DNA from: Sphingomonadales bacterium
Lineage (GTDB): Bacteria; Pseudomonadota; Alphaproteobacteria; SMXS01
Assembly (NCBI GenBank): GCA_022844405.1
Contig: JALHLV010000024.1
Location: 1 to 54,636, forward strand
Length of the DNA stretch: 54,636 nucleotides
Reading direction: 5' to 3'
This document shows, piece after piece, positions 1-54,636 of this stretch (position 1 is the first letter of the stretch; the number at the start of each line of letters is the position of its first letter). The notes beneath the pieces were generated by a model, which did not search any database, had not been told where the DNA came from, and saw nothing but the letters and a program-made list of their open reading frames with translations. The position numbers were made by a program, and so were the translations under genes.

Positions 1-211
1 AACGAAGCATCAGGCTGCTCCCGACATGACCGGATCGCGCCAATCTCCTGCAATCCGATCTCGTCCAGGCATCGGAATAGCCGCAGCCAACGGCGCCAAA
101 GCCCCACGACTGATCCCAATTCGACAAAGCACCAGCCCAACCCCTCGTTTCGCAGAGGAATCCCTTGTGGGAGAGGGTTAGGGTGAGGGGTTCTCTCCAC
201 ATGGATAACCG
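1..211. other. Upstream flank of rlmH, no gene recognised
   Basis: No reading frame here resembles a known protein. In many alphaproteobacteria rsfS precedes rlmH, but its conserved C-terminus is not visible, so either rsfS lies outside the window or the order differs. The last 45 bases carry one arm of the REP-like repeat (listed separately). No convincing promoter or Shine-Dalgarno was found before rlmH. Confidence 0.5.
169..192 (+). repeat. REP-like repeat arm (copy A)
   Basis: The sequence holds GGGAGAGGGTTAGGGTGAGG. The same motif, with C or T at one position, recurs at 5565-5586 and 16577-16598, and its inverse occurs near 5486-5505. The copies lie only between genes, as expected for an extragenic palindromic repeat family. 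This copy lacks the opposite arm, so it is a half element. Confidence 0.6.
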
Positions 212-673
212 ATGAACTTGGCCATCCTCGCCGTCGGCCGCGCCAAGCCGGGCGCGGAGCGCGAGTTGTTCGAGGATTACCGCAAGCGCCTGCCCTGGAA
301 GCTCGACATGGTCGAGGTCGAGGAAAAGCGCCCGCTGGACGCCGCCACCCTACGCGACCGTGAAGCCGCCCTGCTGCTCGGCAAAGTACCGGACGGTGCG
401 CTCGTCGTCGCGCTGGACCAGCGCGGGCAGGCGGTCAGCAGCGAAGCCCTGTCACAGAAGATGACGGCCTGGCGCGACGCCGGGAAATCCCGCGTCTGCT
501 TCCTGATCGGCGGCGCCACCGGGCATGGCGACGCGGTGCGCGAACGGGCGGATTTCCTGTTTTCATTGGGCAATTTGACATGGCCGCACATGCTGGTTCG
601 CGCTATGTTGGCCGAGCAATTGTACCGGGCCTGGAGCATATCGGCGAACCACCCCTACCACCGGGCCGGCTGA
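212..673 (+). CDS. rlmH: 23S rRNA (pseudouridine-1915 N3)-methyltransferase RlmH
   Basis: RlmH is a SPOUT-fold methyltransferase that uses S-adenosylmethionine to methylate pseudouridine 1915 in helix 69 of 23S rRNA on assembled ribosomes. The 153-residue length matches the family. The knot-forming, cofactor-binding stretch LIGGATGHG is at residues 98-106, followed by SLGNLTWPHMLVR (118-130) and the family-typical C-terminal NHPYHR (146-151). The ATG at 212 gives the normal N-terminus (MNLAILAVGR), though no strong Shine-Dalgarno is visible. It sits 37 bases before gpmI on the same strand and is probably cotranscribed with it. Confidence 0.95.
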   Translation: MNLAILAVGRAKPGAERELFEDYRKRLPWKLDMVEVEEKRPLDAATLRDREAALLLGKVPDGALVVALDQRGQAVSSEALSQKMTAWRDAGKSRVCFLIGGATGHGDAVRERADFLFSLGNLTWPHMLVRAMLAEQLYRAWSISANHPYHRAG

Positions 674-710
674 CGCCTATTTACGGTAACAAACGATCCT
701 TGAAAGACCG

Positions 711-2282
711 ATGACCCAAACCCCTTCTGCGAACCGGCGGCCGCGTCCCGCCGTTCTGTGCATCCTGGACGGCTGGGGCCACCGGACCGAGCGCGAGAAC
801 AACGCGTTCCTGCTGGCACGCACGCCCCACCTGACCCGGCTGTTCGAGACCGGGCCGCATGCGCTGCTCGACACCTCGGGCCGGGCGGTTGGCCTGCCCG
901 ATGGCCAGATGGGCAATTCGGAAGTGGGCCACATGAACCTGGGCGGCGGCCGGGTGCTGGTACAGGACCTGCCGAAGATCGACGTCGCCATCCTCGACGG
1001 CTCGCTGGCGGGCAACGCGCTGCTGCAAGAGGGCATCGCCAGGGTCAAGGCGTCGGGCGGCGCGTTCCACGTCATGGGCCTGCTGTCGCCGGGCGGCGTG
1101 CATTCGCACCAGGACCATCTGGTGGCGCTGGCGAGGATCATCGGCGAGGCGGGCGTGCCCGTGGTGCTGCACGGCTTCATGGACGGCCGCGACACACCGC
1201 CGTCGAGCGGGCGCGACTTCGCCGCCGACGTCGAGGCCGCCATCGCGCCGCTGGGCAATGCGCGCTTCGGCACCGTCGGCGGCCGGTTCTACGCCATGGA
1301 CCGCGACAAGCGGTGGGACCGGGTCGAGAAGGCCTATGCGGCGCTGGTGCGCGGCGAAGGCGGGAAAGCCGCCACCGCGGACGCGGCCATCGCCGCCAGC
1401 TACGCGGCCGGCGTGACCGACGAGTTCATGCTGCCGGCTGTCGTCGGCGGCTATCGGGGAATGAACGACGGCGACGGCCTGATCATGGCCAATTTCCGCG
1501 CCGACCGGGCCCGCGAGATCCTGACCGCGCTGGTCGACCCGGCGTTCGACGGCTTCGACCGGCACAAGCTGGTGCGCTTCGCCTCGGTGCTGGGCATGGT
1601 GGAGTATTCCTCGGCGCTCAACGACGTCATGCCCGCCCTGTTCCCCGCCGAGAAGGTGGCGAACACATTGGGCGAAGTGGTGTCGAAGGCGGGGCTGACG
1701 CAGCTCCGCATCGCCGAGACCGAGAAATACGCCCACGTCACCTTCTTCTTCAACGGCGGCGAGGAAGCGGTGTTCGAAAACGAGGACCGTATTCTGGTTC
1801 CCTCGCCAAAAGTGGCGACCTACGACCTGAAGCCGGAAATGTCGGCGGAGGAAGTCACCGACCGGCTGGTCGAGGCCATCGCCTCGGACAGGTACGATTT
1901 GATCGTGGTGAACTTCGCCAATCCGGACATGGTCGGCCACACCGGCATCCTGTCCGCCGCCATCAAGGCCATGGAGGCGGTCGACGCCGCCATCGGCCGG
2001 CTCGACGCCGCCGTCCGCGCCCGGGGCGGCGTGCTGCTGATCACCGCCGACCACGGCAATTTGGAGCTGATGACCGACCCGGAGTCGGGCGAAGCCTTCA
2101 CCCAGCACACCACCTTCCAGGTGCCCGTGCTGCTGGCCGGCGCCGGCAACGTGGCGCTGCATGACGGCGCGCTGTCCGACGTGGCGCCCACCATGCTGGC
2201 GCTGATGGGCCTGAAGCAGCCCGCCGAGATGACCGGCCGGCCTCTTATCTCGGTTCCTCGGGAGGCCCGTGCGCGCGCCTGA
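711..2282 (+). CDS. gpmI: 2,3-bisphosphoglycerate-independent phosphoglycerate mutase
   Basis: GpmI interconverts 3- and 2-phosphoglycerate in glycolysis and gluconeogenesis, using two metal ions (usually manganese) and a phosphoserine intermediate. The metal-binding N-terminus ILDGWG (18-23) is clear, as is the nucleophile motif GQMGNSEVGH with Ser70. The late TADHGN metal motif lies near residue 444. At 523 residues it has full family length. The 3' end overlaps the next gene by 14 bases, so gpmI is translationally linked to the envC-like gene. The upstream Shine-Dalgarno is weak (GAAAGA before ATG 711). Confidence 0.96.
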   Translation: MTQTPSANRRPRPAVLCILDGWGHRTERENNAFLLARTPHLTRLFETGPHALLDTSGRAVGLPDGQMGNSEVGHMNLGGGRVLVQDLPKIDVAILDGSLAGNALLQEGIARVKASGGAFHVMGLLSPGGVHSHQDHLVALARIIGEAGVPVVLHGFMDGRDTPPSSGRDFAADVEAAIAPLGNARFGTVGGRFYAMDRDKRWDRVEKAYAALVRGEGGKAATADAAIAASYAAGVTDEFMLPAVVGGYRGMNDGDGLIMANFRADRAREILTALVDPAFDGFDRHKLVRFASVLGMVEYSSALNDVMPALFPAEKVANTLGEVVSKAGLTQLRIAETEKYAHVTFFFNGGEEAVFENEDRILVPSPKVATYDLKPEMSAEEVTDRLVEAIASDRYDLIVVNFANPDMVGHTGILSAAIKAMEAVDAAIGRLDAAVRARGGVLLITADHGNLELMTDPESGEAFTQHTTFQVPVLLAGAGNVALHDGALSDVAPTMLALMGLKQPAEMTGRPLISVPREARARA

Positions 2283-3465
2283 CATCGCCCGCGCCGCCAG
2301 CCTCGCGGCCGTCATGACGCTCGCCGCGTCGACGGCTGCGTTTGCCGCCAAGGACCGGGAAGGCGCCCAGGACCAACTCAAATCCATCAAGCAGGAGATC
2401 GGCGAGGCCGCCGCCAGGAAGCAGCAGCTCGAGCAGCAGGCCGTCGCCCTCCGGCAGGAGGAGAGGAAGCTGTCGGCCGCGCTCGTCGAGGCCGCGGCCC
2501 GGACCCGCGCCCACGAGGCGCGCATCCAGGGGCTCGAGGACGACCTGGCCGCGCTGAAGGCGCAGGAAGCCGAAGCCGCCGAGACCCTGCGCAGGAAATC
2601 CGCCGACCTCGCCTCGTCGCTCGGCGCCATGCAGCGCCTGTCGCGCCAGCCGACCGCGGCGCTGGTGCTGCGGCCGGCCAGCGTCGAGGACACCGCCCGT
2701 ACCGCCATCGTGCTCGACCGGGTGCGCGACGCCCTGCTCGGCCAGGCCGCCGATTTGCGCCACCGGATGGCCGAGCTGCAGGTGCTGCGCGGCGACATCG
2801 AGATCCAGCAGGCCGCGCTGAAGACCGAGCTGGAGGAGCTGTCGGCCCGCCAGCAGGACGTCGACCGGCTGCTGGGCGAAAAGAAAGCCAACCGCGCCGC
2901 CACCGAAAGCCAGGCGCAGAAGGAAGCCGAGCGTGCCCGCAAGCTGGCCAGGGAGGCCAAGTCCATCGAGGCGCTGCTGAAGAAACTGGAGGAGGAAGCC
3001 CGCAAGGAGCGCGAGCGCCAGAAGGCGCTGAAGCAGAAGCCGCCGGAAGGCCCGTCGTTCTCCGGCGCCGAGGGCAAGCTGCCGCTGCCGGTGCAGGGCA
3101 AGATCATCCGCCGCTTCCAGGAGAAGGACGACATCACCAACCGGGAATCCAACGGCATCTTCGTCGAGGCGCGCGCCGCCGCGCAGGTGATCGCGCCCCA
3201 TGACGGCAAGGTGGTGTTCGCCGGTCCGTTCCGCGACTACGGGCAGCTATTGATCATCGATCACGGCGAGGGATATCATACGCTCCTCGCGGGTCTGGGC
3301 CACATCGACGCCACCGTGTCGCAGTGGGTACTCGCCGGCGAGCCCGTTGGACAGATGGGACCCGAACGCGCGGGATCCGCGCGTGACTCCAAACCCAGAC
3401 TATATATTGAACTGCGGCGCAACGGCCGCTCGATAAATCCGCTGCCATGGCTGGCGGGTCGGTGA
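2269..3465 (+). CDS. EnvC-like murein hydrolase activator (coiled coil + degenerate LytM/M23 domain)
   Basis: This is a secreted cell-division or cell-wall protein of the EnvC type. Residues 1-27 form a signal peptide ending AAFAA. A long Lys/Glu/Ala/Gln-rich coiled coil follows (about 30-250), then a LytM/M23 domain (about 270-398) ending in the family-typical LYIELRRNGRSINPLPW. Active M23 peptidases bind zinc through an early His and Asp and a late HxH. Here the early ligands appear to be lost (RESNGIFVEA), and the later region reads YHTLLAGLGH. I therefore infer an amidase activator rather than an enzyme. The GTG start at 2269 follows a GGAGG core at 2261 and overlaps gpmI. The neighbouring ctpA fits an envelope role. 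Confidence 0.88.
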   Translation: MRAPDIARAASLAAVMTLAASTAAFAAKDREGAQDQLKSIKQEIGEAAARKQQLEQQAVALRQEERKLSAALVEAAARTRAHEARIQGLEDDLAALKAQEAEAAETLRRKSADLASSLGAMQRLSRQPTAALVLRPASVEDTARTAIVLDRVRDALLGQAADLRHRMAELQVLRGDIEIQQAALKTELEELSARQQDVDRLLGEKKANRAATESQAQKEAERARKLAREAKSIEALLKKLEEEARKERERQKALKQKPPEGPSFSGAEGKLPLPVQGKIIRRFQEKDDITNRESNGIFVEARAAAQVIAPHDGKVVFAGPFRDYGQLLIIDHGEGYHTLLAGLGHIDATVSQWVLAGEPVGQMGPERAGSARDSKPRLYIELRRNGRSINPLPWLAGR

Positions 3466-3481
3466 CAAGAAAGGTGTGTGG

Positions 3482-4903
3482 ATGAATTCGAAGCTGCTTA
3501 CCCGGTTCGGCCTGACAGCCGCCGTCGGCGTCGCCATCGCGACCACCGGGCTTTCGTCCACCTACGCGGCGGACCGGTCCGAGACCTACCGCCAGCTCAA
3601 CCTGTTCAGCGACGTGTTCACCCGCATCCGCGCCAACTACGTGGAAGTGGTCGATGACAAGAAGATGATCGAGGCGGCCATCAACGGCATGCTGACGTCG
3701 CTCGACCCGCATTCCAGCTACATGAACGCCGAGAACTTCGAGGACATGCAGGTCCAGACCAAGGGCGAGTTCGGCGGCCTGGGTATCGAAGTGACCATGG
3801 AGAACGGGCTGGTCAAGGTGATCTCGCCCATCGACGGCACGCCCGCCGACAAGGCCGGCGTCCAGTCCGGCGACTACATCACCGCCCTCGACGGCGAGCA
3901 GGTCATGGGCCTGACCCTGTCGGAAGCGGTCGAGAAGATGCGCGGCGCGCCCGGCTCCAAGATCATCGTCTCCATCGCCCGGCGCGGCGAGCAGGCCCAG
4001 TTCGACCTGGAGATCATCCGCGACATCATCAAGATTCAGTCGGTGAGGTCGCGGGTCGAGGGCGACAGCGGCTATATCCGCATCTCGAGCTTCAACGAGC
4101 AGACCGAGCCCGGCCTGAAGAAGGCGCTCGACGAGATCAAGAAGCAGGCCGGCCCCAAGCTCAACGGCGTGGTGCTCGACCTGCGCAACAACCCGGGCGG
4201 GTTGCTCGACCAGGCCGTCGCCGTCGGCGACGCGTTCCTCGATCACGGCGAGGTGGTGCAGACCCGCGGCCGCGATCCGCAGGACATCCAGCGCTATCAC
4301 GCCCACAGCGGCGACAGCCTGAACGGCCTGCCGATGATCGTGCTGATCAACGGCGGCTCGGCGTCGGCGTCGGAAATCGTCGCCGGCGCGCTGCAGGACT
4401 ATCACCGGGCGATCATCGTCGGCACCAAGTCGTTCGGCAAGGGATCGGTCCAGACCATCATCCCGCTGGGCCAGGGCAACGGCGCCATGCGGCTGACCAC
4501 GGCGCGCTACTACACGCCGTCGGGCCGGTCGATCCAGGCCGAAGGCATCGAGCCCGACATCCTGATCGAACAGGCCAGGATCGAGAAGATCGCCGACGCC
4601 TCGGCCAATCGCGGTCCGACGCGCACCGAAGCCTCGCTCCGCGGCCATCTGGAAAACCCGAACGGCAAGAAGGACGACAAGAAGGACGGCGCCAGGAAGG
4701 ACGACAAGAAGGCGCCCGCCAAGACCGCGCCGCCACCGGCGTCCGAGGTTGACGAGGAGGCGCCGCTGCCGCCCATGAACCCGAAGGACAAGGACGGCAA
4801 GAAGAGCAGCACCGACATCGCCGAGGACGACTACCAGCTGGCCTACGCGCTCGACCTGATCAAGGGCCTGGCGCTGACCCAGAAGAAGCCGGCCGTGCCG
4901 TAA
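3482..4903 (+). CDS. ctpA: S41 family carboxyl-terminal processing protease
   Basis: CtpA-type serine proteases cleave periplasmic substrates near their C-termini and often act on cell-wall hydrolases, which fits the adjacent EnvC-like gene. The protein has a signal peptide (about 1-30, ending TYAA), a PDZ domain with GLGIEV and GSKIIVSIAR, and the S41 core with the Ser motif GGSASASEIVAG and the Lys motif GTKSFGKGSVQ. The C-terminus carries a lysine- and aspartate-rich, low-complexity tract (about 385-445) before a short conserved end. A GTG at 3476 is in frame, but AAGG at 3471-3474 is spaced correctly only for the ATG at 3482, so I chose the latter (473 residues). Confidence 0.94.
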   Translation: MNSKLLTRFGLTAAVGVAIATTGLSSTYAADRSETYRQLNLFSDVFTRIRANYVEVVDDKKMIEAAINGMLTSLDPHSSYMNAENFEDMQVQTKGEFGGLGIEVTMENGLVKVISPIDGTPADKAGVQSGDYITALDGEQVMGLTLSEAVEKMRGAPGSKIIVSIARRGEQAQFDLEIIRDIIKIQSVRSRVEGDSGYIRISSFNEQTEPGLKKALDEIKKQAGPKLNGVVLDLRNNPGGLLDQAVAVGDAFLDHGEVVQTRGRDPQDIQRYHAHSGDSLNGLPMIVLINGGSASASEIVAGALQDYHRAIIVGTKSFGKGSVQTIIPLGQGNGAMRLTTARYYTPSGRSIQAEGIEPDILIEQARIEKIADASANRGPTRTEASLRGHLENPNGKKDDKKDGARKDDKKAPAKTAPPPASEVDEEAPLPPMNPKDKDGKKSSTDIAEDDYQLAYALDLIKGLALTQKKPAVP

Positions 4904-4907
4904 GCCC

Positions 4908-5393
4908 ATGGCCGAGCCGACCGCCTACCGGCCCAATGTGGGCGTGATCCTGGTCAACCGCGATGGCCTGGTGTTCGTCGCCGCGCGCCTCGACAACCCG
5001 GCCGATGCCTGGCAGATGCCGCAGGGCGGCATCGACAAGAACGAGGATCCCCGCGTGGCGGCGCTGCGCGAGCTGGAAGAGGAAATCGGCACCGGCAAGG
5101 CCGAGATCGTCGCCGAGAGCGAAGGCTGGCACGAATACGACCTGCCGCCGGAGCTGATCGGCAAGATGTGGGGCGGCGAGTACCGCGGCCAGAAGCAGAA
5201 ATGGTTCGTGCTGCGCTTCCTCGGCAAGGACAAGGATATCGACATCGAGACCAGGCACCCCGAGTTCCGCGCCTGGAAATGGGTGCCCTTCGAACAGGTC
5301 CCCGACCTGATCGTGCCGTTCAAGCAGGAGCTTTACCGGGAGCTGGTGGCGACGTTCGGGGACGTGGTCAAGGGTTTGAAGGTAAATTCATAA
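4908..5393 (+). CDS. rppH: RNA pyrophosphohydrolase (Nudix)
   Basis: RppH removes pyrophosphate from the 5' triphosphate end of mRNAs, opening them to RNase E decay. The N-terminal YRPNVGVILVN and the Nudix box G-x5-E-x7-REL-x-EEIG (about residues 40-62) match the family. The later WKWVPFEQVPDLIVPFK region is typical of RppH/NudH. The length (161) is normal. It starts four bases after the ctpA stop, so it belongs to the same operon, and the REP-like intergenic region lies after it. Confidence 0.93.
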   Translation: MAEPTAYRPNVGVILVNRDGLVFVAARLDNPADAWQMPQGGIDKNEDPRVAALRELEEEIGTGKAEIVAESEGWHEYDLPPELIGKMWGGEYRGQKQKWFVLRFLGKDKDIDIETRHPEFRAWKWVPFEQVPDLIVPFKQELYRELVATFGDVVKGLKVNS

Positions 5394-5722
5394 TTGTCGT
5401 TCCGCCGTTCGCCCACTGGCATCAACTTAGGGTGAGGTTGGATGGTTTGCCTTGTTCGGAAGCGACACCTTGGCGGTGAGAAGGGCCCCCTCACCCTACC
5501 CTCTCCCCGGCGGGGAGAGGGGAAAATATGAACGTCATCAATGGCATCGTCCCCTCGCCCCTCCGGGGAGAGGGCTAGGGTGAGGGTGGCCGCGAAGCGG
5601 CTCCTCTCGCCAGTGCCAGGGATATCACCCCTCAAATTGACGCCTATGGGGCGATGCGTTTTCACAGGATAGGCTCTAGGCTCGCCTTCGGGCACCGGCC
5701 CAACGGTCCGAGAAAGGAGCTC
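5394..5722. other. Intergenic region with paired REP-like repeats
   Basis: These 329 bases hold no convincing gene. The middle is taken up by two inverted REP-like copies (5486-5587). The final 20 bases carry the AAAGGAG Shine-Dalgarno (5713-5719) of the next gene. An in-frame upstream extension of that gene to 5654 exists but has no ribosome site. Confidence 0.6.
5486..5587. repeat. REP-like inverted pair (copies B and C)
   Basis: Copy B (5486-5522) reads CCCTCACCCTACCCTCTCC and then a small GC hairpin (CCCCGGCGGGG). Copy C (5551-5587) reads GGGGAGAGGGCTAGGGTGAG at its right end. The two face each other across about 30 bases, so transcripts could fold into one long stem. The layout resembles a BIME and probably acts as an mRNA 3' boundary after rppH. 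Confidence 0.6.
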
Positions 5723-6091
5723 ATGATGTTCAAGACGGTATGCCTGTTGAAGCGCAGGCAAGGAATGTCGTTCGAGGATTTCATCGCCTATTACGAAACC
5801 TATCACCGCAAGATCGGCGAGAAGGTGCTTCCCACCGCCCGCCGCTACATGCGCCGGTATCTGCGGCCGGTGCCCAATCCGCTCACCGGCGAGGTGGTGG
5901 AACTCGACTATGACGTGCTGACCGAAATGTGGTTCGAAACCCGGGAAGCCTTCGAGGCCGCGATGGTGGCGCTTGCGGTTCCGGAGGTCGCCGCCGAGAT
6001 CGCCGAGGACGAGGAACGGCTGTTCGACCGCAGCAAGAACCGGTTCTGCACGATCGAGGAACACGAATCGATTTTGGCGCCGGCAGGTTGA
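5723..6091 (+). CDS. EthD-family (dimeric alpha-beta barrel) protein
   Basis: This is a small protein of the EthD/dimeric alpha-beta barrel type. The N-terminus (MMFKTVCLLKRRQGMSFEDF) and the following YYETYHRKIG are typical of the family, in which a strand is followed by an F-x-x-Y-x-x-x-H helix. The C-terminal FDRSKNRFCTIEEHES also fits. Some EthD relatives assist in the breakdown of ethers or aromatics, but most are uncharacterised and I assign no substrate. AAAGGAG at 5713-5719 supports a start at 5723 or 5726 (122 or 121 residues). It appears monocistronic, with the convergent barstar-like gene ending about 90 bases downstream. Confidence 0.8.
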   Translation: MMFKTVCLLKRRQGMSFEDFIAYYETYHRKIGEKVLPTARRYMRRYLRPVPNPLTGEVVELDYDVLTEMWFETREAFEAAMVALAVPEVAAEIAEDEERLFDRSKNRFCTIEEHESILAPAG

Positions 6092-6180
6092 TAGAGGCGG
6101 TTGCGAGGTTTGGTCGACAGCTAGAGTGCCCACGCGTTGCGCCCTAAGTCGCCGGTCTGCTACCGACCCCACTGCGGAAG

Positions 6181-6795
6181 TTAGAGGCCGCGATCTCGGT
6201 CTGTCCACTCTCGCGGGTTCCAACCCACTTGTCGAGCGCCCACGGCAGGACAGACGTAACGATTGTCATTGGTCTGCACCAAAGCAAGCAGCAGTCGCCC
6301 CGACAACAGGTGATCCCGGGCCGCACACTCTATTATGTCGAGGACGGCGTGTGCCGTCTCCGGGCTCTTCGACGTGAAATGATGGAAGCCCATGAAGACG
6401 AGAGCCTTACGTCCTGATGGCCCAAAAGGAAAATGGCGCATGCCATCGTTCAACGCATCCAGATTTCCGTTCCAGAAGGCATAGCCGAACTGATCCTGCC
6501 ATTTGAGCGCGCTCGACATCTGTGCATGGAAGCCGGGTGCCTTGCTGCCAAAAACAATCTCGCTAGCCTCGTACTCCAACTCCACCAACCTATCGCGCGT
6601 TTCGTCCAGAACCTCTCGGCTCCAAAACAGGTGAACCGCGCCATTCTGTAGTAGCGGCCAGTCGGCTCGTTGATAGTCGGCATCAGTCAGAAACATGGCC
6701 CTAGGATAGCCACGGGGATGCCCGATTTCCACCCATAGCGGACTGTGGCGGGGAAAAGGTGCCGCCAACTCGGCTGCGTTTCCGATGGCCGACAA
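6181..6795 (-). CDS. Barstar-like protein (orphan RNase inhibitor fold)
   Basis: The central part resembles the barstar family: a hydrophobic segment with FWNGNLDALNDGM (the family's NLDAL-x-D inhibitor loop), then KALVFMGFHHF, a helix, and LLALVQTNDNR leading to VGWNPREW at the C-terminus. Barstar proteins bind and block barnase-type ribonucleases in the cytoplasm. No barnase-like partner is visible nearby, so its target is unknown. The open frame begins at a TTG at 6795 (204 residues) with no clear ribosome site; an ATG at 6696 would give 171. It lies 28 bases after the ferritin-like gene on the same strand. Base composition is lower than its surroundings (32 of 60 G+C at 6541-6600), suggesting acquisition. 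Confidence 0.62.
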   Translation of the reverse strand: MSAIGNAAELAAPFPRHSPLWVEIGHPRGYPRAMFLTDADYQRADWPLLQNGAVHLFWSREVLDETRDRLVELEYEASEIVFGSKAPGFHAQMSSALKWQDQFGYAFWNGNLDALNDGMRHFPFGPSGRKALVFMGFHHFTSKSPETAHAVLDIIECAARDHLLSGRLLLALVQTNDNRYVCPAVGARQVGWNPREWTDRDRGL

Positions 6796-6823
6796 CAGAT
6801 AGTTCGATCTTTGAAGAGTTGGC

Positions 6824-7660
6824 CTATGCCACCTGCAGCCGGCCCAGCTTCTTCTGCTTGCGGCGTATCAGGTGCCAGGCGACGGGGAGGCTGAATTTCA
6901 CCACCGGGCTGGCGGTGTTGAAGCCGACGGCGCGCAGCATCATGCGGACGCCCTTCTCCACATGGGCGCGCCGGTAGAAGCCGTAGGCGCCGCTCTCGTA
7001 GGCGGCGGCGCAGCGTTCGCGGTCATAGGGCTCGCGGCTCACCGGCGCGATGTTGGCGGCGTAGTAGGCATAGCCGAACTCGTCGTCGCCGACCTCGGCG
7101 ATGCGCTCGCCCAGGATCTTCAGCCGCGCCACGCGGGTGATGCTGTCGCCGCGCGCCTCGTAGGCGTCGAGATGGCTGCGGAACAGCTTGTAGTGGCGCA
7201 CCTCATCGGCGGCGATGTTGCGGGCGATCTGCTTGAGCACCGGCTCGTCCACCGTGTCGTGCATGGCCGAATAGAACGAGGTGGTGCCGCTTTCGACGAT
7301 GCAGCGGGCGAACAGTTCGCCCGGCTTGGAGCCGCGCGTCGACTGGTCGCTCTCGAGCGGCACCTGCTGGTAGCCGGCTCGGAACGTCTCCAGCGCGGTG
7401 TCGAGATCGAAGTCCGGGTCGGCCATCGCCGCCCAGCGGGCGAGCGCGCGGCCGTGCTGGACTTCCTCGTCGCCCCACAGCCGGACGGCGTCGCACAGCG
7501 CGTCGTCACCGCGGAATACGTTGCACAGATAGGTCACGTAGTCAGGAGCGTTGGCCTCGATCAGCGACGCGGCCTTGATGGTCGCGAGCAGCTGCTGGTC
7601 CACCAGATCCGGGCGAAACGCGCTCCAGTCGATATCGTCGAGAGTCCAATACCGGCTCAT
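6824..7660 (-). CDS. Ferritin-like di-iron protein
   Basis: This 278-residue protein has the ligand set of a four-helix di-iron carboxylate protein: Glu35, E66-x-x-H69, Glu123 and E153-x-x-H156, one per predicted helix. The order matches rubrerythrin-, desaturase- and monooxygenase-type ferritin-like domains. The C-terminal third is basic and ends in a KFSLPVAWHLIRRKQKK-like segment that could lie on a membrane. The substrate cannot be read from the sequence; oxidation or hydroxylation of a lipid or small molecule is possible. It follows atpC by 36 bases on the same strand, so it may be reached by read-through from the ATP synthase operon. GGGGTGG precedes the ATG. Confidence 0.8.
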   Translation of the reverse strand: MSRYWTLDDIDWSAFRPDLVDQQLLATIKAASLIEANAPDYVTYLCNVFRGDDALCDAVRLWGDEEVQHGRALARWAAMADPDFDLDTALETFRAGYQQVPLESDQSTRGSKPGELFARCIVESGTTSFYSAMHDTVDEPVLKQIARNIAADEVRHYKLFRSHLDAYEARGDSITRVARLKILGERIAEVGDDEFGYAYYAANIAPVSREPYDRERCAAAYESGAYGFYRRAHVEKGVRMMLRAVGFNTASPVVKFSLPVAWHLIRRKQKKLGRLQVA

Positions 7661-7696
7661 GCCACCCCGTTTCGCTGATGCTGGCGGAATTGCGCG

Positions 7697-8104
7697 CTAT
7701 TCTACGGCGCTGAGCAATTCGTTCAAGCTGTCATGCAGCGCCTGGGCGCGGGCACGTTCCTGGTCGGTCTTGGCCAGCGAGACATCCTCGGCGGCATTGC
7801 GCACCTGCTGGGCCAGCGCGGCGCGGTCCAGCTCGGCCAGGTCGGTGGCCTGTTCGGCCAGCAGGGTCACCCGGTCGCCGGTCACGTCGACGAACCCGCC
7901 GCGCACGAAGATGCGGGTGCTGGGCGCGCCGCCCCAGGTCGCGTACACGTCGACGACGGCCGGGCGCAGGGTCGAGATCAGCGGCATGTGGCCGGCCATC
8001 ACCGTCATGTCGCCCTCGGTGCCCGGCACCATCACCGCCTCGACATCCGCCGACATCAGCAGGCGGTCGGGGGAGACGAGTTCGAACGAAAGTGTGTCTG
8101 CCAT
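7697..8104 (-). CDS. atpC: F1F0 ATP synthase subunit epsilon
   Basis: The epsilon subunit is part of the F1 central stalk, couples rotation to catalysis and can inhibit ATP hydrolysis. The 135-residue protein has the N-terminal beta-sandwich (SFELVSPDRLLMSADVEAVMVPGTEGDMTVMAGHMPL) and a C-terminal helical pair rich in Ala and Glu. It is the last gene of atpHAGDC and starts 24 bases after atpD. Confidence 0.95.
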   Translation of the reverse strand: MADTLSFELVSPDRLLMSADVEAVMVPGTEGDMTVMAGHMPLISTLRPAVVDVYATWGGAPSTRIFVRGGFVDVTGDRVTLLAEQATDLAELDRAALAQQVRNAAEDVSLAKTDQERARAQALHDSLNELLSAVE

Positions 8105-8128
8105 TCTGGTGCTCTCCGGCGGCTGCTA

Positions 8129-9574
<1,446 letters not shown>

Positions 9575-9594
9575 CTAGCTCCCATACACGGGGT

Positions 9595-10485
9595 CTAAAG
9601 CGCTTCGGCGCCCGAGATGATTTCGATCAGTTCCGTCGTGATGACGGCCTGCCTGGTCCGGTTGTAGGTCAACGTGAGGCCGTTGATCAGGTCGCCGGCG
9701 TTGCGTGTGGCGTTGTCCATGGCGGACATGCGCGCGCCCTGCTCGGACGCAGCGTTCTCCAGCAGCGCGCGCAGCACCTGAACGGTCAGGTTCCGCGGCA
9801 GCAGCTCGCGCAGGATGGTTTCCTCGTCCGGCTCGAACTCGTAGACGGCGAGGCCGAGGCCTTCGTTCAGCGAACCGGCGGGCAGTTCCGGGATCTGCGC
9901 CGGGATCAGCTGGATTTCGGTGACGATCTGGCTGATGACCGACTGGAAGCGGTTGTAGAACAGGCTGCAGACGTCGAACTCACCGGCCTCGAACATGGCC
10001 AGGATACGCTCGGCGACGGGCAGCGCCTGCGCGAAGCCAACCTGGCGCAGGCCGGGAAACTCGAACGAGTCGACGATCAGGTTGCCGTAGTTGCGGCGCA
10101 GCTGGATGGCGCCCTTGCGGCCCACGGTCAGGATCTTCACCGTCTTGCCCTGGCGCTTGAGCAGCTCGATCTTCTGGATCGCCGCCCGCACGATGGACGA
10201 GTTGAACGCGCCGCACAGGCCGCGCTCGGCGGTGGCGACGACGATCAGATGCACGTCGTCCTTGCCGTTGCCGACGAGCAGGCCGGGCGCGCCCGGCTGG
10301 TCGAGCAACGAACCGGCCAGCGACGCCAGCACCGTTTCCATGCGCTGGGCATAGGGACGGCCCGCCTCCACCGCTTCCTGGGCGCGGCGCAGCTTGGAGG
10401 CCGCCACCATCTGCATGGCGCGGGTGATCTTCTGCGTCGACTTGACGCTGTTGATCCGGTTCCTCAGGTCCTTGAGGCTAGCCAT
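9595..10485 (-). CDS. atpG: F1F0 ATP synthase subunit gamma
   Basis: Gamma is the rotating shaft inside the alpha3-beta3 ring. The N-terminal helix ([20 protein letters not shown], then [16 protein letters not shown]) and the C-terminal helix ([20 protein letters not shown], then [11 protein letters not shown]) are the conserved ends that form the coiled coil. At 296 residues the length is typical of alphaproteobacteria. It lies between atpA and atpD. Confidence 0.97.
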
Positions 10486-10515
10486 TCATTCAGTCCCGCT
10501 GTTTGGGTGCCAGGC

Positions 10516-12044
<1,529 letters not shown>

Positions 12045-12045
<1 letters not shown>

Positions 12046-12605
12046 CAGCCAATCCCTTTCATGGCAAGCTGCATATTGGAAAGCTTCGTGCGAAGCGAAT
12101 TGTCGATCATGCGCGACCCGACGCGGACCACGAGGCCGCCCAGCAGGCTGGGATCGACGGTGGTCTCGAGTTGGATCTTGCGGCGGAGCTGGGCGGACAA
12201 CGTCTCGCGCAGCTCCTCGGTCTGGCTCGCGGTCAACGGATAGGCCGAGCTGACCTGGGCGGTCATCTCGCCGCGGAAGTCGGCCAGCAGGGCGGCGAAC
12301 GCATCGATCATACCGCGCAGGGCGAACAGCCGGCGGTTCTTCGCGACCACGGCGAGGAAGCGCTTGGTCAGGTCGCTGGCGCCCGCCTTCTCGAGCACGG
12401 CGGCAATGGCGCGGGTCTGCTCGTCGCGGGAGAACAGCGGGCTGCGGACCAGTTCCGCCAGGTCGGCGCTCTCGCCGAGCAGGCGCTTCAGGTCGGTCAG
12501 GTCCTGGTGGACGGTGTCGAGCGTCCCGGCATCCTTGGCCAGGTCGAACAGCGCGGCGGCGTAACGCCCCGCCACACCCGATGTCATGGAACTGTTGGCT
12601 GCCAA
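12045..12605 (-). CDS. atpH: F1F0 ATP synthase subunit delta
   Basis: Delta (OSCP) links F1 to the peripheral stalk. The 186-residue protein has the six-helix N-terminal domain ([18 protein letters not shown]) and the C-terminal motif ([25 protein letters not shown], shown here as its core [15 protein letters not shown]). It is the first gene of the F1 operon. Alphaproteobacteria usually keep the F0 genes elsewhere, and none appear in this window. Confidence 0.95.
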
Positions 12606-12717
12606 GCTGGCGACTCTTCGTTGAGACGTTCTTCGGGCTGGAATGACCCGCCAAACCGGCGGATTTCCTCATGTTTCCTAGGCATCTCAGGGTATTCGCA
12701 CCCGCGAGACGGCCGGA

Positions 12718-12746
12718 GTGTTAACACAGCGGTATGCTCCATGCAA
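12718..12746 (-). promoter_or_regulatory. Candidate promoter of the atpHAGDC operon
   Basis: On the minus strand TTGCAT (12746-12741) and TAACAC (12723-12718) are separated by 17 bases, about 110 bases upstream of atpH. This is a fair match to a housekeeping promoter in the only sizeable gap between priA and atpH. It is assigned by eye alone, without conservation data. Confidence 0.3.
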
Positions 12747-12784
12747 CCGAGTCCGGGCGGCATTTTTGAAGGGCTGACCAGCGT

Positions 12785-14980
12785 TCAGAGAAAGCTGTAG
12801 GGGTCGATGTCGACGGCGACCCGAACGCTACTCTTTTCAGGCACTTGCGCCAGCCAGCCGCGTATCAGCCCCTGCAGGTCAACGCCCCGTCTGGCCCGTA
12901 TGAGGAAGCGGTGACGGAAGCGTCCGCGCAACCGCGCATAGGGCGCCGGCGCCGGTCCCAGCACGGTGAACTCGGCCCCGCGCGGCGCCCGCGAGGACAG
13001 CGCCCGGGCATGCGCCGCCACGCCGGCCTCGTCGACGCCCGACAGGATCAGCGCGACCAGCCGGCCATAGGGCGGCCAGCCCGCCTGCTCCCGCTCGGCC
13101 GCCTCGTTGCGGTAGAACGCCGGGCCGTCGCCGCCGATCAGCGCCTGCATCACCGGATGCTCGGGCATGTAGGTCTGGACCAGCACCCGGCCCGGCCGCT
13201 CGGCGCGCCCCGCACGGCCCGCCACCTGCCAGAGCTGCTGGTAGGTGCGCTCGCCGGCCCGCAGGTCGCCGCCCGACAGGCCCAGGTCCGCATCGACGAT
13301 GCCGACCAGCGTCAGCATGGGGAAATGGTGGCCCTTGGTGACGAGCTGGGTGCCGATGACGATGTCGAGCTGGTGCTTTTCGATGCGCTCGACGAAGGCC
13401 TGCGCCTCGCGCGCGGTGCGCACCGTATCGCTCGCCATGATCGCGACCCGCGCCTCCGGAAACCGCGCCTCCACCTCCTCGGCGAGACGCTCCACGCCGG
13501 GGCCGTAGGCGATGATGGTGCCTTCGGCGCCGCATTTCGGGCAGACCTTCGGCATCGGCATGGTGAAGTCGCAGTGGTGGCACTGCAGCCGGTTGCCGAA
13601 GCGGTGGACGACCAGCGGCGCCGAGCAGTTCTCGCGCATCACCCGGTTGCCGCAGGCCCGGCAGATGGCGGCGGGCGCATAGCCGCGCCGGTTGAGGAAC
13701 AGCAGCGACTGCTCGCCCGCCTCCAGGTTGGCGTGCAGGTCGGCTTCCAGGCGCGGCGAGATCCAGCGGCCGCGCGCGGTGTCCTCGCGCCGCATGTCCA
13801 CCGCCTCGATCAGCGGCATGGTCGCGCCGCCGTGGCGCGTCGGCAAGTGGACACGCTCGTATTTGCCGGTCCAGCAATTGACCATGGTCTCCAGCGACGG
13901 CGTCGCCGACACCAGCGCGATCGGGCACTTCATCAGCGAGGCGCGCACCACGGCCATGTCGCGGGCATGGTAGATGACCTGCTCCTCCTGCTTGTAGGCG
14001 GGGTCGTGCTCTTCGTCGACGACGATCAGCGACAGCGCCTTGAACGGCAGGAACAGCGCCGAGCGGGCGCCGACCACGACCCGCGCCGCGCCCGACGCCG
14101 CGCCCATCCAGGCCGCGCGCCGCGCCCGGCCGGTCAGGTCCGAGTGCCAGGCCATGGGGCGGGCGCCGAACCGGGTCTCGAACCGGTCGAGCAGCTGGTT
14201 GGTCAGCGCGATCTCGGGCACCAGCACCAGCACCTGTCCGCCGGGATCGCGGCGCAGCGCCTCGGCGATGGCTTCGAAATAGACCTCGGTCTTGCCCGAG
14301 CCGGTGACGCCTTCGAGCAGCATCGCGGCGAAGCCGCCGCCGATCCTGCCGACGAGGGTTGCGGCCGCCGCACGCTGTTCGGCCGACAGCACCGGGCCAG
14401 GCGTGTCCGGATCGGGCGGCGGCTCCATATAGCCCGCGTCCGGGTCGTTCTCGATGGCCTCGAGCACGCCCTGCTCGGCCAGCCCGCGCACCACGCCGTC
14501 GCTGACCGCGGCGGCCTCGGCGATATCGGCGGCGGTGCGCGGCGGTCCGTCCCGCAGCAGGTCCATGACCCGCTGGCGCGCGGGGCTGATGCGTTCGGGC
14601 GCCACGCCGCTCAGCGCGTAGGTGATGACCGGCCTGGACGGCTGGAACAGCGACGGCGTCGCGATCGCCATGCGCAGCACCGAGCCCAGCGGCGCCATGG
14701 TGTAGCGCGACACCCATTCGATGAACCGGCGCGTCGACGCCGGCAGCGGCGGCAGATTGACGCGGCCGTGCACCGTGCGCAGCTTTTCCGGATCGGCCGG
14801 CGGCGCGTCGGCATCGTCGTCCCAGACCACGCCGATGCGGCGCCTGGTGCCCAGCGGCACCTCGACGAAATCGCCCGGCCGCAGGTTCGTCTCTGGCGGA
14901 GGCCGGTAGTCATATGCTAGGTCGAGCCCCAGCGGCAGCAGCACGCGCACGGTAGTCCGCGACCTCGCAGGCTCCGGCAA
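12785..14980 (-). CDS. priA: Primosomal protein N' (replication restart helicase PriA)
   Basis: PriA is a 3'-to-5' DNA helicase that recognises stalled forks and reloads the replicative helicase. It has the DNA-binding N-terminus ([15 protein letters not shown]), Walker A GVTGSGKT (224-231), a DEEH box ([12 protein letters not shown]) and the zinc-binding cysteine cluster inserted in the helicase core (CRACGNR...CHHCDF...CPKCG). At 731 residues it is full length. The start is a TTG at 14980; no in-frame ATG gives a better N-terminus. It diverges from the transaldolase gene across 93 bases. Confidence 0.95.
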
Positions 14981-15073
14981 ATCGCTTTTGATGGGATGCG
15001 GCCTTGGCAGGGTCCTGCGCCTCTCCTAGAATCGCCCCACGGGGCCCAACAACCGAACCGAGGAATACCCTTC

Positions 15074-15730
15074 ATGAAGTTCTTCGTCGACACCGCCGAT
15101 ATCGCGGAGATTCGCGATCTCGCCGAAAGCGGTTTGCTGGACGGCGTGACGACGAACCCGACGCTGGTCGCCAAGGCCGGACGGGACTTCAACGACATCC
15201 TGCGCGACATCTGCGCCGTGGTCGACGGCCCGGTGAGCGCCGAGGTTACCGCCACCGACGCGAAGGGCATGATCGCCGAGGGCGAGAAGCTCGCCCTCAT
15301 CGCCGACAACATCACCGTGAAGGTGCCGCTGACCATCGACGGCCTGAAGGCCTGCCGCCACCTGACGTCGAACGGCACCATGGTCAACGTCACCCTGTGC
15401 TTCTCGGCGGTGCAGGCGCTGATGGCCGCCAAGGCGGGCGCCACCTTCATCTCGCCCTTCGTCGGCCGGCTCGACGACATCTCCCAGGACGGCATGGCGC
15501 TGATCAACGACATCCGCCAGATCTACGACAACTATGATTCGTTCAGCACCGAGATCCTGGTGGCGAGCGTGCGCAACCCCACCCATGTGCTGCGCGCCGC
15601 GCTGATCGGCGCCGACGTGTGCACCATCCCGCCGGCGACCTTGCGCCAGCTCGTCAAGCATCCACTGACCGACGCGGGCCTCCAGGCGTTCCTCGCCGAC
15701 TGGGCGAAGACCGGCCAGAAGATCGGCTGA
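15074..15730 (+). CDS. Transaldolase / fructose-6-phosphate aldolase family (TalC type)
   Basis: This short, single-domain transaldolase (218 residues) transfers a dihydroxyacetone unit between sugar phosphates in the pentose phosphate pathway, or cleaves fructose 6-phosphate. The two are hard to separate by sequence. The N-terminus [13 protein letters not shown] and TTNPTLVAK are typical. The Schiff-base lysine is Lys83 in NITVKVPLT. An open frame extends upstream to 14996, but AGGA at 15061-15064 and the family N-terminus support ATG 15074. DUF484 starts four bases after its stop. Confidence 0.92.
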
Positions 15731-15733
15731 GCC

Positions 15734-16432
15734 ATGGCCACGGGCAAGCACACGAGGGAATCGGTTCTCGCCTGGCTCGACAAGCACCCCGACGTGCTGG
15801 CCGAGCTGCTGCCGGGCACCGCCGAGAAGGACCCAGCCGTCGTCGATTTCCAGCGCCATCTGATCGACCGGCTGCGCGGCACCCTGTCGCAGCGCACCGC
15901 CGACCGGGACGCCCTGGTCGAGACCTCGCGCGGCAACCTCGCCAGCCAGCACCAGGTGCACGAGGCGACCGTGAGCCTGATCCGTGCGGGCAGCTTCGAC
16001 GAGCTGGCCTGGTTCATCAGCCGCGAGCTGCACGACTATCTGCATGTGGATGTGGCGGTGCTGTGCCTCGACCACCGGAGCGTCTGGCCCGAGCGCAAGA
16101 TGGAATCGGTGCTGCTGCTGCCGGCCATGCTGCTGGAAAGCCCGTTCGCGCCCGGCCAGACCGTAAACCTGGGTCCGCTGCGCGAGGAATCCGAGGAGTT
16201 CTTCGGCCCCGCCACCAGCCTCATTAAGTCCCAGGCCATGGTGAAGCTGGAGCTGGGCACCAAGCTGACCGGCCTGCTGGCGCTGGGCGACCGGGACCCG
16301 GCGACCTTCGAGGCCGGCCACGCCACCCAGCTCGTGCGCTTCCTGGGCGACGTGCTGGAGGTGCGCCTGCAACAGCTGCTGCCCCAGAGCCAGGCGCCGG
16401 AGGCGACGCGGTGGTCGCGGCCCGAGAGCTAG
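15734..16432 (+). CDS. DUF484 family protein (GAF-like fold)
   Basis: The 232-residue protein matches DUF484, which is often encoded just before xerC in proteobacteria. The N-terminal helix (VLAWLDKHPDVLAELLP) and the VVDFQRHLIDRLR stretch are characteristic, and a GAF-like sensory fold follows, ending in LALGDRDPATFEAGHATQLV. Its molecular role is unknown. It is tightly spaced after the transaldolase gene. A REP-like repeat and about 225 bases separate it from xerC, so cotranscription with xerC is uncertain. Confidence 0.88.
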   Translation: MATGKHTRESVLAWLDKHPDVLAELLPGTAEKDPAVVDFQRHLIDRLRGTLSQRTADRDALVETSRGNLASQHQVHEATVSLIRAGSFDELAWFISRELHDYLHVDVAVLCLDHRSVWPERKMESVLLLPAMLLESPFAPGQTVNLGPLREESEEFFGPATSLIKSQAMVKLELGTKLTGLLALGDRDPATFEAGHATQLVRFLGDVLEVRLQQLLPQSQAPEATRWSRPES

Positions 16433-16482
16433 AGCATCATCCGATCCGCTCGGGACCGCCGGACGGCAAGCCGCTGGCGCGG

Positions 16483-16599
16483 CTCACCCCTCATCCGCCG
16501 CGTCGCGGCACCTTCTCCCCGTCGGGGAGAAGGGTTTTCGATGCCGCCGCCCCGGCCAAGTCCCCTCGCCCCGCCGGGGAGAGGGCTAGGGTGAGGGGG
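16483..16599. repeat. REP-like inverted pair (copies D and E)
   Basis: Copy D (16483-16534) is a diverged arm containing CTTCTCCCCGTCGGGGAGAA, a perfect hairpin. Copy E (16562-16599) contains GGGGAGAGGGCTAGGGTGAG, identical in its core to copy C near 5570. The arrangement mirrors copies B and C: inverse arm, spacer, forward arm, all within an intergenic region after a plus-strand gene. Confidence 0.6.
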
Positions 16600-16657
16600 A
16601 ACCGCAGAGCGGTTCGCGGCGGTCCCATATTCGCGGCCATCGACCCGGAGCGCCGCG

Positions 16658-17620
16658 ATGCCGGCTGAATCCGGCATCGTCGACAGGCTTCTCGCCTCCC
16701 TCGCCGCCGACGACACGGCCGCGCCGCTGGCCCGCGACTGGGTCCGGCACATGGCCAGCGAACGGCGCCTCGCCGACAACACCCTCACCTCCTACCTGCG
16801 CGACCTGCAGGACTTCTTCGCCTTCCTGCAGCGCCATCATGGCGGGCCGGTGAGCAAGCCCATGCTGGAAGGCCTCGGCGTGCCCGACTTCCGCGCCTGG
16901 CTGGCGACCCGCCGCAAGGGGGGCCAGTCGTCGCGCTCGTCGGCGCGGGCGCTGTCGGCGGTGCGCAGCTTCTACCGCTTCCTGGGGCGCGCCAATATCC
17001 TGACCAACGGCGCCGTGCAGGCTGTCTCGACCCCGAAAATACCGCATTCGGTGCCCAGGCCGCTGTCAGTGGACAGCGCGCTCGCCGTCGTCGACGAGGT
17101 CGGCTCGCTGAGCGACGAGCCGTGGGTCGCCGACCGGGACACCGCCATCATCACCCTGCTCTATGGCTGCGGCCTGCGCATCTCCGAAGCGCTGGGCCTG
17201 AAGCGCCGCGAGGCGCCCACCGGGCAATCCATGGTCGTCAGGGGCAAGGGCGGCAAGCAGCGGCTGGTGCCGGTGCTGCCGGTGGTGCAGGGCGCCATCG
17301 CCGCCTATGTCGCCGCCTGCCCGTTCGCACTGGAGCCCGACGGCCCGCTGTTCATCGGCGTGCGCGGCAAGCAGCTCAACCCCGGCATCATCCAGCAGCG
17401 CATCCGCATGCTGCGCAGCGCGCTGGGCCTCCCCGATTCGGCCACGCCGCACGCCCTGCGCCATTCCTTCGCGACCCATTTGCTGGCGAGCGGCGGCGAT
17501 TTGCGGACCATCCAGGAACTGCTGGGCCACGCCTCGCTGTCGACCACCCAGCACTACACCGAGGTGGACACGGCGCGGCTGCTCTCCATCTATGATTCAG
17601 CGCATCCGCGCGCGGGTTGA
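16658..17620 (+). CDS. xerC: Tyrosine recombinase XerC
   Basis: XerC resolves chromosome dimers at dif together with XerD. The SAM-like N-terminal core-binding domain covers about residues 5-110. All catalytic residues are visible: Arg174 (CGLRISEAL), Lys197 (RGKGGK), His265 and Arg268 (HALRH), His291 (LGHASL) and nucleophile Tyr300 (TTQHYTEVD). The 320-residue length is normal. The DUF484-xerC context supports the housekeeping enzyme rather than an element integrase. It nevertheless borders the accessory patch that follows. Confidence 0.94.
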   Translation: MPAESGIVDRLLASLAADDTAAPLARDWVRHMASERRLADNTLTSYLRDLQDFFAFLQRHHGGPVSKPMLEGLGVPDFRAWLATRRKGGQSSRSSARALSAVRSFYRFLGRANILTNGAVQAVSTPKIPHSVPRPLSVDSALAVVDEVGSLSDEPWVADRDTAIITLLYGCGLRISEALGLKRREAPTGQSMVVRGKGGKQRLVPVLPVVQGAIAAYVAACPFALEPDGPLFIGVRGKQLNPGIIQQRIRMLRSALGLPDSATPHALRHSFATHLLASGGDLRTIQELLGHASLSTTQHYTEVDTARLLSIYDSAHPRAG

Positions 17621-17662
17621 CTGCGCACTCACAACATTAAGCGTTGATCTACAATTACCCAT

Positions 17663-17690
17663 TTTACAGGCCACATTAAGATGCTAAATT
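17663..17690 (+). promoter_or_regulatory. Candidate promoter of the AT-rich membrane-protein gene
   Basis: TTTACA (17663-17668) and TAAATT (17685-17690) are separated by 16 bases and lie 45 bases before the ATG. The surrounding bases are AT-rich, so chance matches are more likely here than elsewhere in the window. Confidence 0.35.
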
Positions 17691-17735
17691 CATGGAGTTT
17701 GTAGGTTTTATCTCGCAAATTTGATCGAGGCCGCT

Positions 17736-18491
17736 ATGGAATTCAACAATGAAAGTTCTGATGCCCAGAATCGGAATAGAATAGCCAGACGAGAACTCTC
17801 ATTAATATTTCTAATTATCATTTCATTTTTATTTCTTGTTATATCTATCAGAGATCTTCTGATTGGACCTTTCCCTGATAGAATTTGGATTGTTATAGAT
17901 TATGTTTCTTTGTTCCTTTCTGTTCTCGTATTATCGCATTCATGCTGTATTTTGATTTATAAATTTGGTAAAAGAACCCTTCCGCGTACATTCCCAAAGT
18001 ATCTTGACTATATATACCTAACATTTATTGCCCTGAGTCTTCCTGGCGTGGCAATTCATGTGCCGACCTTTCTAAAGTATATAGAATATACGGCGGGCAC
18101 AGAAGATGAGATAGCAAGAAAAATCTTCGTTCGCGCAAAACATCATTTAGAACATGACTGCGGAGACAATCATAGATTTACCACAGAATATTGTGCCAAG
18201 CTACAGAATGTGTATAACAATAGATGGTCTATTGAATTCATTAAAAATCACGTTATTTCTGACAATAAATTTCTTGATCACGTTGTTGGTATACTCCAAA
18301 CCAAAAAGGGAACTAGAAATCTATATTCCCCAATACGTAGATTATCTAACGACCTAAATGTCTCCATAATGCTCAAATCCACTGTTGATATGGGCAGAGG
18401 TTTCGGTTTTATTTTATGGATATCGATAGTGTTTATCCCCATCGGGCTGGCACTAAGAATTCTAAAAACAACGCTAGAAATATACTTCTAA
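17736..18491 (+). CDS. AT-rich predicted membrane protein, function unknown
   Basis: I do not recognise this 251-residue protein. It has a short polar N-terminus, three hydrophobic helices (about 22-40, 50-75 and 92-112), a soluble region of about 110 residues holding His and Cys (HHLEHDCGDNH), and a last helix near 225-242. Base composition is far from the rest of the window: bases 17761-17820 have 21 G+C of 60. Codon use is also AT-ending. This indicates recent acquisition from a low-G+C source. A TTG at 17721 is in frame, but GAGG at 17727-17730 supports ATG 17736. The topology (membrane anchor plus loop domain) could suit a sensor or defence component, but nothing in the sequence proves it. 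Confidence 0.7.
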   Translation: MEFNNESSDAQNRNRIARRELSLIFLIIISFLFLVISIRDLLIGPFPDRIWIVIDYVSLFLSVLVLSHSCCILIYKFGKRTLPRTFPKYLDYIYLTFIALSLPGVAIHVPTFLKYIEYTAGTEDEIARKIFVRAKHHLEHDCGDNHRFTTEYCAKLQNVYNNRWSIEFIKNHVISDNKFLDHVVGILQTKKGTRNLYSPIRRLSNDLNVSIMLKSTVDMGRGFGFILWISIVFIPIGLALRILKTTLEIYF

Positions 18492-18541
18492 CTTGTTAAT
18501 TCTTGATTACTTTATCTGGGACACCCTATAGGCACAGCGGT

Positions 18542-18934
18542 ATGAGTCAAGTTTCACGATCCTGCTCGCTCTATGTGGGCCCGTCGCGCCTCGGCGGGCG
18601 CGGCCTGTTCGCCGGCACCGATATCGCCTCGGGCGACCTGGTCACCTCGGCCAGCGTACTGGTGCTGCCGCCCGAGCAGACCGGCCATGTCAACGAGGGC
18701 CTGATGCGCCACTACGTGTTCGACTGGACGCCCGATGCCGCGACCACGCAATACGCCGTGGCGTTCGGCGAAATCTCGTTCTGCAATCACAGCGCCGCGC
18801 CCAACTGCCGCTTCGAGCTGAACCGGGAACGCCTGTGCGTCTGCCTTTACGCGGTGCGCGATCTGAGGGAAGGCGAAGAACTGACCATCGACTACGCCTA
18901 TGAGGAATTCCCGTTCGACGTGGTCGAGGGATAA
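18542..18934 (+). CDS. SET-domain protein
   Basis: This 130-residue protein is almost only a SET domain: GRGLFAGTDIASGD near the N-terminus, the S-adenosylmethionine/knot motif NHSAAPNC, and ELTIDYAYEEF at the C-terminus. SET domains transfer methyl groups to protein lysines. No post-SET cysteine motif is present, as is usual in small bacterial members. The target is unknown. The frame opens at 18503, but the ATG at 18542 gives a normal N-terminus. Its G+C is similar to the host genes, unlike the gene just upstream, so the two probably arrived separately. Confidence 0.83.
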   Translation: MSQVSRSCSLYVGPSRLGGRGLFAGTDIASGDLVTSASVLVLPPEQTGHVNEGLMRHYVFDWTPDAATTQYAVAFGEISFCNHSAAPNCRFELNRERLCVCLYAVRDLREGEELTIDYAYEEFPFDVVEG

Positions 18935-19223
18935 CCTACCAGGACCCGACCAGGCAAAAAAAGGACGATCGTCGCACGGATCCGACGGCAGGGATGGGTC
19001 CGACCAACGGCGGAAACTCTGGAATCGCTGGAGTTATGCGAAGCCGTGGAGTCGCCGCAAAAACGCAAGGCCATCCCCTGAGCGGCAAAATCTCGTCTCA
19101 GGAGCGAGAAGGCAAGTACGTGGTCCGTGCATTGCTGCAATCAATTCACGGCGATGATACTATACTGGCCGTGTAAAGATCATATGCGTGTATCAGCTTA
19201 GGGACTCATTCGAGGATATACAC
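18935..19223. other. Intergenic region inside the accessory patch
   Basis: These 289 bases hold no gene I can support. A run of seven A residues (18957-18963) lies just after the SET gene, but no stem precedes it convincingly. TATACT at 19161-19166 could be a -10 box for the next gene. A 60-codon open frame (18994-19176) has no homologue I recognise and no ribosome site. Confidence 0.4.
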
Positions 19224-19724
19224 ATGCACGAATCGGTTGCGGATATTGAAGCCTTGCAATTTCTTCTGGATACAAGCTTCACCTCAGCCGGATCACATCT
19301 CCGGTCCATCCATGAAGAGAAGCAGCGCTTGTCGGCCCAGGAGGTTTGCACCGAACTTAGTGGCGTGTGCATCCTCCATCTGGCAACAGTGAGCGCGAGT
19401 GGAATGCCGATTGTCGCACCCGTGGACGGGCTATTCCTAAAGGGAAAGTTTTGGTTTTGCTCGGCGGCCACTTCTGTACGCTTTGGACATATTCGACAAA
19501 ACAACCGGGTAAGTGCGGCCTATACCAGAGGTGAAACGTTGTCGGTCTTAGTGCATGGAGTAGCGCACGAAGTGGACACAGAGGGAGGGGGACACGATGA
19601 CGTGAGGCAATATTGCCTGGAAGTCTATGGCCCAAGCTACAGCGAATGGGGCTATTGGGGACGTTATCCGTTCGCTTGGATCGAGCCTCGACGCATGTTC
19701 GCCGGTTATATGCCTGGAGCGTAG
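19224..19724 (+). CDS. Pyridoxamine 5'-phosphate oxidase-fold protein
   Basis: This 166-residue protein has a split-barrel FMN-binding fold of the PNPOx-like type. The signature strands are present: CILHLATVSASGMPIVAPVDGLF, then GKFWFCSAATSVRFGHIRQN and RVSAAYTRGETLSVLVHGVA (each shortened here to its visible core). Such proteins bind flavin, heme or F420 and act on varied substrates, so no reaction is assigned. CGAGGA at 19211-19216 supports ATG 19224 over the upstream GTG-type start. The G+C is low for this genome (28 of 60 at 19441-19500). Confidence 0.75.
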   Translation: MHESVADIEALQFLLDTSFTSAGSHLRSIHEEKQRLSAQEVCTELSGVCILHLATVSASGMPIVAPVDGLFLKGKFWFCSAATSVRFGHIRQNNRVSAAYTRGETLSVLVHGVAHEVDTEGGGHDDVRQYCLEVYGPSYSEWGYWGRYPFAWIEPRRMFAGYMPGA

Positions 19725-19849
19725 CTGCTGCCTTAGCATGTCCTCGCCCTGCTTGAAGGATACTGCACCTCCCCAAGGCTTAGTGTCGACGTTGGATTGC
19801 GACCGGCAGACAGATGGGGTCCAGCCTTTACGGCCTACTGGAGGCTCCC
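19725..19849. other. Spacer before the lpdA remnant
   Basis: No gene is visible. It does not carry the hairpin that follows the intact lpdA (22633-22661), so the similarity between the two lpdA ends stops at the stop codon. Confidence 0.5.
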
Positions 19850-20101
<252 letters not shown>

Positions 20102-20135
20102 TTAGACTACTGCAGGGAACTGCTCTGCTCCAAGG

Positions 20136-20798
20136 CTATGAAAAGATACATCTGTAGTACGGTCCGGTCAGGTGATCGCACGAGGTCATGTCACCCCCAA
20201 ATAGCGCCCTGGTGTCCATTGGGGCCGCAATCCTGCCGATTGCTGTACGATAATTTGCAGAGAGAACCTGCCCCGAAGGATCATAGACTATGGCGCGCCA
20301 ATCACTCAGAAGGCCCCCCGGAAGCTGAAAAGCGAGCCGCAGCGGCGGACCACTGTCTATATTGAAACGCACGTCGCCGGTTTGATGCCACCCATCCGCA
20401 GGGAAATTGCCCGATGCAGCCAGCCTCGCAACTTCGTCGTAGGTACTCCTTTTGATCAGCAGGGTTGCCCACGTGAAGCCGCCGTTAACCGCCCGTGCGA
20501 CAGGTGGGGCGCACCACAGACCGATAGCAATTGCGACGAAGGGTGCACAGGCCGCGCCAACGGCGATTATCGGCCTTTGCCTACGTACCCAGGCCGCCCT
20601 GCCCCCCAACGCGACGATCCACAGGCCATAGATTGCCAAAGCCACCACCGACAGCATCAGCGCACTGCCGCCCCAGAATATGTCGCCCAGCCACCCCGCT
20701 GAAAGTGTGAGGACAATGCCGCAGATGGCGGCGAGGAGCCAATAGGCCGCTTGGCGGTATGGTGATTGCCATTCGAGTATTCGGATAGTCAGGCGCAT
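20136..20798 (-). CDS. Predicted membrane protein, function unknown
   Basis: I do not recognise this 220-residue protein. It has three hydrophobic segments (about 17-36, 42-66 and 77-97) and a C-terminal soluble domain of about 120 residues containing WHQTGDVRFNIDSG and two late cysteines (SCDHL, YRCIF). The topology suggests a periplasmic C-terminal domain. The ATG at 20798 has only a weak ribosome site. It lies between the lpdA remnant and the IS, so it is cargo of the segment bounded by the two lpdA ends. No conserved partner is visible. Confidence 0.62.
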   Translation of the reverse strand: MRLTIRILEWQSPYRQAAYWLLAAICGIVLTLSAGWLGDIFWGGSALMLSVVALAIYGLWIVALGGRAAWVRRQRPIIAVGAACAPFVAIAIGLWCAPPVARAVNGGFTWATLLIKRSTYDEVARLAASGNFPADGWHQTGDVRFNIDSGPPLRLAFQLPGGLLSDWRAIVYDPSGQVLSANYRTAIGRIAAPMDTRALFGGDMTSCDHLTGPYYRCIFS

Positions 20799-20997
20799 GA
20801 CCCAAGAATGCGCCTGTGCCTACCAGGGGGCAATGGGTGGAAGGAAATAGGTATCGACGGCATTCCATCTTGCGGCATCTGCAGATGGGTAATCCGGAAT
20901 TCTCATTTTGACCTCCCATGCATAAGGACTGTTGGCCTCTTGAAATGGGGGCAGCCTGCCGGTGATCGCGTAAATGGTCAACGTCTGCCTCGGGTCC

Positions 20998-21014
20998 AGG
21001 CTGTGTGAGAACGC
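20998..21014 (+). repeat. IS terminal inverted repeat, left
   Basis: AGGCTGTGTGAGAACGC; matches the inverse of 22566-22582 at 16 of 17 positions. Confidence 0.85.
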
Positions 21015-21086
21015 GTTTTTAGCATCGCGACGAGAGTTTGGTGTTGATGCCGGCTTTGGTGTTGCGGTTGGGGTAAGCGCAGGCCT

Positions 21087-22523
21087 TCAAGCCCGGATCG
21101 CCTCGATCAGCGACTGTGGGCCGAGCATCGCGATCATCCGTTTCATATTGTAGGCGAGGACATGGAGGCTCATCTCTGTTCGGACCTTTTCGAGGCTCCG
21201 GGTCTTGAAGTGTGTCGCGCCCATCCAGGCCTTGAGCGTGCCGAACGGATGCTCGACGGTGGCTCTGCGGGTACGCATGGCGCCGGGTGTTCGATCAAGC
21301 CGGTCCTGCATGGCCTCGATCACCGCCTCATGCTCCCAGCGCTTGATGCGGCGCTCCTTGCCGGTCGTGCATTGGGGTTTCAGCGCGCAATCGCCGCACC
21401 TGGCCGTCCAGTAGACGTAGAGGTTCATGCCGTCCTCGACCGAGGTGGAGTGGCGGGTCAGGATCTCCCCTGCCGGACAGCGATAGACGTCGTCATCGGC
21501 CAGGTAGACGAAGTCCTGCTTGCCGAAGCGTCCCTTGGCCTTGGAGCCCGAGGTGAGCGGCTTGGGCACATAGGGCGTGACGCCAATCCCCTGGCAGGCA
21601 AGCACCTCCTCGCTGTCGAAGTAACCCCGGTCCGCCAGCACATCGAGGGCCTCAATCCCCATCGCCACCCTGGCCTGACCCGCCATGCCCGAGAGCTGAC
21701 CGCGGTCATGGCCGGTGTTGGTGACCTCGTGGGTCACGATCAGGTGATGCATGGTATCGACCGCTGCCTGGACATTGTAGCCGACGACGCCACTCCCGCG
21801 CCCGCTCGTCGCCATCGAACGCGCGTCCGGATCGGTCAGCGATATCTGCTGATCAGGCGCGGCGTGCACGACCGGTTCGAGCGCTTTGAACGCCGCCATC
21901 TGTTCGCGAAGCGCGGCGATCTTCTCCTGCAGGCGGCCCGACTTGGCCTGCGCCAGTTCGCCCTCTTGACGGTCGGCCGTCTCCAGGGCGGCCATGTATC
22001 GCTCGATGCTGGCCTCGACCTGCTCCATCCGCTTCTTCAGCTTGCCCTTGGTGAAGTTCTTGTCGCGGGCGTTCACCGCCTTGAACTTGCTGCCGTCAAT
22101 CGCCACCACGGCGTGGGTGAACAGATCGAGCCGCCGGCACACATCGATGAACCTGCGGCACGCGGCCCGGATCGCCGGGCCGTTGTCCTTCCTGAAGTCG
22201 GCGATGGTCTTGAAGTCCGGTGCGAGCCGCCCGGCCAGCCACATCAGCTCGATATTGCGCTGGGCTTCCCGCTCCAGCCGCCGGCTGGAGGCGATCTGGT
22301 TGATGTAGCCGTAAACATAAATCTTCAGCAGCAGCCCCGGATGATAGGCGGGCCGACCCGTCGCTTCGGGAACCACGCCCGTAAACCCAAGCGCTCCAAG
22401 GTCCAGCTCATCGACAAATGCCTCGATCACTCGGACCGCGTTCTCCTGAGACACATAGTCGTCAAGGTACTCAGGAAGCAGAACACCCTGACGGCGGTCC
22501 TCACCTTCGACGAAACGCTTCAT
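21087..22523 (-). CDS. IS1182 family transposase
   Basis: This 478-residue DDE transposase has an N-terminal DNA-binding region with the family-typical RPAYHPGLLLKIYVYGYINQ, and catalytic residues Asp143 (AIDGSKFKAVN), Asp298 (LADRGYFDS) and Glu424 (VEHPFGTLKAWMG). A coiled insertion (about 160-215) lies between the first two. Cys349, Cys376, Cys379 and Cys385 form a zinc-finger-like cluster before the last catalytic residue. The length and order fit IS1182. No frameshift or internal stop is present. Confidence 0.93.
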   Translation of the reverse strand: MKRFVEGEDRRQGVLLPEYLDDYVSQENAVRVIEAFVDELDLGALGFTGVVPEATGRPAYHPGLLLKIYVYGYINQIASSRRLEREAQRNIELMWLAGRLAPDFKTIADFRKDNGPAIRAACRRFIDVCRRLDLFTHAVVAIDGSKFKAVNARDKNFTKGKLKKRMEQVEASIERYMAALETADRQEGELAQAKSGRLQEKIAALREQMAAFKALEPVVHAAPDQQISLTDPDARSMATSGRGSGVVGYNVQAAVDTMHHLIVTHEVTNTGHDRGQLSGMAGQARVAMGIEALDVLADRGYFDSEEVLACQGIGVTPYVPKPLTSGSKAKGRFGKQDFVYLADDDVYRCPAGEILTRHSTSVEDGMNLYVYWTARCGDCALKPQCTTGKERRIKRWEHEAVIEAMQDRLDRTPGAMRTRRATVEHPFGTLKAWMGATHFKTRSLEKVRTEMSLHVLAYNMKRMIAMLGPQSLIEAIRA

Positions 22524-22565
22524 CTCAAACTCCGAGGATGTATCCTCGAGATTCTACATCAGACA

Positions 22566-22582
22566 GCGTTTTCACACAGCCT
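22566..22582 (-). repeat. IS terminal inverted repeat, right
   Basis: Read on the minus strand this is AGGCTGTGTGAAAACGC. It lies 43 bases upstream of the transposase ATG. Confidence 0.85.
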
Positions 22583-22632
22583 CGGTCGATAGCAGTCACT
22601 CCTGTTGGCTCAATAACAACCTGCTGAAAACG

Positions 22633-22661
22633 AAAGGGCACCGCCAATGATGGTGCCCTTT
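22633..22661 (-). terminator. Hairpin terminator after lpdA
   Basis: AAAGGGCACC (22633-22642) pairs perfectly with GGTGCCCTTT (22652-22661) across a nine-base loop. On the minus strand the stem begins 35 bases after the lpdA stop and is followed by TCGTTTTC, a modest U-tract. It probably ends the 2-oxoglutarate dehydrogenase transcript. Confidence 0.7.
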
Positions 22662-22695
22662 GAAACGTTGGATCGCCGTTTGCGGCGCGGCGGGC

Positions 22696-24099
<1,404 letters not shown>

Positions 24100-24135
24100 C
24101 GTTTCCCTCGTTCATTCCGTGCCCGAGTTCCAATG

Positions 24136-25419
24136 CTACAGATCGAGCAGCATCCGGTGCGGGTCTTCGAGACATTCCTTGACGCGGACCAGGAAGGTAA
24201 CCGCCTCGCGTCCATCGACAATACGGTGATCGTAGGACAGGGCAAGGTACATCATGGGCCGCACCACGATCTGGCCGTCCACCGCCACCGGCCGGTCCTG
24301 GACCTTGTGCATGCCGAGGATTCCGGACTGGGGCGGGTTGAGGATCGGCGTCGACATCAATGATCCAAATACGCCGCCGTTGGAGATCGTGAAGGTGCCG
24401 CCCTGCAGGTCAGCCAGGGCGAGTTTGCCGTCCCGCGCCTTCGCCGCCATCTCGCCGATGGCCTTTTCGATGCCGGCCAGGCCCAGGGCGTCCACGTCGC
24501 GGATCACCGGCACGACCAGGCCGCCGGGCGCCGACACGGCGACGCCGATATCGTAGTGGTTCTTGTAGATGATGGCGTCGCCGTCCACCTCGGCGTTGAC
24601 CGAGGGAATCTCGTGCAACGCCATCACGCAGGCCTTGGCGAAGAACGACATGAAGCCCAAGCGCACGCCGTGCTTCTTCTCGAACAGGTCGCGGTACTCA
24701 TTGCGCATGCCAATCAGCGCGCTCATGTCGACCTCGTTGAACGTGGTCAGCATGGCGGCGGTGTTCTGGGCTTCCTTCAGACGGGTCGCGATGGTCCTGC
24801 GCAGGCGGGTCATCTGCACCCGCTCCTCGCGCTCGCCCGGCTGGCGCGGCGGGGCAGCGGGACGGGCGGCCGGCTGCGGTGCGGCCGGAGCAGGGGCGGC
24901 CGGCGCGGTGGCGGACGGTGCTTCCATGTGCTTGAGCACGTCGCCCTTGGTGATGCGGCCGCCGCGGCCGGTGCCCTCGATCTTCGCCGGGTCGAGCCTG
25001 GCTTCCTCGACCATCCGCGCGGCCGACGGCGCCATGGAGACGGCCTCTTCCGCAGCCGCCTCGGGCGCGGGTGGCGCCGGGACGGCAGGCGGCGCCGGCC
25101 TGGCGGCTTCGGCCTTCGGCGCGGGTCTCGATTCGGGCTTGGGCTCCGGCCTGGCCTCGGCCTTCGGCGCCGGCGCCGCGCCGTCGCCCTTGCCGATGCT
25201 GCCGATCACCGCGCCCACCTGGACAGTCTCGCCCTCGTTGACCTGCAACGCGCCCAGCACGCCGGCCGTGGGCGCGTTCACCTCGACGGCGACCTTGTCG
25301 GTCTCCAGCTCGACGAGCGGCTCGTCCTGCTCCACCGCGTCGCCGGGCTTCTTGTACCACTTGGCGACGGTCGCCTCGGTGATCGATTCACCCAGCGCTG
25401 GGACGACGATATCTGTCAT
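24136..25419 (-). CDS. odhB: 2-oxoglutarate dehydrogenase E2 (dihydrolipoyl succinyltransferase)
   Basis: E2 transfers succinyl groups from lipoate to coenzyme A. The lipoyl domain has Lys42 in [10 protein letters not shown] Pro/Ala/Lys-rich linker (about 78-120) follows, then the E1/E3-binding domain ([29 protein letters not shown]), a second linker and the catalytic domain with [14 protein letters not shown] near the C-terminus. One lipoyl domain and 427 residues is the usual form. It starts 16 bases after the sucA stop. Confidence 0.97.
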
Positions 25420-25435
25420 GCGGCCTGTCCTTTTC

Positions 25436-28348
25436 CTAACCCATCAACGCGTCGTGAACGATCCGCGTCTGCTGCTCCTTGTGACGCGACAGCAGGCCGG
25501 TCGCCGGAGACGCGGCGGCCGGCCTCCCCACATAGACGGGCCGCTTCACGAAATGGTCGAGATCCTCGAGCGTCTTTTCGATGAACGGCTCGACGAAGGT
25601 CCAGGCGCCCATGTTCTGGGGTTCTTCCTGGCACCAGACGACCTTGGCGTGCGGGAACCGCTCAAGCTCCTCCAGCAGGCTGTCGCCGGGGAACGGATAG
25701 AGCTGCTCGACGCGCATCAGGTAGACGTCGTGCAGCTTCCTGGCCTCGCGCTCCTCCAGCAGGTCGTAATAGACCTTGCCCGAGCAGATCACGACGCGGG
25801 TGATCTGGTCGTCGGGCTTCAGCTTGCCATAGCCCTCGCTCTCGGTCTGGGCATGATCCGGCATGATGCGGTGGAACGAGGTGCCGCGCGCCATGTCCGA
25901 CAGGTGCGACACGCACAGCTTGTGGCGCAGCAGGCTCTTGGGCGTCATCAGCACCAGCGGCTTGCGGAACTCGCGGTGCATCTGCCGGCGCAGGATATGG
26001 AAATAGTTGGCCGGCGTAGTGCAATTGGCGACCTGCCAGTTGTCCTCGGCCGACATCTGCAGATAGCGCTCGAGCCGGGCCGAGGAATGCTCCGGTCCCT
26101 GGCCCTCGAAGCCGTGCGGCAGCAGCAGCACAAGGCCGCTCATCCGCAGCCACTTCAGCTCGCCGGCGGCGACAAACTGGTCGATGATCACCTGGGCGCC
26201 GTTGGCGAAATCGCCGAACTGGGCTTCCCACAGCACCAGCGCGTTGGGCTCCGCCAGCGAGTAGCCGTATTCGAAGCCCATCACCGCCGCCTCCGACAGC
26301 ATGGAGTCGATGACCTCGAACCTGGCCTCGTCGCTCACATGGTCAAGCGGCGTGTAGCGCTCGCCGGTGACCTGGTCGGTGAACACGGCGTGCCGCTGCG
26401 AGAACGTGCCGCGGCCCGTATCCTGGCCGGACAGGCGCACATCGAAGCCTTCGTCGAGCAGCGAGCCGAAGGCCAGCGCCTCGGCGGTCGCCCAGTCGAT
26501 GCCGGTGCCGCTTTCCAGCGTCTCGCGCTTGCGGTCCAGCTGACGCTGCAGCGTCTTGTGCAGGTTGAAGCCCTTGGGCGCCGTGGTCAGCACCTCGATC
26601 AGCCGGCGCAGCGTCTCCTCGTCCTCGGCGGTCCGGCCGCGCCGCACCGTGCCCCGCGCCCGCTTCAGGCCGGCCCAGCGGCCTTCCAGCCAGTCGGCCT
26701 TGTTCGGCTTGAAGGACTCGGCGACCTCGAACTCCATCTCCAGTATGGCGCGGAACTCGGCCTGCATGCGCTTGAACTCGGCCTCGCCGACCAGACCCTC
26801 CTGAGCCAGGCGCTTGGCGTAGATCTGCGTCACCGTCGGCTGGTCCTTGATCCGCTGGTACATCAGCGGCTGGGTAAACATCGGCTCGTCGGTCTCGTTG
26901 TGGCCGAACCGGCGGTAGCAGAACATGTCGATGACCACGTCCTTCTTGAACCGCTGGCGGAACTCGGTGGCGAGCTTGGCCACATGCACCACGGCCTCGG
27001 GATCGTCGCCGTTGACGTGGAAGATCGGCGCCTGGATGCCTTTGGCGATGTCGGACGGATAGGGCGACGAGCGCGAATACATCGGCGAGGTGGTGAAGCC
27101 GATCTGGTTGTTGACGATGAAATGGATCACGCCGCCGATGCGGTAGCCCTTGAGCTGGCTGAGTCCCAGACATTCGGGCACCAGGCCCTGGCCGGCGAAG
27201 GCCGCGTCGCCGTGGAGGAGCAGGCCCATGACCTGGCTGCGGTCCCTATCGCCGCGCTGGTCCTGCTTGGCGCGGACCTTGCCCATCACCACCGGATCGA
27301 CCGCCTCGAGATGAGACGGGTTGGCCGACAGCGACAGGTGGACGGAGTTGCCGTCGAACTCGCGGTCGGACGAACTGCCGAGATGGTACTTCACGTCGCC
27401 CGAGCCCTCGACCTCGTCGGGTGTCGAGGACCCGCCGCGGAACTCGTTGAAGATCGCCCGGAACGGCTTCGACATCACGCTGGCGAGCACGTTGAGCCGG
27501 CCGCGGTGCGACATGCCGATGGCGATCTCCTGCACGCCGAGCGCGCCGGCCCGCTTGATGATCGCTTCCAGCGCCGGGATGGTCGCCTCGCCGCCGTCCA
27601 GGCCGAAGCGCTTGGTGCCGGTGTATTTGACGTTGAGGAACTGCTCGAAACTCTCGGCCTCCACCACCTTCTGCAGGATCGCCTGCTTGCCCATGTCGGT
27701 GAACGACACATACTTGTCGGGACCCTCGATGCGCTCCTGGATCCAGGCGCGCTCCTCGAGCTCGGCGATGTGCATGTACTCGACGCCGATGGAGCCGCAA
27801 TAGACCCGCTCCAGGATCTCGACGATCTGCCGGACGGTGGCGGTCTTGAGGCCGAGGGCGTCGATGAAGATGGGCCGGTCCAGGTCCTTGTCGGTGAAGC
27901 CGTAGGTTTCCGGGTCCAGTTCCGGATGGTCGGGCGAGACCGCCAGGCCGAGCGGATCGAGCCTGGCGTGCAGGTGGCCGCGGACGCGGTAGGAACGGAT
28001 CAGCGTGAGCGCGCGGATGGAGTCGATGGCCGCGGCGTGGACCTGCTCCTGGCTGACCGACTCGCCCTTGCCCTTCGGCCTGACGACGACGGGCGCCGGC
28101 GCGCCCGGATCGAGCGCGGCGGTCATGTCGCCATTGCCAAGCGGCGGCCAGTCCTTGCGCTGCCATGACGGCCCGCCGTTGGGAGCCGCCGTGTGGACGG
28201 CGCCATCGGTGAGCGCGTCGAACCAGCCGCGCCACTCGGGCTCGACAGCGTTCGGGTCGCGCTCGTAGCGCTGATACAGGCTTTCGAGAAAGGACGCGTT
28301 CGCGCCGTTCAGAATGGCGGACAGTCCGGGATCCAGATCCATGCTCAT
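25436..28348 (-). CDS. sucA: 2-oxoglutarate dehydrogenase E1
   Basis: E1 decarboxylates 2-oxoglutarate with thiamine diphosphate and succinylates the E2 lipoyl arm. At 970 residues it has full family length. The N-terminal [21 protein letters not shown] segment (core [10 protein letters not shown]) docks E2. The active-site region includes [11 protein letters not shown] and [10 protein letters not shown], and [10 protein letters not shown] lies near the C-terminus. Two in-frame ATGs occur at 28348 and 28342; either is possible. Confidence 0.97.
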
Positions 28349-28411
28349 GCCTGGCGCCGGCTTTTCACCAGCGCCCCTTTCATAACCGCAGGCCGCCGGA
28401 TCCCTTCCGGA

Positions 28412-29287
28412 TCAGCCCTTCAGAATTTCCATCAGCGTCGTGCCCAGCGCCGCCGGGGATTCCGACACGCGGATGCCCGCCGAGCGCATGGCCTCGATCT
28501 TGTCTTCCGCGCCACCCCGGCCGCCGGAAATGATGGCGCCCGCGTGACCCATCCGGCGGCCCGGAGGCGCCGTGCGGCCGGCGATGAAGCCTACCACGGG
28601 TTTCTTGATCTTTGATGACTTCAGGAAATCGGCGGCTTCTTCCTCGGCCGAACCGCCGATTTCGCCGATCATGATGATCGATTCGGTCTTGTCGTCGGCG
28701 AGGAACAGCTCCAGCACGTCGATGAAGTTGGTGCCGTTGACCGGGTCGCCGCCGATGCCGACGCACGAGCTCTGGCCCAGGCCGACCGCCGTGGTCTGCG
28801 CCACCGCTTCATAGGTCAGCGTGCCCGAGCGCGACACGACGCCCACCGAGCCCGGCTTGTGGATGTGGCCCGGCATGATGCCGATCTTGCACTGGTTCGG
28901 GGTGATGACGCCCGGGCAGTTCGGGCCGATCAGGCGGGTGCCGCTGTTCTGCAGCGCGCGCTTGACCTTGATCATGTCCTGCACCGGGATGCCCTCGGTG
29001 ATGCAGACGGCCAGGCGGATGCCGGCGTCGATGGCTTCCAGGATGGCGTCGGCCGCGAATGGCGGCGGAACATAGATCACCGAGGCGTCGGCGCCGGTCT
29101 TCTCGACCGCGTCGGCGACGGTATCGAACACCGGCAGGTCCAGGTGGAGCGTGCCGCCCTTGCCCGGGGTGACGCCGCCGACCATCTTGGTGCCGTAGGC
29201 GATGGCCTGTTCCGAATGGAAGGTGCCCTGCGAGCCGGTGAAGCCCTGGCAGATGACCTTGGTGTTGCTGTCGACCAGAATGGCCAT
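28412..29287 (-). CDS. sucD: Succinyl-CoA synthetase subunit alpha
   Basis: The alpha subunit binds CoA and carries the phosphohistidine that relays phosphate between succinyl-CoA and the nucleotide. The phosphohistidine is His248 in RMGHAGAII. The N-terminal CoA-binding fold has [15 protein letters not shown]. At 291 residues the length is standard. It follows sucC with a two-base gap, so the subunits are made together. Confidence 0.97.
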
Positions 29288-29289
29288 GA

Positions 29290-30459
29290 TTACTGCTCCT
29301 CGCGAACGGCTTTGGCGACTTTCGCCGCCGCGTCGGCCAGGTCCTCGGCCGACGTGATGGCGAGGCCCGATTCGGCCAGGATTTGCTTGCCCAGATCCAC
29401 ATTGGTGCCGGCAAGGCGCACGATCAGCGGCACGTCGAGGCTGACTTCCTTGGCCGCCGACACGATGCCCTCGGCAATGATGTCGCAGCGCATGATGCCG
29501 CCGAAGATGTTGACCAGGATGGCTTCCACATTCGGGTCGGACAGGATGATCTTGAACGCTTCGGTGACGCGCTCCTTGGTGGCGCCGCCGCCGACATCGA
29601 GGAAGTTGGCGGGCGCCTCGCCGTAGAGCTTGATGATGTCCATGGTGGCCATGGCGAGACCGGCGCCGTTGACCATGCAGCCGATATTGCCGTCGAGCTT
29701 GATGTAGTTCAGCTCGTGCTTGGCGGCTTCCAGCTCCATCGGATCCTCTTCGTCGGGATCGCGAAGGGCGGCCACGTTCTTGTGCCGGAACAGCGCGTTG
29801 TCGTCGAAGTTCATCTTGGCGTCGAGCGGGATGACCGCATCCGCGCCGGTGACGACCAGCGGGTTGATCTCCAGCATCGTGGCGTCGAGCTCCACGAAGG
29901 CCTTGTAGAGTTGCTGCAGCAGCTTGCCGGTCTCGCCGATCTGCTTGCCCTGCAGGCCCAGGCCGAAGGCGATCTGGCGGGTGTGGAACGGCATCAGGCC
30001 GGTGACCGGGTCGATATAGATGGTCTGGATCTTCTCGGGGGTGCTGTGGGCCACCTCCTCGATGTCCATGCCGCCCTCGGTCGAGGCCATGACCGCGACG
30101 CGCGAGGTGCCGCGGTCGACCAGGAACGCCAGGTACAGCTCGCGGCGGATGTCGCAGCCGTCCTCGATGTAGACCCGCTTGACTTCCTTGCCCTGCGGGC
30201 CGGTCTGGTGGGTCACCAGGGTCATGCCGATCAGCTTCTGGGCGGCTTCCTTGACCGCGTCGATGGACTTCACCACCTTGACGCCGCCGCCCTTGCCGCG
30301 GCCGCCAGCGTGGATCTGGGCCTTCACCACCCAGACCGGGCCGCCCAGTTCCCTGGCGCGCGCTTCGGCTTCTTCGGGGGTGTAGGCGACGCCGCCGGCC
30401 AGCACCGGGACGCCGAATTCCTTCAGGAGGGCTTTCGCCTGGTATTCGTGGATGTTCAT
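29290..30459 (-). CDS. sucC: Succinyl-CoA synthetase subunit beta
   Basis: The beta subunit has the ATP-grasp nucleotide-binding fold and the succinate site. [19 protein letters not shown] opens the protein, [17 protein letters not shown] lies in the grasp domain, and [15 protein letters not shown] is in the C-terminal domain. At 389 residues it is full length. It is the first gene of the suc run after mdh. Confidence 0.97.
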
Positions 30460-30573
30460 GCTGCTGCTCTCTGCGTTTCCTCTCGGCCCCGGTTCATGGG
30501 CCGGCGGTGCTTATAACACCGCGCGAATGAGTGACAACCGCGATCAGGTCAAGGCGATCGGGTCTGGGCGCGA

Positions 30574-31650
<1,077 letters not shown>

Positions 31651-31660
<10 letters not shown>

Positions 31661-32820
31661 GAGCCCACCGCCGCCGTCTCGAAATATTCATGGCTCTGCA
31701 TCTCCAGAAGACGCGAAACCGTGCGCTCGAACTCGAAGCTGCCGTCGCCGGAAACGTAGAGTTCCTCCGGCCGGGCGGCGGCCGAGCAGACCAGCTTGAC
31801 GCGCCGGTCGTACAGCGTGTCGATCAGGATGACGAAGCGCCGCGCCTCGTTGCGCCTGTCAGGCCCCATGCGCGGGACGCCCGAGAGTATCAGCGTATGG
31901 AAATTGTCGGCGATGGCGAGGTAGTCCGCCGCGCCGAGCGGGCGGGCGCACAAGTCGGCAAAGCTGAACCGGGCCACGCCCCTGGCGGCCTCGGGCACGG
32001 TCAGCGTCCGGCCCTGCATGACGTCGAGGGTCACGGCGTCGCCGCGCTTCTCGTCGGTCAGCGCCTCGAAGCTCTCGTCCAGTTCCCGGTCGGACTGGGC
32101 GCCCAGCGGCACGTGATAGACCGGCATGTCGTGGATGCGCTTCATCCGGTAGTCGGTGGGCGACGCCAGGTGCAGCACGTCCAGCTCGGTCTTCAGCATC
32201 TCGATGGACGGCAGAAAGAGCTGTCGGTTCAGCCCGTTCTTGTACAGTCCGCCCGGCGCCCGGTTCGACGTGATGACGATCACCACGCCCAGCTCGAACA
32301 GCGCGCGGAACAGCCGGCCCAGGATCATGGCGTCGGCCACGTCGGTCACCTGGAACTCATCGAAGCATAGCAGCATTGCGTCCCGCGCAACCTTGGCGGC
32401 GACCGGCGGGATCGGATCGTCGTCCTCGAAGCCTTCGGCACGGCGGTCGGCCGGCGACAGCTTGCGCCAGCGGTGCACCGTCTCGTGCACCTCCAGCATG
32501 AACGCATGAAAATGCACCCGGCGCTTGGGCGCGAAGCCGGTGGAGGCAAAAAACAGGTCCATCAGCATGGACTTGCCGCGGCCGACGCCGCCGAAGATGT
32601 AGAGCCCCTGCGGCGCGTCCTGCTTGTCGCGGCGGAACAGGCTGCGCCAGCCGCCGTTGCGGCCCGGCTCATAGGCCTTCAGCCGCGCGTGCAACATCTC
32701 CAGCTTCTCGACCGCCAGCTCCTGCGCCTGATCGTGGGTCAGCGACCCGCCCTGCACGAGCGCGCGGTAGCCGTCGAGCGGGCTGGAGAACTGCAGCGAT
32801 GCGGGGACTTGCGGCTTCAT
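31651..32820 (-). CDS. zapE: Cell division protein ZapE (AFG1-like ATPase)
   Basis: ZapE/AFG1 is a P-loop ATPase that affects the Z-ring in bacteria; mitochondrial relatives help turn over respiratory subunits. Walker A is GGVGRGKSMLMDLFF, Walker B is LLCFDEFQVTDVADAM, and VIVITSNRAPGGLYKNGL forms sensor 1. I start at ATG 32820 (389 residues, MKPQVPASLQF); a GTG/ATG-type extension to 32850 has no better ribosome site. Its place between sdhB and mdh is common in alphaproteobacteria. Confidence 0.92.
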
Positions 32821-32866
32821 CGAGTCCGTATGTCGAACGGCGCGGCGCAACCGCCGACGCGGCGGA

Positions 32867-33646
32867 TCAGGCCCGCCGCTCGACCATCAGCTTCTTGATC
32901 TCGGCGATCGCCTTGGCCGGGTTCAGGCCCTTGGGGCAGGCGTGGGCGCAGTTCATGATGGTGTGGCAGCGGTACAGCCGGAACGGGTCCTCGAGATTGT
33001 CGAGGCGCTCGCCGGTGTGTTCGTCGCGGCTGTCGGCGATCCAGCGATAGGCCTGCAGCAGGATGGCCGGGCCCAGATAGCGGTCCTGGTTCCACCAGTA
33101 GGACGGGCACGACGCCGAGCAGCAGGCGCACAGGATGCACTCGTAGAGGCCGTCCATCTTGCGGCGGTCGTCCTCGGTCTGCAGCCGCTCGCGGTCGGGC
33201 GCTGGGCTTTCGGTCTTCAGCCACGGCTCGATCGAGGCGTACTGGGCGTAGAAATTGGTCAGGTCGGGCACCAGGTCCTTGACCACCTCCATGTGCGGCA
33301 GCGGCGTGATCTTCACGTCGCCCTTCACCTCGTCCATGCCGGTGGTGCAGGCGAGGCCGTTCTTGCCGTTGATGTTCATGGCGCACGACCCGCAGATGCC
33401 CTCGCGGCACGAGCGCCGGAAGGTCAGGGTCGAGTCTACCTCGTTCTTGATCTTGATCAGCGCGTCCAGAACCATCGGACCGCACTTGTCGAGATCGACC
33501 TCGTAGATGTCGGTGCGCGGGTTCTGGCCGTCGTCCGGATTCCAGCGGTAGACCTCGAACTTGCGCACCCGCGTGGCGCCGGCGGGCGCCTTGTAGGTCT
33601 TGCCTTTGCCGACCTTGGAATTCTTCGGCAGGAAAAATTCGACCAT
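32867..33646 (-). CDS. sdhB: Succinate dehydrogenase iron-sulfur subunit
   Basis: SdhB passes electrons from FAD to ubiquinone through three Fe-S clusters. The 2Fe-2S ligands are in [21 protein letters not shown] (core CREGICGSC), the 4Fe-4S set in [12 protein letters not shown], and the 3Fe-4S set in [14 protein letters not shown]. At 259 residues it is complete. It follows sdhA by 24 bases and is the last sdh gene, in the order sdhC-D-A-B. Confidence 0.97.
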
Positions 33647-33670
33647 CCCGAGCGATCCTTGTCCTGAGCC

Positions 33671-35461
33671 CTAGTAAACGCGGGCTTTGGGTTCGATGTA
33701 GCTCACGTCGTCGGTGAGCGTGTAGGTGTGCACCGGCCGGTAGTCGATGGTGACGTTGCCGGCGTCATCGAGCCACGACAGGGTGTGCTTCATCCAGTTG
33801 GCGTCGTCCCGGTCGGGGAAGTCCTCGCGGGCATGGGCGCCCCGGCTTTCCTTGCGGTTCTCGGCCGAATACATGGTCACCATGGCCTGGCGGATCAGGT
33901 TGTCGAGCTCGATGGTCTCGATCAGGTCGCTGTTCCAGACCAGCGAGCGGTCGGTGACGCGGATGTCGGCCATCTGGTCCCACACCTGCTTGATCAGCTC
34001 CTTGCCCTCGACCAGCACCTCGCCGGTGCGGAACACCGCGCAGTTGCTCTGCATGGTGCGCTGCATGTTGGCGCGGATCTGCGCCGTCGGCGTGCCGCCC
34101 TTGGCGTTGCGGTAATGGTCGAGCAGCGCGATCGAGTTGTCGCCGGCGTCCTTGCCCAGGTCCTTGTGCTTGCTGCCCGGCTTGACGATCTCGCCGGCCC
34201 GGTGCGCGGCGGCGCGGCCGAACACGACCAGGTCGATCAGCGAGTTTGACCCCAACCTGTTGGCGCCGTGCACCGACACGCAGGCGGCCTCGCCCACGGC
34301 CATCAGCCCCGGCACGACCGTGTCCGGCTCGCCGTTCTTCAGGGTCACGACCTCGCCGTGATAGTTGGTCTGCAGGCCGCCCATGTTGTAGTGCACGGTC
34401 GGCAGCACCGGGATCGGCTGCTTGGTCACGTCGACGCCGGCGAAGATGCGGGCGGATTCCGAGATGCCCGGCAGCCGCTCGTGCAGGATCGCCGGATCGA
34501 GATGGTCGAGGTGCAGGTAGATGTGGTCCTTGCCCGGACCGACGCCGCGGCCCTCGCGGATCTCCACGGTCATCGACCGGCTGACCACGTCGCGCGACGC
34601 CAGATCCTTGGCCGACGGCGCGTAGCGCTCCATGAACCGCTCGCCTTCCGAATTGACCAGGTAGCCGCCCTCGCCGCGGGCGCCCTCGGTGATCAGGCAG
34701 CCCGAGCCGTAGATGCCGGTCGGATGGAACTGGACGAATTCCATGTCCTGCAGCGGCAGGCCGGCGCGCAGCGCCATGCCGCCGCCGTCGCCGGTGCAGG
34801 TGTGCGCCGAGGTCGCCGAGAAATAGGCCCGGCCGTAGCCGCCCGTGGCCAGCACCACCATGTGGGCGCGGAAGCGGTGCAGCTCGCCGGTCGCCATGTC
34901 GAGGGCGATGACGCCGCGGCAGACGCCCTCGTCCATGATCAGGTCGAGGGCGAAATACTCGATGAAGAACTCGGCGTCATGCTTGAGCGACTGCTGGTAC
35001 AGGGTGTGCAGCATGGCGTGGCCGGTGCGGTCGGCGGCGGCACAGGTACGCTGCGCCGCCGGACCCTGGCCGAAATTGGTGGTCATGCCGCCGAAGGCGC
35101 GCTGGTAGATCTTGCCTTCCTCGGTGCGCGAGAACGGCACGCCGAAATGCTCCAGCTCGATCACCGCCGCCGGCGCCTCGCGGACCATATATTCGATGGC
35201 GTCCTGGTCGCCCAGCCAGTCCGACCCCTTGACGGTGTCGTACATGTGCCAGCGCCAGTTGTCCTCGCCCATGTTGCCGAGCGAGGCGGCGATGCCGCCC
35301 TGCGCCGCGACGGTGTGAGAGCGGGTCGGGAACACCTTGGTCAGGCACGCGGTGCGCAGGCCCTGTTCGGCCATGCCCATGGTCGCGCGCAGGCCGGAGC
35401 CGCCGGCGCCGACGACGACGACGTCATATGCATGGTCGATGAGCGGATAAGCCTGGCTCAT
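33671..35461 (-). CDS. sdhA: Succinate dehydrogenase flavoprotein subunit
   Basis: SdhA oxidises succinate to fumarate with covalently bound FAD. The FAD motif [17 protein letters not shown] lies at the N-terminus, and the flavin-linking His is in [11 protein letters not shown]. Substrate residues fall in the HPTGIYGSG and [11 protein letters not shown] regions. At 596 residues it is full length. It starts just after sdhD. Confidence 0.98.
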
Positions 35462-35467
35462 GAGGGA

Positions 35468-35848
35468 TCAGCCTCCAAACGCGATCTTGAGGACGGCGAA
35501 CACCGAGACGGCGCCGCCGGCGAAGCAGACGAAAATGTTCATCAGGCTGGTCGCCAGCCTGGCGCCCTCGCTATGCACGTAGTCTTCGAGAATGACCTGG
35601 ATGCCCAGCTTCAAATGGTAGAAGCCGGCGACCACCAGCAGCAGCATCAGGATGGCCTGGATCGGGTTGCCGAGCCAATCCAGCACCTCGTCGCGCCCGG
35701 CGCCGGTCAGGCACACCAGTTCGGCGACCAGCCAGATCGTGAGCGGGATGAGCGCCACGGCGGAAACCCGCTGCACCCAGAAATGCTGCGTGCCGTCCTT
35801 GGCCGAACCCAGGCCGCGGACCTTGCCGAGGGGCGTGCGCAGGCTCAT
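35468..35848 (-). CDS. sdhD: Succinate dehydrogenase membrane anchor SdhD
   Basis: SdhD is one of two membrane anchors that bind heme b and ubiquinone. The 126-residue protein has three helices (about 27-47, 63-83 and 97-122). His78 (FYHLKLG) is a candidate heme ligand, and DYVH matches the conserved Asp-Tyr quinone-site pair. The open frame extends upstream to 36127, but that part is sdhC in another frame; the ATG at 35848 overlaps the sdhC stop (ATGA). Confidence 0.93.
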   Translation of the reverse strand: MSLRTPLGKVRGLGSAKDGTQHFWVQRVSAVALIPLTIWLVAELVCLTGAGRDEVLDWLGNPIQAILMLLLVVAGFYHLKLGIQVILEDYVHSEGARLATSLMNIFVCFAGGAVSVFAVLKIAFGG

Positions 35849-36243
35849 TGGAACGCTCCCATCATGCTCAGGCCGATACCCCAGGCGACGATCGCCAGCA
35901 CCAGGGCCAGAACGATCACGGTCCAGCCCGAGACCGTCGCCGTCTTCACCTCGAAGCCGTGGCCCATGTCCCAGGCCAGGTGGCGGATGCCGTTGAGCAG
36001 GTGGAACATCAGCGCCAGGGTGACGCCGAACAGCAGCACCATGCCGACGGGCGAGGTGCTGAAGCCCTGCACGCACTCGAACGCCTCGTAGCCGCTGGCG
36101 GCGGCGAACAGCCACCAGGCGAGCCACAGCGCACCGGCCCCCAGCGCCACGCCGGAGGCGCGGTGCAGGATCGAGGTCGCCATGGTGACGGTCCAGCGAT
36201 AGACGCCAAGATGCGGCGAGAGAGGGCGTTTTACGTGCGCCAT
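35845..36243 (-). CDS. sdhC: Succinate dehydrogenase cytochrome b556 subunit SdhC
   Basis: SdhC anchors the enzyme in the inner membrane and shares the heme. The family motif RPLSPHLGVYRW and SILHRASGVAL near the N-terminus are clear. Three helices follow, with HLLNGIRHLAWD holding the candidate heme ligand (His81 or His88). At 132 residues it is complete. It is the first gene of sdhCDAB, preceded by GGGGAGC and a region with a 14-bp palindrome. Confidence 0.96.
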   Translation of the reverse strand: MAHVKRPLSPHLGVYRWTVTMATSILHRASGVALGAGALWLAWWLFAAASGYEAFECVQGFSTSPVGMVLLFGVTLALMFHLLNGIRHLAWDMGHGFEVKTATVSGWTVIVLALVLAIVAWGIGLSMMGAFQ

Positions 36244-36289
36244 GAGCAGCTCCCCATAGACGATCCCCGGTTGGAATGGCGCGCCATCT

Positions 36290-36303
36290 TAGTCGCGCGA
36301 CTA
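36290..36303. promoter_or_regulatory. Perfect 14-bp palindrome upstream of sdhC
   Basis: TAGTCGCGCGACTA is fully symmetric and begins 47 bases before the sdhC ATG. On the minus strand it falls between TTGACC (36313-36308) and AAGATG (36290-36285), which are 17 bases apart and could be a weak promoter; the palindrome shares its last base with the -10. That would suit a repressor operator. Other possible -10 boxes lie further upstream, so this is tentative. Confidence 0.4.
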
Positions 36304-36465
36304 GTCAGGTCAACGCCATACTCCGGTTATGTCCCGCTTATACTCCCTTCGCCGGTAGCGGCGAGCGCATAACGGCTATGCACCGCCAGGTTGGGCCTGT
36401 CCCGTTGCGAGTCATTTGCGTTCCGGCCGATTGGGTCTATCGTTCGGAACTGGAGGGCGCGTCCC

Positions 36466-36981
36466 GTGATCACCCAGTCAGGCATCTCGATCCGGCAAGG
36501 CACCAGCGGCGACGCCGAAGGCATCGCCCGGGTGCATGTGGAAAGCTGGCGCGAGACCTATGACGGCATCCTGCCGCCCCGCGTCCTGTCGGCGCAGACC
36601 TATGCCAGGCGCCTCGCCCTGTGGCGCCAGACGCTGGCGCGCGACACCGACCGGCTGGTGCTGGTCGCCGAGGCCGCCAGGCAGATCGTCGGCTTCGCCA
36701 CCAGCGGCCGCAACCGCAACCCCGCCATCCCCTTCACCGCCGAGATGTATACCCTCTACGTGCTGCCCGATTGGCAGGGCGAGGGCATCGGCCAGGAGCT
36801 GTTCCGGGAATCCAGCCGGCGGCTCTCGGCCGATGGCCACAAGAACCTGGTCACCTGGGTGCTGGCCGACAACCCGTCGGTCGGCTTCTACGAATGGCTG
36901 GGCGGCATCCCCGTCGGCGAACGCGACGAACGCTTCGGCATGGCCGTGCTGCGGCAGCGCGCTTATGGGTGGTGGATTTAG
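36466..36981 (+). CDS. GNAT family N-acetyltransferase
   Basis: GNAT enzymes transfer acetyl from acetyl-CoA to an amine. The 171-residue protein shows strand 1 (ISIRQGTSGDAEGIARVHVESWRETY, core IARVHVESWRETY), the beta-4 strand MYTLYVLPDWQGEGIGQELF with the CoA loop QGEGIG, and the late NPSVGFYEWLGG motif. The substrate is unknown; the sequence resembles general acetyltransferases rather than a named RimI. GGAGG at 36452-36456 supports the GTG at 36466. It converges with the ParE-like gene, and the stop codons overlap. Confidence 0.86.
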   Translation: MITQSGISIRQGTSGDAEGIARVHVESWRETYDGILPPRVLSAQTYARRLALWRQTLARDTDRLVLVAEAARQIVGFATSGRNRNPAIPFTAEMYTLYVLPDWQGEGIGQELFRESSRRLSADGHKNLVTWVLADNPSVGFYEWLGGIPVGERDERFGMAVLRQRAYGWWI

Positions 36982-37256
36982 AGACGACGTGGCCAGCGGC
37001 GGCGGCCATGCAGCACCGCCCGAACACCGATCCGGTCCTCGTAAATCTGATAAATGACGATATAGGGCGTGACCACGAGTTCCCGCGTCTTGCGGATGCG
37101 ACCGCGCCGGCCAATCTCCGGAAACTCCTTCAGCCCAAGGACCCGGTTTTGGATCAGCTGGGCCATTTCTTCGGCCGCCCGCATGTTGTCCCGAGCAATG
37201 TACGCCCAGATCTCTTCCAGTTCATGGACAGCCCGGCGGTCCCAGACGAGCCTCAT
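36978..37256 (-). CDS. ParE/RelE-type toxin
   Basis: This 92-residue basic protein has the ParE-type fold signature: WDRRAVHELEEIWAYIARDN at the N-terminus, a second helix, then GRRGRIRKTRELVVTPYIVIYQI, whose core RELVVTPYIVIYQI is typical. ParE toxins poison DNA gyrase and RelE toxins cut mRNA at the ribosome; the sequence fits ParE better, with no RelE catalytic set I can be sure of. Its ATG overlaps the antitoxin stop by four bases, so the pair is coupled. Its stop overlaps the GNAT stop on the other strand. Confidence 0.86.
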   Translation of the reverse strand: MRLVWDRRAVHELEEIWAYIARDNMRAAEEMAQLIQNRVLGLKEFPEIGRRGRIRKTRELVVTPYIVIYQIYEDRIGVRAVLHGRRRWPRRL

Positions 37257-37507
37257 TCAGCGCGGGATCCGAGCATTCTCTTGAAGGCCGCCTCGACTTC
37301 TTCTTCCGTTGCCCATTCCTCGGTTTCCATCCGTTCCCGAAGACCTTCGTACTGGGACTCCAGGATGTCCTGCGGAACGTCGGAGAAGTCCGTGACTTCC
37401 TCGATCGTTACCTCGACGTCGTCATCCGGGTGCAGGGGCGAGTCCAGCCGTGCCGCCTGTTCGGGCGGCAGGTCGCGGGCCTTGATGCGGAACGACACCT
37501 TGTTCAT
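37253..37507 (-). CDS. Antitoxin of the ParE-type pair, family not recognised
   Basis: This 84-residue acidic protein lies directly upstream of the toxin, as antitoxins do. The N-terminal half (KVSFRIKARDLPPEQAARL, then DDDVEVTIEEV) looks like alternating strands. The C-terminal half is a highly charged helix (LRERMETEEWATEEEVEAAF) that could wrap the toxin. I do not see a ParD ribbon-helix-helix, a Phd fold or an Xre helix-turn-helix. The frame stays open upstream to 37729, but that part is mch in another frame. ATG 37507 follows TATATT. Confidence 0.72.
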   Translation of the reverse strand: MNKVSFRIKARDLPPEQAARLDSPLHPDDDVEVTIEEVTDFSDVPQDILESQYEGLRERMETEEWATEEEVEAAFKRMLGSRAE

Positions 37508-37545
37508 ACCGGAAATATAGACGAGATCGCCCCGTCCGGCGAGCC

Positions 37546-38598
37546 TCAGCCGCGTGGCATCAGCGCCCAGTAGTCCAGGTCCAGCACCACGGCGGCATGG
37601 TCCTTGCCGTCCTCGCCCTTGTCGGGGAAGTCGGCGGCGGGCTGGTTCTTGACGCCGACGGTGCGCAGGCGCAGGGCGCCGACGTCGGTGCGGCCCGGAA
37701 TCTCGGCCTTGTCGACCACTTCCGACCACGCGAAGATGGTGTCGCCCGCGAAGCTGGGCGCCACGTGGCGGCCGCCGTTGAGCGCGGCGATGAAGCAGGC
37801 ATTGCCCAGGCCGTTGAAGCTGATGGCGCGGGCCAGCGAGATGATGTGGCCGCCATAGATCAGCCGCCTGCCGAACCGGCTGTCGGCCTGCATGACCTGG
37901 TTGAAATGCACCCGCGCCGTGTTCTGGTAGAGGCGCGTCGCCAGCATGTGCTCAGCTTCCTCCATGGTGATGCCGTCCACATGGTCGATCTTCTCGCCCA
38001 CCTGGTAGTCGTCCCACAGGTGCGATGACCCGGCGAGCACCGTGTCGTAGGCGGAGAAGTCCATGTCCTCCGGCACCACCAGGTCGCGGGCGGCGACGGC
38101 GGCGGGCAGGTCGGGAATGGTTTCCTTCGGCGCCTTGGCGGCGGGATCGCCCTTGTTGACCATCACCCAGCGGACATAGTCGAGCACGACCTCGTCGGCC
38201 TGGTTGGTGCCGGTCGAGCGCACATAGACCACGCCCGCCTTGCCGTTCGACAGCTCGCGCAGGCCAATGACCTGGGAAACGGCGGTCAGCGTGTCGCCCG
38301 GATAGACCGGCTTCAGGAACCGGCCGTCGGCATAGCCCAGATTGGCCACCGCGTTGAGCGAGATGTCCGGCACGGTCTTGCCGAACACGAAGTGGAAGGT
38401 GAGGAAATCGTCGAGCGGCGCGGCCGCGAGGCCCAGGTCCATGGCGAACAGGTCCGAGCAGTTGACCGCGAAGCGCGAGCCGTAGAGCGCGGTGTAGAGC
38501 GCCACGTCGCCTTCGGTCACCGTCCGCGGCGTGGCGTGGACGAGCTCCTGGCCCAGCTTGAAGTCCTCGAAGAAATTGCCGCGCGCGGTCTTGGTCAT
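37546..38598 (-). CDS. MaoC-type hydratase, probable mesaconyl-CoA hydratase
   Basis: This 350-residue protein carries two hot-dog (MaoC) domains; the N-terminal one has FHFVFGKTVPDISLNAVANL and YPGDTLTAVSQV, and the second has NTARVHFNQ and GGHIISLARAISFNGL. The whole length and these motifs match the mesaconyl-CoA hydratase type, which hydrates mesaconyl-C1-CoA to beta-methylmalyl-CoA in the ethylmalonyl-CoA pathway. The adjacent CitE-type gene supports this. The ATG at 38598 starts one base after that gene's stop. Other MaoC dehydratases remain possible. Confidence 0.72.
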   Translation of the reverse strand: MTKTARGNFFEDFKLGQELVHATPRTVTEGDVALYTALYGSRFAVNCSDLFAMDLGLAAAPLDDFLTFHFVFGKTVPDISLNAVANLGYADGRFLKPVYPGDTLTAVSQVIGLRELSNGKAGVVYVRSTGTNQADEVVLDYVRWVMVNKGDPAAKAPKETIPDLPAAVAARDLVVPEDMDFSAYDTVLAGSSHLWDDYQVGEKIDHVDGITMEEAEHMLATRLYQNTARVHFNQVMQADSRFGRRLIYGGHIISLARAISFNGLGNACFIAALNGGRHVAPSFAGDTIFAWSEVVDKAEIPGRTDVGALRLRTVGVKNQPAADFPDKGEDGKDHAAVVLDLDYWALMPRG

Positions 38599-38599
38599 G

Positions 38600-39478
38600 T
38601 CACGCGGCCTGCAGGTTTTCGATGGCCTCGGCCAGCGCGACGACGCGCCTGGCGTTCTCCACATGCAGGTTCTCGACCAGCTTGCCGTCGACCACCACCA
38701 CGCCCTTGCCTTCCTTCTCGGCGGCGGCGAACGCCTCGATGATGCGGCGCGACAGGTCCACCTCGGCGGCGTCGGGCGCATAGACCTCGTTGCACGGCTC
38801 CACCTGGCTGGGATGGATCAGGGTCTTGCCGTCGAAGCCGAACTCCAGGCCCTGGACGCAGGCGTCGCGGAAGCCGGCCGCGTCCTGCAGGTCAAGATAG
38901 ACGCCGTCGAGCACCGCCAGGCCCTCGGCCCGCGCCGCCAGGATCGACAGCGACAGGCTGGTCAGCATGGGCAGGCGAAGGGGCGTATGGCGGGCATGGA
39001 CGTCCTTCACCAGGTCGGACGTGCCCATCACCAGGGCGCCGAGGCGCGGCGAGGCGGCGGCGATGTCGGCCACCTTCAATATGCCGCGCGGCGTCTCGAT
39101 CATGCACCAGATGGCGGTGGTGGCCAGCGCGCCCGAGGCGGTCATCAGGCTTTCGACCTTGTGCACCATCTCGGCCGATTCGACCTTTGGCACCAGGATC
39201 GCGTCGGGCTGCACCGAGACGGCGGCCCGGATGTCCTCGACGCCCCACGGCGTGTCGAGGCCGTTGATGCGGATGATCATCTCGCGCCCGCCATAACCGC
39301 CCTGATGCACCGAGTTGCACACCGTCTCGCGCGCCGCCGCCTTGGCGTCGGGCGCCACCGCGTCCTCCAGGTCGAGGATGATGGCGTCGGCCGGAATGGT
39401 CTTGGCCTTCTCCTGCGCCCGGGCGTTGGAACCCGGCATATAGAGCACGCTGCGGCGAGGGCGGAAGGTGGCGGCCAT
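38600..39478 (-). CDS. HpcH/HpaI (CitE-type) CoA-ester lyase or malyl-CoA thioesterase
   Basis: This 292-residue TIM-barrel protein has the CitE-type motifs SVLYMPGSNARAQEKA, AIILDLEDAVAPDAK (Mg-binding Glu and Asp), ILVPKVESAE and FDGKTLIHPSQ. In alphaproteobacteria such proteins are either malyl-CoA/beta-methylmalyl-CoA lyase (Mcl1) or (3S)-malyl-CoA thioesterase (Mcl2). The C-terminal VVVVDGKLVENLHVENAR resembles Mcl2 more, from memory of that family. AGGGGA lies before ATG 39478; an in-frame extension to 39511 has no ribosome site. It is cotranscribed with the hydratase. Confidence 0.8.
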   Translation of the reverse strand: MAATFRPRRSVLYMPGSNARAQEKAKTIPADAIILDLEDAVAPDAKAAARETVCNSVHQGGYGGREMIIRINGLDTPWGVEDIRAAVSVQPDAILVPKVESAEMVHKVESLMTASGALATTAIWCMIETPRGILKVADIAAASPRLGALVMGTSDLVKDVHARHTPLRLPMLTSLSLSILAARAEGLAVLDGVYLDLQDAAGFRDACVQGLEFGFDGKTLIHPSQVEPCNEVYAPDAAEVDLSRRIIEAFAAAEKEGKGVVVVDGKLVENLHVENARRVVALAEAIENLQAA

Positions 39479-39568
39479 GACGATCCCCTGATGCTGGTTG
39501 TTTCGCGCCAACCTAGTGAAGGTGCGCGCCCGCGGTAAAGTTCATTTTCCGCGCAGGTGGGATGAGGT

Positions 39569-40594
39569 CTACGACGCCTTCTTCAGGTGCCTGCGCCCCA
39601 GCAGCTCGGCGATCTGGACGGCGTTGAGCGCCGCGCCCTTGCGCAAATTGTCGGACACGCACCACAGCGCGAGGCCGTGCTCGACCGTCGGGTCCTTGCG
39701 GATGCGGCTGACGAAGGTGGCGTAGTCGCCGACGCATTCGACCGGGGTCATGTAGCCTTCGTCCTCGCGCTGGTCGACGACCATGATGCCGGGCGATTCG
39801 CGCAGGATGTCGCGGGCGCGCTTCTCGTCGATCGGGTTGTGGAATTCGACGTTGATCGCCTCCGAGTGGCCGACGAACACCGGCACGCGCACGCAGGTGG
39901 CGGTCAGCTTGATGTCCGGGTCGAGGATCTTGTTGGTCTCGGCCGACATCTTCCACTCTTCCTTGGTGTAGCCGTCGTCCATGAACACGTCGATGTGCGG
40001 GATCACGTTGAACGCGATCTGCTTGGTGAAGCGTTCCTTCTTGATCGGATCGTTGACGAAGATGGCGCGGGTCTGGGTGAACAGCTCGTCCATGGCCTCG
40101 TTGCCGGCGCCCGACACCGACTGGTAGGTCGAGACGACGACGCGCTTGATCCTGGCCACGTCGTGCAGCGGCTTGAGCGCGACGACGAGTTGGGCGGTGG
40201 AGCAGTTCGGGTTGGCGATGATGTTGCGCTTGGTGTAACCGGCGATGGCGTCGGCGTTCACTTCCGGCACGATCAGCGGCACGTCCGGGTCCATGCGGAA
40301 ATACGAGCTGTTGTCGATGACCGTGCAGCCGGTGGCGGCGACCTTCGGACCCCATTCCTTCGACACGGCCGACCCGGCCGAGAACAGCGCGATGTCGGTG
40401 CCGCGGAAATCGTAGTTCTCCAGCGACTGGCACTTGAGGATCTTGGTGTCGCCGAACGAGATTTCCCTGCCCTGCGAGCGGCGCGACGCCAGCGCGACCA
40501 CCTCGGACACCGGAAACTGGCGCTCGGCCAGGATCTGCAGCATCTCGCGGCCGACCACGCCGGTCGCGCCGACAACGGCTACCTTGTAACCCAT
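39569..40594 (-). CDS. asd: Aspartate-semialdehyde dehydrogenase
   Basis: Asd reduces aspartyl phosphate to aspartate semialdehyde, the branch point to lysine, diaminopimelate, threonine and methionine. The NADP motif GATGVVGREM is at residues 9-18, and the catalytic Cys131 is in NPNCSTAQ. The substrate region contains the FVGHSEAI motif. I start at ATG 40594 (341 residues); the longer open frame is leuB in another frame. dapF, further along the same pathway, is at 48.6 kb. leuB precedes it by 17 bases. Confidence 0.96.
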   Translation of the reverse strand: MGYKVAVVGATGVVGREMLQILAERQFPVSEVVALASRRSQGREISFGDTKILKCQSLENYDFRGTDIALFSAGSAVSKEWGPKVAATGCTVIDNSSYFRMDPDVPLIVPEVNADAIAGYTKRNIIANPNCSTAQLVVALKPLHDVARIKRVVVSTYQSVSGAGNEAMDELFTQTRAIFVNDPIKKERFTKQIAFNVIPHIDVFMDDGYTKEEWKMSAETNKILDPDIKLTATCVRVPVFVGHSEAINVEFHNPIDEKRARDILRESPGIMVVDQREDEGYMTPVECVGDYATFVSRIRKDPTVEHGLALWCVSDNLRKGAALNAVQIAELLGRRHLKKAS

Positions 40595-40611
40595 GTTCTT
40601 CTCCAGCGCCG

Positions 40612-41727
40612 TCACGCGGCGCGCTTGTCGAGCGCCGCCAGGATGGCGTCGCCCATGCCGGTGGTCGACGTCCTGGTCATCCCCGGCTGCATGATGTCGC
40701 CGGTCCGGAAGCCGGCGGCGAGCACGTCCTGCACCGCCTGCTCGACCAGGTCCGCGTCGGCGCCCAGATCGTAGGAGTAGCGCAGCGCCATGGCGAAGCT
40801 GAGGATGGTGGCGATCGGGTTGGCCAGGTTCTGGCCGGCGATGTCCGGCGCGCTGCCATGGACCGGCTCGTACATGGCCCGGCGCTTGCCGTTGGCGTCG
40901 GCGGCGCCCAGCGACGCCGACGGCAGCATGCCCAGCGAGCCGGTCAGCATGGCGGCGATGTCCGACAGCACGTCGCCGAACAGATTGTCGGTGACGATGA
41001 CGTCGAACTGCTTGGGATTGCGCACCAGCTGCATGGCGCAGTTGTCGGCGTACATGTGCGAGATCGGGATGTCGGCGTATTCGTTGTCGTGCACCCACTG
41101 CGCTTCCTCGCGCCACAGGATGCCCGACTCCATGACGTTGGCCTTCTCCGAGCTGGTCACCTTGCCGTTCGGGCGCGCCCTGGCGATGTCGAAGGCGACC
41201 CGGACCACGCGGCGGATCTCGTCGGTGTCGTAGACCTGGGTGTTGACGCCGCGGCGCTGGCCGTTGGGCAGCGTGGTGATGCCGCGCGGCTCGCCGAAAT
41301 AGACGCCGCCGGTCAGCTCGCGGACGATCAGGATGTCGAGGCCGGCGACCACGTCGCGCTTCAGCGACGAGGCGTCGGCGAGCGCGTCGAAGCACACGGC
41401 GGGACGCAGATTGGCGAACAGCTCCAGGTCCTTGCGCAGGCGCAGCAGGCCGCGCTCGGGCTTGATCGAGAAGTCGATGTTGTCCCATTTCGGGCCGCCG
41501 ACCGCGCCGAGCAGCACCGCGTCGGCCTTGAACGCCTTGTCCATCACCGCGTCGGTGACCGGCACGCCGTGGGCGTCGATGCTGGCGCCGCCGACCAGAT
41601 CCTCGTCCAGCTCGAAGGACAGCGACCGGTTCTTCTCCAGCCAGGCGATGATGCGGCGGACCTGCGCCATGGCTTCGGCGCCAATGCCGTCGCCCGGCAG
41701 GATCAGCAGGCTGCGATTGCTGGCCAT
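40612..41727 (-). CDS. leuB: 3-isopropylmalate dehydrogenase
   Basis: LeuB oxidatively decarboxylates 3-isopropylmalate to the leucine precursor ketoacid with NAD+. [12 protein letters not shown] opens the Rossmann-like fold, [11 protein letters not shown] and [14 protein letters not shown] are in the substrate loop, and [20 protein letters not shown] holds metal and NAD ligands. The 371 residues are full length. It starts 14 bases after leuD. Confidence 0.97.
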
Positions 41728-41741
41728 GGTGTGGATGCTCC

Positions 41742-42362
41742 TTAGACGGCTTGGCTGTACAGCCAGGGCTGCGAGGCGTGCTGCTTCGCTTCGAAGCTGT
41801 CGATGCTGGCCTTCTTTTCCAGCGTCAGGCCGATGTCGTCCAGGCCGTTCAGCAGGCAGTGCTTGCGGAACGGATCGATCTCGAAGCGGATCTTGCCGCC
41901 GTCGGGGCCGGTGATCTCCTGGGTTTCCAGGTCAACCGACACGATGGCGTTGGCGCCGCGCTCGGCGTCGTCCATCAGCTTGTCCACGTCCGACTGGGGC
42001 AGCACGATCGGCAGGATGCCGTTCTTGAAGCAGTTGTTGTAGAAAATGTCGGCGAAGCTGGGCGCGATGACGCAGGTGATGCCGAAATCCAGGATCGCCC
42101 AGGGCGCATGCTCGCGCGACGAGCCGCAGCCGAAGTTCTCGCCGGCCACCAGGATCTTGGCCTGGCGGTAGGCGGGCTGGTTCAGCACGAATTCCGGCTT
42201 CTCCGACCCGTCCTGGTTGAAGCGCATCTCGTCGAACAGGCCGCGGCCGAGACCGTCGCGGGAGATGACCTTCAGGAACTGCTTCGGGATGATCATGTCG
42301 GTGTCGACGTTGATCATGGGCAGCGGCGCCGCCACGCCGGTCAGCTTGGTGAACTTGTCCAT
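41742..42362 (-). CDS. leuD: 3-isopropylmalate dehydratase small subunit
   Basis: LeuD is the small subunit of isopropylmalate isomerase, carrying the swivelling domain. [13 protein letters not shown] and [16 protein letters not shown] are the family motifs. The frame is open upstream to 42419, but the ATG at 42362 is preceded by GAGGAG and gives the standard N-terminus (206 residues). An 86-base gap and a small ORF separate it from leuC. Confidence 0.96.
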
Positions 42363-42448
42363 CGGTCTCTCCTCAATACCGAAGAGGGCCGGGTAACCGG
42401 CCCCCTGTCGTGGTCGCATCCGCTTCCAGCAATGGCCGGAGCCGCAGA

Positions 42449-42625
42449 CTAGTTCTTCACCTTGATGATGCCGAACTCGCCCTTGGTGCCGTCGAAATCG
42501 TCGGCGATGCCGAGGACGTGCAGCCTTTCCATACGCGGCCTTTCCTCGGCCGACGCATGTTCCTTCGCCAGCTCGATCGCGCGGCGGAGGGTTGCGGCCC
42601 AGAGTTCGTCACTGATCAGCGCCAT
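42449..42625 (-). CDS. Small ORF (58 codons) between leuC and leuD, function unknown
   Basis: An unbroken 58-codon frame runs from ATG 42625 to TAG at 42449, on the operon strand. It is preceded by GGAG nine bases upstream of the ATG. The start is [20 protein letters not shown], the middle is rich in charged residues, and it ends FGIIKVKN. Third positions are mostly G or C, as in the genes beside it. It starts 37 bases after leuC. I do not recognise the protein; the first half looks like an amphipathic helix. Confidence 0.55.
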
Positions 42626-42662
42626 GGTGTCGTTCTCCCCATATTCACGCGGTGCGAAAAAC

Positions 42663-44072
42663 CTATTGGAAGTCGCGCACGTCGACCAGATGTCCGGCGA
42701 TGGCGGCGGCGGCGGCCATGGCGGGGCTCATCAGATGGGTGCGCCCGCCGCGGCCCTGGCGGCCTTCGAAATTGCGGTTCGAGGTCGACGCGCAGCGCTC
42801 GCCCGGCTCCAGCCGGTCGGCGTTCATGGCCAGGCACATGGAACAGCCCGGCTCGCGCCATTCGAAGCCGGCCTCGACGAAGATCTTGTCGAGCCCTTCG
42901 GCCTCGGCCTGTTCCTTCACCAGGCCCGAGCCTGGCACGACCATGGCGCTGGTCACGTTCGGCGCGACCTTGCGGCCCTTGGCGATGACGGCGGCGGCGC
43001 GCATGTCCTCGATCCGGCCGTTGGTGCACGAGCCGATGAACACCCGGTCGACAGCCACGTCGGTCAGCTTGGTGCGCGGCGTCAGGCCCATGTAATCCAG
43101 CGACCGCTCGGTGGCGTGACGGCGGCTGTCCTCGGCGAAATCCTCCGGCGCGGGCACGCTGCCGGTGATCGGCAGCACGTCCTGCGGGCTGGTGCCCCAG
43201 GTGACCTGCGGCGCGATCTCGTTGCCGTCGAGGGTGATCTCCACGTCGAATTTGGCGCCCGGATCGGTCTTCAGGTCGCGCCATGCGGCGACGGCCATTT
43301 CCCACGCCGCGCCCTTCGGCGCCAGCGGGCGGCCCTTGAAATACTCGACCGTCTTCTCGTCGGCGGCGATCAGGCCGGCGCGGGCGCCCGCCTCGATGGT
43401 CATGTTGCAGACCGTCATGCGGCCTTCCATGGACAGCGCCTCGATCACCGGGCCGGCGAACTCGACCACGTAGCCTGTGCCGCCGGCGGTGCCGAGCCTG
43501 CCGATGATGGCGAGCACCACGTCCTTGGCGGTGACGCCCACGGGCAGCGTACCGGTGACGGTGACGCGCATGTTCTTCGAGCGCTTCTGGATCAGCGTCT
43601 GGGTGGCGAGCACATGCTCGACCTCGGACGTGCCGATGCCGAACGCCAGCGCGCCGAACGCGCCGTGCGTCGCGGTGTGCGAGTCGCCGCAGACGATGGT
43701 GGTGCCCGGCAGGGTGAAGCCCTGCTCCGGCCCGATGACGTGGACGATGCCCTGGCGGATGTCGTCCATGCCCAGATAGGTCACGCCGAACTCGCGGGCG
43801 TTGTTCTCGAGGGTCTGGACCTGCACGGCGGATTCGGGATCGGCGATGCCGTTGGCGCGGCCGAGCGTGGGCACGTTGTGGTCCGGCACGGCGAGCGTGG
43901 CCTCCGGACGGTGCACCGTGCGACCGGCCATGCGCAGGCCTTCGAAGGCCTGCGGGCTGGTCACCTCGTGAACCAGGTGGCGATCGATGTAGAGGACACA
44001 GGTGCCGTCCTCCGCCTGATGCACCAGGTGGCTATCCCAGATCTTGTCGTAGAGCGTCTTAGGTCCGCTCAT
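42663..44072 (-). CDS. leuC: 3-isopropylmalate dehydratase large subunit
   Basis: LeuC binds the 4Fe-4S cluster and, with LeuD, isomerises 2- to 3-isopropylmalate. Cluster cysteines are in [12 protein letters not shown] and [30 protein letters not shown] is another family signature. ATG 44072 (469 residues, [17 protein letters not shown]) follows AGGAGA; the open frame upstream is rplS in another frame. It begins 19 bases after the rplS stop, so ribosomal and leucine genes share a transcript. Confidence 0.97.
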
Positions 44073-44091
44073 CGGGCAGGTCTCCTGTAGG

Positions 44092-44490
44092 CTATTCCTG
44101 GGGAGTTCCAGCCGTCTTCTTGGTACGGGTGAAGTCCTTCTTCTCCACGATACGCGCCGACTTGCCGGTGCGGCCACGCAGATAGTACAGCTTCGCGCGG
44201 CGAACCTGGCCGCGGCGCACGAGCTCGATGCTGTCGAGGCGCGGCGAGTACAGCGGGAACACGCGCTCCACGCCTTCGCCGTAGCTGATCTTGCGCACCG
44301 TGAACGACGAGTTGACGCCGTCGTTCTTGCGCCCGATGCAGACGCCCTCGAACGCCTGCACGCGCTCGCGGCTGCCTTCGACGACGCGCACATTGACGCG
44401 GACCGTGTCGCCCGGCGCGAAGTCCGGGATGGTCTTGCCTTCGGTCAGCTTGGCGACCTGCTCCTGGTTGAGCTGTTCGATAATGTTCAT
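44092..44490 (-). CDS. rplS: 50S ribosomal protein L19
   Basis: L19 sits at the interface between the subunits. The 132-residue protein has [36 protein letters not shown] (core [13 protein letters not shown]), and the C-terminal basic stretch [18 protein letters not shown] short Lys/Thr-rich tail extends beyond the core. It belongs to rpsP-rimM-trmD-rplS. Confidence 0.97.
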
Positions 44491-44502
44491 TGCACCTGTT
44501 CC

Positions 44503-45225
44503 TTAGCCGCTCTTGTTGTTCTTCCCGGCCATGTACCGGTCCCATAGGTCGGGCCGGCGTGACCGCGTTATAGCCTCAGCCCTGCTTTTCCGCCAAGCCG
44601 CAATTTCCGCGTGATGGCCGGATTGCAAGACCGCGGGGATCTCTCGTCCTTCCCAGTTCTGCGGCCTGGTGTACTGGGGGTATTCCAGCAACCCGTCCGC
44701 GAAACTCTCCTCGTTCAACACCGCCTCGTCGCCGACGACGCCGGGGAGCAAACGCACCACCGCGTCGATCATGACGATGGCCGCCGGCTCACCCCCCGAC
44801 AGCACGAAATCGCCCAGGCTCACCTCTTCCACCTGCCGCGCCTCGAGCACCCGCTCGTCGACGCCTTCGAACCTGCCGCACACCAGCGTCACGCCGCCCG
44901 CCTCGGCCCACCGCCGCGCCATGGCCTGGTCGAACACCCGGCCGCGCGGCGACAGATAGGCCAGCGGCCTGCCCGCCCTGGCCGGGTCCGCCAGCGCCGC
45001 GTCGATCGCGGCGGCCAGCACGTCCGGCCGCATCACCATGCCGGGACCACCGCCCGCCGGCGTGTCGTCCACGGTCCGGTGCTTCCCCAGCCCATGCGCC
45101 CGGATGTCCAGTACATCGAGCGACCATGTGCCCCGTTCAAGGGCCTTGCCCGCCAGCGAAACGCCCAGCGGGCCGGGAAACATCTCCGGAAAGAGCGTCA
45201 GCACCGTCGCCGCGAACGCAGGCAC
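44503..45225 (-). CDS. trmD: tRNA (guanine37-N1)-methyltransferase TrmD
   Basis: TrmD methylates G37 next to the anticodon and prevents frameshifting. The SPOUT/knot features are [33 protein letters not shown], and [20 protein letters not shown], followed by the EYPQYTRP motif. At 240 residues it is complete. Its ATG shares one base with the rimM stop. Confidence 0.97.
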
Positions 45226-45764
45226 TATGCCGTCTCTCCTTCCGCTTCCTCGTCTTCTTCATCCAGGCGGACGACAACCCGCCCGCCCTTCACGTCGACC
45301 ACCGGCACCGTCTCGCGCCGGAACGGGACCAGCACCGATCCGCCGGTCCCGTCAAGCCGGACATCGAGCATGTCGCCCGCCCCGAACGCATGGACGGCGG
45401 TCACCGTCCCCAGCGTCGTCCCCGTCTCGTCCTCGGCCCTCAGGCCGACGAGATCGACGTGGAAGAAGCTGTCTTCCTCGTCCGGGTCGCCCAGCGCCGC
45501 GCGGCTCACGCACAGCCTGGTGCCCTTCAGCGCCTCGGCGGCGTCCCGGTCCTCGACGCCGTCGAGCCGGGCGACGACGCCGTCCTTCACCGTCCTGACG
45601 CCCTTCAGCCGGAAGACCCTGCCGCCCGGATCGCCGGTCAGCGGTCCGTAGGCGGCGATTGCCCCGGGCGTCTCGGTGAAGGTCTTCACCTTCACCTCGC
45701 CGCGCACCCCATGCGCGCCGGCGATGGCGCCCAGGACGACCAGACCCTCGGCCTGGCCGGCCAA
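45225..45764 (-). CDS. rimM: Ribosome maturation factor RimM
   Basis: RimM helps assemble the head of the 30S subunit and binds S19. The N-terminal domain has [19 protein letters not shown] and the C-terminal PRC-barrel has [14 protein letters not shown] and [18 protein letters not shown]. The extra acidic C-terminus (EEDEEAEGE) is common. It is 179 residues long and starts four bases after rpsP. Confidence 0.95.
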
Positions 45765-45767
45765 GGC

Positions 45768-46175
45768 TTACTCCGACGCTTCGGCGGCGGCTTCGGCCGG
45801 GGCTTCCGCGGCCTTGGCGGCGGCGGCGGAGGCGGCTTCGGCGGCAGCGGCGTTGGCGCGGATACGCTCCTGCGCCTTTGCCTTCGGCTTGCCCTGGATC
45901 AGGTTGCTGCGCGGCGCCGGCTGGGCGATCAGCTCGGCCGAGGCCAGGAACTTGGCGACCCGGTCGGTGGGCTGCGCGCCCTGCTTGAGCCAGTACTGCA
46001 TGCGCTCGCTGTCGAACTTCAGGCGCTGCTCGCTGTCCTTGGGCAGCAGCGGGTTGAAGCTGCCGAGACGCTCGATGAAGCCGCCATCGCGCGCCGCGCG
46101 GCTGTCGGCGACCACGATGCGATAGTAGGGACGCTTCTTCGCGCCGCCGCGCGCCAGTCTGATCTTCAGTGCCAT
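45768..46175 (-). CDS. rpsP: 30S ribosomal protein S16 with extended C-terminus
   Basis: S16 binds 16S rRNA early in 30S assembly. The core ([20 protein letters not shown], then [21 protein letters not shown]) is normal. At 135 residues it is longer than the usual 80-90, because of an Ala/Glu/Lys-rich tail from about residue 95 ([20 protein letters not shown]). Such tails occur in other alphaproteobacteria and are probably disordered. Confidence 0.96.
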
Positions 46176-46209
46176 TTTCGCTCCTTGTTCTTGGTCTTGT
46201 GGTTCGTGG

Positions 46210-47562
46210 TTAGCGGGGCAGCAGGCCGTCGAAACCCGGCGGCAGCTGGGGCATGCCTCTGCCGCCCTTGCCCATCTTCTTCATCATCTCGGCCATCTGC
46301 TGATGCTGTTTCAGCAGCTTGTTGACCTCCTGCACCGAGGTGCCGGATCCCGCCGCGATGCGCTTCTTGCGCGAGGCGGCGATGATTTTGGTGTGCTCGC
46401 GCTCCTTGGGTGTCATCGACTTGATGATCGCGTCCTGGCGCACCAGCATGCTCTCGTCGATGTTCGCGCCGGCCAGCGCCTTCTTCAGCTTGCCGATGCC
46501 CGGCAGCATGCCGAGGATGCCGGACATGCCGCCCATCTTGCGCATCTGCTCCAGCTGCTTCTGGTAATCGACGAGGGTGAACTGGCCCTTCTTCAGGCGC
46601 TTGACCAGCGCCTCGGCGTCCTGCTCGCTCACCATCTCCTGGGCTTTTTCCACCAGCGAGACCACGTCGCCCATGCCCAGGATGCGCGACGCGACGCGCG
46701 ACGGATGGAAATTGTCGATCTCGTCCAGCTTCTCGCCGGTGCCCACCAGCTTGATCGGGCGGCCGGTGACGGCGCGCATCGACAGCGCCGCGCCGCCGCG
46801 GCCGTCGCCGTCCATGCGGGTCAGCATGATGCCGGTGACGTTGAGCCGGTCGTTGAATTGGCGGGCGACGTTGACCGCGTCCTGGCCGGTCAGCGCGTCG
46901 GCGACCAGCAGGATCTCGGTCGGCATGGTGGCGAACTTCACCGAGTCCAGCTCGGCCATCAGGCCTTCGTCCACATGCAGGCGGCCGGCGGTGTCGAGCA
47001 TCACCACGTCGTAGCCGCCGAGGCGCCCGGCTTCCATCGCCCGCTTGGCGATATCCAGCGGCATCTGGCCCGGCATGATCGGCAGGGTCGGCACGTTGAT
47101 CTGGGTGCCGAGGATCTTCAGCTGCTCCTGGGCGGCCGGGCGGCGCGTGTCGAGCGACGCCATCAGCACCCGCTTGCGGTCGCGCGTCGCCAGCCGCCTG
47201 GCGATCTTGGCCGTCGAGGTGGTCTTGCCCGAGCCCTGCAGGCCGACCATCATGATGGCGACCGGCGGCACGGCATTGAGGTTGATGTCCTCGCTCTCGC
47301 CGCCGAGCATGGCGACCAGCTCGTCATTGACGATCTTGACCACCATCTGGCCGGGCGTGACCGAGCGCAGCACTTCCTGGCCGACGGCGCGGGCGCGCAC
47401 CTTCTCGACGAAGTCCTTGACCACCGGCAGCGCCACGTCGGCCTCGAGCAGCGCCACGCGCACCTCGCGCATGGCCGCGCCCACGTCGGATTCATTCAGA
47501 ACCCCGCGGCCCCGCAGCTTGTCGAAGATGTCGCCTAACCGGCCTGACAGCGTCTCGAACAT
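46210..47562 (-). CDS. ffh: Signal recognition particle protein Ffh (SRP54)
   Basis: Ffh binds 4.5S RNA and signal sequences and delivers nascent membrane proteins to FtsY. The N domain opens with [20 protein letters not shown], and the GTPase P-loop GLQGSGKT is at residues 107-114. [10 protein letters not shown] and [14 protein letters not shown] mark the G domain. The methionine-rich M domain ([16 protein letters not shown]) follows, ending in PGFDGLLPR. At 450 residues it is full length. Its receptor gene ftsY lies 3.2 kb away on the other strand. Confidence 0.97.
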
Positions 47563-47683
47563 TTTCCAAACACCAACGCCACCCGCGGGCGAACCTTCGC
47601 TGACGGGTGGGTATCCTCGGACACGAAAACACAGCGCTTTCGTTGAAGCGCGCGGAACCTAGGCGCGACGGGGCCGGGAGTCA

Positions 47684-47715
47684 AGGGTGGAGCGCGGCTA
47701 GGGTGGAGCGCGGCT
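47684..47715 (+). repeat. Two-copy 16-bp tandem repeat
   Basis: AGGGTGGAGCGCGGCT occurs twice without a gap (47684-47699 and 47700-47715) in the divergent gap between ffh and the M50-type gene. It could be a regulatory site or a replication-slippage product. Confidence 0.85.
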
Positions 47716-47787
47716 AGCCTCCATTGCCCCGGCGCCGCATCGTCTTTAGGATCATGCCGGACGCCCGCGAGTTCCCGGAGCAGCGTT

Positions 47788-48426
47788 ATGGATTTCTCTT
47801 TCGGACAGCTTTTGCGGATCGGCATCCAGATGATCATGGTTGTGCCAGCCGGCGGCGCGATCTTCGGCGCGTTCGCGACCATGTCCAGCGCCCCGTTGTT
47901 CCTGCTGTCGCTTATCACGACCTATGCGCTGACGCTCTGGGTCGCCATCGCCATTCACGAACTTGGCCACGCCGCCGCCGCCAAGCTGACCCGCCAGCGT
48001 ATCAGGACCATTTCAGCTTGGCCGATCGACTACGACGTCAGGTCGAGAACCTTCCGGCTGTCGAAATGGATGATCACAAACGACATCGGCGGCTTCGTCA
48101 GCCTGGAGCCCGATCAATGGCCCACCTACCGCCAGCACATCCTCTTCATCATCGGCGGCATCGCGGCGAACCTGCTGGCCAGCGTCGTCCTGTTCACAAT
48201 CGTCAATATTTCGGGCATCACGGATATCTCGCGCGGGGTCGGCTTGATCCTGACCGCCCTCGCCCTGATTTCCCTGGGGATGGCGCTGGGCAATGCCGTG
48301 CCCTTCAAAAGGTCGGACGATGATCTGCCCCACGGCAAGCGATCTTCCGCCATCAGTTCGGACGGCGCGCTGCTTCTTGACGCCATCCGAACCCGTCGCA
48401 ACACAAACTGGCGGCGTTGGACGTAG
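47788..48426 (+). CDS. M50-type (site-2-protease-like) membrane metallopeptidase
   Basis: This 212-residue protein has several hydrophobic helices (about 8-30, 36-56, 118-142 and 150-172) and the zinc motif HELGH at residues 57-61. The family's second zinc site (NxxPxxxxDG) looks degenerate or displaced: NAVPF at 169-173 and SDG at 191-193 are separated by a soluble insertion. M50 peptidases cut within membranes to release regulators. Whether this one is active is uncertain. It is inserted between ffh and dapF. GGAG at 47777-47780 supports ATG 47788. It has no visible partner. Confidence 0.72.
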   Translation: MDFSFGQLLRIGIQMIMVVPAGGAIFGAFATMSSAPLFLLSLITTYALTLWVAIAIHELGHAAAAKLTRQRIRTISAWPIDYDVRSRTFRLSKWMITNDIGGFVSLEPDQWPTYRQHILFIIGGIAANLLASVVLFTIVNISGITDISRGVGLILTALALISLGMALGNAVPFKRSDDDLPHGKRSSAISSDGALLLDAIRTRRNTNWRRWT

Positions 48427-48599
48427 TCTTGCCACCCCGGCCAAGCATCTGTCTAATCTCAGTGTCTATCTCAGTGACAGTGCACTTAACTCACCGGTCG
48501 ACGCCGGAAGATCGAGATCGCCGGGCAGGCCGGAACGACAATTGGTGCACCATCACCGAATCTGCCACCGCGCCCAAACACCCGTAACCCGCATTTCGC

Positions 48600-48629
48600 T
48601 TGAGTCGAAAAGGGCACGGCCCATATAAC
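48600..48629 (+). promoter_or_regulatory. Candidate dapF promoter, possibly giving a leaderless mRNA
   Basis: TTGAGT (48600-48605) and TATAAC (48624-48629) are separated by 18 bases. The -10 box ends only six bases before the dapF ATG, so transcription would begin at or next to the start codon. No Shine-Dalgarno is visible in between. Confidence 0.4.
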
Positions 48630-48635
48630 CGCGCC

Positions 48636-49469
48636 ATGAACGCACAGGGCACGGTACGCAACTTCGTCAAGATGCACGGGCTGGGCAACGATTTCGTTGT
48701 CTTCGACGCCCGCGCGGAGCCGCTTGCCCTGACGCCGGAACAGGCGCGCTTCGTCGCCGACCGGCACGTCGGCATCGGCTGCGACCAGATCCTGACCATC
48801 CTGCCGTCCGAGCGGGCCGACGCCTACATGCGCATCCACAACGCCAACGGCACCGAGGTCGGCGCCTGCGGCAACGGCGTGCGCTGCGTCGGCTCGTACC
48901 TGATGGCGACGCTGGGCCGCGACCGTGTGACCGTGGAAACCGCCGCCGACCTGATCCGCTGCGAGCTGGAAGCGGTGCAGGAAGAGCTGGTGACCGTCGA
49001 CATGGGCGAGCCGCGCTTCGGCTGGCGCGAGATCCCGCTGGCGCGCGAGGCCGACACCCTCAACATGGTGTTCGCCAAGGGTCCGCTGGAGGACCCGGTC
49101 TGCGTCAATGTCGGCAACCCGCATGTTGTGTTCTTCGTCGACGACGCCCGGAAGATCGACCTGGCGACCTGGGGCCCGCGCATCGAGACCGACCCCATGT
49201 TCCCCGAGCGGGTCAACGTCAGCGTGGTCCAGGTGCTGTCGAGCGACGAGATCCGCCTGCGGGTGTGGGAACGCGGCGTGGGCATCACCCAGGCCTGTGG
49301 AACGGCGGCCTGCGCCGCCGCCGTCGCCGCCATGCGGCGCGGCCTGACCGACCGGGAAATCATGGTGCGGCTCGACGGCGGGCCGCTCGAAATCTCGTGG
49401 GGCGACGACAACCGCATCCTGATGCGCGGGCCGGTGGCCACCAGCTTCAGCGGGCAGGTGATGCTGTGA
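48636..49469 (+). CDS. dapF: Diaminopimelate epimerase
   Basis: DapF converts LL- to meso-diaminopimelate for lysine and peptidoglycan, using two cysteines as acid and base. Cys78 (NGTEVGACGNGVRC) and Cys221 (ITQACGTAACAAA) are present, as is FVKMHGLGNDFVVFD at the N-terminus. I start at ATG 48636 (277 residues); an in-frame TTG at 48600 would add a non-conserved tail. It overlaps mtaB by four bases (GTGA). Confidence 0.96.
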   Translation: MNAQGTVRNFVKMHGLGNDFVVFDARAEPLALTPEQARFVADRHVGIGCDQILTILPSERADAYMRIHNANGTEVGACGNGVRCVGSYLMATLGRDRVTVETAADLIRCELEAVQEELVTVDMGEPRFGWREIPLAREADTLNMVFAKGPLEDPVCVNVGNPHVVFFVDDARKIDLATWGPRIETDPMFPERVNVSVVQVLSSDEIRLRVWERGVGITQACGTAACAAAVAAMRRGLTDREIMVRLDGGPLEISWGDDNRILMRGPVATSFSGQVML

Positions 49470-50725
49470 GCGCGCCGGAGATCATCACCTTCGGCTGCCG
49501 GCTGAACACGCTGGAATCGGAAGTCATCCGCCGCAACGCCATGGCCGCCGGCCTGGACGACGCGGTGATCGTCAACACCTGCGCCGTTACGGGCGAGGCC
49601 GTGCGCCAGGCCCGCCAGGCGATCCGCCGCGCCCGCCGCGACCGGCCGGACGCGCGCATCATCGTCACCGGCTGCGCCGCCCAGACCGATCCCGCCGCCT
49701 TCGCCGCCATGCCCGAGGTCGACCGGGTGCTCGGCAATGAGGAAAAGCTGCGGCCGGAAAGCTTCGACTTCGGCATCGGCCTCACCGAGCGCGTGCAGGT
49801 CAACGACATCATGTCGGTGCGCGAGACCGCCGGCCATCTGGTCGACGGCATCGACGGCCGCACCCGCGCCTTCGTGCAGGTGCAGAACGGCTGCGACCAC
49901 CGCTGCACCTTCTGCATCATCCCCTATGGTCGCGGCAATTCGCGCAGCGTGCCCATGGGCGCCGTGGTCGAGCAGGTCAAGCTGCTGGTGGACAGCGGCT
50001 ACCGGGAAGTGGTGGTGACCGGCGTCGACATCACCTCCTACGGCGCCGACCTGCCGGGCGCGCCGTCGCTGGGCAGCCTGTGCGCCAGCATCCTGAAGGC
50101 GGTGCCCGCGCTGCCGCGCCTGCGGCTGTCGTCCATCGATTCGGTCGAGGTCGATCCGCTGCTGATGGAGCTGATCGCTGGCGAGCCCCGGCTGATGCCG
50201 CACCTGCATCTCAGCTTGCAGGCGGGCGACGACATGATCCTCAAGCGCATGAAGCGCCGTCATTCCCGGCAGCAGTCCATCGAGTTCTGCGACGCGGTGC
50301 GCGCGAAGCGGCCGGACGTGGTGTTCGGCGCCGACATCATCGCCGGTTTCCCGACCGAGACCGAGGCCATGTTCGCCAACACCCTCGCCTGCGTCGACGA
50401 GGCCGACATCACCTTCCTGCACGTTTTCCCCTATTCGGCGCGCCCCGGCACGCGCGCCGCGCTTATGCCGCAGCTGCGCGGCGACGTGATCCGCGAGCGC
50501 GCCCAGATCCTTCGGCGGTGCGGCGAGCAGCGGCGCGACGTCTTCTTCGCCCGCCAGCAGGGCCGCGAGGCCGACGTGCTGGTGGAGAAGATCGAGGGCG
50601 GCGACAGCGTCGGCCACACCCAGCACTTCGCGCCCATCGTCATCGCGGGCGCCGCCGACGGCATCGTGCGCGCCCGCGTCACCGGCCGCGACGGCAATAC
50701 CCTGACCGGACGGCTGGCGGCGTGA
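49466..50725 (+). CDS. mtaB: tRNA (t6A37) methylthiotransferase MtaB
   Basis: MtaB adds a methylthio group to t6A at position 37 of tRNAs, using radical SAM chemistry and two Fe-S clusters. Cys11, Cys39 and Cys70 (FGCRLN, NTCAV, TGCAAQ) hold the auxiliary cluster, and Cys143, Cys147 and Cys150 (NGCDHRCTFCIIPYGRG) the radical SAM cluster. A TRAM-like C-terminus follows. The GTG at 49466 overlaps dapF and gives 419 residues; the upstream frame is dapF in another phase. Confidence 0.93.
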   Translation: MSAPEIITFGCRLNTLESEVIRRNAMAAGLDDAVIVNTCAVTGEAVRQARQAIRRARRDRPDARIIVTGCAAQTDPAAFAAMPEVDRVLGNEEKLRPESFDFGIGLTERVQVNDIMSVRETAGHLVDGIDGRTRAFVQVQNGCDHRCTFCIIPYGRGNSRSVPMGAVVEQVKLLVDSGYREVVVTGVDITSYGADLPGAPSLGSLCASILKAVPALPRLRLSSIDSVEVDPLLMELIAGEPRLMPHLHLSLQAGDDMILKRMKRRHSRQQSIEFCDAVRAKRPDVVFGADIIAGFPTETEAMFANTLACVDEADITFLHVFPYSARPGTRAALMPQLRGDVIRERAQILRRCGEQRRDVFFARQQGREADVLVEKIEGGDSVGHTQHFAPIVIAGAADGIVRARVTGRDGNTLTGRLAA

Positions 50726-51675
50726 GCGAACCGGAGAAGAAGGGCTGGTTCAGCCGTCTCAAGGACGGTCTGAAGAAAAGCACCAGCTCGGTCTCCGACG
50801 GCATCACCGGCCTGTTCACCACCGGCGTCCTCAGCGGCAAGCGCAAGCTGGACGCGGCGACCCTCGACGAGCTTGAGGACGTGCTGATCATGGCCGACTT
50901 CGGCGTGGCGACCGCCGCGCGGGTCACCCAGGAGCTGGGCCGGACCCGCCTGGACAAGGAAGTGTCCGACGACGAGGTCCGCCGGACGCTGGCCAGCGTG
51001 GTGGCGCAGACCCTGATCCCGGTCGCCAGGCCACTGGTCGTCGACCCGGCCAACCGGCCGCATGTGATCCTGGTCGTCGGCGTCAACGGCAGCGGCAAGA
51101 CCACCACCATCGGCAAGCTGGCGCGCCAGTTTCGGGGCCAGGGCAAGAGCGTGATGCTGGCTGCCGGCGACACCTTCCGCGCCGCCGCCATCGAGCAGCT
51201 CGCCATCTGGGGCGAGCGCAACAACGTGCCGGTGATCGCCAGGCCTGTCGGCTCGGACGCCGCCGCCGTCGCCTTCGAGGCGCTGGAGCGGGCGCGCGCC
51301 CAGAACATCGACGTGCTGATGATCGACACCGCCGGCCGGCTGCAGAACAAGCAGGGCCTGATGGAAGAACTCGCCAAGATCATCCGCGTCATCCGCAAGG
51401 CCGATCCCGCCGCGCCCCACGACACGCTGCTGGTGCTCGACGCCACCACCGGCCAGAATGCCGTGCAGCAGGTCGAGGTGTTTCTCGGCGTGGCGCAGAT
51501 CAGCGGCCTGATCATGACCAAGCTGGACGGCACCGCCCGCGGCGGCGTCCTCGTCGCCTGCGCCGAGAAATTCGGGCTGCCGATCCACGCCATCGGCGTC
51601 GGCGAGAGCATCGAGGACCTGCAGCCGTTCGACGCCCGTGAATTCGCCGACACCATAGCCGGAGTGGCCGCATGA
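50722..51675 (+). CDS. ftsY: Signal recognition particle receptor FtsY
   Basis: FtsY is the SRP receptor GTPase at the membrane. It has a short basic N-terminus (KKGWFSRLKDGLKK) and NG domains with P-loop GVNGSGKT (120-127), DTFRAAAIEQL, DTAGRLQNKQGLMEEL and TKLDGTARGG. The long acidic A domain seen in enterobacteria is missing, as is usual in alphaproteobacteria (317 residues). The GTG start overlaps the mtaB stop (GTGA), and its stop overlaps yciB (ATGA). Confidence 0.97.
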   Translation: MSEPEKKGWFSRLKDGLKKSTSSVSDGITGLFTTGVLSGKRKLDAATLDELEDVLIMADFGVATAARVTQELGRTRLDKEVSDDEVRRTLASVVAQTLIPVARPLVVDPANRPHVILVVGVNGSGKTTTIGKLARQFRGQGKSVMLAAGDTFRAAAIEQLAIWGERNNVPVIARPVGSDAAAVAFEALERARAQNIDVLMIDTAGRLQNKQGLMEELAKIIRVIRKADPAAPHDTLLVLDATTGQNAVQQVEVFLGVAQISGLIMTKLDGTARGGVLVACAEKFGLPIHAIGVGESIEDLQPFDAREFADTIAGVAA

Positions 51676-52241
51676 GCGCCGGATTGAAACTGCTTCTCGA
51701 CCTTGGCCCGCTGGTGGTGTTTTTCGCCGCCTACTTCAAGGGCAACATCTATATCGCGACGGCTGCGTTCATGGCCGCGACCGTGGCGGCCATCGCCGTC
51801 TACTGGTTGAAGACCCGCCACATCCCCATGAGCCAGATCATCACTCTGGTGATCGTTCTGGTGTTCGGCGGGCTCACCCTGGCGCTCGACGATCCGCGCT
51901 TCATCAAGATGAAGCCGACCATGATCTACGTGCTGTTCGCGGCGATCCTGTTCGGCGGGCTGGCGGCCGGCCGCTCGCTGCTGAAGGCGGTGTTCGAATC
52001 CGCCTTCCCGCCCATGGACGAGGCCGGTTGGCGCATCCTCACGCTGCGCTGGGCCATCTTCTTCGCCTTCCTCGCGGTGCTGAACGAGGTCATCTGGCGC
52101 AATTTCTCCGAGGAGTTCTGGGTCAGCTTCAAGCTGTTCGGCTTCCTGCCGCTGACCATGGTGTTCGCCATGCTGCAGATGGGCGTGATGAACCGCCACG
52201 CGCTGCCTAAGCCGGCCGACGGTCAGTCCCAGGAAAGCTGA
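51672..52241 (+). CDS. yciB: Septation protein A / YciB family membrane protein
   Basis: YciB (also called IspZ) is an inner-membrane protein linked to cell-envelope synthesis and septation. The 189-residue protein opens with LKLLLDLGPLVVFFAAYF, a family hallmark, and has five or so helices. LRWAIFFAFLAVLNEVIWRN is also typical. It overlaps ftsY by four bases. Its last 19 bases overlap the end of the RES gene on the opposite strand. Confidence 0.92.
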   Translation: MSAGLKLLLDLGPLVVFFAAYFKGNIYIATAAFMAATVAAIAVYWLKTRHIPMSQIITLVIVLVFGGLTLALDDPRFIKMKPTMIYVLFAAILFGGLAAGRSLLKAVFESAFPPMDEAGWRILTLRWAIFFAFLAVLNEVIWRNFSEEFWVSFKLFGFLPLTMVFAMLQMGVMNRHALPKPADGQSQES

Positions 52242-52741
52242 GACTTCGGAAGCCTGCCCGACGGATCGTGCACGCTCACCCGATGCGGCAGCGCCGGACC
52301 CCATCGCCACAGCACGAGATTATGGCTGTCCGGCCCCGATCCGATGGCGAAGCTGGGCACCAGGACGCCGGCCTGCCCGTCGCCGATCAGCCGGGCGGCC
52401 AGAAGCTGCGAGGGAACCGGCTTGCGCTCCAAGGCGAGCATCGCCCATGGCGACGCCAGCTCCTCGAACGCGACACCCGCGGCGGCGCGGGCGGCGGCGG
52501 TCCGCAGATCGGTGATGTCGGCGCAATCCACCTCGTAGCTGCACAGCACGCACGGCTCGATCTTGCCGGCGAACCCCTGATTGCCCTCGCGCACGGCGGT
52601 GACCAGGTCGAGGCTGAGATAGAGCGCCGGCACGCCCTTCGGATTGAACCGTCCCCCGTGGATCGCCGCGCCGTCGCCCGAGAGCGGCTTGAAGGACCAG
52701 CGCGGATCGTGGACCCGGTAGCCGGTCCCGACAAACCTCAC
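52223..52741 (-). CDS. RES-domain toxin (NAD+ phosphorylase/glycohydrolase family)
   Basis: RES toxins destroy cellular NAD+. The 172-residue protein has YRVHDPRWSFKPLSGDG and HGGRFNPKGVPALYLS, then AVREGNQG; candidate catalytic residues are Arg9, Arg31, Tyr41 and Glu52. I start at GTG 52741; the frame is open upstream to 53149, but that part reads through the antitoxin gene in another phase. No strong ribosome site is seen, so translation is probably coupled to the antitoxin, which ends 10 bases before. The 3' ends of this gene and yciB overlap. Confidence 0.87.
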   Translation of the reverse strand: MRFVGTGYRVHDPRWSFKPLSGDGAAIHGGRFNPKGVPALYLSLDLVTAVREGNQGFAGKIEPCVLCSYEVDCADITDLRTAAARAAAGVAFEELASPWAMLALERKPVPSQLLAARLIGDGQAGVLVPSFAIGSGPDSHNLVLWRWGPALPHRVSVHDPSGRLPKSQLSWD

Positions 52742-52751
52742 GCCTTGAATC

Positions 52752-53141
52752 TCAAGCGTAGCCGCCCAGCGCCAGGTGATCGAGATAGTCGCGGACCGCC
52801 GCCGCCTGCCCGGTCTTGACCAGCGCCTCGGCGGTCCTGCCGCCGAACGCCGGGATCGGCTGGGCACGGTACCAGGCCATGGCCTGCATCCGGCCGCCCG
52901 CCCAGTCGGCGACGCGGGTGAGGATCTCCAGCATCTCGCGCAGCCGCGCCTGGGTCTTGCGCGCGGAGCGCAGCCGGGCCTTCTGCAGCACTTCCGGGCT
53001 GAGGCCCACGGTCTGCGCCAGTTGGGCGCGGGACATGGCGAACATGTCGGCCACCGCGTCGACGGGCACTTCGATGCCGGCGTCGTAGAACGCCTGATTG
53101 CCGTCCGCCATGCCGTGTGCTGCCTGTGCCTTGCGCACCAT
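52752..53141 (-). CDS. Xre/MbcA/ParS-type antitoxin
   Basis: The antitoxin neutralises the RES toxin and represses the operon. Residues 25-60 form a helix-turn-helix (MSRAQLAQTVGLSPEVLQ). The C-terminal toxin-binding domain has the family signature W-x9-P-x2-GGRT-x2-L, here AMAWYRAQPIPAFGGRTAEAL, followed by VRDYLDHLALGGYA. The 129-residue size is normal. AAGGA eight bases before ATG 53141 is a good ribosome site. An AT-rich dyad lies upstream. Confidence 0.88.
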   Translation of the reverse strand: MVRKAQAAHGMADGNQAFYDAGIEVPVDAVADMFAMSRAQLAQTVGLSPEVLQKARLRSARKTQARLREMLEILTRVADWAGGRMQAMAWYRAQPIPAFGGRTAEALVKTGQAAAVRDYLDHLALGGYA

Positions 53142-53159
53142 GTTCCCATTCCTTGACCG

Positions 53160-53176
53160 TATTACAGGTTATAATA
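53160..53176. promoter_or_regulatory. AT-rich inverted repeat upstream of the antitoxin, likely operator
   Basis: TATTACAGGTTATAATA is TATTA-seven bases-TAATA, 18 bases before the antitoxin ATG, in a region otherwise rich in G+C. On the minus strand it includes TATTATAAC, a plausible -10. Antitoxins of this class bind such repeats to repress their own operon. Confidence 0.5.
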
Positions 53177-53201
53177 TAGGACAATCCCGCCCCCTGCGCA
53201 A

Positions 53202-53744
53202 CTACCTGCTGACGGTCTCGCCCGCCGGGTTGGTGAACGGGCTGAACGGGCCCTTGCCGTCGATCTCGCGGAACTGGTTGAGGCCCCAGACCACGCTGGG
53301 GAACGCCAGTTCGTCCCACGGGATCTCGTCCCAGGAGAACAGCGCCACGTCGAGGCTCTCGGTGCCCGGCGAGAACACCGGCTCGGTCAGGTGCGCCTTG
53401 TAGATCAGCTGCACCTGGCTGATGCGCGGCACGTTGTAGACCGCCAGCAACTGCTCGATGACGATATGGGCGGTGGCCTCCTCGTAGGCTTCGCGGCGCG
53501 CCCCGTCCTCGGTACTCTCGTGTTCTTCGAGAAAGCCGGCCGGCAGCGTCCAGAAGCCTTTCCGTGGATGGATCGCCCGGCGGCACAGCAGGAATTTCCC
53601 GCCATAGGTGACGACGGCGCCGACGACGATCTTGGGATTGTCGTAGTGGATCAGGCCGCAGTCGTCGCAGACGAACCGTTCCCGGTTGTCGCCATCGGGA
53701 ACGCGGCGGGTGAAGTTCTCGTGCTGGGCGGGATGATGTGCCAT
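53202..53744 (-). CDS. Nudix hydrolase with N-terminal zinc-ribbon half
   Basis: Nudix enzymes cut nucleoside diphosphates linked to another group. The 180-residue protein starts with a Cys pair (FVCDDCGLIHYDNP), as in ADP-ribose or NADH pyrophosphatase-type members. The box is G-x5-E-x7-REAYEEATA, where the usual Gly is Thr; such variants exist in this subfamily. The substrate is not certain. A 60-base gap with the dyad separates it from the antitoxin. It follows ccmI by 21 bases. Confidence 0.88.
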   Translation of the reverse strand: MAHHPAQHENFTRRVPDGDNRERFVCDDCGLIHYDNPKIVVGAVVTYGGKFLLCRRAIHPRKGFWTLPAGFLEEHESTEDGARREAYEEATAHIVIEQLLAVYNVPRISQVQLIYKAHLTEPVFSPGTESLDVALFSWDEIPWDELAFPSVVWGLNQFREIDGKGPFSPFTNPAGETVSR

Positions 53745-53765
53745 GGCCGGCAGTCTGGCACGGCC

Positions 53766-54636
53766 TCAGCCGCCCTTCAACGCCGCCAGCGCCTCCGCCG
53801 CCGCCGCATTCGCCGGATCGATCCGCCGTGCCTGCTCGAACGCGCCGATCGCATCGTCCCTGCGGCCGAGCACGGCATAGGCCTTGCCGAGGCGCAGCCA
53901 GCCGTCGAGGTCGTCCGGGTTCTGCTTCAGCCGGTCGGCGAGGCGCTGGACCATGCCCTCGATCATGGCGCCGCGGTCGTCCTCGGACATGTCACGCGCG
54001 GCCTCGACCTGCGCCGCGTCCGGGCCGGGCGCGCCGGGCGTGGCAGCGAAATCGGGTGACGGCAGGCCCATGCGGCGCGCGGCCCGCGTCAGGCCGCGTT
54101 CCAGCAACGCGGCATACTCGGCATCGGGCGGCGTCTCGGCGGCGAGCGCCGCCCAGCGGTCGAACGCGGCGCGGTCGTCGTGGTTCTGGAAGTCGGCGAG
54201 GCCCAGATAGTACCGCGCCATGGGATTCTGGGGGTCGAGCGCCAGCGCCTTGCCGAAGGCGTCGCGTGCATCGGGGTTCACCATGCCGGCGTCGCGGGCG
54301 ACCCGCGCCAGGCCCAGCGACAGCCAGTGGCCGACCTTGCCCGGCTCCAGCCGCGCGGCGGCCTCATAGGCTTCGACCGCCAGGTCGTACCGGCCCACCG
54401 AGCTGGCGAGCTGCCCCTGCATCAGCCAGCCGCGCAACTCGTCCGGCCGCGTGCGCATGGTCGCGGCCATGCGCAGGGCCAGCTCGTCGGCGGTCGCCTG
54501 CTCGGCCGGCACGTCGGCCGCGCGCGCCGCCGGCCTGTCGGGCAGGCCCGGATTGCCCAACTGGTGATAGATCGCCCCGGCCAGCACGGCGACGGCCGCG
54601 GCGAGCGTGATCGCGGCGGCCTTGCGGCTTCCGGCC
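53766..54636 (-). CDS. ccmI: Cytochrome c biogenesis protein CcmI, 5' end cut by the window
   Basis: CcmI chaperones apocytochrome c and hands it to the heme lyase. The visible part has a hydrophobic membrane helix (AAAITLAAAVAVLAGAIYHQ), then TPR repeats (GRYDLAVEAYEAAARLEPGK and NPMARYYLGLADFQNHDD) and a C-terminal TPR (GWLRLGKAYAVLGRRDDAI). The frame is open to base 54636, so the start lies outside. The internal GTG at 54587 is in the middle of the helix and is not the true start. Confidence 0.85.
   Translation of the reverse strand, partial: AGSRKAAAITLAAAVAVLAGAIYHQLGNPGLPDRPAARAADVPAEQATADELALRMAATMRTRPDELRGWLMQGQLASSVGRYDLAVEAYEAAARLEPGKVGHWLSLGLARVARDAGMVNPDARDAFGKALALDPQNPMARYYLGLADFQNHDDRAAFDRWAALAAETPPDAEYAALLERGLTRAARRMGLPSPDFAATPGAPGPDAAQVEAARDMSEDDRGAMIEGMVQRLADRLKQNPDDLDGWLRLGKAYAVLGRRDDAIGAFEQARRIDPANAAAAEALAALKGG

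Follow-up and report, generated by a model that had tools for sequence, protein, structure and literature searches.

The window, by which we mean the whole stretch of DNA analysed (54,636 nt), carries leuC and leuD on its minus strand with a small gene between them. Read along that strand, the order is leuC, 37 nt, the small gene, 86 nt, leuD and a further frame, which from its sequence we take to be leuB-like. The features of this region are:

42663 to 44078, minus strand: leuC, 3-isopropylmalate dehydratase large subunit, the upstream partner (TIGR00170, 822.5 bits); the start codon is among the first few codons of this interval
42626 to 42662, minus strand: spacer between leuC and the small gene, from the sequence; an SD-like GGGGAG ends 9 nt before the ATG
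42449 to 42625, minus strand: small gene encoding a conserved protein of unknown function (58 codons, stop included in the interval; from eight intact orthologues, dN/dS and third-position excess)
42383 to 42406, minus strand: GC-rich hairpin located after the small gene and before the ribosome site of leuD (from its fold; 10-bp stem, 4-nt loop)
41742 to 42362, minus strand: leuD, 3-isopropylmalate dehydratase small subunit, the downstream partner (TIGR00171, 261.8 bits)

The first-pass annotation had proposed a 58-codon frame in the leuC-leuD gap, preceded by a GGAG ribosome site. Both are present as claimed: the coordinates agree, and GGAG, contained within GGGGAG, stands nine bases ahead of the ATG of the small gene. 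Downstream of the preceding in-frame stop, this ATG (at 42625) is the earliest start codon, and the frame ends with a TAG codon (42451-42449). The SD-like site in front of it reads TGGGGAGA in the window, AGGGGAGA in six of the seven relatives and AGGGAGAG in the sister genus. The GC content at codon positions 1/2/3 is 0.64/0.40/0.84 for the small gene and 0.59/0.37/0.95 for leuD. As the window (66% GC) contains 278 frames of at least 58 amino acids, the open length of the small gene taken alone is little evidence that it is a gene. On the plus strand, a 542-codon open frame (42462-44090) overlaps leuC and the small gene in antisense; it is one of several long antisense frames and we read it as an artefact of GC content and codon bias.

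The small gene was found in eight genomes in a search of 96. Within the order, eight of ten genomes carry it, comprising seven out of seven in the genus, the single genome of a second genus and neither of the two genomes of a third. In these counts the relatives' records are metagenome bins, and loci L009-L012, which duplicate the contigs of L002, L003, L004 and L006, were not counted again. All eight orthologues are intact and share the same start, and the leuC-small gene-leuD order and strand are kept, also in the sister genus. Each of the encoded proteins opens with MALISDE; compared with the window copy, they are 84-96% identical within the genus and 62% identical in the sister genus, and 31 columns are invariant across the alignment of the eight sequences. 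In one of the two genomes of the third genus, which belongs to the same family (G008), leuC and leuD are 14 nt apart and the small gene is absent there. The contig of the other (G009) stops inside leuC, so that the absence of the small gene from this genome is uninformative. A tree of LeuC and LeuD from 19 genomes pairs G008 with G007, in which the small gene is present (support 94.8/94), and a LeuD tree of 26 genomes likewise pairs these two (support 86/92). Provided that the operon follows the species and that the tree is rooted outside the family, the most parsimonious history would place the small gene in the family ancestor, with a loss in G008.

A profile of the eight sequences was used to search more widely. 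In the class, 8 out of 385 genomes matched at E up to 0.01 (five of the own family and three weak others) and 23 out of 385 at E up to 0.1 (four own-family carriers and 19 weak others), the two samples of 385 genomes largely overlapping. In the phylum, 2 out of 398 genomes matched, being the genome under study and one weak other. The matches outside the own family reach at most 21 bits, are partial and mostly lie inside much longer open frames. As the E-values are per genome, about 38 chance matches are expected at E 0.1 in 385 genomes; therefore, none was counted outside the family, and distant homologues outside the order were rejected because the matches there are partial, at chance level and no stronger than this. 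Plasmid matches were also rejected (five records at E 0.1-0.5, four of them annotated as traA and one without annotation). A search for a second copy in the own genome returned none at E up to 10. By these searches the small-gene family is narrow, restricted to a single bacterial family and thus to one lineage.

Of the 56 columns per codon position, 7, 8 and 30 vary among the genus members at positions 1, 2 and 3, respectively, and the third-position excess over equal shares is marked (P = 5e-6 within the genus, 6e-4 over all eight sequences). Pooled dN/dS of the small gene, which like the other pooled selection figures is descriptive because pairs share ancestry, amounts to 0.144 for comparisons inside the genus and to 0.190 for those between genera. 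From codon alignments the corresponding values are 0.142 and 0.145 for leuC, and 0.148 and 0.145 for leuD. The within-genus constraint on the small gene is thus that on leuC and leuD. Between genera the small protein changes faster, with a pN of 0.246 versus 0.122 for leuC and 0.137 for leuD. In the frame of the small gene, pooled pN/pS is 0.18; the two remaining sense frames reach approximately 2, and the three antisense frames have values of 3.9, 0.40 and 1.9.

These data bear directly on the reading of the small gene as a chance open frame in GC-rich DNA. The abundance of frames of this length in the window is in line with such an origin, one antisense frame is also stop-free in the eight sequences, and another, with one stop, has the pooled pN/pS of 0.40. 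Against this, the frame of the small gene is stop-free in eight out of eight sequences, its variable columns are concentrated at the third codon position, and its pN/pS is far below the 1.9-3.9 of four other frames and below that of the fifth. We therefore reject a chance origin, to which we give next to no probability. An orthologous frame in relatives and an excess of silent change had both been put forward from the sequence as signs of a gene; the former is seen as intact frames with the same start and position in all eight genomes, the latter in the distribution of variable columns and the low dN/dS, and together they strongly support the coding claim. On the comparative data, with eight intact orthologues, an SD-like site and a within-genus dN/dS of 0.144, the 58-codon frame is a genuine protein-coding gene under purifying selection.

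The spacer between the small gene and leuD contains a hairpin whose arms are invariant in 18 of 20 columns in all seven genus members, with none of the four loop columns invariant. The spacer preceding the hairpin has 11 invariant columns out of 43 (P = 1.5e-6 versus the arms, a descriptive value because the columns were chosen after the alignment had been inspected). There is no support from covariation, with both sides changed in 0 of 10 stem pairs, because the hairpin is too invariant to show any. A terminator scan did not call the hairpin, which falls short of its T-run rule, and detected no terminator-like site nearby; Rfam gave three matches in the window between 38000 and 47000, all of which score below their gathering scores and lie away from the small gene. 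That the hairpin is a genomic repeat was rejected, since the genome contains a single copy of the motif plus TCTT tail; within two mismatches, the motif is found in three places in the window versus 2.7 expected. In the sister genus, the spacer between the small gene and leuD is 28-31 nt long and this hairpin sequence is absent, while the protein is kept; a 5-bp GC hairpin can be drawn by eye in that spacer. Also by eye, the 3' arm of the hairpin and its tail (CUCUUC) could pair with the leuD SD (GAGGAGAG). A switch involving the hairpin and the leuD SD is conceivable, and it is plausible that the hairpin acts inside the operon as an element for stabilisation, processing or weak attenuation.

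The conservation of the hairpin arms directly before the leuD ribosome site in all members of the genus also fits a role of the frame in cis, in which translation would ferry ribosomes over the gap and set leuD expression together with the hairpin, the peptide itself having little or no function. We consider this unlikely, however, as there is selection on the amino acids (dN/dS 0.14), the sister genus retains the protein with a spacer of about 30 nt and without this hairpin sequence, and the protein has no leucine-sensing run, since leucine accounts for 6 of its 58 residues, none of which are adjacent.

Leucine codons are the hallmark of leu leader peptides. In leuL-type attenuators, a run of leucine codons is located before a terminator hairpin at the 5' end of the operon. 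The small gene resembles such leaders in its shortness, its place in a leu operon and the hairpin that follows it. Unlike a leuL-type leader, it follows leuC, encodes 58 amino acids without a leucine run and is conserved as a protein. We rejected the leader peptide reading based on the location after leuC, the scattered leucines and the result of the terminator scan.

A small protein encoded next to leuC has been described in another alphaproteobacterium. The available part of the report on Sinorhizobium meliloti places SEP18, a translated small ORF, upstream of leuC; its translation was validated with a tagged protein by western blot, and it was missed in one annotation (PMC10117765). The same part names SEP10 and SEP18 as resembling the ribosomal proteins S21 and L7/12, and a 38-aa reading of SM2011_c05019 cites the same figure, though its identity with SEP18 is not settled there (PMC10117765). 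Like the product of the small gene, SEP18 is, on this account (PMC10117765), an alphaproteobacterial small protein encoded beside leuC, but it lies upstream of leuC whereas the small gene lies between leuC and leuD, and the two are likened by position, not by sequence. SEP18 may therefore serve as a precedent for small proteins beside leuC, with no kinship implied. Among the matches listed in the literature searches, titles and abstract openings mentioned no gene between leuC and leuD and named no dedicated LeuCD accessory, and the phrase "between leuC and leuD" was not found in the papers searched for this exact wording.

The small protein consists of 58 amino acids (6.5 kDa, pI 5.6) and contains no cysteine. 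It is predicted to be soluble; even over the most hydrophobic stretch of 19 residues, hydropathy averages no more than 0.6. An AlphaFold2 model based on the eight sequences shows a long helix (residues 6-22), a short helix (29-33) and two strands (35-37 and 54-56), at moderate confidence (mean pLDDT 69.7, pTM 0.50, with residues 42-52 below 50). Conservation is high over the predicted long helix, with 19 of the 23 positions from residue 2 to 24 invariant in all eight orthologues. Searches of Pfam, NCBIfam, PHROGs and PADLOC with the window protein gave no families at E up to 1, nor did Pfam for any of the eight orthologues at E up to 10. Comparison to the PDB by sequence yielded nothing meaningful (best E 0.66). 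A fold comparison, with the moderate-confidence model as query, returned 13 Foldseek matches (best E 7.4) and a best Z of 2.6, and the small protein may have a known fold all the same. In these PDB comparisons, no relative by sequence or by fold points to a function.

Going solely by its position, we favour the view that the small gene encodes a co-expressed, lineage-restricted small protein of the leu operon that would most likely bind or tune LeuC/LeuD, to which we assign a probability of about 0.38. The small gene would be translated from the leu mRNA using its own ribosome site, and the product would be a soluble mini-protein of helices and strands made alongside LeuC and LeuD. The location of its gene suggests that it might then bind or modulate isopropylmalate isomerase, through assembly, stability or activity. 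The genetic linkage of the small gene with leuC and leuD holds for eight out of eight orthologues, and this conserved position fits a putative LeuCD accessory. A dedicated accessory of this kind would be a small protein not described before, acting as a subunit of isopropylmalate isomerase or as its modulator, with its gene fixed between the two subunit genes in one alphaproteobacterial family and its product made together with theirs; this is possible but doubtful.

The leuC-leuD gap in other families puts this position into perspective. Outside the family, we surveyed 58 genomes in which leuC was matched; 42 of them have an adjacent leuD, defined as located within 5 kb downstream of the best leuC match and on the same strand (16 of the 58 fail this definition). 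The gap is at most 60 nt in 26 of these 42 pairs, 61-150 nt in one and more than 150 nt in 15; the value for G045 is too high, its leuC match being cut off next to masked bases. The first-pass statement that such gaps are usually short thus describes 26 of the pairs well and does not hold for the 15 long ones. Eight of the 15 long gaps supplied ten frames for a Pfam scan, in which nine matched families unrelated to leucine synthesis and one matched none. Four of the matching frames, from three bacterial families, encode RDD-family proteins; the other five correspond to DUF4282, DUF4893, a metallo-beta-lactamase-superfamily protein, an IrrE-like HTH protein and DUF4411. These genes occupy the same genomic slot as the small gene, but they differ from it in sequence and are larger (101-407 aa for the ten scanned frames). 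No diverged orthologues of the small gene were recognized by eye in the 15 gaps of more than 150 nt, considering frames of at least 35 aa that fit into the gap, up to the seven longest in each (G073 has no frame of that size, and the gap of G045 is mostly masked, as N, and not judgeable).

As gaps elsewhere often hold unrelated genes, position alone is weak evidence for a function in LeuCD. The 15 long gaps among the 42 pairs and their content are consistent with a different explanation, in which the small protein is real but has a role outside leucine synthesis, and owes its expression from the leu operon to a gap that tolerates insertions. We consider this nearly as likely as a small protein acting on LeuCD. 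It sits less easily with the identical position of the gene in all eight orthologues, including the sister genus, and with a within-genus constraint that matches that on leuC and leuD. The first-pass annotation had left the choice between an accessory of LeuCD and a small protein with no relation to it; the linkage in all orthologues speaks for the former, whereas the gap genes of other families and the lack of the small gene in G008 speak against it, and because of these two observations the link to LeuCD is that of a candidate.

The small gene brings a strongly constrained and lineage-restricted small protein into the biology of a widespread amino-acid pathway. It is also a clean test case for whether small genes nested in operons act on the enzymes of their neighbours or merely ride along. 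If the small protein does bind LeuCD, this would constitute a new control point on leucine synthesis.

Among the genes found in the gap elsewhere, RDD proteins recur in three alphaproteobacterial families, filling the leuC-leuD gap of G044 (L055), G074 (L058) and G072 (L069), the last of which has two RDD-family proteins in one gap. In G062 (L066), a gene for an IrrE-like metallopeptidase/HTH protein followed by a DUF4411 gene lies between leuC and leuD, a pair that presumably resembles a putative toxin-antitoxin unit.
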